This document shows, piece after piece, positions 1-36,608 of a stretch of DNA of 36,608 nt; within the stretch, counting starts at the first letter, position 1, and every line of letters begins with the position of its first letter. The stretch is from an uncultured Desulfobulbaceae bacterium. GTDB taxonomy: Bacteria > Desulfobacterota > Desulfobulbia > Desulfobulbales > BM004. Position numbers and translations under genes: made by a program. The notes under the pieces are model-generated. The model ran no database searches and was not told where the DNA came from. It saw only the letters and a list, made by a program, of their open reading frames with translations. The stretch is taken from assembly GCA_945787325.1 (NCBI GenBank), contig CALZHP010000024.1, positions 1 through 36,608 of the forward strand, given 5' to 3'.

Positions 1-1
1 G

Positions 2-190
2 AATGGCCTGCAGAAAGACAGAAAAGTTATGCATCAGCGGGTATCAGGGTTGATAAATAAAATTGACCATTGGGAAAAATCCATTGATACTGCGAGCAAC
101 AGCCCTTCTCCTGCAAAGCAGAGTCGTAAAAAAGATAGAAATGATACCCTTGAGGCTGATCAAACATTTAAAATTGCCTCTCAGGAATGA
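2..190 (+). CDS. C-terminal part of a ZapB-like (TIGR02449-type) cell division protein
   Basis: An open frame enters from the left edge and stops at 188-190. The visible 62 residues are charged and coiled-coil-like at first (LQKDRKVMHQRVSGLINKI), followed by a low-complexity polar tail. The pattern of a short coiled coil ending in RVxGLIxKIxxWE, directly upstream of zapA, matches the small ZapB/TIGR02449-type proteins often encoded just before zapA in Proteobacteria. The role would be to bridge or stabilise the Z-ring through ZapA; that is inferred from family and position. The start lies outside the window. Its stop is 16 bp before the zapA start, so the two are probably co-transcribed. Confidence 0.55.
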   Translation, partial: NGLQKDRKVMHQRVSGLINKIDHWEKSIDTASNSPSPAKQSRKKDRNDTLEADQTFKIASQE

Positions 191-206
191 AAGGTAGGGT
201 GAGGCG

Positions 207-512
207 GTGGAGCGACTGGTAAAATTTGAGGTTCTGGGACAGGAATATCCTCTCTACACAGATGCACCGGAAGAAGATGTTGAAGAGATTCTTCGTCTGG
301 TAAAGTCTCAGATTGAGGATCATTCCAGTTCTTCCAGAACTGTCTTACCGGCTAATAAGATTGCTGTATTGACGAGCCTGAATATGGCCGGAATGTACGT
401 TAAGCTTAAAAGGGATTTTGAGAATTACAAGCAGTCAACTGATAAGAGCATTGTGCGCTTAACTGAAAAAATCGAACAATCACTTTTACACGGTAAAGAT
501 TTTGAAGAATAA
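207..512 (+). CDS. zapA: Cell division protein ZapA
   Basis: This 101-residue protein has the ZapA layout: an N-terminal strand-rich part (VKFEVLGQEYPLYTDAPEEDVEEI, about residues 5-28), then a helical region with the conserved central stretch PANKIAVLTSLNMAG, then a C-terminal coiled coil. ZapA binds FtsZ in the cytoplasm and bundles protofilaments into the division ring. The start is GTG at 207, preceded by a purine-rich stretch (aggtagggtgagg); no ATG is available in frame. It follows the ZapB-like gene by 16 bp and is followed by a 6S RNA, an arrangement known from many Proteobacteria. Length is normal for the family. Confidence 0.88.
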   Translation: MERLVKFEVLGQEYPLYTDAPEEDVEEILRLVKSQIEDHSSSSRTVLPANKIAVLTSLNMAGMYVKLKRDFENYKQSTDKSIVRLTEKIEQSLLHGKDFEE

Positions 513-595
513 CCTGATAATTTTAACAGTAAATGTGTTAATTTTCGGGTATAGTGCAAAACAAGTTTGTATGTTGAGTTGAAGGCTTGGAAACA

Positions 596-776
596 TTTCC
601 CCTGGCCTGTTGGTGTTCGATGGTACATTGAGCCAACTCTTTTTAAAAGGGTGCCTCCTCTGTTTCTGTAAAGAAGCTCTATCACTGATAAAGTTCCTTG
701 AAGGAGATATGAGTAATGCCCACCTAACTTCAGTTAGGTTCTATTCCGCTATTGGCACGGCAGGGCGGGGGATTTT
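596..776 (+). ncRNA. ssrS: 6S RNA (SsrS), regulator of RNA polymerase
   Basis: A roughly 180-nt segment directly after zapA has the marks of 6S RNA. A closing stem pairs CCCC (599-602) and CCTGTTG (606-612) with CGGCAGG (758-764) and GGGG (767-770). In the 3' half there is the typical hairpin ACCTAAC-ttca-GTTAGGT (722-739), preceded by GCC and followed by a TTCTATTCCGC-like strand. A long, mostly unpaired central region lies between them, and a T-run follows the closing stem. 6S RNA mimics an open promoter and sequesters the housekeeping RNA polymerase holoenzyme in stationary phase. Position between zapA and a downstream gene is the classic location. Ends are approximate. A covariance-model scan with the Rfam 6S model would confirm it. 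Confidence 0.8.
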
Positions 777-1395
777 TTAATTTACAACACATTCTTTTAA
801 GTTATAAGGAATGTTTAATTATAGATGCTGGGGCATACGATCCGTATCTTGCTGTTCCAGCCAAGTTTATAGAGAATGAATCAGGTTCTGAGAGAATCGG
901 GGGAGAACTTACAGATACTATTCCAGGCAATATCAGGTTTGCATAAATTTTTACAATGATAATAAATCAGGAATAGAAAAGTACAATAATTGAAAGGTCG
1001 CTTGGCTCGTAATTCCTTAATACCGTGAATTTTTAGAAATATACCGGTGATAGCTGCCACATATTTATTGATCCTCCCGTCAGGAACACGAAGAAAGATT
1101 ACATCACATGTTGGTTACAATTTGTTATAAGGGCCATAATGTCGATACATTAATGTGTAATTTGAAATGGTGCTGTTATCTGGAATTGGCAACTATTTGA
1201 ATTGATTAGATTAATGAGAATTTCATAATTTTTCTTCATACCTCTTCTCCTTTTTCACTCCCTCTAGACTGGTAATATTTCAGGCATTATGGGTGATTGC
1301 TCGCTTACCTGATCACTATGTCAGTATATTGCCGCGACCACGAACAGCGATACGCCCAGCATTTTAACCTATAAAATCAGGGAGGTAACAGCTCT
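777..1395. other. Intergenic region between 6S RNA and rny
   Basis: About 620 bp with no convincing gene. An open stretch on the plus strand up to 946 would have to start inside the 6S RNA and has no ribosome-binding site. Its residues after about 820 look protein-like (GAYDPYLAVPAKFIE), so a decayed gene end is possible but not demonstrable. The final 20 bp before rny carry a strong ribosome-binding site (agggaggt, about 1379-1386). I saw no clear hairpin with a T-run here. Confidence 0.4.
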
Positions 1396-2949
1396 GTGGA
1401 AATAGTATTATATTGGTCCTTGGGAATACTGATAAGTGTTGCAGCGGGTTATTTGTTACGTAAAAAGCTTGATGAAGCCCATACAAAAAATATTGAGGCG
1501 CAAGGAAAGCAGCTAATAGAAAACGCAATTCGCGATGCTGAGCAGCTAAAGAAAGATGCCCTGCTGCAGAGCAGAGATGAGGCATATCAGCTTAAGCTTG
1601 AAGCCGATAAGGAAAACAAGGCTCGTAAGGCCGACATAATCCAGGAGGAAAAACGATTAAGCCAGAAACTTGATCAGATTGAAAATAAAATTGATCTCCT
1701 GGACAAGAGGGAGACTGATTTTCTCCGACGCGAACAGGCTTTTTCTAAGCAGGAAAAACGTTTAGCCGAAAGAGAAAAAGATGTCGATGTCATTATTGAA
1801 AATCAGCGAAATGAACTTGAAAAAATTGCCCATCTCTCCAAGGAAGAAGCCAAGCAGATGCTGATGGAAAGCATTGAAAGCGAAGCCAAAATGGAAGCTG
1901 GCAAGAAACTTGTCCGTATAGAAAATGACCTCAAAATGCAGGCCGATCGTAAGGCGAAAAATATTCTGTCGCTGGCAATATCGCGATATGCAGGAGACTA
2001 TGTAGCGGAGAGAACAGTATCGGTAGTTCCGCTACCCAGTGATGAGATGAAGGGGCGGATAATCGGACGTGAAGGAAGAAATATCAGGTCTCTTGAAGCC
2101 GCAACAGGCATTGATATAATAATTGACGATACTCCTGAGGCAGTAATCCTTTCGGGATTCAATCCTGTGAGGCGAGAAGTGGCAAGACAGGCCTTGGAAC
2201 AATTAATTGCTGATGGACGCATCCATCCCTCACGTATAGAGGAAGTTGCAGATAAGGTTTCCAAAGACCTTGAGGTAACCATGCGGGAAGCTGGTGAGCA
2301 GGTAACGTTTGATATTGGCGTTCACGGCGTTCATGTGGAGATTATCAAGCTGCTTGGCAGGTTGAAATATCGTACCAGTTATGGACAGAACGTTCTCCAG
2401 CACTCTGTCGAAGTTGCATTTTTGTGCGGAATTATGGCGGAAGAGCTTGGCATAGACGCTAAACAGGCCCGAAGAGCCGGGCTGCTGCATGATCTTGGCA
2501 AGGCAGTAGATCATAAGATTGAAGGATCTCATGCAATTATTGGAAAAGATATAGCTAAAAAGTATGGCGAGTCACCGGAAGTAACACACGCTATAGCCGC
2601 ACATCATGAGGATGTAGCACCGGAAAGTGTCCTTGATGTTCTGGTGCAATCTGCTGATGCTTTATCAGGTGCCCGCCCTGGAGCCAGGAAAGAGATGTTG
2701 GAAACATATGTGAAACGTCTCGAAGATCTTGAACAGATTGCCAATTCCTACAAAGGTGTTGAAAAGTCTTATGCTGTGCAGGCAGGCCGCGACTTGAGAA
2801 TTATAGTGGACGGAGGAGATGTAACAGACAGTGATGCTGTCCTAATGAGCAAAGATATAGCTAAGAAAATTGAGGACCAGCTGACGTACCCCGGGCAGAT
2901 CAGGGTAACTGTAATACGTGAAACACGAGCTGTAGAGTTTGCAAAATAA
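1396..2949 (+). CDS. rny: Ribonuclease Y
   Basis: RNase Y is a membrane-anchored endoribonuclease that starts mRNA decay. The 517-residue length is typical. The order of parts is complete: an N-terminal hydrophobic anchor (about residues 3-20, ending in LLRKK), a long charged coiled coil (about 25-190), a KH RNA-binding domain with [10 protein letters not shown] from residue 220, and an HD-type metal phosphohydrolase domain with the HD pair at residues 365-366 ([11 protein letters not shown]) followed by AIAAHHEDV. The start is GTG at 1396, supported by agggaggt 9-10 bp upstream and by the membrane anchor beginning immediately after. tyrS follows after 53 bp on the same strand and may share its transcript. 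Confidence 0.96.
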
Positions 2950-3002
2950 ATGATTCTGGCTGATTATTAGTAACTTTAATTAATACAATTCAGAACACAC
3001 GC

Positions 3003-4223
3003 ATGAAATATTCAATTGAAGAACAGGTCTCATTGATTGAGAGGGGCGCCGTAAATGTCATCTCACGGGAAGACCTGATCAAGAAATTAAATAAATCAGA
3101 AGAAACCGGGATCCCATTAAAAATAAAGGCTGGTTTTGATCCAACTGCTCCGGACCTCCACATTGGGCATACAGTATTGATTCAGAAAATGAAACATTTT
3201 CAGGACCTTGGTCATGAAATTCATTTCCTTATCGGTGATTTTACTGGGATGATTGGAGATCCCACCGGTAAATCCGAGACAAGAATACCACTAACCCAGG
3301 AAGATGTTGATAGAAATGCCGAAACCTACAAGGAACAGATTTTCAAAATCCTTGATCCAGCAAAAACAAAAGTGGTTTTTAATAGCGAATGGCTTGGGAA
3401 ATTAAGTTCATATGATTTTATCCGCTTGTCATCACAGCTAACGGTCGCCCGAATGTTGGAAAGAGAAGATTTCAAGGTACGCTTCGAGAACGAACAGCCA
3501 ATCAGCATCCATGAATTCCTTTATCCCCTTATTCAAGGATACGATTCGGTAGCCCTTGAAGCGGATGTAGAACTTGGTGGTACAGATCAGCTTTTTAACC
3601 TGCTAATGGGGCGGGATTTACAGAAAACATGGAAACAAGAACCCCAGGTCGTAATTACCATGCCTCTTCTGGAAGGGCTAGACGGCGTTAATAAGATGAG
3701 CAAGTCCCTGGGAAATTATATTGGCATCAACGAATCTGCTGATGATATTTACGGTAAGGTCCTGTCTGCTTCAGATTCCCTTATGTTTCGTTACTACGAG
3801 TTGTTGAGTGATTTGTCTGCTGAACAGATTAATAAACTTGCAGATGATATGAATGAAGGGCTCATTCATCCTAAAGAAGTAAAGAAGAAGCTTGCTCTTG
3901 AACTGACGGCAAGGTTTCATGGTTTGGAAGCAGCACAAAATGCAGAAGAAAACTTTGAAAATGTTTTTAAGCATGGTGGGCTGCCGGAGGATATTCCTGT
4001 CAAAACTTTCCCGGGAGGTGGTGATGCTATCTGGCTTCCCCGTCTAATGCTGGAAGCGAGTATGGTGCAGTCCACATCAGAGGCCCGTCGTTTAATTTCA
4101 CAACAGGCTGTATCTATAGATGGTGAAAAAGTTCAGGATAGCGATTGCAATATGCCAACTGAAGGGGAGATTCTTCTAAAGGTTGGTAAGAGAAGATTTT
4201 GCAAGGTGCGGTTTGAGTCATAA
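3003..4223 (+). CDS. tyrS: Tyrosyl-tRNA synthetase
   Basis: A class I aminoacyl-tRNA synthetase that charges tRNA-Tyr in the cytoplasm. The signature HIGH is at residues 53-56, the KMSKS loop at 231-235 is an exact match, and the C-terminal 60 residues form an S4-like RNA-binding domain ([19 protein letters not shown]). At 406 residues it fits the TyrRS subgroup common in Proteobacteria with the longer HIGH-region linker ([17 protein letters not shown]). The ATG at 3003 lacks a strong ribosome-binding site, but the second half of the leader is purine-poor and no better in-frame start exists. It ends 27 bp from the convergent PerR-type gene with no visible terminator hairpin between them. Confidence 0.96.
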
Positions 4224-4249
4224 ATCGATATTTAACTACTGAAGATACT

Positions 4250-4648
4250 TTACGTTTTCTTGCACCCGGAACATATGCCGCTAAACTGGATATGATGGCT
4301 AAGGACATCAAATCCGCTGGTTTTCGCAGCAGCAGATTCAACCTCACTAAGCAACTCAATATCTACATCGGCAACTTTGCCACATGTTACACAACGAATA
4401 TGGTAATGTGGGGCAGGTTCACCGTCAAAACGTTTCTGTTCGCCCCCCACCTCCAGTTTTTTGATTATTCCACAGTCTGAAAGTAGTTCTAGGTTGCGGT
4501 AAACTGTCCCAAGTCCTATACGAGGAAGCCTTTTGCGGACCATGTCGTAGACTTCACTCGCCGTCGGGTGTGATGTTACCTTTCGCAGCTCTTCAAGAAT
4601 TACCTGCCTCTGATTTGTCAAACGCATGTTCTTATCTAAGCCTTCCAT
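4250..4648 (-). CDS. Fur-family regulator, PerR-like
   Basis: A 132-residue Fur-family repressor. It has a winged-helix DNA-binding half (TNQRQVILEEL to LGTVYRNLELLSD, residues 11-58) and a dimerisation half with the metal motif HYHIRC near residue 81, followed by two CxxC pairs (CVTC and CSGC) that form the structural zinc site. The RFDG upstream of HYH and VADVD after the first CxxC place aspartates where PerR has its regulatory Fe/Mn ligands, so I favour a peroxide-sensing PerR over Fur or Zur; this is inference from motif spacing. The start at 4648 (MEGLDKNM) could instead be the Met seven residues later. The leader (4649-4764) is AT-rich, with TTATAA repeated at 4752 and 4765, but no convincing PerR box. 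Confidence 0.85.
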   Translation of the reverse strand: MEGLDKNMRLTNQRQVILEELRKVTSHPTASEVYDMVRKRLPRIGLGTVYRNLELLSDCGIIKKLEVGGEQKRFDGEPAPHYHIRCVTCGKVADVDIELLSEVESAAAKTSGFDVLSHHIQFSGICSGCKKT

Positions 4649-4764
4649 TTTACTTTCCTCAATGCATAGAATTGATTTGGACTATTCCCAATAATAATAT
4701 TTGAGAATAATTCCTGTGTTGAAACTATGTTATTTGTCGCAAAAAATCAACTTATAAAATTTTA

Positions 4765-6054
4765 TTATAATGAAGGGTTGAAATATCCATAGCGAAGCCA
4801 CGGAAATTTTTTCTTTAATATTGCATGCCAATTGTTAATACCAATAGGTTTTTTTAGAGAATTGTGCTGGACAACATCGATATACCAGTCAGGATCCATA
4901 TTCAGATTTCGCAACTGGATTAGATCTGGCCTTTGCTCATCAATAAATTTACAGAATGCTTCAAATTCGTCTGGATCATCTGTAAATCCTGGCAGAATAA
5001 AGTAGTTGAGTGAAACAAAACGCCTGTTTTTTTTCATTACTGCTATGGATTCAAAAACGTCACTCAAGTCAAATCCTGAAGGAAGGTAGTATTTATAATG
5101 TTGTTCCTTTCTTGCACTGTTCATGCTGACACGGATACTGTCTAAACCTGCTCCGCAAAGTCTTTCCACAGCAGAGGGCACGCTTGCATTGCTGTTGAGA
5201 TTAATAGTGCCGCGATCAGTCTTGTTACGTATTGACCTAATAGCTTTTTCAAGAGTGTCAACCTGCAGGAGTGGCTCTCCTTCACAGCCCTGCCCAAAAC
5301 TGACAATTGGTTTTTCAGCATTATTAAGATGTGAAACTGCAATTTCCGCAATTTCTTTGGGGGTGGGAACAAAATTAATGCGATCCTGTGTGGAAGGACA
5401 GCACCCTGAAGACTGCAGTGATATACAGCCAACGCATCGGGCATTGCAAGCAGGGGAGGAGGGTAACGGTGCTTCCCACCTGCCAAGAAAATAGTTTCTG
5501 GCAGCAGGACATCCATACGTGAGACAGCATTTTCCGAGGTGCTGGATCAGTCTGTTGCCGGAATTGGCAGACATTTTTTTCTGGGTATTCCTGTCGATAA
5601 TATACTGGTCAAAGTTTTTTGCATCCTGCCTATCATCCAAGTCGCTGCGAAAGGCCGAAACCCAGAATTTTCCTTCTGCCCAACCCACAGCTGTATAAGC
5701 AAAAAGGGGAAGATGTGGAGCGTCTTTAATTTTTTTCTCAAACGCAGCAGTATGTGTCGCTGTGTAGGCTGGGGCCATAAAAGCAGCCACAGCCTGAATT
5801 TTTTCATTGGGATTATGTGGGTTGTGGTCCAGCAAGACATGTTCGCCACTTTTAGGATCTGTACCAACCGGAAGACGATCTGGAAGCACAAATAATTCAC
5901 TGCCTTCAGGTAAAGGTATGAGATCTTCTAATGATGGTGTGACAAATAAGGCGCAACTGCGCCCAGCCATCGAAAGTTTTCCAAAATCAATAATTTCGCC
6001 TTGTTTGTTGGCAAAGACAAGTGAGGGGAGTTGGTGCGGGTGTTTATTAGACAT
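4765..6054 (-). CDS. Radical SAM protein with long N-terminal domain
   Basis: A 429-residue protein with the radical SAM cluster motif CNARCVGC (Cys203, Cys207, Cys210). This ligates a 4Fe-4S cluster that cleaves S-adenosylmethionine. Strands and glycine motifs of the TIM-barrel follow (FGQGCEGEPLL, INLNSNAS, DSIRVSMNS, LNYFILPGFTD). About 200 residues precede the cluster and include extra cysteines (CC at 176-177, Cys182), and CC at 218-219 lies just after it. These could bind a second cluster, but no classic SPASM or B12-binding domain is seen. The substrate is unknown. A 140-residue gene of unknown function lies 14 bp upstream and is probably in the same operon. The family appears to be an uncharacterised one. 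Confidence 0.75.
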   Translation of the reverse strand: MSNKHPHQLPSLVFANKQGEIIDFGKLSMAGRSCALFVTPSLEDLIPLPEGSELFVLPDRLPVGTDPKSGEHVLLDHNPHNPNEKIQAVAAFMAPAYTATHTAAFEKKIKDAPHLPLFAYTAVGWAEGKFWVSAFRSDLDDRQDAKNFDQYIIDRNTQKKMSANSGNRLIQHLGKCCLTYGCPAARNYFLGRWEAPLPSSPACNARCVGCISLQSSGCCPSTQDRINFVPTPKEIAEIAVSHLNNAEKPIVSFGQGCEGEPLLQVDTLEKAIRSIRNKTDRGTINLNSNASVPSAVERLCGAGLDSIRVSMNSARKEQHYKYYLPSGFDLSDVFESIAVMKKNRRFVSLNYFILPGFTDDPDEFEAFCKFIDEQRPDLIQLRNLNMDPDWYIDVVQHNSLKKPIGINNWHAILKKKFPWLRYGYFNPSL

Positions 6055-6068
6055 ATCCCGGGGTGCAA

Positions 6069-6491
6069 TTACCTCGGCCTGATCTGATTAAAAACAGAAT
6101 CTACAGCATTGTAAATATCAAGGTCGTCACCAAAAACATCTTGAACCTTAGGGTGCTCCAGCAGGTCTTCGGTAATATATTGAGTGAGGAAAAGGCTGAT
6201 AAAGTTGGGGTCATTTGTAAGACTTCGCAAAGGAGCTATTTTGAACTGAATGTCAAAATCTTCCATATCATTGAGGTTGCGTAACTGGTTTGCAAATAGC
6301 TCACGCATGGCCTGTTCAGAATTAGTCTCTATGATGTGCTTGTCCAAAAGACGTTGAACAAGTTTAGCAGAAAGTTCATCCGCATTTCTGGAAACCATGT
6401 TCAGCATATACTGCCTTTCCTGCTCACGTTTTCGGTCTATAGCGTTTATTGTTTTATCTGCTGCGGTGTTTGTTCTGTATACACGGGCCAT
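6069..6491 (-). CDS. Conserved-looking protein of unknown function
   Basis: A 140-residue, soluble, strongly helical and charged protein that I do not recognise. It starts with an Arg/Lys/Thr-rich N-terminus and continues with amphipathic helices (ELSAKLVQRLLDKHIIE). There are no cysteines, no signal peptide and no transmembrane segments. The ATG at 6491 is preceded by cagga at a good distance. It lies 14 bp upstream of the radical SAM gene, so it may act with it, for example as a partner or carrier. Nothing in the sequence proves this. The composition and codon use resemble neighbouring genes, which supports it being real. Confidence 0.6.
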   Translation of the reverse strand: MARVYRTNTAADKTINAIDRKREQERQYMLNMVSRNADELSAKLVQRLLDKHIIETNSEQAMRELFANQLRNLNDMEDFDIQFKIAPLRSLTNDPNFISLFLTQYITEDLLEHPKVQDVFGDDLDIYNAVDSVFNQIRPR

Positions 6492-6678
6492 GTGGATGTC
6501 CTGTTTTAAATATTTATATTCGGTAATATAGAGTTTATCGTTTTTTCAATAACTTGGAAGCAATAATATCTGACTTGGCTCAATAAATCATCAGTAATTT
6601 TAAAATGGGAATAATTAATAAAAAATTCTATCACCAACACGATACAAAGTCATAGGAAAAGAATCATAAATAAAGCTG

Positions 6679-8823
6679 TCAATTAGCTGCAATTGGCTGG
6701 GTTCCAAACAGTTCATTATATGAAATGAATTTTTCGAAAATGTGATATCCGTCGTGAAGCTTTATTATAGAACTTGGCGTAAATAGTGGGAGAGACGAAA
6801 CTGAATCATTAATCTGTTTCAACAGAGTTTGTGTCTCCAACTTTCCAATATAACCGCCGTTAGTATAAAAGGGTGCCATGGAGTTTTTGCCGGCCAATTT
6901 CACGAAGTCCTGCCCGTTCTTGAGATTTTCCAGGATTTGTCCAGCGAGTTCTTCAGTCGGAACAACAATCTGGCGTAGGTAAAGCGAAGTTCCTTCCCCT
7001 TCCCGCAAGTCAATGTTGAAATCCGGTGCTATCTGTTGCAGTTCATCGAGAACAGCAGTTTCCGAGTGATCAAGAGCCTTCGCAAGCTTTGCGCATTTCC
7101 ATGCTTTATCAAAATTCTTCTGCTGGATAAAAATTACAGCCATATTGTAATATACCCATCCAAATCCTGGATTCAGCTGGAGTGCTTGAATATACTGCTC
7201 CATTGCCTGGTCAAGCTCCTGGTTGGCATGATAAATTATCCCAAGTGACGCATATTTCATTGAGTCTCTTGGTTTTAGCTGAACCGATTTTTTCATCATC
7301 TGTACAGCCTTTTCCATGTCTCCTTTCTGGACAAGGACTATAGAGAGGTTTTCATAAGAGTTTGAATTGTCAGGGTCAAGCCGGATAGCTTCTTCATACT
7401 CTGCAACCGCCAGGTTTAATTTTCCTTCTTTTGCATATCTGTTGCCGTTGAAAAAATGATCAACCGCTTTTTGTACTTTGTTGTCAGAGTCATCTGTTTC
7501 CGGTGAGTCTTCACCGGAACTGCCAGTCTCATCAGGAACGGAAAGATCTTTGGCGCTGATATCCGTGGGTTTGTTTTCTTGTTCCTGTAACTCTTTGCGT
7601 AGTAAAGGAAGATTTTTCTGTGCTTCTATATCCCCCTGGTCAGCAGCTTTCTCGAGCCAGAATATTGATTTTTTCAGGTCTTTATCAACCCCTTCCCCAT
7701 TATAATACAAGGTAGCAAGATCATACTGGGCGTTTAGATGGTTGTTTTCGGCAGCTTTATGAAGCCAATAAACACTTTTATCCAAGTCTTTTTCGGTAAC
7801 TTGTCCTTTGAAAAATATTGATGCTATATTGTACTGAGCATCAGCATGGTCCATTTCTGCAGAATTCTGGAGCCATTTAAGTGCCAGTTCAGGATCGTTA
7901 ATAATACCCTTGCCGTTTAAATAGATAAGGCCAAGGTTATTCTGAGCGGCAGCGTCACCCTGTTCGGAAGCCATCTTGAACCATTGTGCTGCAGCAACTA
8001 CGTCTTTTTCGACTCCCTGACCGTTGAGTGTCATAAGGCCCAGGTTGTTTTGCGCAGCAACATGTCCGTTTTCTGCTGCTTTTTTGAACCAATCAGCGGC
8101 TTTTTTCAGGTTTTTCTCAACACCTCTGCCTTTAAGATATTGCATTCCTTTCTCAAACTGGTCCGCTGGATTTTCCGGAGTGGTTTCTTGACGATCATCT
8201 AGGTGGGCGATATTTTCTAAAGATTTACTTGATTTGGCCGGCTTAATGGATTTATTCAAAAGGCGTTTACTGTAATGTTGGGCTCTGGGATAATCTAGTT
8301 TAGCAGCTTTCTGATACCAGTATAGGGCCTGTGCTTCATCTTTATTAACGCCTATACCTTTTTCGTACATCATTCCCAGGTACGTTTGTCCCCTGGCATA
8401 ACCTTTTACAGCAGTTTCTCTGTACAATTTAATAGCCTTGGAGAAGTCTTTTTCTACCCCGACTCCAGTTTCGTACAGAATGCCGAGATTCACCTTTGCT
8501 CTTAATAGTCCCTGATCCGCAGCCTTTTGATAGAGTGTTGCTGCTTTTGATGGGTCTTTGCGGGTGCCGAGACCCATCTCGTGCATTACACCAAGTGCTC
8601 TTTGACCGTCGGCATAACCTTGTTCCGCAGCTTTTTCAAACCAAGAGTAAGCCTTTGCATAATTTTTATTTACACCTTTACCTTTCAAGAATGCTTCGCC
8701 GAGTTTTACTTGGGCTTTAGCGGAACCGTTCTGGGCTTTTTCAGTGAGATCGTCGATTCTGCCAGCGTGTACTTCGGTACAGAATAAGAAGATAATACAG
8801 GTGAGATAGATGAGAGTTTTCAT
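6679..8823 (-). CDS. Periplasmic Sel1-repeat / TPR protein with C-terminal parvulin-like domain
   Basis: The predicted 714-residue protein starts with a signal peptide (MKTLIYLTCIIFLFCTEVHA). Nine Sel1-like repeats of about 36 residues follow (each with AQxxLGxxYxxGxGVxKD...A..W), in blocks of four and five separated by a polar linker (about 165-215). About four canonical TPRs follow (AVAEYEEAIRLDPDN, AVQMMKKSVQLKPRD, AMEQYIQALQLNPG). The last 100 residues resemble a PpiC-type parvulin domain (LRQIVVPTEELAGQI, NGGYIGKL, DGYHIFEKF). I chose ATG 8823, because it has aaggaggt just upstream and begins the signal peptide; a TTG 33 bp upstream is a weaker alternative. It lies 91 bp behind the Csd4-like gene on the same strand, so it may help organise peptidoglycan-editing enzymes; that role is inferred. 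Confidence 0.82.
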   Translation of the reverse strand: MKTLIYLTCIIFLFCTEVHAGRIDDLTEKAQNGSAKAQVKLGEAFLKGKGVNKNYAKAYSWFEKAAEQGYADGQRALGVMHEMGLGTRKDPSKAATLYQKAADQGLLRAKVNLGILYETGVGVEKDFSKAIKLYRETAVKGYARGQTYLGMMYEKGIGVNKDEAQALYWYQKAAKLDYPRAQHYSKRLLNKSIKPAKSSKSLENIAHLDDRQETTPENPADQFEKGMQYLKGRGVEKNLKKAADWFKKAAENGHVAAQNNLGLMTLNGQGVEKDVVAAAQWFKMASEQGDAAAQNNLGLIYLNGKGIINDPELALKWLQNSAEMDHADAQYNIASIFFKGQVTEKDLDKSVYWLHKAAENNHLNAQYDLATLYYNGEGVDKDLKKSIFWLEKAADQGDIEAQKNLPLLRKELQEQENKPTDISAKDLSVPDETGSSGEDSPETDDSDNKVQKAVDHFFNGNRYAKEGKLNLAVAEYEEAIRLDPDNSNSYENLSIVLVQKGDMEKAVQMMKKSVQLKPRDSMKYASLGIIYHANQELDQAMEQYIQALQLNPGFGWVYYNMAVIFIQQKNFDKAWKCAKLAKALDHSETAVLDELQQIAPDFNIDLREGEGTSLYLRQIVVPTEELAGQILENLKNGQDFVKLAGKNSMAPFYTNGGYIGKLETQTLLKQINDSVSSLPLFTPSSIIKLHDGYHIFEKFISYNELFGTQPIAAN

Positions 8824-8914
8824 ATACCTCCTTGATACATGTTTGATAATGTCCAAGAAGATAACGTAAAGCTGTTATTGATATTACTGAAAATATGCTT
8901 CAATAATTTATATC

Positions 8915-10408
8915 TCAGTTAGTTTTAAGTTCTATCCAGAATTTGCCGATGGGTTTTTCATTATAGGTCGCCACTACAGGGTACCTCTTCCCCTTGCCAT
9001 TTTCAGAATATCTCTTCCATAAATCCTGGTCGGTATAAATAGGATAGTGTAGATCATTACCATCATTTGTGGATTTGGGTGGAGCAAAACCCTTAAAGTT
9101 CAATAAAACTTCACTGTCGAACCTGGCAACGTTGGTGCGAATTCCTTTGAGGGTAATTCGAGCACCATTTCGTATTTTAAGAGTTTTCCCTTCCTCTACA
9201 GTAAGCAATTGATCATCAACGTTAACCATGATTTCACTTGCCTTCAGATTTTTTTCTGAAATTTTTGTAGCTTTCTGAATTGCTGAGGAAGATTTTGGTA
9301 CTATATTGACCCAACCACACTGCAAAGCATCTTTTCGTACTACAATCTTAGTTTTTTGAGATATCCTAAAAGGGATATTGGTGTCGTTTCTAGTGCCAAC
9401 TCCCTCCACATCTGCAACCAGACCACGCTCATAGTTGGCAATTATGTCAGTTACGACAACATCATCTCCAGGATCAATAGCTAAATCAGAACCATGCGGC
9501 AGAGCATATGATGGTCCTCCATTTATTTTTACAAGCAAATAATCCAGCTTAGGCTGATCAACGTTTATTCCCGGTGAGTCAAGAATAATTCCGAATTCGG
9601 ACATGAAGGTATTAATAACAAGTTTGTGGAGTCCGATCTTGGTTTCAAGAGATTTTATAGTTTTTGATGTTTCCACTCCGAAAGCAGGAATACCAGCCCT
9701 GGTCAACGCATAAAAAGTAGCCGACTTTCTCTGTTCCGGATGCCGAGTATTTTTTGAAATAGTATCATGATTATTGGGCCGGAAATGATACCTTTTTTCT
9801 TTTATCTGGCTGTTTACCTTTTCCACAACAGTTTTAGCCAGTTTACCAAGCTCAATGTCCACGTTTTTCTGGGAATTCCTGAATACCTCAGAGTCATAAA
9901 TTATTGACTGGCCGTAACGGTTGGGGTTTTCCTGGTTGCTGATCCATTTTGGTGAATAGAATCCGGAACCCTCATGGAGATTGAGCAGGCAGTCGCTTTC
10001 CGCGATCAGATGTTTGAGGACAGCGACAACCTCGTCCTCAAGGTTAGTCTTTGCTTTACTTTTTTCTTTGGGATCGAACTTGCGATTCATATCTCCAGTG
10101 AGGCCGTTGCGACGGTTCAGGAGAATTGAGTAGAAATTGGCTCGGGGAACGACAATCAGATTCCCTTTTTTCAAGTGTATATCAGCATATAAATCGGCAG
10201 TCATGTATCCTCCGGGTTCATCACCCTGGATACCTCCGATGATCATTATTGTTTTGCCAACTTCCTCGCCAAATATACGATACACATTTAGTTCATGGTC
10301 GGTATTTTCCAGAAAAACTTCATGACGAATCTGTGCTCCAGCAACACCTGTCATAAAGGGTGCCACCAGGGTCAGAGTAAGAACTGAAAGGAGAATCTTC
10401 CTGATCAT
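8915..10408 (-). CDS. M99-family D,L-carboxypeptidase, Csd4/Pgp1-like
   Basis: A 497-residue exported protein (signal peptide of about 25 residues ending GAQ). The catalytic domain carries GGIQGDEPGG, placing Gln61 and Glu64 as zinc ligands, with His145 in LHEGSG as the third. The unusual Gln-x-x-Glu...His set is the hallmark of Csd4, the Helicobacter pylori peptidoglycan carboxypeptidase, rather than ordinary M14 enzymes with His-x-x-Glu. Glu246 (FGVETSK) sits where the catalytic glutamate is expected. Two or three beta-rich C-terminal domains follow (about 280-497), as in Csd4. Csd4/Pgp1 removes meso-diaminopimelate from muramyl tripeptides to leave dipeptides and sets helical or curved cell shape. 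It begins 15 bp after the Csd6-like gene, so the two form an operon. Confidence 0.85.
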   Translation of the reverse strand: MIRKILLSVLTLTLVAPFMTGVAGAQIRHEVFLENTDHELNVYRIFGEEVGKTIMIIGGIQGDEPGGYMTADLYADIHLKKGNLIVVPRANFYSILLNRRNGLTGDMNRKFDPKEKSKAKTNLEDEVVAVLKHLIAESDCLLNLHEGSGFYSPKWISNQENPNRYGQSIIYDSEVFRNSQKNVDIELGKLAKTVVEKVNSQIKEKRYHFRPNNHDTISKNTRHPEQRKSATFYALTRAGIPAFGVETSKTIKSLETKIGLHKLVINTFMSEFGIILDSPGINVDQPKLDYLLVKINGGPSYALPHGSDLAIDPGDDVVVTDIIANYERGLVADVEGVGTRNDTNIPFRISQKTKIVVRKDALQCGWVNIVPKSSSAIQKATKISEKNLKASEIMVNVDDQLLTVEEGKTLKIRNGARITLKGIRTNVARFDSEVLLNFKGFAPPKSTNDGNDLHYPIYTDQDLWKRYSENGKGKRYPVVATYNEKPIGKFWIELKTN

Positions 10409-10423
10409 ATAGCTGCTATTCCC

Positions 10424-12073
10424 TTATCTTCTTTGAGCCCATAGTTCACGTCTTATACCCCATGAGTCATCTTTATAAACGAGATGCAGTGTTTTTCTTC
10501 CTACAGCATTGTATTTATCAGACTTGTAAACTTGATCAAACGAGGCAGTTGCACCTTTTTTTGACCAGCTGATCTTGATATCTGATACGGTTACGCTAAT
10601 CGTCGCGTACTTTTTATTTAGACGTTCCTTGTGAGTCTTCCATGCCTTGAGGTCTTTTTTCCCTTGTTTGAATGAACTATCATAAGAACCTATATAGGTG
10701 TCAATGTCTTTAGACTGCCATGCTAAACGCCATTTCTTGATAAAATTGACAACTATTTGTTTATCACGAGGATATCCATAAGTTATCTTTACTTTATTGG
10801 GAGGTTCAATGTTGGCCTTGGGGGAGGATTCTGTTGATTCTATTTTATTAACTTCATCAGAAGTCGACTGTTCGGCCCGCACATCTAATTTAGTGGGTTC
10901 TGGTTTGGGCTGAATCTCTTTTAGTGGTTTGACAATAGGTGGAGTGGGTGCAGGTGGTGGCACAGGCAAAGGCTTAGGTGCCAGTTCTGGTGCAGGTTTG
11001 ATTATTGGTTTAGGTGTTGGAGCAGGAACTGGTGGTGCTTCGATCTTTACAGGTGGTTCGCGAAGGGGTTGTATTTTCGCAGTGCTTTGCTCACGAACAG
11101 CAGCAACCACTGTCTGTTTCTGTAACGGAGGTGCACTTGCAATCATTTCGATTGAATGTGTTACAGGTTTGTGCATAACAACTTTAATTGGGTACTTGGG
11201 AAATATCTGCACAGGAGTAGTTTGCAGTATCTGCTTTCTTGTTTGCCATCCTTGCCCTGTGACGTATTCTAAATAACTTCTACTGTATCCCCGCATCCTG
11301 GTATAATTGTGTTGGCGATAGACATATTCGCCAACGGCAACAGTTTTGTTGCCATCATTTAGCATGTACAGATGATCAAAAGTCACCTTGTCGGGGTCAA
11401 TACTATCAGGAAGTAATAGTTTTTTTGCTGTTGAGAAATCATTACCAGTTGGGTTGCTTGCTATGTCCCGCTGCAGGAAGTTGAAATCTTCAACAATAAC
11501 GACAGGAGTTATAGCTTTTCCCAAATATTTTTCAAGCATATCCAGGTCGTTATTCCGCATAGTGATACAGCCGTTGGTGCTGTTCGGTTTTAATTCCTTG
11601 TTGGTGCCGTGGATATATATTCCGTCGCCATTTCGTCCAACAGCTTTGTCATAGATATTTGGATAGTCGAGGTGAAAGGCGCGATTACCAAAAATGGTGA
11701 TCTTATTGTCTTTGAATTCCCTTGTGATAAAGTAAATTCCTTCAGGAGTTCTTGAGTCTCCACTTATCAATTTTCTTCCAGAATTTTCACCAGTCGCACT
11801 GGTGAACTGAGCAACAACTTTAAGTGTGCCATCGTGTTCGAGAACTTGGAGCTGTTGTTTCTTTTTGTTGACAAGTACAAGATGTATGGGCTCTTTGACT
11901 TCGTCCACAACAAAGAAATCGTTTAACAATTTATCAATATTGGGTTGTTGCTCTGAATCTTTATTTTTGGAAAATATCGAGAAAAAAGGTTTTGACCCGA
12001 AGGCAGAATTGCTGGGGACTAATAGGGTAAGAAAAAAAAGAAGAACGATCAGGGAGAGATTACGTTGTTTCAT
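10424..12073 (-). CDS. YkuD-fold L,D-carboxypeptidase/transpeptidase with NTF2-like tail, Csd6/Pgp2-like
   Basis: The 549-residue protein begins with a signal peptide (residues 1-25), then a YkuD-fold catalytic domain (about 60-200) with His155 in HGT and the nucleophile Cys169 in STNGCITM. A Pro/Lys-rich linker (about 338-395) leads to an NTF2-like domain (about 437-549, FIKKWRLAWQSKDIDTYIGSY). This YkuD plus NTF2 layout is that of Csd6 (H. pylori) and Pgp2 (Campylobacter), which remove the terminal D-Ala of muramyl tetrapeptides, and of the curvature enzyme Bd1075 of Bdellovibrio. The Pro-rich linker makes it longer than those, perhaps to span the cell wall. ATG 12073 was preferred to a TTG 24 bp upstream because the signal peptide starts there. 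The Csd4-like gene follows 15 bp later. Confidence 0.85.
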   Translation of the reverse strand: MKQRNLSLIVLLFFLTLLVPSNSAFGSKPFFSIFSKNKDSEQQPNIDKLLNDFFVVDEVKEPIHLVLVNKKKQQLQVLEHDGTLKVVAQFTSATGENSGRKLISGDSRTPEGIYFITREFKDNKITIFGNRAFHLDYPNIYDKAVGRNGDGIYIHGTNKELKPNSTNGCITMRNNDLDMLEKYLGKAITPVVIVEDFNFLQRDIASNPTGNDFSTAKKLLLPDSIDPDKVTFDHLYMLNDGNKTVAVGEYVYRQHNYTRMRGYSRSYLEYVTGQGWQTRKQILQTTPVQIFPKYPIKVVMHKPVTHSIEMIASAPPLQKQTVVAAVREQSTAKIQPLREPPVKIEAPPVPAPTPKPIIKPAPELAPKPLPVPPPAPTPPIVKPLKEIQPKPEPTKLDVRAEQSTSDEVNKIESTESSPKANIEPPNKVKITYGYPRDKQIVVNFIKKWRLAWQSKDIDTYIGSYDSSFKQGKKDLKAWKTHKERLNKKYATISVTVSDIKISWSKKGATASFDQVYKSDKYNAVGRKTLHLVYKDDSWGIRRELWAQRR

Positions 12074-12707
12074 GTCATTATTATGTAAATATAGCAATAA
12101 TTGCAGATATAGAATTTAAACCGGGAATTCACTTTAAGGGATCTAAGCTTCATTTGTTGGACGATTTCTTCGGGGGATTATACAATTTTTTTCAAATAGA
12201 TGAAAGCACACTCTAAAATAAATGATTATCAATCGTTGATATTTACCCGAATCATCTTACCTGCATAATGAGTTAAACCATGTGCACAGACAATTTTATT
12301 GACCGACAATGCTATCATGAAACCATAAAAAGTCAATATAAACTATTAACAAAACGAACCATTTAGAAATGTTTTCTATTGATGAATAATGGCTGTTTTG
12401 AAATTTTTGATATTGTTTTATAGTTCCTGCCAATCTTATGGTGTGCAATTGTACTATTCTGATATCGTAAATTAGATACATCAGCAATGAAGCGTTACTA
12501 TCTGTTTATAATCTATAAAGTCAGTTTTCAATCGGCATTTCAAGCCAATATAAATAAGTAAGCAGGCTTTTTTTGCTTGACAATTCACCTCTCCATCTTT
12601 ATAACCACAACTTGGCTTTTTGTAATGAATGGATGTTCATTTATTTGCTTTTTTTTTAGTGAGAATAGGCTCATTCACCCAATAATAGTTATTTTAAGGA
12701 GAGAGAC
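12074..12707. other. Divergent intergenic region between the Csd6-like gene and sat
   Basis: About 630 bp, AT-rich, separating two divergent transcription units. On the minus strand a TATAAT (12177-12182) could be the -10 box of the cell-shape operon; no good -35 accompanies it. The region TGATTATCAATCGTTGATA (about 12223-12241) is partly symmetrical and could be an operator, but it matches no site I can name. The plus-strand sat promoter is listed separately. No convincing gene was found between 12300 and 12490. Confidence 0.4.
12577..12605 (+). promoter_or_regulatory. Sigma-70 type promoter of sat
   Basis: A perfect -35 box TTGACA (12577-12582), a 17-bp spacer and a -10 box TATAAC (12600-12605, five of six consensus bases). 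This is the best housekeeping-type promoter in the window. Transcription would start near 12612 and give a leader of about 95 nt, ending in a strong ribosome-binding site (aaggaga) 7-8 bp before the sat ATG. It fits a constitutively and highly expressed energy-metabolism gene. Confidence 0.8.
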
Positions 12708-13988
12708 ATGTCAAAATTAGTTGAACCACATGGTGGTAAAGGTTTGGTTTGCTGCTTGCTTCACGGTAATGAACTGGAAGCGGAACTCGAAAAAGCAGCT
12801 GAACTCACAAAAATTCAAATCAGCCCTCGTGCAAAGGGTGACCTTATCATGATGGGTATCGGTGGTTTCAGCCCTCTTGATGGTTTCATGACCAAAGCTG
12901 ACTGGAAAGGGGTTTGTGAAAATTTCACCATGGCAGACGGCACATTCTGGCCCGTACCGATCACCCTTGATATTTCCAAGGCTGAAGCAGACTCTATCGA
13001 AGTTGGCCAGGAAATTGCCCTCGAACTTGATGGTATTCTCTACGCAACAATGAAGGTCAGCGAGAAATTTGAAATGACCGATGCCGACAAAAAATGGGAA
13101 TGTGAGAAGGTTTTCAAGGGCAAAGGTGAAGAAAGCGCCGACGACGTATTCTGGAAAATTGCTTTGGAAGATCATCCTGGCGTACAGATGGTTATGAACC
13201 AGAAAGATGTTAATATTGCCGGTACCGTTAAAGTTCTCTCCGAGGGTGAATATCCTGAGCAATACAAAGGTGTTTACCTGACCCCTGCCGAAACCCGGAC
13301 CATGTTCGAGGAGAAAGGCTGGAGTGAGGTAGCCGCACTGCAGCTCAGAAATCCTATGCACCGCTCACATGAATTCCTGGCCAAGATCGCCATTGAGGTT
13401 TGTGACGGTGTTCTGATTCACTCCCTGATCGGTAACCTCAAGCCCGGCGATATCCCTGCTGACGTTCGCGTTAAATGCATCGACACGCTGGTTGAGCATC
13501 ATTTTGTTAAAGATAACGTCATTCAGGCCGGGTATCCGCTTGACATGCGTTATGCAGGTCCCCGTGAAGGCCTCCTGCACGCTACATTCCGCCAAAACTA
13601 TGGTGTCAGCAGGATGATCATCGGTCGCGACCATGCAGGTGTTGGTGATTTCTACGGCCTCTTTGACGCTCAGACTATCTTTGATGAAATCCCCACCCCG
13701 GCCGATCCGGGTAAAAGGCTGCTGTGCACACCACTGAAGATAGATTGGACTTTCTACTGCTCAGAGTGTGACGGTATGTCATCTCTCAGGACCTGCCCGC
13801 ATGATAAGGACTCTCGTGTTGTCCTTTCCGGTACCAAGCTGCGTAAGGCTCTTTCTGATGGTGCTGAAATTCCAGATCACTTCGGTCGTGAAGAGGTTCT
13901 GGTTATCCTGCGTGACTACTATGAGAACTTGACGGAAAAAGTCGAGATCAAGATGCAGAGTCACGCTGAAGCTTCTACAATGAAGTAA
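12708..13988 (+). CDS. sat: Sulfate adenylyltransferase (ATP sulfurylase), dissimilatory type
   Basis: This cytoplasmic enzyme activates sulfate with ATP to APS and pyrophosphate, the first step of dissimilatory sulfate reduction (or the last step of sulfur oxidation run backwards). The 426-residue protein has the ATP-sulfurylase motifs [10 protein letters not shown] at 212-221 and [11 protein letters not shown] from residue 306. A zinc-knuckle-like cluster C351-x2-C354-x8-C363-x-H365 follows, as in the single-subunit Sat of sulfate reducers. There is no fused APS kinase domain. The ATG has a strong ribosome-binding site, an upstream consensus promoter and a perfect terminator after the stop, so it is a one-gene unit. 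Codons look more GC-ending than in neighbours, in line with high expression. No aprAB or qmo genes are in the window. Confidence 0.96.
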
Positions 13989-14018
13989 TATCCACTTTAT
14001 ATACGCAATTTTGATCCG

Positions 14019-14049
14019 GGGAGACGCTTTATGGCGTCTCCCTTTTTTT
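14019..14049 (+). terminator. Rho-independent terminator of sat
   Basis: A perfect 9-bp stem, GGGAGACGC (14019-14027) with GCGTCTCCC (14034-14042), with a 6-nt loop and seven Ts directly after it. It lies 30 bp after the sat stop codon. Confidence 0.93.
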
Positions 14050-14148
14050 GTTCTCATTCCAATTGATTTTATGGCACTTGGCTGCTACAGTCTGTTTCCT
14101 GTATTTAATAATTAAAACAGTCCAAACTTATATGAAGAGTATATTATC

Positions 14149-15219
14149 ATGAGAGAAATTCAGGTCGGTTTAGGTGAGCGTGCCTATCCTATTTTGATAG
14201 GGGATGGCCTCCTGTCTGCGGTAGGTGACGATTTGAACAGAAGAGCTGTTGCAAAGCGTTATGCTGTTGTTTCTGATAATTATGTAGCAGAAATTATGGG
14301 GGACCTGCTGCTCGATTCTCTTCAATCTGCGGGAATTTCTTCGGAACTTATAACTTTCCCGCGGGGTGAGGGAAGTAAACATCTAGGGACTGTCGCAGAC
14401 CTGGCAAGTTCTCTGGCCCAACGTAATTTCGACCGCAAAGACTGCCTAATCGCCCTGGGAGGAGGAGTTACCGGAGATATTACCGGTTTTGTAGCTGCGA
14501 CGTATATGCGGGGAATCCCTTTTGTACAGATACCCACTACTCTTCTGGCACAGGTAGACAGTTCCGTAGGGGGCAAGACAGGTGTTGATATTCCGGAAGG
14601 AAAAAATTTAGTAGGGGCTTTCTATCAGCCGCGTTGTGTTTATATAGACAGCGCTGCGCTTCTTACCCTTCCCCGAAAAGAGCTTCTCAATGGGCTGGCC
14701 GAGGTTATCAAGTATGGTGTAATTTATGACCCCGATCTTTTCAATCTCCTTTCTGAGAAGAGACAACAGATACTTGATCTGGATCTATCTGTTCTTGAAG
14801 AAGTCATAGAAATATGTTGCAGAATCAAGGCCCGTGTAGTGGAGGCAGATGAAAAAGAAGATGACATGAGGCGAATCCTGAATTTTGGCCACACGATAGG
14901 CCATGCCATTGAAGCTGCCTCGAATTATAGTTTAGCTCATGGTTCAGCTGTGGCAATCGGTATGGTTACAGTATCTGAAATTGCCGTACGCAAGTCTCTT
15001 TTTGCAGATGACGATGCGGCGAGACTGCAAGGGCTGATTGCGGCATACGGGTTGCCCACGACAATTCCAACCGGTTTGGACAGAAACCGCATCAGAAAAT
15101 ATCTTAAAACTGATAAAAAAGCTGTAGGGGGCCGTCCGGTATTTGTGTTACCAACCACTATCGGTAAGGTATTTATGACCGATGATGTATCCGAGGAGCT
15201 TCTAGACCAGGTCATCTGA
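14149..15219 (+). CDS. aroB: 3-dehydroquinate synthase
   Basis: The second enzyme of the shikimate pathway, converting DAHP to 3-dehydroquinate with NAD+ and a divalent metal in the cytoplasm. The 356-residue length is normal. Diagnostic motifs are GGGVTGDITGF (NAD site, residues about 104-114), PTTLLAQVDSSVGGKTGVD, the PEGKNLVGAFYQP stretch and the metal-ligand region LNFGHTIGHAIE with its two histidines. The ATG at 14149 has only a weak ribosome-binding site; no better start is in frame. The PP-loop gene starts 62 bp after its stop on the same strand and may be co-transcribed. Confidence 0.96.
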   Translation: MREIQVGLGERAYPILIGDGLLSAVGDDLNRRAVAKRYAVVSDNYVAEIMGDLLLDSLQSAGISSELITFPRGEGSKHLGTVADLASSLAQRNFDRKDCLIALGGGVTGDITGFVAATYMRGIPFVQIPTTLLAQVDSSVGGKTGVDIPEGKNLVGAFYQPRCVYIDSAALLTLPRKELLNGLAEVIKYGVIYDPDLFNLLSEKRQQILDLDLSVLEEVIEICCRIKARVVEADEKEDDMRRILNFGHTIGHAIEAASNYSLAHGSAVAIGMVTVSEIAVRKSLFADDDAARLQGLIAAYGLPTTIPTGLDRNRIRKYLKTDKKAVGGRPVFVLPTTIGKVFMTDDVSEELLDQVI

Positions 15220-15281
15220 TATAAATCTTATAAGAATAAAGAGTATTACCTGACTTTTTTGTTTACGGAGCTTGCGAGATT

Positions 15282-16061
15282 ATGGACAGACAGGAACTTG
15301 CTATCATGTTTTCGGGCGGAGCCGACTCCCTGGCAGTATATGCTCTTGCCGCGGCCGGACAACATCCGGAATTGCCTAGGCCTAGAAAAATCCACCTGTT
15401 GCATATGTTAAACGGTATGAGCCGTTTTCATAATTTTCCACGTGACCGTTTTCTAACAGCAAAAAATATTCTTGAGGCGCAGGTTCCTTTTACTGATACA
15501 AAAATGCCTTCACTGCCGGATGCTTTACCGGATACAATAATGGTTGAGCTGGACATGGGAAGACTTTTTCAGGGACTCTGGTTGGACAGATACGAGGAAT
15601 TCATGCCCGTTTACGGAGGGAAAAACCTTGTCTGCGTCGCATGTAAAATTGCCATGCACACCAGAGCTATTATTTACTGTATGGAACATTTCATTCCGGC
15701 AATAGTTACAGGATATGCAAAACGGCAGGGAAATTATCCGGATCAGACTCCGGTGTTCATGGAAAAAATATCAGATTTTTCAATGGATTTCGGGATTCGT
15801 ACCCACTTCCCGGTGTATGACGATTTTGACGGCGAGGACGTAACCAGGCATGTGCTAGAGGACTTTGGTTTACCCTCAACTGGCGGCGGTGAACGGAAAT
15901 GTCTGTTCTGCCAGACAATGACTACTGCGACAGAAAAGGAAATCGGTCTTTATCTCGATGATATGTTGCCGAGAGTTGTCGAATACATTGATTTGAAAAG
16001 ATCAGGCAAAGTAAGGGAAGCCGCGGCTGTATTTCCACCAGGCAATGTTGTTGAAAGATAA
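15282..16061 (+). CDS. PP-loop ATP pyrophosphatase-type protein with two CxxC pairs
   Basis: A 259-residue cytoplasmic protein with an N-terminal PP-loop (SGGADS, residues 11-16), the signature of the adenylating ATPases that include tRNA thiolases, NAD synthetase and QueC. It has two cysteine pairs, C118-VA-C121 and C207-LF-C210, which could bind zinc or an iron-sulfur cluster. Around the first pair the sequence (GKNLVCVACKIAMH) and a later GYAKRQG stretch resemble the active-site layout of PP-loop thiolases, but it is none of TtcA, TilS, MnmA or ThiI by length and motifs. The substrate is unknown. It lies downstream of aroB by 62 bp and convergent to the cupin gene 11 bp away. Confidence 0.7.
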   Translation: MDRQELAIMFSGGADSLAVYALAAAGQHPELPRPRKIHLLHMLNGMSRFHNFPRDRFLTAKNILEAQVPFTDTKMPSLPDALPDTIMVELDMGRLFQGLWLDRYEEFMPVYGGKNLVCVACKIAMHTRAIIYCMEHFIPAIVTGYAKRQGNYPDQTPVFMEKISDFSMDFGIRTHFPVYDDFDGEDVTRHVLEDFGLPSTGGGERKCLFCQTMTTATEKEIGLYLDDMLPRVVEYIDLKRSGKVREAAAVFPPGNVVER

Positions 16062-16072
16062 AATGGCTTGAA

Positions 16073-16615
16073 TTATTTGTAGTACTCTTGATCTTTGTAT
16101 CCTTCCCTGATTAACTTAAATGCGCCGGTTTCAGTGTCCAGGTCATAAATGTTGAAGTTGGTGCGCATATCTATTCCTTCGTGATGGGTGGCCAGATTTA
16201 GTGAAGCTGATCCCTCATCGCCGCTGCGGATCCTGTGAAAAACCCCTCGCGGCCAGATCAGCATTGCAGCCCCGTCGTAATATACTTTTCCTTCGCGCAA
16301 TATCTGGTGCGGATTCACCACGAAGCTCTCAATCTGACCGTGTTTTTTTGTGTAGATGTCGACATAACGGGTGCCGTAAAGAACAATAAGGTTGTCGGCC
16401 TGATTGGGGTGCATGTACCATTGCCGCTCAATGTCGCCCACCGGTCCGGGAGAAATTGCTCCTTTATCGTGAATGACCCTATCCAGAGCATCTGTTTTTG
16501 GGAGAAGGTGTTTTGGTACAAGGTCGAAATAGACGCCCGGGGTGCGGCGGAATAATTTCAGAGGAATGATCTTGTACAGTCCGGCGACTTCTTCAAAAAT
16601 ATCCTGTGTTTTCAT
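16073..16615 (-). CDS. Cupin-superfamily-like protein of unknown function
   Basis: A 180-residue soluble protein. The middle (YMHPNQADNLIVLYGTRYVDIY, residues about 67-88) and a later WPRGVFHRI resemble the two halves of a single cupin barrel: a His-containing strand pair, then P-x-G-x-x-H. This is the kind of fold seen in sugar epimerases and small-molecule sensors. The expected second metal ligands are not all obvious, so metal binding is uncertain. No signal peptide is present. The ATG has no strong ribosome-binding site. It is convergent with the PP-loop gene and lies 86 bp downstream of the dehydrogenase gene on the same strand. Confidence 0.6.
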   Translation of the reverse strand: MKTQDIFEEVAGLYKIIPLKLFRRTPGVYFDLVPKHLLPKTDALDRVIHDKGAISPGPVGDIERQWYMHPNQADNLIVLYGTRYVDIYTKKHGQIESFVVNPHQILREGKVYYDGAAMLIWPRGVFHRIRSGDEGSASLNLATHHEGIDMRTNFNIYDLDTETGAFKLIREGYKDQEYYK

Positions 16616-16701
16616 TTTTCTGTTATCCTAAACATGATTTGATACATTAAAAAATATCACAAGAGTTGTTTGAAGACAACGCAACACTTCAGGATGTAAT
16701 A

Positions 16702-17577
16702 TCAGTCACTTCGGTTTTCTAAAACCTTCTTGACGGCAGCAATATCCATTTCCCCGAGAGCCATGCCTTCGCCATGCCGAAAAACCTGATACAAACAATG
16801 TCCTACCGGTATTGCTGCTCCAATGCTGTCTGCAGTTTGCAAGACATACCTGAGGTCTTTGGTCATGTGTTTTAAAGGAAACTGTGCCGTATAGTTGTTA
16901 CTTTTCAGCATATCGGCCTTGAGATTGAAGAGCCCGCAACCCAAAGGCCCAGGCAGAATGGTGTCAAGAATTGTGTCGAGAGACAGACCGGCTTTTTCAC
17001 CAAAATTCAAAGCTTCACAGAAACCTTCCATCATAGCGGCAAGCAGAAGGTTTACAGTCATCTTCATGTCTGATCCCTGGCCCGCTGTTCCACAATATAT
17101 TATCCTCTGACCCATGCTCAGAAACAATGATTCATATTCTTTGATTATATCCTGTGGACCGCCTGCCAGGATTATAAGAGTGCCGTCTTCGGCCGGTTTT
17201 TTAGAACCGGATACGGGTGCATCAATAAAAGTAATCGAGCGTGAGGAGAGCAGTTCGTTTAATTCACGAGTGAATCTTGGTGGAATCGTCCCCATGCTTA
17301 TCAGAGTGTCTCCTTTTTTCAATCCATTTAGCAGGTTATTTTCACTATGGAGGATATCAGTTATGGCTTCGGGCCCGGTGAGCATCAGGATAGTAACATC
17401 TGCCCATTGTGCTATCTCTTTTGGAGTTTCGGCAACAAGTGCTCCAGCTTCTTTTAAAGGAGCAGTCTTTTTCTGTGTTCGGTTGTAAACCATTACTTGA
17501 AAACCTGATTTGAGAACGTTTTTTGCCATTGGCTGACCCATAATGCCCATTCCGATAAAACCCACTTTCATAGACAT
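16702..17577 (-). CDS. NAD(P)-dependent beta-hydroxyacid dehydrogenase (3-hydroxyisobutyrate dehydrogenase / GLYR1-like)
   Basis: A 291-residue oxidoreductase. The N-terminal Rossmann motif GFIGMGIMG begins near residue 6. The substrate-binding signature DAPVSGSKKPAEDG and the catalytic-lysine region (KMTVNLLLAAMMEG) are intact. The family oxidises or reduces short beta-hydroxyacids or semialdehydes. The PVSGSKKPAEDGTL form is like the glyoxylate / succinic semialdehyde reductases of Geobacter and plants, so a detoxifying semialdehyde reductase is likely, but substrate cannot be fixed from sequence. ATG 17577 is preceded by ggag at eight bases. A small membrane-protein gene lies 13 bp upstream on the same strand. 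Confidence 0.87.
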   Translation of the reverse strand: MSMKVGFIGMGIMGQPMAKNVLKSGFQVMVYNRTQKKTAPLKEAGALVAETPKEIAQWADVTILMLTGPEAITDILHSENNLLNGLKKGDTLISMGTIPPRFTRELNELLSSRSITFIDAPVSGSKKPAEDGTLIILAGGPQDIIKEYESLFLSMGQRIIYCGTAGQGSDMKMTVNLLLAAMMEGFCEALNFGEKAGLSLDTILDTILPGPLGCGLFNLKADMLKSNNYTAQFPLKHMTKDLRYVLQTADSIGAAIPVGHCLYQVFRHGEGMALGEMDIAAVKKVLENRSD

Positions 17578-17590
17578 ACGCTATACTCCT

Positions 17591-17878
17591 TTAATTTTTC
17601 AATTTTCTGAAAATAAAAAGTCTGAATATTCCTCCAACACCTAATACTACGGGGAATACAGACAGACAACCAAAAGCAGCAAGTACAGGCCACCATGCCC
17701 TGTCCGGCCCCTGGATGGATACGTTGTAGAAATAATAAATTACCGCAATACATGAAAGAATTGCCGCAAGCATAATTAAGGTGTCATACAGAAGATGTTT
17801 TTCTTTCAGGGCAAGCTTGATGTACCACCAAGCAGCAATACATAAGAGAGGAAATATGATGAAAAAAGAGACAATCAT
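17591..17878 (-). CDS. Small membrane protein, three predicted transmembrane segments
   Basis: A 95-residue hydrophobic protein with transmembrane segments at about residues 2-22, 32-52 and 62-85, and a short basic C-terminus (FRKLKN). I do not recognise a family. It stops 13 bp before the dehydrogenase gene on the same strand, so the two are probably one transcript. No strong ribosome-binding site precedes the ATG. The hydrophobic pattern and codon use argue that it is real. Confidence 0.55.
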   Translation of the reverse strand: MIVSFFIIFPLLCIAAWWYIKLALKEKHLLYDTLIMLAAILSCIAVIYYFYNVSIQGPDRAWWPVLAAFGCLSVFPVVLGVGGIFRLFIFRKLKN

Positions 17879-18150
17879 TTTTTTAGACTTTTTCGTTTAT
17901 ATAGAAAGATGAAAAAAGTTTGCCTAAATATATTTCAGCTACTAATTCTGGTATTACGATCTTTCTGACTAGATAATAACTTGATATCAAATAATATTTC
18001 AAGAAACTTCAAGAGTTTTGAAATGTCCCAGCAGAACTATGTGATAAATGTTGTCATACATTAGCCGTTGTGTTATCTGGATGTACTCAATTTTTTCTAA
18101 TAAAATATGTTGAATGAAATCACTATAATTACTTGAAACAGGAACTAAAC

Positions 18151-18975
18151 ATGACTCAAAATACATTCAAACATTCAAAGCTTGATCATCAGGATATCTT
18201 AAAGGTGATATTTCATCCTCGTAAGGAGAATTTTACAGAAACCACTTCTGGAGCGTTGAGAATAGATATTCCGGTGGAAAAAGACATCAATATTGGAGCC
18301 AGTTATTTTATGGCCGGAAAATCCGATCCAAATATTCTTTATTTTCATGGCAATGGTGAGATTGCAGCAGATTACGACACAATTGGCCCCATGTATAATG
18401 ACAACGGTATGAGCCTACTTGCCGTCGATTATCGTGGATATGGAAGAAGCGATGGCAACCCGACAGTTACATCCATGATCAGTGATGCCCATGTGATCTT
18501 CACGAGTGTTTGTGATTGGCTGCAAAAAGAAGATCGGACGGGGCCGCTGATTGTTATGGGGCGATCTCTTGGTTGTGTGAGTGCCCTAGAAATTGCGGCA
18601 GTATTCCAGGAAGAGATCACGGCTCTTATAATTGAAAGCGGTTTTTCCACAACGCTTCCCTTGCTGCAGACTCTCGGTGTAGACACTTATTCGTTGGGAA
18701 TTACCGAAGCGGATGGATTTAATAATTTACAGAAGATATCTGGTTTTTTAAAACCGGTATTTATTATTCATGCCCAATATGATCAATTAATACCAATACC
18801 TAATGCCGAAATGCTCCAAGCGCAATGTCCGGCAAGGAACAAGCAATTTCAGGTAGTCCCTGGTGCGGATCACAACTCGTTGATATCCATGGGAGGCCAG
18901 CTTTATTTTGAAGCGATTAAAATGTTTCTAGACAAGGTCCAGCAAAAAAGAGGCAGGAAACGCTACAGAAAATAA
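18151..18975 (+). CDS. Alpha/beta hydrolase (BEM46/ABHD-like serine hydrolase)
   Basis: A 274-residue cytoplasmic hydrolase. It shows the oxyanion motif FHGNGEIAADY, the DYRGYGRSDG strand, the nucleophile elbow GRSLGC (Ser), the acid in HAQYDQLIP (Asp) and the histidine in GADHNSL, so the catalytic triad is complete. The pattern is that of the ABHD13/BEM46 group of esterases or peptidase-like hydrolases; the substrate is unknown. I start at ATG 18151 rather than at a TTG 18 bp upstream, because a TATAAT (18124-18129) would put transcription start close to that TTG and agga precedes the ATG. A strong terminator follows the stop. Confidence 0.85.
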   Translation: MTQNTFKHSKLDHQDILKVIFHPRKENFTETTSGALRIDIPVEKDINIGASYFMAGKSDPNILYFHGNGEIAADYDTIGPMYNDNGMSLLAVDYRGYGRSDGNPTVTSMISDAHVIFTSVCDWLQKEDRTGPLIVMGRSLGCVSALEIAAVFQEEITALIIESGFSTTLPLLQTLGVDTYSLGITEADGFNNLQKISGFLKPVFIIHAQYDQLIPIPNAEMLQAQCPARNKQFQVVPGADHNSLISMGGQLYFEAIKMFLDKVQQKRGRKRYRK

Positions 18976-18991
18976 AATACTAATAGCAAAT

Positions 18992-19024
18992 AAAAAAGCA
19001 GGCTTCAAACACCTGCTTTTTTTT
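18992..19024. terminator. Bidirectional Rho-independent terminator
   Basis: AAAAAAGCAGG (18992-19002) pairs with CCTGCTTTTTT (19012-19022) around a 9-nt loop. T-runs lie on both strands. It separates the convergent hydrolase and secreted-protein genes and can stop both. Confidence 0.9.
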
Positions 19025-19045
19025 ATCGATTATTGCTGCTACCTG

Positions 19046-19750
19046 CTAGAATATCCATTTTAATTTCATGGTTAACAACCAATCAGGGGTCAGTTGCTCG
19101 TCAATTTCGTCGTAATAAACAGGTACACCGCCTTCAACTTCCATTTGGTGGCTATCATGCATAAGATTAAGGCCTACCAGAAGATCAACTCTTGAATTTT
19201 GTTCATTCACACCGATATCAGCTGAAGTGCCTGGAATCAGGTCTTGTGCAATTGTGCCATTTTGTTTGTGCCATTTGCCACCCAAATTTATGGTAGTTGT
19301 TATTCCGTTATTCCACAAACTGCTGAGCCACATTTTAATTTTAACACTGTTATTCATATACACTTCGCCTGCTTTTTCTAAGAGCAGGTTGTCTTCAATA
19401 CTTCCACCCCACAGCCATTTATGGTGATTTTTACTAAATCCAAACTCAGTTTCAATTTGCTGTTTTCGTATAAAGGAGGGGCCATGGTTTTTTTCAGTTT
19501 CAATTGCAGCATCATCGCTATTGCTGCTGAATAAAGAATTAATTCTTTTGCCCGCTAAATAGAAACGGTTGCCGGTTACTGATGCAGTTGATGTATTCGT
19601 GTGGTTATTGTCGAGGGAAGTGCCTTGTGAGGCCGCTGGTGTTGGAATTACAAATGCATGCGCGGAATTAACCACAACAGGAACAATTGAAAATGTTGCG
19701 ATAATAAGCAAGCTGGAAATAAATGGGGTGATTTTTTTTTGCATGCACAT
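19046..19750 (-). CDS. Exported protein, possible outer-membrane beta-barrel, under a GEMM-like riboswitch
   Basis: A 234-residue protein with a clear signal peptide (about 33 residues, ending in SAHA). The mature part starts with a polar, Thr/Ser/Asn-rich region, then alternating strands of short hydrophobic/polar pattern (RVDLLVGLNLMHDSH, WLLTMKLKWIF). The C-terminal Phe, with aromatic residue spacing before it, is the usual signal for outer-membrane barrel assembly. With about eight candidate strands it could be a small barrel. No named family is recognised. ATG 19750 has aggaggtg upstream. The roughly 140-nt leader holds a probable c-di-GMP-class riboswitch, so expression probably follows the cellular cyclic-dinucleotide level. 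Confidence 0.7.
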   Translation of the reverse strand: MCMQKKITPFISSLLIIATFSIVPVVVNSAHAFVIPTPAASQGTSLDNNHTNTSTASVTGNRFYLAGKRINSLFSSNSDDAAIETEKNHGPSFIRKQQIETEFGFSKNHHKWLWGGSIEDNLLLEKAGEVYMNNSVKIKMWLSSLWNNGITTTINLGGKWHKQNGTIAQDLIPGTSADIGVNEQNSRVDLLVGLNLMHDSHQMEVEGGVPVYYDEIDEQLTPDWLLTMKLKWIF

Positions 19751-19804
19751 AACGGCACCTCCTGTTGCGTGTGACGTTGTGCGGATCCAAACACCTCTTG
19801 TGTT

Positions 19805-19905
19805 GTTCCGCTCGGTAGCCCCGCTGCCATGTCCTCATAACTGCTCAGGATTTAGGCCGGTTGCTTTGTTTGTCATCCTTTAGGATTGGTCAATTTATTC
19901 GAGCA
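19805..19905 (-). promoter_or_regulatory. Candidate GEMM (c-di-GMP-I / cGAMP class) riboswitch
   Basis: Read on the minus strand, the leader has CAAAGCaaccGGCCTAA followed about 20 nt later by ATGGCAGCGGGGCTACCG. These match the conserved 3' half of the GEMM aptamer, CAAAGC..GGCCUAA and the GGUAGC-GGGGUUACC stem, closely. The 5' half is a shorter hairpin, GACCAATCC-TAAA-GGATGAC, which sits where the tetraloop-capped helix should be but is more diverged than usual. A second hairpin (AACACaagagGTGTT, about 19791-19805) lies between the aptamer and the ribosome-binding site and could be the expression platform. The ligand (c-di-GMP or cGAMP) cannot be told by eye. Limits are approximate. Confidence 0.65.
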
Positions 19906-20143
19906 GGTTAATTGGTCAATTCGTTAATCTTTGTATAATAATTCAGCAAAAAGCGGGCCAGATATTCGAAGAATGACGTCTATGTTTTGTGTAATGATTA
20001 CAGCTTATTGAGTAATCAATTTATTTCTCAATAATTTCAAATGTAAACAGTGTGTCCTTTGTAATAAAAACAACAAACAATAGAGTAAAATAAGTTTACC
20101 TAGAAAACGATAATTACATGTAAAAAATGTATTATTACACAGA

Positions 20144-20176
20144 TAAAAAAAATCCCCTTGCTGACAAGGGGATTTT
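20144..20176 (-). terminator. Rho-independent terminator of the CBS-domain gene
   Basis: A perfect 12-bp inverted repeat, AAAATCCCCTTG (20149-20160) and CAAGGGGATTTT (20165-20176), with a 4-nt loop. On the minus strand it is followed by a run of Ts, 31 bp after the stop codon of the CBS gene. Confidence 0.9.
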
Positions 20177-20206
20177 GAACCATGAACAAAGTTTGCAAAA
20201 AAAACC

Positions 20207-20638
20207 TTAAGCGCAACCTCCTTCCTTTTTTAACAGACGGTGAGTGAGTTTGAGGAAGTCTGCCTCAGTTACGATGCCAACAAGTTTAGTGTCTTTTACA
20301 ACCGGCAAGCAGCCGTATTTGTTTTCAAGCAGGATTGGAATTACTTCGCAAAGATCCATTTCAGGTTCCACCGAGATGACATTTCTCTGCATAACCTCTT
20401 TGATGGCAATCTGCCGGTCGAGCTCATTTTGTTCACGTTCGTCCGGGTCGGCAAGCAAAGAAATTGTATGGGCTAAGAGGTCACGGTGTGTCAGAAGTCC
20501 AATAAATTTGTCATCATCATCAACAATTGGAATATGCCTGATGTGTTTGAGCTTCATGAGAAAGCGGACAAGCGCAAGGGATTGTGATTCTGTTAGAACA
20601 AAAACTTCCGTAGTCATAATGTCTTTAACTTTGAGCAT
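20207..20638 (-). CDS. Two-CBS-domain protein
   Basis: A 143-residue cytoplasmic protein made of two CBS motifs. The first has DIMTTEVFVLTESQSLALVRFLM and HIPIVDDDDKFIGLLTHRDLL (residues about 6-60); the second has EVMQRNVISVEPEMDL and CLPVVKDTKLVGIVTEADFL (about 80-135). A Bateman module of this kind binds adenosyl ligands such as AMP, ATP or SAM, and usually regulates a partner protein. I chose ATG 20638, with gggag 6 bp upstream; longer starts add an unlikely hydrophobic leader. It ends in a short Cys-containing tail (KKEGGCA). It stands alone, with its own terminator. A second CBS protein is encoded at 24544-24969. Confidence 0.86.
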   Translation of the reverse strand: MLKVKDIMTTEVFVLTESQSLALVRFLMKLKHIRHIPIVDDDDKFIGLLTHRDLLAHTISLLADPDEREQNELDRQIAIKEVMQRNVISVEPEMDLCEVIPILLENKYGCLPVVKDTKLVGIVTEADFLKLTHRLLKKEGGCA

Positions 20639-20926
20639 GCTTTCTCCCATAATATTATACCGACTGGATATTATCAGGTATTCATTTGATATGTATAATG
20701 AAAATTTGATATTTAATGTTAAAACACTATGTAGCGTACTTAGTGCAAAAGTCAAGAACAGAAAAGCATAAGCACCAAAACTTTCATACGAAACAACTTA
20801 GGAATTCAGCATTTCATCTAACTTTGAATTAATAGTTTGGTTGTTAAAATATTGGCATTATAATTATAGCTATTGCTTATCAATGATAAATAACATGAAA
20901 TAATCAAATAAATAAGGATATTCATT

Positions 20927-21451
20927 ATGAAGAACACAGCATTTTACTTATTACTTATTTTGGGTTTCATCACCTCCGGCTGTGTAAGAATTCCCAACGA
21001 TATACAGGCTGTCAGCGGTTTTAAACTGGAGAGATACCTTGGCAGTTGGTATGAAATTGCCAGATTAGACCACTCTTTTGAAAGAGGTCTCAATAACATC
21101 TCCGCAACTTATACAGCGCGTGATGATGGTGGTATATCTGTTATAAACAAGGGGTTTGATGAGGGTAAGGGAGTATGGAAGGAAGCTAAAGGAAAAGCAT
21201 ATTTTGTAGCAAGACCGGATATCGGGAGGTTGAAGGTATCATTTTTCGGTCCTTTTTATGGCGGTTATAATATCATTGCTCTTGATAAGAAAAACTATTC
21301 ATATTCAATGGTTTGCGGCCCCGATAGATCGTATCTGTGGATACTTGCCCGCAACATGAAACTGGAACAGAACATATTATCTGAATTGATAGAAAAAGCA
21401 GAAGGATTAGGTTTTAAAACCGAAAATTTGATATATGTCGATCATAACTAA
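20927..21451 (+). CDS. blc: Lipocalin-family lipoprotein, Blc-like
   Basis: A 174-residue lipoprotein of the Blc/apolipoprotein D lipocalin family. The signal peptide ends in a lipobox ITSGC (Cys19), so the protein is lipid-anchored, most likely in the outer membrane. The lipocalin fingerprint GSWYEIARLDHSFE (residues about 40-53) and the following conserved strands (YTARDDGGISVINKGFD, GKAYFVARPD, LKVSFFGPFYGGYNIIALD, YLWILAR) are all present. Length is normal. It binds hydrophobic ligands such as lysophospholipids and is induced by envelope stress in E. coli. The ATG has a weak AAGGA-like site. Confidence 0.88.
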   Translation: MKNTAFYLLLILGFITSGCVRIPNDIQAVSGFKLERYLGSWYEIARLDHSFERGLNNISATYTARDDGGISVINKGFDEGKGVWKEAKGKAYFVARPDIGRLKVSFFGPFYGGYNIIALDKKNYSYSMVCGPDRSYLWILARNMKLEQNILSELIEKAEGLGFKTENLIYVDHN

Positions 21452-21593
21452 TGAATTTATCCTGCATCTTAATCATAATGAGTTGTTTTTTTATCGATTA
21501 TTAAATAAGATAGGCTACCGTCAACATTGGCAATGTAGGCAATGCCCTTTTAAAGTCTTCACGAAACCGTCTATCGAAAGATTTACTCTGTGA

Positions 21594-23375
21594 GTGAAAA
21601 AAAATATGACTGAAAACCTTCAGGATAAACAAATAGTCGCGAAGGATAGCTATCAGAATCTGACCAATGCTACAATCATGATAGTGGACGATGAAACGAC
21701 CACTATGGATGTCGTGCAAACCTATCTTGAAGATGTCGGGTATCGTGATTTTGTTCAGGTTGAAGATTCCACCCGGGCAATGAAAGTCCTTGAAGAGACC
21801 AATCCCGGTATATTGCTGCTAGATCTATTGATGCCAATTGTTTCTGGTTTTGAAATACTTGCAGCAATTCGTCAACATCCCAGGTATAAACGTTTGCCAG
21901 TTATCATTCTTACCTCGTTAACCGATCCAGAAAACAAGCTAAAGGCTTTGGATCTTGGTGCAACCGATTTTCTTACCAAACCTGTCGATCCAAGTGAGTT
22001 GGGTTTACGTGTGCGTAATACGTTGGCTGCTAAAGCCTACCTTGATCAACTGGTATATTATGACCCTCTTACCAGTCTGCCCAATAGACAAATGTTCCTG
22101 GAACATTTTGCTTTGGAATTGAAAAAGGCGAAACGTTACAAAGAACAACTGGCTTTGATGAACATCGAGTTGGACTATTTTGACAGAATCAATGATACCA
22201 TGGGGCTTGCCGCGGGAGACGAAGTGCTGCGTCTTATTGCAGAACGTATCCAGACCGGTGTCCGTGATGTTGATTTCCTCTGCCGTTCAACGAGCGAGGG
22301 CGATAAGGTCATGGACCTGTTCCGGATTGAAGGCAGCGTGTTCTCGCTACTTTTGTATCGTATCAATAGTTCTGATAGTGCTGCTTTGGTGGCCGAACGG
22401 CTCATAAAATCGATCCGAGAACCCTTGCAGGTTCAGGGAGAGGATGTTTACGTAAAGGCAAGTATTGGAATCTCAGTTTATCCTTCTGAAGGAGATACTT
22501 GTGATAAACTTTTAAGGTTGGCTTCCAGCGCCAAGGATTACATAAAGAACAGGGGCGGTGATTCATTTCAGTTTTATTCTAATGATATTAACGAGTTGTA
22601 TGAAAACCGCCGCAGCATAGAATCCAAGTTGCGTCAGGCACTGGAGTATGACCAGTTCAGTCTGCACTATCAGCCGCAGGTGGATTTCGAAACGGGAGTC
22701 ATTAAAGGGGTAGAGGCACTTCTACGCTGGGATTCAGCTGACATGTCGGTATCCCCGGACGAACTTGTACCTGTTGCTGAGGAAACCGGACTCATCGTTC
22801 CAATTGGTGAGTGGGTCCTAAATAAGGCCTTTGCACAGTTGGCTGAATGGCACAAGGAAGACAGGGTTCCCATTAGTATGAGCGTTAACCTGTCGGCTAA
22901 ACAGTTTAGGGATAAAGACTTCTTCAACATCGTTAAGCGGACTATCGACAATAGCAGTATAGACCCAAAATATCTGACCTTGGAAATTACTGAAAGCCTG
23001 CTGCTGGATGATATTGAAAATAAGAGCAAATTACTGCAGCGTTTCAAAGACATGGGCCTTAAACTAGCCATTGACGATTTCGGCACAGGATATGCCTCGA
23101 TGACCTATCTCAGCAAGCTGCCGGTGGATGAGCTGAAGATTGACAGGTCCTTTATATTAAACCTGCCCGGTGATAAATATTGCAGCGCCATTGTTTCAAC
23201 GATTATTTACTTGTCGGAAAGTCTGGGATTGCGAACTGTTGCAGAAGGAGTTGAGACAAGGGAACAGTTTCAATATCTGCAGGACATCAATTGTGATCTG
23301 TACCAGGGATTTTTATTCAGTAAGCCGCTCAAAACCCATGAAATGTTAAAAGTTATTCCCATCAAACCTTTGTAG
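21594..23375 (+). CDS. Response regulator with degenerate GGDEF and intact EAL domains (probable c-di-GMP phosphodiesterase)
   Basis: A 593-residue soluble signalling protein. A REC domain spans about residues 25-145, with the phospho-acceptor Asp in LLLDLLMP (about residue 77) and a Lys in TKPVD. A GGDEF-type domain (about 150-315) has the site written FRIEGSVF where GGDEF should be (about 244-250), so cyclase activity is almost certainly lost. The EAL domain (about 330-590) has all its metal and catalytic motifs: EALLRW, NLSAKQF, EITES, DDFGTGYAS, KIDRSFI and AEGVET. The output should therefore be c-di-GMP hydrolysis to pGpG, controlled by phosphorylation. The partner histidine kinase is not in view. 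GTG 21594 is the start used here; ATG 21606 is equally possible. It stands alone, convergent with the propeller gene. Confidence 0.93.
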   Translation: MKKNMTENLQDKQIVAKDSYQNLTNATIMIVDDETTTMDVVQTYLEDVGYRDFVQVEDSTRAMKVLEETNPGILLLDLLMPIVSGFEILAAIRQHPRYKRLPVIILTSLTDPENKLKALDLGATDFLTKPVDPSELGLRVRNTLAAKAYLDQLVYYDPLTSLPNRQMFLEHFALELKKAKRYKEQLALMNIELDYFDRINDTMGLAAGDEVLRLIAERIQTGVRDVDFLCRSTSEGDKVMDLFRIEGSVFSLLLYRINSSDSAALVAERLIKSIREPLQVQGEDVYVKASIGISVYPSEGDTCDKLLRLASSAKDYIKNRGGDSFQFYSNDINELYENRRSIESKLRQALEYDQFSLHYQPQVDFETGVIKGVEALLRWDSADMSVSPDELVPVAEETGLIVPIGEWVLNKAFAQLAEWHKEDRVPISMSVNLSAKQFRDKDFFNIVKRTIDNSSIDPKYLTLEITESLLLDDIENKSKLLQRFKDMGLKLAIDDFGTGYASMTYLSKLPVDELKIDRSFILNLPGDKYCSAIVSTIIYLSESLGLRTVAEGVETREQFQYLQDINCDLYQGFLFSKPLKTHEMLKVIPIKPL

Positions 23376-23385
23376 CTATAAATAG

Positions 23386-24354
23386 CTAAGGTCTTACCGC
23401 GACTCCGTGCGGTTCTTTTCCTACAGGTATAACGGTAATTACTGTGTCACTTTCAGTATCGATAACCGAGACACTGTTGCTGTTTCTGTTAACAACATAG
23501 AGATACTTGCCGTCTTGGGTGAGAGCTATTATATCCGGACTCTGGCCCACAGATATAGTGGATGTTACTTTTTTCAAGAGGGTACTAATTTTGGCTATCT
23601 TGTTTTCTTCCCGTAAGGATACGTATATATATTTTCCTTCGGGACCCATGACCATCCCATGAACATCTTTGCCCGCAGGTACCCTGGCGATTATAGAATT
23701 ATTGATGGTATCAATTACCGAAACCGTATTTTCCTTTCCTTCCGTGATATATAACATCCGGCCGTCGTGAGAAAGCCCGAGGCCCATCGCACCCATACCA
23801 GCTGGAATTGTCTCTGTGACCTGGTGTGTTGATGTGTTAATCACAGAGATACTTCCGGAGCCACCATTGCTCACATATGCTTTCTTACCGTCATGACTGA
23901 ATAGTACCAAGGCTGGGGCTATACCCACTTTGATGGTGTTCAGGACCTTGTTGGATTCGGTTTGAACAATAGTAACATCATTGGAACCGGGGTTTGCCAC
24001 CCACAATTCCTTGCCGCTTGGAGAGATTGTAGGACCATGCGCCTTAGTGCCGCAGAGGATTGTATCGATATGCGTATGGTTTTTCGCATCGATTACGCTT
24101 ACGGCGTTTGAACCTACATTGGCTATATATGCACGACTGCCATCGTGACTGAAGGATATATTATGCGGAGTCTTTCCATAACTTGGAATTGTAGCTTGTA
24201 CTTTATTGCTGCCAATATTGATTATCGAAATTGTATCGTCACCCTGGTTAGAGACCCAGACTTCATGCGCAAAGGCAGTAATCGGAGATATAACTGCTGA
24301 AATTACCAAAAATAAACAGACAAAAGACGTCATCATGAAATATAACTTTTTCAT
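23386..24354 (-). CDS. Secreted YVTN/YncE-type beta-propeller protein
   Basis: A 322-residue exported protein (signal peptide MKKLYFMM... to AFAHE). It is built of seven or so repeats of about 42 residues with the pattern VxVIDTxxxxVxxTIPVGxxPHGxxxSHDGxxxYVxNxGxNxxS. This is the YVTN-family propeller (YncE-like, also seen in surface-layer and copper-type enzymes). No lyase or metal-site residues stand out, so a binding role in the periplasm or at the surface is likely. ATG 24354 was chosen because aaggaggt lies 6-7 bp upstream and it begins the signal peptide; a further ATG upstream has no ribosome-binding site. It ends 10 bp from the convergent EAL gene. Confidence 0.85.
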   Translation of the reverse strand: MKKLYFMMTSFVCLFLVISAVISPITAFAHEVWVSNQGDDTISIINIGSNKVQATIPSYGKTPHNISFSHDGSRAYIANVGSNAVSVIDAKNHTHIDTILCGTKAHGPTISPSGKELWVANPGSNDVTIVQTESNKVLNTIKVGIAPALVLFSHDGKKAYVSNGGSGSISVINTSTHQVTETIPAGMGAMGLGLSHDGRMLYITEGKENTVSVIDTINNSIIARVPAGKDVHGMVMGPEGKYIYVSLREENKIAKISTLLKKVTSTISVGQSPDIIALTQDGKYLYVVNRNSNSVSVIDTESDTVITVIPVGKEPHGVAVRP

Positions 24355-24413
24355 ATTGCAACCTCCTTTTTTCAGCATGAATATGTCACATAGGAATATA
24401 AAAAAAGCTAACT

Positions 24414-24542
24414 ATGGCTAAATTAATTGTCAACAAAACATCAGGATGGAATTGGGGAGAGATGATTGAGGTTGATAATCCTTCACTGAGAAACCAGATG
24501 AAAATTCACAACAGGTATTTTGAAATTGGCAACCTTCAATAA
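24414..24542 (+). CDS. Possible 42-residue small protein
   Basis: An ATG-initiated frame on the plus strand encodes MAKLIVNKTSGWNWGEMIEV and 22 more residues, ending at TAA in a gap between two minus-strand genes. The residue mix looks protein-like, not random, but there is no ribosome-binding site within range. It may be a remnant of a longer gene or chance. I do not recognise a family. Confidence 0.25.
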   Translation: MAKLIVNKTSGWNWGEMIEVDNPSLRNQMKIHNRYFEIGNLQ

Positions 24543-24543
24543 T

Positions 24544-24969
24544 TTATATTTCATAGTATTTTAAAAGGTCTACCACTGTAATATCGGCCAGTATGCAGCC
24601 ATTTTCATCCACTACAGCAATTTCTTTTGCTCCCGTTTTTGCCATACGTTTGAGAACAATGTCAACTGTTTCTTCAGGCAAGGCTTTAACATTGCTGCTG
24701 CTCATGATATGTGACGCTTTTTCAGCTTTTATGCTGCGTAATATGTCTCGGGAATGGACCTTATCGCCATAATGATAGGGGTATAAATGACGCATCAGGG
24801 AACCAATAGTGATTGATCCCAGAAGTTTCTTTTGGTCATCAATAACATATATGAGTCTTGTATGTGGATAACGTACAGCCACTTTAATAACATCACTTAT
24901 GTCACTGCTTTCCAATACACATGGCAGGTCCCGGTCTTTAATGTTTTCCATTACTTCACTTATTTTCAT
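24544..24969 (-). CDS. CBS-domain protein coupled to the antiporter
   Basis: A 141-residue protein with two CBS motifs: LPCVLESSDISDVIKVAV with LIYVIDDQKKLLGSITIGSLM, and VKALPEETVDIVLKRM with EIAVVDENGCILADITVVDLL. These probably form an adenosine-ligand-binding Bateman module. Its ATG lies 4 bp after the antiporter stop on the same strand, with aggtga as ribosome-binding site inside the end of the antiporter gene, so the two are translated in series. It most likely regulates the transporter in response to energy or nucleotide state, which is inference from context. Confidence 0.82.
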   Translation of the reverse strand: MKISEVMENIKDRDLPCVLESSDISDVIKVAVRYPHTRLIYVIDDQKKLLGSITIGSLMRHLYPYHYGDKVHSRDILRSIKAEKASHIMSSSNVKALPEETVDIVLKRMAKTGAKEIAVVDENGCILADITVVDLLKYYEI

Positions 24970-24973
24970 CAGT

Positions 24974-26212
24974 TCACCTGTCAGGACTAGCTTCGCCTGC
25001 TCTGGTAATTGCCCATTTTACCAGAGGTGGCGAGATAATTTCGTTTATGATGATCGAGGCCAACATCGCACTGAGTAACACATCGAATACTTCTACAGGC
25101 ATTATTGGTTCGGCAAGAAATATAAGTCCCAGAGAAAGGCCGGCCTGTGGCAATAGTGTCATGCCAAGGTTTCTATATATCTGAGGTGAAGTATTCGAAA
25201 TTCTGCCTCCAATGAAAGTTCCGCCAAGTTTGCCGATGAAACGCCCGATCAGAAGAACGATACCGAGGAGCGCGGAGGTGGCAAAGACGTTGGTGTCGAA
25301 ATGAGCAGCAGCTAGCGCAAAGAAAAGGCAGAATATTGTCTCCTCGATAATATCAACCTGATGAAATAAATCATCTGCATGTTTCACTTTATTAATTATG
25401 ACAACCCCCATAACCAGATTTGCAAGGAGTGGTGAAAAACCAAAATTGCTAGATAAACCGCTGACCAGAAAGATTACCCCAAGAGTGAGCATCAGGTTTG
25501 TCTCGGGACGTTTCGATGGATCAAGAATATAACTGAAGATGAGCCCACTAATTAGGCCTACTGTGATAGCGCCAGTTATAGTAATAACTCCTTGAAGAAT
25601 AAGGGAGTTATCTGCACTTCCTGATAACAATTGGCCGGCGATGGTAAGAACACCGGAAAAAACGATGATACTTAATGCATCATCCAACGCAACAACGCCA
25701 AGCAAAGTTGTGGTAAGGGGACCTTTTGCTCTGAGTTCATGGACTACCGCCATTGTTGCTGCTGGTGCGGTTGCAACTGAAATGCCTCCCAGGACAAGAA
25801 CTACAGAGATGAAAGTGTTGCTGTTTTCACTAATAAATGGTGGCAGGAAATCTACTGCGACATAAATTGCCAAGGAAGTGCAAACAAAGGCGCCTAATCC
25901 CTGCGCAAAATTTATCCACATAATTTCTTTTCCCAGTATCCGAACTCGGGAAATCAATAAACTTCCGCCTATTGAATACGCAATAAATGCAAGAGCGGTT
26001 TCGGAAGTAAACCCAAAGAGAGTATCTATTTGTTCAGGAGATATTATACCGGTGATTGAAGGTGAGATAAGAAGACCGGTAATAATATACCCGCTTATCC
26101 GAGGCAGACGTAAAAAGTTTGCAGCTATACCGGCGAAATACCCGACAATAAGGATAAGGCCGAGGATAAAAAGAGGATGAATTGATGAAAAGGAAAAAGA
26201 GAGATCATGCAA
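24974..26212 (-). CDS. Cation:proton antiporter, CPA2/KefB-like membrane domain
   Basis: A 412-residue inner-membrane protein with about 12 transmembrane segments. It shows the family's repeat structure (LRLPRISGYIITGLLISPS in the first half) and a conserved acidic pair in VVALDDALSIIVFSGV, the ion-binding DD of CPA2 antiporters. The C-terminal cytoplasmic TrkA-N domain of KefB/KefC is absent, so it is of the short NapA/GerN type. It exchanges Na+ or K+ for protons to control pH or ion content. The CBS gene follows after 4 bp and probably supplies the regulatory domain as a separate chain. Confidence 0.88.
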   Translation of the reverse strand: MHDLSFSFSSIHPLFILGLILIVGYFAGIAANFLRLPRISGYIITGLLISPSITGIISPEQIDTLFGFTSETALAFIAYSIGGSLLISRVRILGKEIMWINFAQGLGAFVCTSLAIYVAVDFLPPFISENSNTFISVVLVLGGISVATAPAATMAVVHELRAKGPLTTTLLGVVALDDALSIIVFSGVLTIAGQLLSGSADNSLILQGVITITGAITVGLISGLIFSYILDPSKRPETNLMLTLGVIFLVSGLSSNFGFSPLLANLVMGVVIINKVKHADDLFHQVDIIEETIFCLFFALAAAHFDTNVFATSALLGIVLLIGRFIGKLGGTFIGGRISNTSPQIYRNLGMTLLPQAGLSLGLIFLAEPIMPVEVFDVLLSAMLASIIINEIISPPLVKWAITRAGEASPDR

Positions 26213-26261
26213 GAGGTCACCGTAAAGAAATTCCTTTGAAACAATTTATTATATTTTTAAA

Positions 26262-29200
26262 CTACCTGACAATTTCCTGCCAGTTGATGATACGGTCGTT
26301 ACCTCGGTAAATGCCGAAAGTGATCCGCCCGCATGTTGCGTCTGGTGCACTTGCGCAGTTGGCCAGATCGGATAGCCATGCAGGAGATGTGGCCTGACTC
26401 GGACAGACGACAAGCACCTCTCCCGATGTGCCGGTTGTGGTAACTGTCATGGTACCTGTGCCTGCAACAAGCGGTGCCGGCAGAACGGTATTAATCCTGG
26501 CCGTGGGACAGAAATCCGCAACGGTTGTACAGGAATCACCGGCATTGACAACCCAGTTGGCACCGTCATAATACTGGGCTTCGAAAGGTGATGTCGTTAT
26601 GTTTTCCGTTTCCGGGCCGTAGTTGTTAAAGACCTGTAGTTTTCCATGCCGGAGTGTGGTGCCGGTAATACCGTTTCTGGTAAAACCCTGGCAGCCGGTG
26701 CCGGTATCATAACATATGGTATCGCTGTCAGTCAGCTGCGCCTGGACAATAGCAAGATTAACGCTGGCTGCAAAGGGTGCTACCGGCGCGGCAAAAGAAG
26801 GCCGGCTGTATGTGAAGTTATTGGTCAGTGTAACCTGTACGGTACCGGTGCAGTTCGTGGTATCGCCTGCTGCGGGGCTGACATTGCCGCCGGCAGGACT
26901 CAGCGTGGGGCCGGCTCCGGCGCCATCGGTATAGGTATAGGCCAGATTAAGCGGATCGGGCAGTTTCCAGAAACCGCCGCAGTCGTAGTTCTGAGTGGTG
27001 GCTGGCACAGCGGCCCCGTTTATGGCGGTGATGGTTATATCGGGGTTCAGGGCATAATTAAAGTTTTGACCAAGGTACGAATACACACCGGCCACACAGG
27101 CATTGGCAAAGGTCGGCGGATCCGGATTGATAGTTACGTTGAAGTGGTCCGGGGTAAAGCGGCCGACATGACCGGAGCGGCCAACGATGTTGGCAGTAGC
27201 GGCTGCACCGATGCCAAGATAATCGCCATCGTCGATGGCGGCACCAATCTCCATGATGCCGACTTCATCATATCGTGCAGCAGCAGTGTTACCGGCGCCG
27301 TTGACAAAGGCGGTAACCGTGGTCGTGCCTGTCAGACCCGGATCGTTACCGAGTGCCGGCAGGAAAAGCGTGGCGCTTAAATCAATGTCTTCCGTGGCTG
27401 TCTCCTGACCGTAATTGAGGGTTGCCAGGTTATCGGTAAGGTCGGCGTTATTAGCGGGATTGTTGTCATCGTGGCCATCGGCAATACCGTCATTGTCGGT
27501 ATCATCAGCTGCCTGCCAGCGCACAGCTGTTACGTTGGCGGTGAAGTCGGCTCCGGCCTGGGTATAGACAGCGCCGCCCGGCAGGGTTGCACCGGGATTA
27601 CCGGCAGCGGTCAGCAGAATGGCAAAGGGACGTACCACAAAATTGTTGCTTGCTCCCAGCATGAAGTTGCCGGAAGGGGTCGGGACACCATCATCAAGGG
27701 GGATGTTGTAGCGGGCGTGCAGGCTGATCTGGCCGGCGTCCGGATAGCGCAGGGTAAAGGTGGCGGTAGTATCGGTGTTATTACCGAAATCAAGAGTAAC
27801 ATTCGAATAAGCAAGAGGGCCACCGTTATTATTACCGGCTATATTGGTAGCATTGATCATCACTTGGCTGGCGGTACAGGTGGTCGGGTCCTCGCACTCA
27901 AAACCAAGTTCAATGACATTGTTGCCAACCAGTGCCGCCTCGCAGGCCCCGGTATCATCGCTGGTTCTGATAGCTTCCAGCTCAAGGACCTGCACACCCG
28001 GGGCAACGTTGGACGGTTTATCGGAAATCTGCATTCCGATGGAATCCATTACCGTATCGGCAAGAAAATTAAAGCCGGACGCGGCAAAAGCCAGGTTATT
28101 GTCTTCGGCCGCCAAGGCAGTACCGCTGGTCTCGGTGGCCGTGCCGTCGGTTACATTTATATTCAGGGTTTCCACAAATGTATCTTTGAGTCCCAGTACC
28201 ACAATACCGGACTCGCTGCCGTCAAAGGTGTAAGTGGCGTTGCCGTTACCGGTATTGGTGAGGTTGGCCGGGTTGCCGGTAATCATGGTCCAGTCGCCGT
28301 GACTCATGTCGGTGGAAAGGGTGATAGTGCCGGTGTAACCGGTTACTACTGCATGTGCAGAATTATGGGCACTTATCGTAATAGCTTCCGCCTGGCAGTT
28401 GATGGCATTGCCGTCGTGGGAAATGCTGAAATGATTTACCTGCGGAGCAGGTCGAAGCGCCAACATATGGGTGCCGCCGGTGTCGCTTGCCGGCGGATTG
28501 GAAGCCGAGGCTGTGCGTGCTCCGGTTGCTCCTGCTACAGCGCGCAATTCATAGTTCATTTCCAGCATGATTCCCAAAGCATTTGTCGGAGGCAGAGAGG
28601 ATATATCAACGCTTTCGGTCATACCGACAGGTGGTAACCATGTACCAGAAGAGTTAGTAGAATGGGAGCTTACCAGCATGGTGTTGGTGACAGCGCCGGT
28701 ATTAATACTTGGTGCAGCGTGATTAAATCCATTAGCCGTTGCCTGCCCTGCTTCGGCCACAACGGGTGAAGTAGTATCAACCCCGGAAAAACTCAAGATA
28801 CCGCCGGTTGCACCGGAATAAACCGGTGTACCTGCAAATGACCAGGTGTAATTTGCCGGTTCAGCGGCAGTAGCTACTCGACTATACACGAGCAAACGGC
28901 TGCCAAACCCCCCTGTGCCACCTCCTGTGGTTGTATCGGTACCTCGAATCAAGGTCCACCCTGCAGGTGGAGTAATAGTAGTTGTACAAGCTCCACCACT
29001 GGCATTACTGCAGGGCCTGTAAGCAATGGATGCAATCATCACATCGTCAAGTACAGTTCCAGCGGGAACGGCTACAGTTAATGTGTATGGCCTGGGTCTG
29101 ACGGCAAAAAGCACACCATGGTTGGGATCATTGCCATTTCCGGAAAGATCCATATTGTTGAACGGCCCTTTGGAACCGGTGGTGGGTTCGTTCCGGACAT

Positions 29201-29867
29201 GTAGTGAAAATCCGGCATCACGGGCGGTCGCATCCGCAATATCATAAAGCTGGGTAAAAGATCCGGGCTGGGCAACGGTGCGATTATCTCTCACAAAAGT
29301 AGTCATGACCAGCATGGAATTAGCAACCGTTGTAGTCTGTGTGCCGGTGTCCACATTCCCAGCCATGGAATAATTCCAGTTTGCAGCAGGAAGAGGTTGT
29401 GTTTCAAGGGGCTGAACAGTATCGACATTGCCGAATCGTGTGATTCTGGCCATGAGATGGTTGCAAGTGCCCGTCTGATTGATTGTATTTGGGTCACCTC
29501 CTGTTGCGCTCCGCCAGAACAAAACAGCCTGATAATTTTGAGCTGGAGATTGGGAAAATAATGTATTCCAACCAGCCATCGAAATTGTTGCGGATTCTTC
29601 GCGGGCAACAACCTGGGCGATCAGGAGGTCGCCTACGTTGCCGGCCGGTATGGAGGGTGTAACGTTGCCGCAGGTAGTACGTTCAACATACGAGCCTATT
29701 GCCGTAGTGATTGCCACTGCACCAGGTGAAGATGCAGAGGCTGCTGAACGAAATGCTATAGCTGCATCGGATACATAGGGTGTTACGAGGGTTTGAATAA
29801 AAAGAATTAAACCTGCCAGGAAAGGTAAATAATTGAAATGCTTTGACTCCGAGTGTATTTTATTCAT
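26262..29867 (-). CDS. Large secreted surface protein of the MshQ / DUF6701 type
   Basis: A 1201-residue exported protein (signal peptide about residues 1-35). The C-terminal half has the DUF6701/MshQ hallmarks: GRFTPDHFNVTI, many paired cysteines, and the ending CGRITFGIYRGNDRIINWQEI. In MSHA-type pilus systems MshQ is an adhesin or pilus-associated protein. The N-terminal part contains two copies of a beta-sandwich of about 200 residues (about 45-245 and 250-470) sharing GD/DDLLIA, PAGW, F.G.DT..P, NTMLV and ending ALRPxP or AVRPRP. No pilin or other msh gene is nearby. Its GC content looks clearly higher than in neighbouring genes, mostly at third positions, which suggests transfer or different selection. 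Confidence 0.82.
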   Translation of the reverse strand: MNKIHSESKHFNYLPFLAGLILFIQTLVTPYVSDAAIAFRSAASASSPGAVAITTAIGSYVERTTCGNVTPSIPAGNVGDLLIAQVVAREESATISMAGWNTLFSQSPAQNYQAVLFWRSATGGDPNTINQTGTCNHLMARITRFGNVDTVQPLETQPLPAANWNYSMAGNVDTGTQTTTVANSMLVMTTFVRDNRTVAQPGSFTQLYDIADATARDAGFSLHVRNEPTTGSKGPFNNMDLSGNGNDPNHGVLFAVRPRPYTLTVAVPAGTVLDDVMIASIAYRPCSNASGGACTTTITPPAGWTLIRGTDTTTGGGTGGFGSRLLVYSRVATAAEPANYTWSFAGTPVYSGATGGILSFSGVDTTSPVVAEAGQATANGFNHAAPSINTGAVTNTMLVSSHSTNSSGTWLPPVGMTESVDISSLPPTNALGIMLEMNYELRAVAGATGARTASASNPPASDTGGTHMLALRPAPQVNHFSISHDGNAINCQAEAITISAHNSAHAVVTGYTGTITLSTDMSHGDWTMITGNPANLTNTGNGNATYTFDGSESGIVVLGLKDTFVETLNINVTDGTATETSGTALAAEDNNLAFAASGFNFLADTVMDSIGMQISDKPSNVAPGVQVLELEAIRTSDDTGACEAALVGNNVIELGFECEDPTTCTASQVMINATNIAGNNNGGPLAYSNVTLDFGNNTDTTATFTLRYPDAGQISLHARYNIPLDDGVPTPSGNFMLGASNNFVVRPFAILLTAAGNPGATLPGGAVYTQAGADFTANVTAVRWQAADDTDNDGIADGHDDNNPANNADLTDNLATLNYGQETATEDIDLSATLFLPALGNDPGLTGTTTVTAFVNGAGNTAAARYDEVGIMEIGAAIDDGDYLGIGAAATANIVGRSGHVGRFTPDHFNVTINPDPPTFANACVAGVYSYLGQNFNYALNPDITITAINGAAVPATTQNYDCGGFWKLPDPLNLAYTYTDGAGAGPTLSPAGGNVSPAAGDTTNCTGTVQVTLTNNFTYSRPSFAAPVAPFAASVNLAIVQAQLTDSDTICYDTGTGCQGFTRNGITGTTLRHGKLQVFNNYGPETENITTSPFEAQYYDGANWVVNAGDSCTTVADFCPTARINTVLPAPLVAGTGTMTVTTTGTSGEVLVVCPSQATSPAWLSDLANCASAPDATCGRITFGIYRGNDRIINWQEIVR

Positions 29868-30198
29868 GGAGTTTCCAGTAGCTGTCTTTTCCAGGTCCGG
29901 TTCTGATATTAAACGTAAATATATGCCTTATTATGGTTTCTTTGTCATATTTTTTTACGGTTAATTGAATCAAGACAATGTAACAACTGAATTATAATAT
30001 AATTATATAGTTATATCAAGGAAGTGTGAACCAGGGTGAAATAAAAATGATCCTGTCCCTCTTGAATAGATGAAACGTGAGGTTCAAAATGCAGATGATT
30101 AATCCTAGATTCCCTCTACATAAGCTTTTTAAAGTTGTAAAGTTGGGGTCATGAGTTGGGGTCATGTATAGAGGAGGGGTCAGGCTTGCACTATTGCA
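29868..30198. other. Intergenic region between the surface-protein gene and the RAYT element
   Basis: About 330 bp, AT-rich in the first half. I see no gene. The promoter of the surface-protein gene must lie in the left part, but no good box stands out. The right part holds the iterated TGACCCC motifs and the left terminal repeat of the RAYT element. Confidence 0.4.
30141..30166. repeat. Perfect 13-bp tandem duplication at the left end of the RAYT element
   Basis: AGTTGGGGTCATG occurs twice without a gap (30141-30153, 30154-30166). Each copy contains GGGGTCA, which also heads the terminal repeat at 30176. Read outward from the element these are TGACCCC motifs. Confidence 0.95.
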
Positions 30199-31176
30199 TT
30201 ATTCTGTCAAGTCTTTAACATGATCACCAAGTTTATTCGCAAAAACTGGAGATTTTAATGAACGCCTGTCGATTCTGCTAACGGCCCTGCTTATGGTAGC
30301 CAGATCCCTGTTAAATCGATAAGCAATGTCCGTTAACGAGGCAGCGTTCAGCTTTACACATAACCAACCTATAATACCTCTTATTTCAGAAAAATTTCGC
30401 GCCCTTGACTGACCGCTTAACTCTTTTTCTTTTACTTTGTAATTTTTACAAACAAATTTTATTACTCTTGCTAATGAAGGTGATCTTATGACTGGATTTG
30501 AAAATACAACCTTATCCACAAAACGGTCATCGCCAAGAATTCGGGGATCAGTTTCTCCAACTTGTAAGTCACTTCTATATCCTTCATCGTTGCCTTTGTT
30601 TACAAAAATTTCAAAATTCTTGCGGCTAGTTTCGAGCCTCTTGCCAAAATGCTCCAGTACCCATTCTGTGGTAACGAAAGGGACTGTCTTGTGTCCCAAA
30701 TAAACCTTGTGACTGCTCCATTTATAATTTACTGCATAATCAATAAGACCAATTCTGACCGGGTTATTATGGATATAACGTATTAGTTCAAGAAGATAGC
30801 TGTCTGCATCAACAAGTATAGCTTTATAACGGCCCTGGAATATATGACCAGAGCGTTTTTTTCTTTTATTGATATATTTTGTGTATCTGAAAGACAGGTT
30901 GTGAATAATTTTGGACAAGGGAATATCACTTACCTGAACAACAAGATGTACATGGTTTTTCATTAAACAGAAGGCATGAACCTTGTACTTGAACCTCTCG
31001 GTACCTTCCTGTAAAAGAAGAGAAAAACGGCTGCGATCTCCGTTTGAGAAAAAAATATCATCACCGCCGTTTCCACGCAGCATAACATGATAAAATCCGC
31101 CATCAACATGTATTCTCGGTTTTCTAGCCATTTATATTGTTTAACCAAAATAATGCAATTATGCAAGCCTGACTCC
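30176..31176 (-). mobile_element. RAYT (REP-associated Y1 transposase) element with inverted terminal repeats
   Basis: The transposase gene is bounded by an imperfect inverted repeat of 28 bp: GGGGTCAGGCTTGCA-ctaTTGCATTATT at 30176-30203 and its reverse form AATAATGCAATTATGCAAGCCTGACTCC at 31149-31176. The left copy overlaps the last codons of the gene. A third copy of the right end (33421-33448) lies beside a decayed 5' fragment of the same gene. RAYT proteins are domesticated-like relatives of IS200/IS605 transposases that act on single-stranded, palindrome-ended REP sequences. Here the ends carry the additional outward TGACYCC iterations described below. Confidence 0.75.
30199..31131 (-). 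CDS. RAYT-type Y1 (HUH) transposase with DnaA-like C-terminal domain
   Basis: A 310-residue protein. The Y1 nuclease domain (about 1-140) has MARKPRIHVDGGFYHVMLRGN at the start, the HUH metal pair His60-Val-His62 (KNHVHLVVQ), the stretch FRYTKYINKR, and the GHIFQGRYKA and YIHNNPVRIGL motifs typical of RAYTs. The C-terminal 90 residues contain a DnaA-like helix-turn-helix (LTDIAYRFNRDLATISRAVSRI), seen in a subgroup of these proteins. It nicks and joins single-stranded DNA at REP palindromes. The gene is intact. No ribosome-binding site precedes ATG 31131, so it is probably weakly translated. Confidence 0.88.
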   Translation of the reverse strand: MARKPRIHVDGGFYHVMLRGNGGDDIFFSNGDRSRFSLLLQEGTERFKYKVHAFCLMKNHVHLVVQVSDIPLSKIIHNLSFRYTKYINKRKKRSGHIFQGRYKAILVDADSYLLELIRYIHNNPVRIGLIDYAVNYKWSSHKVYLGHKTVPFVTTEWVLEHFGKRLETSRKNFEIFVNKGNDEGYRSDLQVGETDPRILGDDRFVDKVVFSNPVIRSPSLARVIKFVCKNYKVKEKELSGQSRARNFSEIRGIIGWLCVKLNAASLTDIAYRFNRDLATISRAVSRIDRRSLKSPVFANKLGDHVKDLTE

Positions 31177-31197
31177 GTTTATATGACTCCGTTTATA
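31170..31197. repeat. Perfect 14-bp tandem duplication at the right end of the RAYT element
   Basis: TGACTCCGTTTATA occurs twice without a gap (31170-31183, 31184-31197). The first copy starts inside the terminal repeat. A partial third copy, CTCCGTTTA, follows at about 31206. Confidence 0.95.
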
Positions 31198-31212
31198 CCC
31201 TATTCTCCGTTT

Positions 31213-31234
31213 ACCGTTCATATACCGTTCATAT
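31213..31234. repeat. Perfect 11-bp tandem duplication
   Basis: ACCGTTCATAT occurs twice without a gap (31213-31223, 31224-31234), 16 bp beyond the previous duplication. It does not contain the TGACYCC motif, so it may be a separate event. Confidence 0.93.
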
Positions 31235-31252
31235 GTTATTAGGGGCAGTTTG

Positions 31253-31441
31253 TTACCCAGGATTGCCACCTTTGCTTGGAGGAGGCAGGTTTTTTTTATA
31301 TATCGCCTCCAAAACAAAGGAAATGGCCGCCATACCAAAACCGACCCAGCCTAAAGTTAAAGGGATGACCTGAATCCAAGTGAGAACTATCAATCCTATT
31401 CCGACCCACCTGGCTACCAAAGTAATATTGCCTAAATCCAA
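31253..31441 (-). CDS. Small membrane protein
   Basis: A 62-residue protein with two hydrophobic segments (about residues 5-24 and 29-47) and a polar C-terminus (YKKNLPPPSKGGNPG). The start is TTG at 31441, with aggag about ten bases upstream. I do not recognise a family; similar two-helix proteins are common and often unannotated. The hydrophobic pattern is convincing, while the unusual start and its place beside a mobile element lower confidence. Confidence 0.5.
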   Translation of the reverse strand: MDLGNITLVARWVGIGLIVLTWIQVIPLTLGWVGFGMAAISFVLEAIYKKNLPPPSKGGNPG

Positions 31442-32008
31442 TATGTTTTTCTCCTATTCATAAAATCGTTTTTGAGCTGCTGGCCAAAAGCTTTACCCGT
31501 AGACCGCCGCGCTTATTCCAATTCGCTGAAGTGCCAGGTTGCGCGCTATCTTCTATTAAGAAAAAATCAGGGTTACATCTTAATAATTAAACTTTAAATA
31601 ATCACATGAAATCATGAATAAAATAACAATTTACTTGAGGAAGCAATGCTTCAATCACAACTCAATTCTTAATTTTAAGACGTGACCCTGTATTCTGTTC
31701 TAACTATCAAGGATTTTGCTTAAGGTGCCATATATTCCTAGCCTTGGCACCGTATCTTTTTTAATTTTCTAGTTTAAATTTGCATCATAAATCATAAATC
31801 TAAAACTCATCCAATTATTATTACTTATAGATCACCTTGTTAACCCATCAGCACCGCCACATTGTGGTATGTATTTGATTTTGGGTCATTTTTGTTTATA
31901 ATTCCTTGATATTTTTGCTTTGGTATGATATGCATTTTGTAAGGGATATTATCACCATAGCTCAGTGCAATTCCGTAGTAATCAAAAACGGTTATATGAG
32001 GAGCTAAT
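31442..32008. other. Intergenic region upstream of the PEP-synthase regulator gene
   Basis: About 570 bp, AT-rich. It contains one good plus-strand terminator (listed separately) that belongs to no visible gene, which hints at a small RNA. A minus-strand frame at 31840-32028 overlaps the start of the regulator gene and has no supporting features. Confidence 0.4.
31724..31761 (+). terminator. Orphan Rho-independent terminator, possible end of a small RNA
   Basis: GGTGCCA (31724-31730) pairs with TGGCACC (31745-31751), with a 14-nt loop and a T-rich run (gtatctttttt) after it on the plus strand only. The nearest plus-strand gene upstream is several kilobases away. A short hairpin GAAGCaatGCTTC lies about 80 bp upstream. 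Confidence 0.55.
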
Positions 32009-33037
32009 ATGTCGAATTCAAAAGACATTTATTATGTTTCGGGTTGTACTGGAATTGTTGCAATGGACATAGGTAAATCTCTTCTTAGCCAATTTCCGGA
32101 AACAAACTTTCATGAAGAAAAATTTCCATTCATTAAGAATATCTCTGATGCAAAGAAAACTCTCGATTATATAATCAGAAAATCTGCTGGCAAAGCGCCG
32201 ATAATATTCAGCAGTTTGGTTAATCCTGAAATTAGAACAATTTTCGACCATCCCGAAGTAGAGCTCTTTGATATCTGTGAAGCTTTCCTTGGCCGTATTG
32301 AAAACTGCCTTGAAACTAAAGCGCTGCTAAAGCCAGGATTCTCCAGGCAGACTGACGACTTCGGGATATCAAAAAGAGCCCAGGCCATCGACTACTGTCT
32401 TGAGCATGATGATGGGATAAAACCAGATGACTACGATAATGCTGATGTTATAGTGCTCGGAGTGTCCCGAACAGGGAAAACACCTGTAAGTGTCTACCTT
32501 TCGACCCACATGGAACTTAAATCGGCAAACTTCCCACTAACAGAAGAATACTTGCACAATTATAAACTCCCGAAGGGAATTAGCAGGAATTTTAAAAAAA
32601 CGGTCGGATTGACCACAAATCCCGAAATACTGAGCACAATACGACAAGAACGCTATCCAGGTAGCAATTACGCGAAACGTTCAACCTGTATTCAGGAGTT
32701 AAAGCAAGCGTCGCAAATTTTCCAGAAATATAATATTCCTTCCATCAACACTTCTAGAAGATCGATTGAAGAGCTGGCAGCTCAGATATCCCAGGAAATA
32801 GGACTTTATAAAAAGACAAGCCTCTTAAAAAGTGCACCCTCTCGCACCCCGCAGACGAAATCAATTAGTAATAAAAATCACTCTATCTGGCCGGAAATTT
32901 CGATAACCCCCAGCACAGGTTTCGGCATCCTAATGGACAAAGAGGAATCGCAGAACTTTGGCATTAATGAGTTTGCTTTTAAGCGATTGAAAAAAAAGAA
33001 TATTGCCAAGGTAACCCGGAAAGAGCTGGACGTTTAG
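32009..33037 (+). CDS. PEP synthase regulatory protein (DUF299-type kinase/pyrophosphorylase), divergent
   Basis: A 342-residue cytoplasmic protein of the PSRP family. This family switches phosphoenolpyruvate synthase or pyruvate phosphate dikinase off and on by ADP-dependent phosphorylation and Pi-dependent dephosphorylation of a threonine. The nucleotide-binding loop GVSRTGKTPVSVYLS begins near residue 151 and the later GLTTNPEILSTIRQER stretch is typical. Two oddities: the N-terminal motif, usually SDGTG, reads YYVSGCTG (residues 8-15), and a Ser/Lys-rich tail of about 65 residues extends beyond the usual length of about 270. ATG 32009 has gaggagct as ribosome-binding site. No PEP synthase gene is visible nearby. 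Confidence 0.83.
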   Translation: MSNSKDIYYVSGCTGIVAMDIGKSLLSQFPETNFHEEKFPFIKNISDAKKTLDYIIRKSAGKAPIIFSSLVNPEIRTIFDHPEVELFDICEAFLGRIENCLETKALLKPGFSRQTDDFGISKRAQAIDYCLEHDDGIKPDDYDNADVIVLGVSRTGKTPVSVYLSTHMELKSANFPLTEEYLHNYKLPKGISRNFKKTVGLTTNPEILSTIRQERYPGSNYAKRSTCIQELKQASQIFQKYNIPSINTSRRSIEELAAQISQEIGLYKKTSLLKSAPSRTPQTKSISNKNHSIWPEISITPSTGFGILMDKEESQNFGINEFAFKRLKKKNIAKVTRKELDV

Positions 33038-33187
33038 TGATAGGCGTCATATTAACAGTGCATTGGGTCAAGACTGCTTTTGACTTTTCTGTCCATTTTC
33101 GACATCCTTTTCATCAGCTTCCCAGATCAACTTTTAACACCAATCCCTCTTTCTTCTTTGTCATAACTTGCTATTATCAATACATAA

Positions 33188-33370
33188 CTACACAAAGGTC
33201 AACGGAAGACTTGCCCCCATTTCTTTTGTTTGTCGAGCAAAAGGATCACTTATTTTCGAAGTAATTTCTTCTTTATGTCTATGTTCTAATTTCGATAGTT
33301 CCTGATCGATATCCTTAAAAATGAAATTGGCCTCCTGAATACGAAGTGTTGGGCATCTAATGAGTCTTAG
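33188..33370 (-). pseudogene. Possible fragment of an unidentified gene
   Basis: A minus-strand frame of about 60 codons is open from 33370 to a TAG at 33188-33190 but has no start codon near its beginning and is blocked by a TGA at its upstream side, next to the RAYT remnant. The residues look protein-like (IQEANFIFKDIDQELSKLEH, then FARQTKEMGASLPLTFV). I do not recognise it. It could be the C-terminal end of a gene cut by the element. Confidence 0.3.
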
Positions 33371-33376
33371 TCAGAA

Positions 33377-33448
33377 CAACATGTATTCTCGGTGCTCTAG
33401 CCATTTAATTGTTAAACCAAAATAATGCAAACATGCAAGCCTGACCCC
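33377..33448 (-). mobile_element. Decayed RAYT element end: 5' fragment of the transposase gene plus terminal repeat
   Basis: The segment matches the right end of the intact element at 31106-31176 with few changes. It holds the first codons of the transposase (MARAPRIHV, ATG at 33404 on the minus strand), the same AT-rich leader (gttaaaccaaaataatgca), and the terminal repeat AATAATGCAAACATGCAAGCCTGACCCC. The rest of the transposase gene is missing, and after nine codons the frame runs into unrelated sequence and stops. Confidence 0.8.
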
Positions 33449-33472
33449 TTTCTTTTAGACCCCGTTCTTTTA
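33443..33472. repeat. Near-perfect 15-bp tandem duplication at the decayed RAYT end
   Basis: GACCCCTTTCTTTTA (33443-33457) is followed directly by GACCCCGTTCTTTTA (33458-33472), with one mismatch. The placement and structure equal those at the right end of the intact element. Confidence 0.92.
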
Positions 33473-33580
33473 CAGAAACTCATCGGCCATGCCGATGTGA
33501 AGACTACGGAAACTTATACCCATGTCATGCAGAAGGATATCAGAAAACTTAAAAGTCCTCGTGATAATATGAGGCTTTGA
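33470..33580 (+). pseudogene. C-terminal stub of a tyrosine recombinase (integrase)
   Basis: About 36 residues of reading frame end at TGA 33578-33580. They read QKLIGHADVKTTETYTHV and then a basic tail (QKDIRKLKSPRDNMRL). This is the last part of the catalytic domain of phage/integron-type integrases, with the conserved GH histidine and the nucleophile Tyr of YTHV. The tail KSPRDN resembles the SPLD-type end of integron integrases, but too little is left to be sure. Everything upstream is lost at the junction with the RAYT remnant. Confidence 0.75.
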
Positions 33581-33658
33581 CGATTTTTATAGTCTATTAT
33601 TTATAATCACGGTTATCAGGACTATTCCATTATCAAAGTGCCAGGCCCTTGAAACGAT

Positions 33659-35506
33659 TTAATCATTATTGTTCGTTGTAGTATTTTCAAAAGTGACAGA
33701 GAGAATGGACACAGCAGGTAAGGAAGTTGCTGGGGATCCATCAGTCGTGTATTCAATATGAAGGAGCGGCGCAGAACCATCTTCACCGTCCCAGGCTTCC
33801 GCTGTGCGCCTTCCCGAGGCATTGATGACAAAGGCCATGTTGTTACCGGCATTCCAACCACTTCTGTTAACAACTTCCTGGACCAGATTTGAAATATCTG
33901 GTGAACGATTTAGTTCACCAACCGTATTCCATTCCGGGATATTCCAGTAAACGATAGAGCCTGTTGTGTTGCGGTTGCTGAGATCGTAGGCATTGGAAGA
34001 GAAGGCTGTTGCACTATCGGATGCCAGAATACTGATATCTGCACTCGTAGTTTCAGTAGAGGTTTCGTCAACTGTAAACTCAAGATAAGCGTTCGTGATC
34101 GTCGCATTCGGTGGGACGTTTACGCTAACAAATCTGAGCCCCAGAATTCTATTGGAACTTGCGCTTGGATCATAGCCAAATTCCAGGTCTGAGCTATAAA
34201 AGGACATTGAGCCGGTCTCAACATTTTCCTCTACATCATCAATGGACTGGCCAATACGCACATTGACCACAGGATTTATAGAAACGACACTGTTGCGAAA
34301 ACTATTAATAATGGGTGCAATTAAGTCTCCTGTTTGCGCATTATCCCGCTCATTGGCAATACCTGTCGGCACACCTGCAAAGTTCACATTGGGGTTGGAG
34401 AAGCGTGCCACTCTGGGGCAACCGTTCGGACACGGATTAGAATAAGACATCACAGTTCGGTAAGAACCATTAACATAATGTGCATACGAAAAATCAAAAG
34501 AAGCAGAAGACGGATTTGTTCCCACACTACTGTTCTCCCAGTTGTGTTCCATGCCCATGTTGTGCCCATGCTCATGGGCAAAAGTCAGGTTGCCAACAGC
34601 ACAATCTATATCTGTAGCCTGAAATGCATAAGCCTCAAAAGACGGACCAGGATTTCTCTGAACCCAGCCAGTTCCACATGAAGACGGCGTATCGACGATG
34701 ATCGAGACCATGTCGGCTCCGAATTGATCACGAATTGTGGAAACATATGAGCTATTGGTTACCCATTGAAGGGCATCACTGGTTGTACCCTGGGAGTTGT
34801 AATTTACTTCTTCTGTATGAACAAGCTGGTAGCGCACGTTCATGTTACTTTCAGAAAAAGCCGTATTGGCGTTATCAACTGCGGCCTGGATCAATGCCTC
34901 AATTTCCGTAAATCCGCCAGCCTTATTGCGTGCATTGGGAGTATAAACGGATAACAAGTCGATGAATTGGATTTCACCTTCAGATGCCATATTCACAGAT
35001 TGTCCAGAAGTATCTGCAGGCTGGTCATTCTCATAATCCAGCACCAGTTCATTAACACCACTATCGCACTCGGGAAATGCGGACATATCCAGCAATTCAA
35101 CAACGTGTTTGCCTCCGCGTTGCGGACGTATTTCATACACTTCCTCATCAATTGTTAAACGGCCAACGAGTACGCCTTTTTTAACAGTCAACATTGCTCG
35201 ACTATTAGAGTGTTCAACAGCTCTGCCCTGCCACAGGGCATTGCCGGTGCCCCGATCTTTGAACCTGGTTCGTTTAAGATTTACGACACGCCCATCTGGA
35301 AGCTGCAGCCTGAGAAACTTGCGGCCACGTGAAGGACCGCTGAGGTCAATGTTTGCTGCATGAGCTCTTTTCCCATAACGTTTAGGGCTGACAGATCTTG
35401 CCTTTTCTCGAAAAAGGTCTGCTGGGGTTATGGCATGTGCCGGGGAATTTAAGAGAAGTATAAGTGCAGTAATGGCAATCCCTGTGATGAGTTTGCTAGT
35501 TGTCAT
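33659..35506 (-). CDS. Secreted reprolysin-like zinc metalloprotease with C-terminal DNRLRE/CBM96-like domain
   Basis: A 615-residue exported protein (signal peptide residues 1-25, ending PAHA). A propeptide-like region (about 26-175) precedes a metzincin catalytic domain (about 178-385). It has the zinc motif HEHGHNMGMEH (His311, Glu312, His315, His321) and a Met-turn TVMSYS (Met353), both complete. The C-terminal 190 residues (NVRIGQSIDDVEE, NATITNAYLEFTV, WDGEDGSAPLLHIEY) resemble the DNRLRE/CBM96 type beta-domain found on secreted enzymes. It probably degrades extracellular or surface protein. ATG 35506 begins the signal peptide. It stands alone. Confidence 0.87.
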   Translation of the reverse strand: MTTSKLITGIAITALILLLNSPAHAITPADLFREKARSVSPKRYGKRAHAANIDLSGPSRGRKFLRLQLPDGRVVNLKRTRFKDRGTGNALWQGRAVEHSNSRAMLTVKKGVLVGRLTIDEEVYEIRPQRGGKHVVELLDMSAFPECDSGVNELVLDYENDQPADTSGQSVNMASEGEIQFIDLLSVYTPNARNKAGGFTEIEALIQAAVDNANTAFSESNMNVRYQLVHTEEVNYNSQGTTSDALQWVTNSSYVSTIRDQFGADMVSIIVDTPSSCGTGWVQRNPGPSFEAYAFQATDIDCAVGNLTFAHEHGHNMGMEHNWENSSVGTNPSSASFDFSYAHYVNGSYRTVMSYSNPCPNGCPRVARFSNPNVNFAGVPTGIANERDNAQTGDLIAPIINSFRNSVVSINPVVNVRIGQSIDDVEENVETGSMSFYSSDLEFGYDPSASSNRILGLRFVSVNVPPNATITNAYLEFTVDETSTETTSADISILASDSATAFSSNAYDLSNRNTTGSIVYWNIPEWNTVGELNRSPDISNLVQEVVNRSGWNAGNNMAFVINASGRRTAEAWDGEDGSAPLLHIEYTTDGSPATSLPAVSILSVTFENTTTNNND

Positions 35507-36013
35507 GATTGTCCCTCAGTATCGTGAAAGCGTAGATGAAAATTAACACCCGGTCATATCTTGCATTATTCAGCATTATTCATGCCATGATTAAATGAAA
35601 GGGGAGATATGCTCCAAGCCCAATCCCATTCATGGATAGTTATTTATTATTCTGGTTCTGTTTTATTAAGCTGGCGGGCAATAATGATAAAGAATAAATA
35701 TTTGATTTCGTTATGATTATGTAATGCTGTGAATATCTGATGCATGTTCACCAGCATTAATCCAATATAAAAGGCAGGCAGACAGGGTTTAGTTGGCAGA
35801 ATTTTTAGAAACAACGATGTTTGCCGGAAATGCTGTTACCGTTATGGAAACAATATTACCTATATTAGGATGACGGATTTTCTATTAATTGTTGATCAAA
35901 TACTTTTCAGAGCTAGTTACTTCTACAAATAAAATAATTGACTTAGGCCGAAGTCGTATTTACAGATTTATTATAGTGGTTTTTCTGATTCACCTTTGCT
36001 ACGGGAGTATTTC
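35507..36013. other. Intergenic region upstream of the tandem-hairpin segment
   Basis: About 500 bp, AT-rich and without a convincing gene on either strand. TTGACT at 35938-35943 could be a plus-strand -35 box for the short transcript ending in the hairpins at 36042-36126, but the -10 at normal spacing is poor (TACAGA). Confidence 0.35.
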
Positions 36014-36112
36014 ATGCCTAAGGTAATCCTGAAATATTATAAAAAAACCTCCGGGAACATTGTTTTCCACGGAGGCTTTTTTGTTGGGCAACAAGAGTTT
36101 GAAAGTTCCTGA
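36014..36112 (+). CDS. Possible 32-residue leader-type peptide overlapping two hairpins
   Basis: An ATG at 36014 with a well-placed ribosome-binding site (cgggag, 6-8 bp upstream) opens a frame of 32 codons (MPKVILKYYKKTSG and on) that reads through the terminator hairpin and stops inside the second hairpin. A real small protein rarely contains a terminator, so this is either chance or a leader peptide of an attenuator. No biosynthetic codon run is seen. Confidence 0.25.
   Translation: MPKVILKYYKKTSGNIVFHGGFFVGQQEFESS
36042..36082. terminator. Strong bidirectional terminator hairpin
   Basis: AAAAAACCTCCG (36042-36053) pairs with CGGAGGcTTTTTT (36070-36082), extended by GGAA/TTCC inside with one bulge. 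T-runs lie on both strands. Confidence 0.85.
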
Positions 36113-36126
36113 ACTTTCAAATTTTT
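36098..36126 (+). terminator. Second hairpin with T-run, just before the DUF937 gene
   Basis: A perfect 10-bp stem, TTTGAAAGTT (36098-36107) and AACTTTCAAA (36112-36121), with a 4-nt loop and five Ts. It is 30 bp upstream of the DUF937 start codon and 16 bp after the first hairpin. It could be a tandem terminator or an attenuator in the leader. Confidence 0.65.
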
Positions 36127-36156
36127 CGAAGAAAAAATGAAAAAGGAGGCGGCTTC

Positions 36157-36608
36157 ATGAATTTGCTGGAAAAGATATTAAGTGCACAAAACGGTGGACA
36201 GATCAGCCGCATGGCCCAGAATTTTGGGATTAGCGGTGATGATGCTAAGAATGCCATTGGGCAAATGATACCTTCGCTTTCCAGGGGTATAAAAAACAAT
36301 GTGACGAAAGGAAACGGTTTGAATGAACTGATGGAAGCTCTCAGCCGTGGCAACCATCAACGATACATTGATGACCCCGAAATTCTTGGAAATGAAGATA
36401 CAGTTGCGGATGGTAACAATATCCTGGGTCATATTCTTGGAAGCAGGGATGTCAGCCGAAATATTGCCGGTCATGCAAGTCAAAAAACCGGTTTAAGTGC
36501 AGGAATACTCAAAAAAATGCTACCTATGGTGGCTGCAATGGCCATGGGAGCACTCAGCAAGCAATCGTCCGGAGGCCGCAGCATGCGTGAAATATCACCA
36601 TCAATGTC
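36157..36608 (+). CDS. DUF937 protein, cut by the window end
   Basis: The first 150 residues of a protein of the DUF937 type. The diagnostic stretch NNILGHILGSRDVSRNIAGHASQKTG is followed by a hydrophobic helix LKKMLPMVAAMAMGALSK, as in that family, whose function is unknown. The N-terminus (MNLLEKILSAQNGGQISRMA) is also typical. ATG 36157 has a strong ribosome-binding site (aaaggagg, 7 bp upstream). No signal peptide. The end lies outside the window. Confidence 0.85.
   Translation, partial: MNLLEKILSAQNGGQISRMAQNFGISGDDAKNAIGQMIPSLSRGIKNNVTKGNGLNELMEALSRGNHQRYIDDPEILGNEDTVADGNNILGHILGSRDVSRNIAGHASQKTGLSAGILKKMLPMVAAMAMGALSKQSSGGRSMREISPSM

Follow-up and report, generated by a model that had tools for sequence, protein, structure and literature searches.

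What would a pair of adjacent genes for predicted peptidoglycan-trimming enzymes do in an uncultured, sulfate-reducing Desulfobulbaceae bacterium, when in Helicobacter, Campylobacter and Bdellovibrio such enzymes are known and are encoded apart? The placing of an enzyme of this kind on one side of the cell has been discussed as unsolved (PMC8938487). In the window (the whole stretch of 36,608 nucleotides analysed here), two intact co-directional open reading frames lie on the minus strand, the YkuD + NTF2 gene upstream and the Peptidase_M99 gene downstream, with the 15-nt spacing that the first-pass annotation had given. Both proteins start with a signal-peptide-like segment, as read from the sequence. 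The features of the locus are as follows.

10424..12073, minus strand: Csd6/Bd1075-like secreted YkuD + NTF2 protein, 549 aa counted from ATG, predicted LD-carboxypeptidase (Pfam YkuD and Cds6_C over cut-off; best PDB relatives)
11495..11881, minus strand: YkuD catalytic domain, residues 65-193 (His155 at 11609-11611, Cys169 at 11567-11569)
11204..11407, minus strand: middle region, residues ~223-290 (alignment with the two-NTF2 relatives L103 and L086)
10889..11053, minus strand: proline-rich linker, residues ~341-395 (read from the translation)
10448..10753, minus strand: Cds6_C NTF2-like domain, residues 441-542 (Pfam; Bd1075 alignment)
10409..10423, minus strand: intergenic gap, 15 nt
8915..10408, minus strand: Csd4-like Peptidase_M99 protein, 497 aa, predicted zinc DL-carboxypeptidase (PF17033; Csd4 4q6m)
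9587..10255, minus strand: M99 catalytic domain, residues 52-274 (Gln61, Glu64, His145, Arg100, Arg109, Glu246)
6679..8823, minus strand: secreted Sel1/TPR/PPIC-type isomerase protein, probable operon follower (domain matches)

The Sel1-type follower also lies downstream of the M99 gene in related genomes (L062, L065, L068, L070 and L002). A related-locus search of genome contigs returned one relative, and consensus promoter and terminator scans at the locus stayed near the shuffled background. The pair itself recurs in the window's family with sat upstream (G036, G051 and G003), and because it is found both there and across the phylum, its occurrence is more than chance.

We searched the two proteins with the Peptidase_M99, YkuD and NTF2 models, as the first-pass annotation had suggested, and all three matched above their Pfam cut-offs. 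The upstream protein matched YkuD (7e-18, 66 bits against a cut-off of 23.4) and the Cds6_C NTF2-like family (3.1e-18, 66.5 bits against 27), in the domain order of the LD-carboxypeptidases Csd6, Pgp2 and Bd1075. Its best PDB relatives were Bd1075 (7o21, 1.9e-34, covering both domains), Csd6 (4xzz) and Pgp2 (6xj6). The catalytic Cys169 and His155 had been placed correctly and form the triad His155-Gly156...Cys169, with Thr171 at the position of the LD-transpeptidase Arg; neither Arg nor Asn occupied this position in any of 51 related proteins. Like Csd6 of H. pylori and Pgp2 of C. jejuni, the protein thus has a YkuD domain, a C-terminal NTF2-like domain and the His-Gly...Cys triad and is devoid of the transpeptidase Arg; unlike them, it has an extra middle region and a Pro-rich linker, and it is closer to Bd1075. 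The csd6 and pgp2 genes are not beside an M99 gene, whereas the window gene is, and bd1075, although its product is the best structural relative, is monocistronic (PMC8938487).

A different activity would be conceivable for such a protein, namely the release of proteins from peptidoglycan in the manner of DpaA, or 3-3 cross-linking by an LD-transpeptidase, with the M99 enzyme acting on other peptide ends. DpaA-like and Csd6-like enzymes are close, LD-carboxypeptidases and DpaA both being without the transpeptidase Arg (PMC8263019), and the protein gave a weak match to the NCBIfam DpaA model (NF040599). That match, however, reached 33.6 bits against an equivalog cut-off of 365, so far below it that we judged a DpaA identity unlikely, and the Thr in place of the Arg made an LD-transpeptidase identity unlikely as well. 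The NTF2 domain, the structural matches to LD-carboxypeptidases and the linked enzyme, which takes the product of an LD-carboxypeptidase as its substrate, also speak against either activity, and we regard this reading as improbable.

The likeness to Bd1075 extends to the C-terminal region, where Tyr516 and Trp545 align with Tyr274 and Trp303 of Bd1075. In Bdellovibrio, Trp303 is required for targeting to the convex face and for curvature; it is kept among Bdellovibrio homologues and missing in other LD-carboxypeptidases (PMC8938487). When we counted C-terminal tails by eye, the targeting Trp was present in ~37 operon-borne Csd6-type proteins, and therefore it is not confined to Bdellovibrio. 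Residues ~223-290 had no Pfam match; in the two-NTF2 relatives, the first NTF2 domain aligns with them over its C-terminal half, and they are possibly the remnant of such a domain. Two tandem Cds6_C NTF2 domains were seen in 23 of the 48 operon-borne Csd6-type proteins (e.g., L116:8639-10048).

The downstream protein matched Peptidase_M99 (PF17033) at 3.1e-35 and 122.4 bits, against a gathering cut-off of 27, and aligned with the Csd4 structure 4q6m at 2.9e-23. The zinc site was assigned from this alignment and the residue roles in PMC4220969. The metal residues Gln61, Glu64 and His145, at the positions first proposed, correspond to Gln46, Glu49 and His128 of Csd4, the substrate arginines Arg100 and Arg109 to Arg86 and Arg94, and the general base Glu246 to Glu222, so that all six active-site residues of Csd4 are kept. 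The Gln ligand had been described as rare; within M99 it is the usual residue, being present in 62 of the 69 proteins from our order and phylum samples (His in 6, Asp in 1). Glu64, His145 and Arg100 were invariant in all 69, and Arg109 and Glu246 were kept in 68. The six proteins with His (L096, L099, L108, L120, L123 and L129) are divergent, and their site is possibly a more usual carboxypeptidase site. The length of the window protein fits the three-domain layout of carboxypeptidase, beta-barrel and Ig-like domains, and beyond residue 285 a low-confidence model consists largely of beta structure. The two-row AlphaFold models of the window proteins, built with one relative each, had mean pLDDT values of 45 and 38 and were too poor to resolve the zinc site or the NTF2 fold.

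These residues also bear on whether the pair has decayed or taken another role in this lineage, for example as a non-catalytic scaffold. There is a nearby precedent, the locus L068, in which an M99 remnant without zinc ligands is fused to an NTF2 domain, but the window genes are intact with every catalytic residue present, and the window M99 is 63% identical to that of L002 with invariant catalytic motifs. We consider decay or such another role very improbable.

It might be expected that the M99 protein is the counterpart of Csd4 by descent, but the tree did not bear this out. H. pylori Csd4 grouped with 12 stand-alone Desulfobacterota M99 genes (support 100/99), whereas the window M99 fell in the other group of 52 rows (98/91), of which 45 are operon-borne. 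A tree without Csd4 gave a similar picture, and two genomes (G347 and G428) each carry one M99 of either clade. Being unrooted, and with a bootstrap that had not fully settled, the tree does not tell which clade is derived. Because it belongs to a separate, operon-borne clade, the window M99 is Csd4-like and not a Csd4 orthologue; it is of the same Pfam family as Csd4 and Pgp1 of C. jejuni, and function is carried over to it by residues and context, not by orthology. On this evidence the protein would work like Csd4 without being its orthologue. The presence of M99 outside the Epsilonproteobacteria is not in itself new, since Pgp1 has been reported from both epsilon- and delta-proteobacteria, chiefly from helical and vibrioid ones (PMC3310789).

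With both enzyme roles likely on sequence grounds, we infer the following activities, order of action and localisation. The two genes would be co-transcribed, and both products would reach the periplasm. There the YkuD-NTF2 protein, acting as an LD-carboxypeptidase guided by its NTF2 domain, would remove the terminal D-Ala from tetrapeptides, and the M99 protein, a zinc DL-carboxypeptidase, would then remove meso-DAP from the tripeptides to leave dipeptides. Such two-step trimming, which matches the way in which Pgp2 provides Pgp1 with its substrate in C. jejuni (PMC3961634), is the most likely reading, and we hold it to be probable. Trimming carried out locally would make the wall uneven and thereby affect cell shape, with curvature as the likeliest outcome. 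Trimming together with a role in shape has, in our estimate, about even chances.

To see how general the pair is, we surveyed two genome samples, 146 from the window's order and 297 from across the phylum. M99 was found in 13 of the order genomes and in 57 of the phylum genomes (55 over the cut-off), and Cds6_C in 14 and 74, respectively; among the phylum genomes with M99 over the cut-off, 54 of 55 also contained Cds6_C. In the survey of Desulfobacterota neighbourhoods, a Cds6_C (Csd6-type) gene lay directly upstream of M99 on the same strand in 46 of 69 M99 loci and downstream in none. At least one of the 23 unpaired loci is probably a contig break, since in G006 the two genes stand at facing contig ends. 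The statement that the two genes are not usually adjacent therefore stands for Helicobacter, Campylobacter and Bdellovibrio, but in the clade of the window M99 adjacency to a Csd6-type gene is the rule. The observation of an operon-borne pair of predicted trimming enzymes is thus confirmed, and we found no report of this operon in the open-access literature. That the operon is informative, as had been argued, gains strength from its wide conservation, from the bactofilin and M23 neighbours of related operons and from the targeting Trp of Bd1075.

A role of the pair in cell shape is plausible, and so is one in curvature; the organism itself may be vibrioid, as had been inferred. The patchy occurrence in the order would fit any dispensable trait, and the window locus has neither a bactofilin gene nor the third gene described below; the pair might trim peptidoglycan for maturation of the wall in general, for recycling or for adaptation to stress, and its carriers may be straight rods or ovals. 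Many operon-bearing Desulfobacterota may indeed not be curved. On the other hand, every characterised YkuD-NTF2 enzyme (Csd6, Pgp2 and Bd1075) and the two M99 enzymes determine cell shape (PMC4599014, PMC8938487, PMC3310789), and operons of this type are linked to bactofilin and M23 genes. We therefore regard a function in general wall upkeep as rather unlikely.

In a fuller form of the operon, a third gene, X, stands between the Csd6-type and M99 genes (29 loci). Protein X is 211-340 aa long and consists of a single TM helix near the N-terminus, a charged stretch that resembles a coiled coil, and a C-terminal domain that is conserved; it matched no Pfam family. The C-terminal domain is fused to the Csd6-type protein in L125 and L127, and G232 has one fused and one separate copy. 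X was found in 61 of the 297 phylum genomes; among 65 copies, 34 lay beside both Cds6_C and M99 and 10 beside Cds6_C alone. Bactofilin genes flanked 10 of the 46 operons compared with none of the 23 other M99 loci, and bactofilin was present in 58 of 60 X genomes compared with 191 of 297 overall, these counts, like those of X, treating related genomes as independent, so that p-values are no more than a guide. The gene order was Csd6-X-M99-M23-bactofilin in L116 and L121. In seven loci of the f33 family (L160-L166) that have no Cds6_C beside X, X neighbours bactofilin, and bactofilin was also near X in L158, L159 and L169. The seven loci are simple X-bactofilin pairs with no Csd6-type or M99 genes.

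The layout of X recalls the bactofilin-M23 systems LmdC-BacA and Csd1-CcmA. X shares with LmdC a short N-terminal tail, a TM helix and a coiled coil; where LmdC has M23, however, X has a different C-terminal domain, and it accompanies Csd6-type genes. An HMM of the X N-terminus matched both M23 genes of the window's genome (E 1.8e-4 and 2.3e-5), but a profile-profile comparison with the N-termini of LmdC-type M23 proteins did not support the similarity (probability 6.7%); we take a kinship of these N-termini as a lead only. The N-terminal tail of LmdC binds bactofilin (PMC10945521), and Csd4 physically interacts with the shape protein Csd5 (PMC4220969). By analogy, bactofilin, via X or otherwise, would place the trimming enzymes. 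In the fuller operon, bitopic X and the bactofilin and M23 partners would probably set the trimming along a cytoskeletal line. As a tentative proposal, to which we give somewhat less than even chances, this would be a self-contained Desulfobacterota shape operon in which X docks on cytoplasmic bactofilin filaments and positions the periplasmic Csd6-type and M99 enzymes, with dipeptide trimming along one line, the window representing its X-less form.

Consistent with an X-less form, X was absent from the window locus and no full-length copy was found in the window's genome. Its single bactofilin gene is on another contig and immediately follows an M23 gene with the layout of LmdC, so that the genome shares an M23-bactofilin pair with the known systems while the window locus itself has neither X nor bactofilin. 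The closest arrangement containing bactofilin is L122, with the order bactofilin-Csd6-M99, no X and an M99 of the window's subclade. Operons that bring the two enzymes together with bactofilin, M23 and a conserved membrane protein whose layout fits are a concrete candidate for the missing link between trimming and its placing. The pairing, common across the phylum and tied there to bactofilin genes and an undescribed membrane protein, can be tested as a candidate ready-made cell-shape module, and natural variants are at hand for comparison (complete operons, Csd6-X or X-bactofilin alone, and pairs lacking X such as that of the window). It is the wider operon, the one that includes X and bactofilin, that most deserves further attention.

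Related domains were also seen in other arrangements. In the window's genome, a second M23 gene, also LmdC-like, lies downstream of a co-directional gene whose secreted product has 990 aa (L145:1754-5633, G000 contig C69), and a coiled-coil protein carries a Cds6_C NTF2 domain without YkuD (L130, contig C121). In G051, the Csd6-type and M99 genes have between them a gene of 388 aa (L068:7850-9016) that encodes the fusion of an M99 remnant with a Cds6_C NTF2 domain; the zinc ligands of the remnant are lost, making the product a pseudoenzyme chimera.
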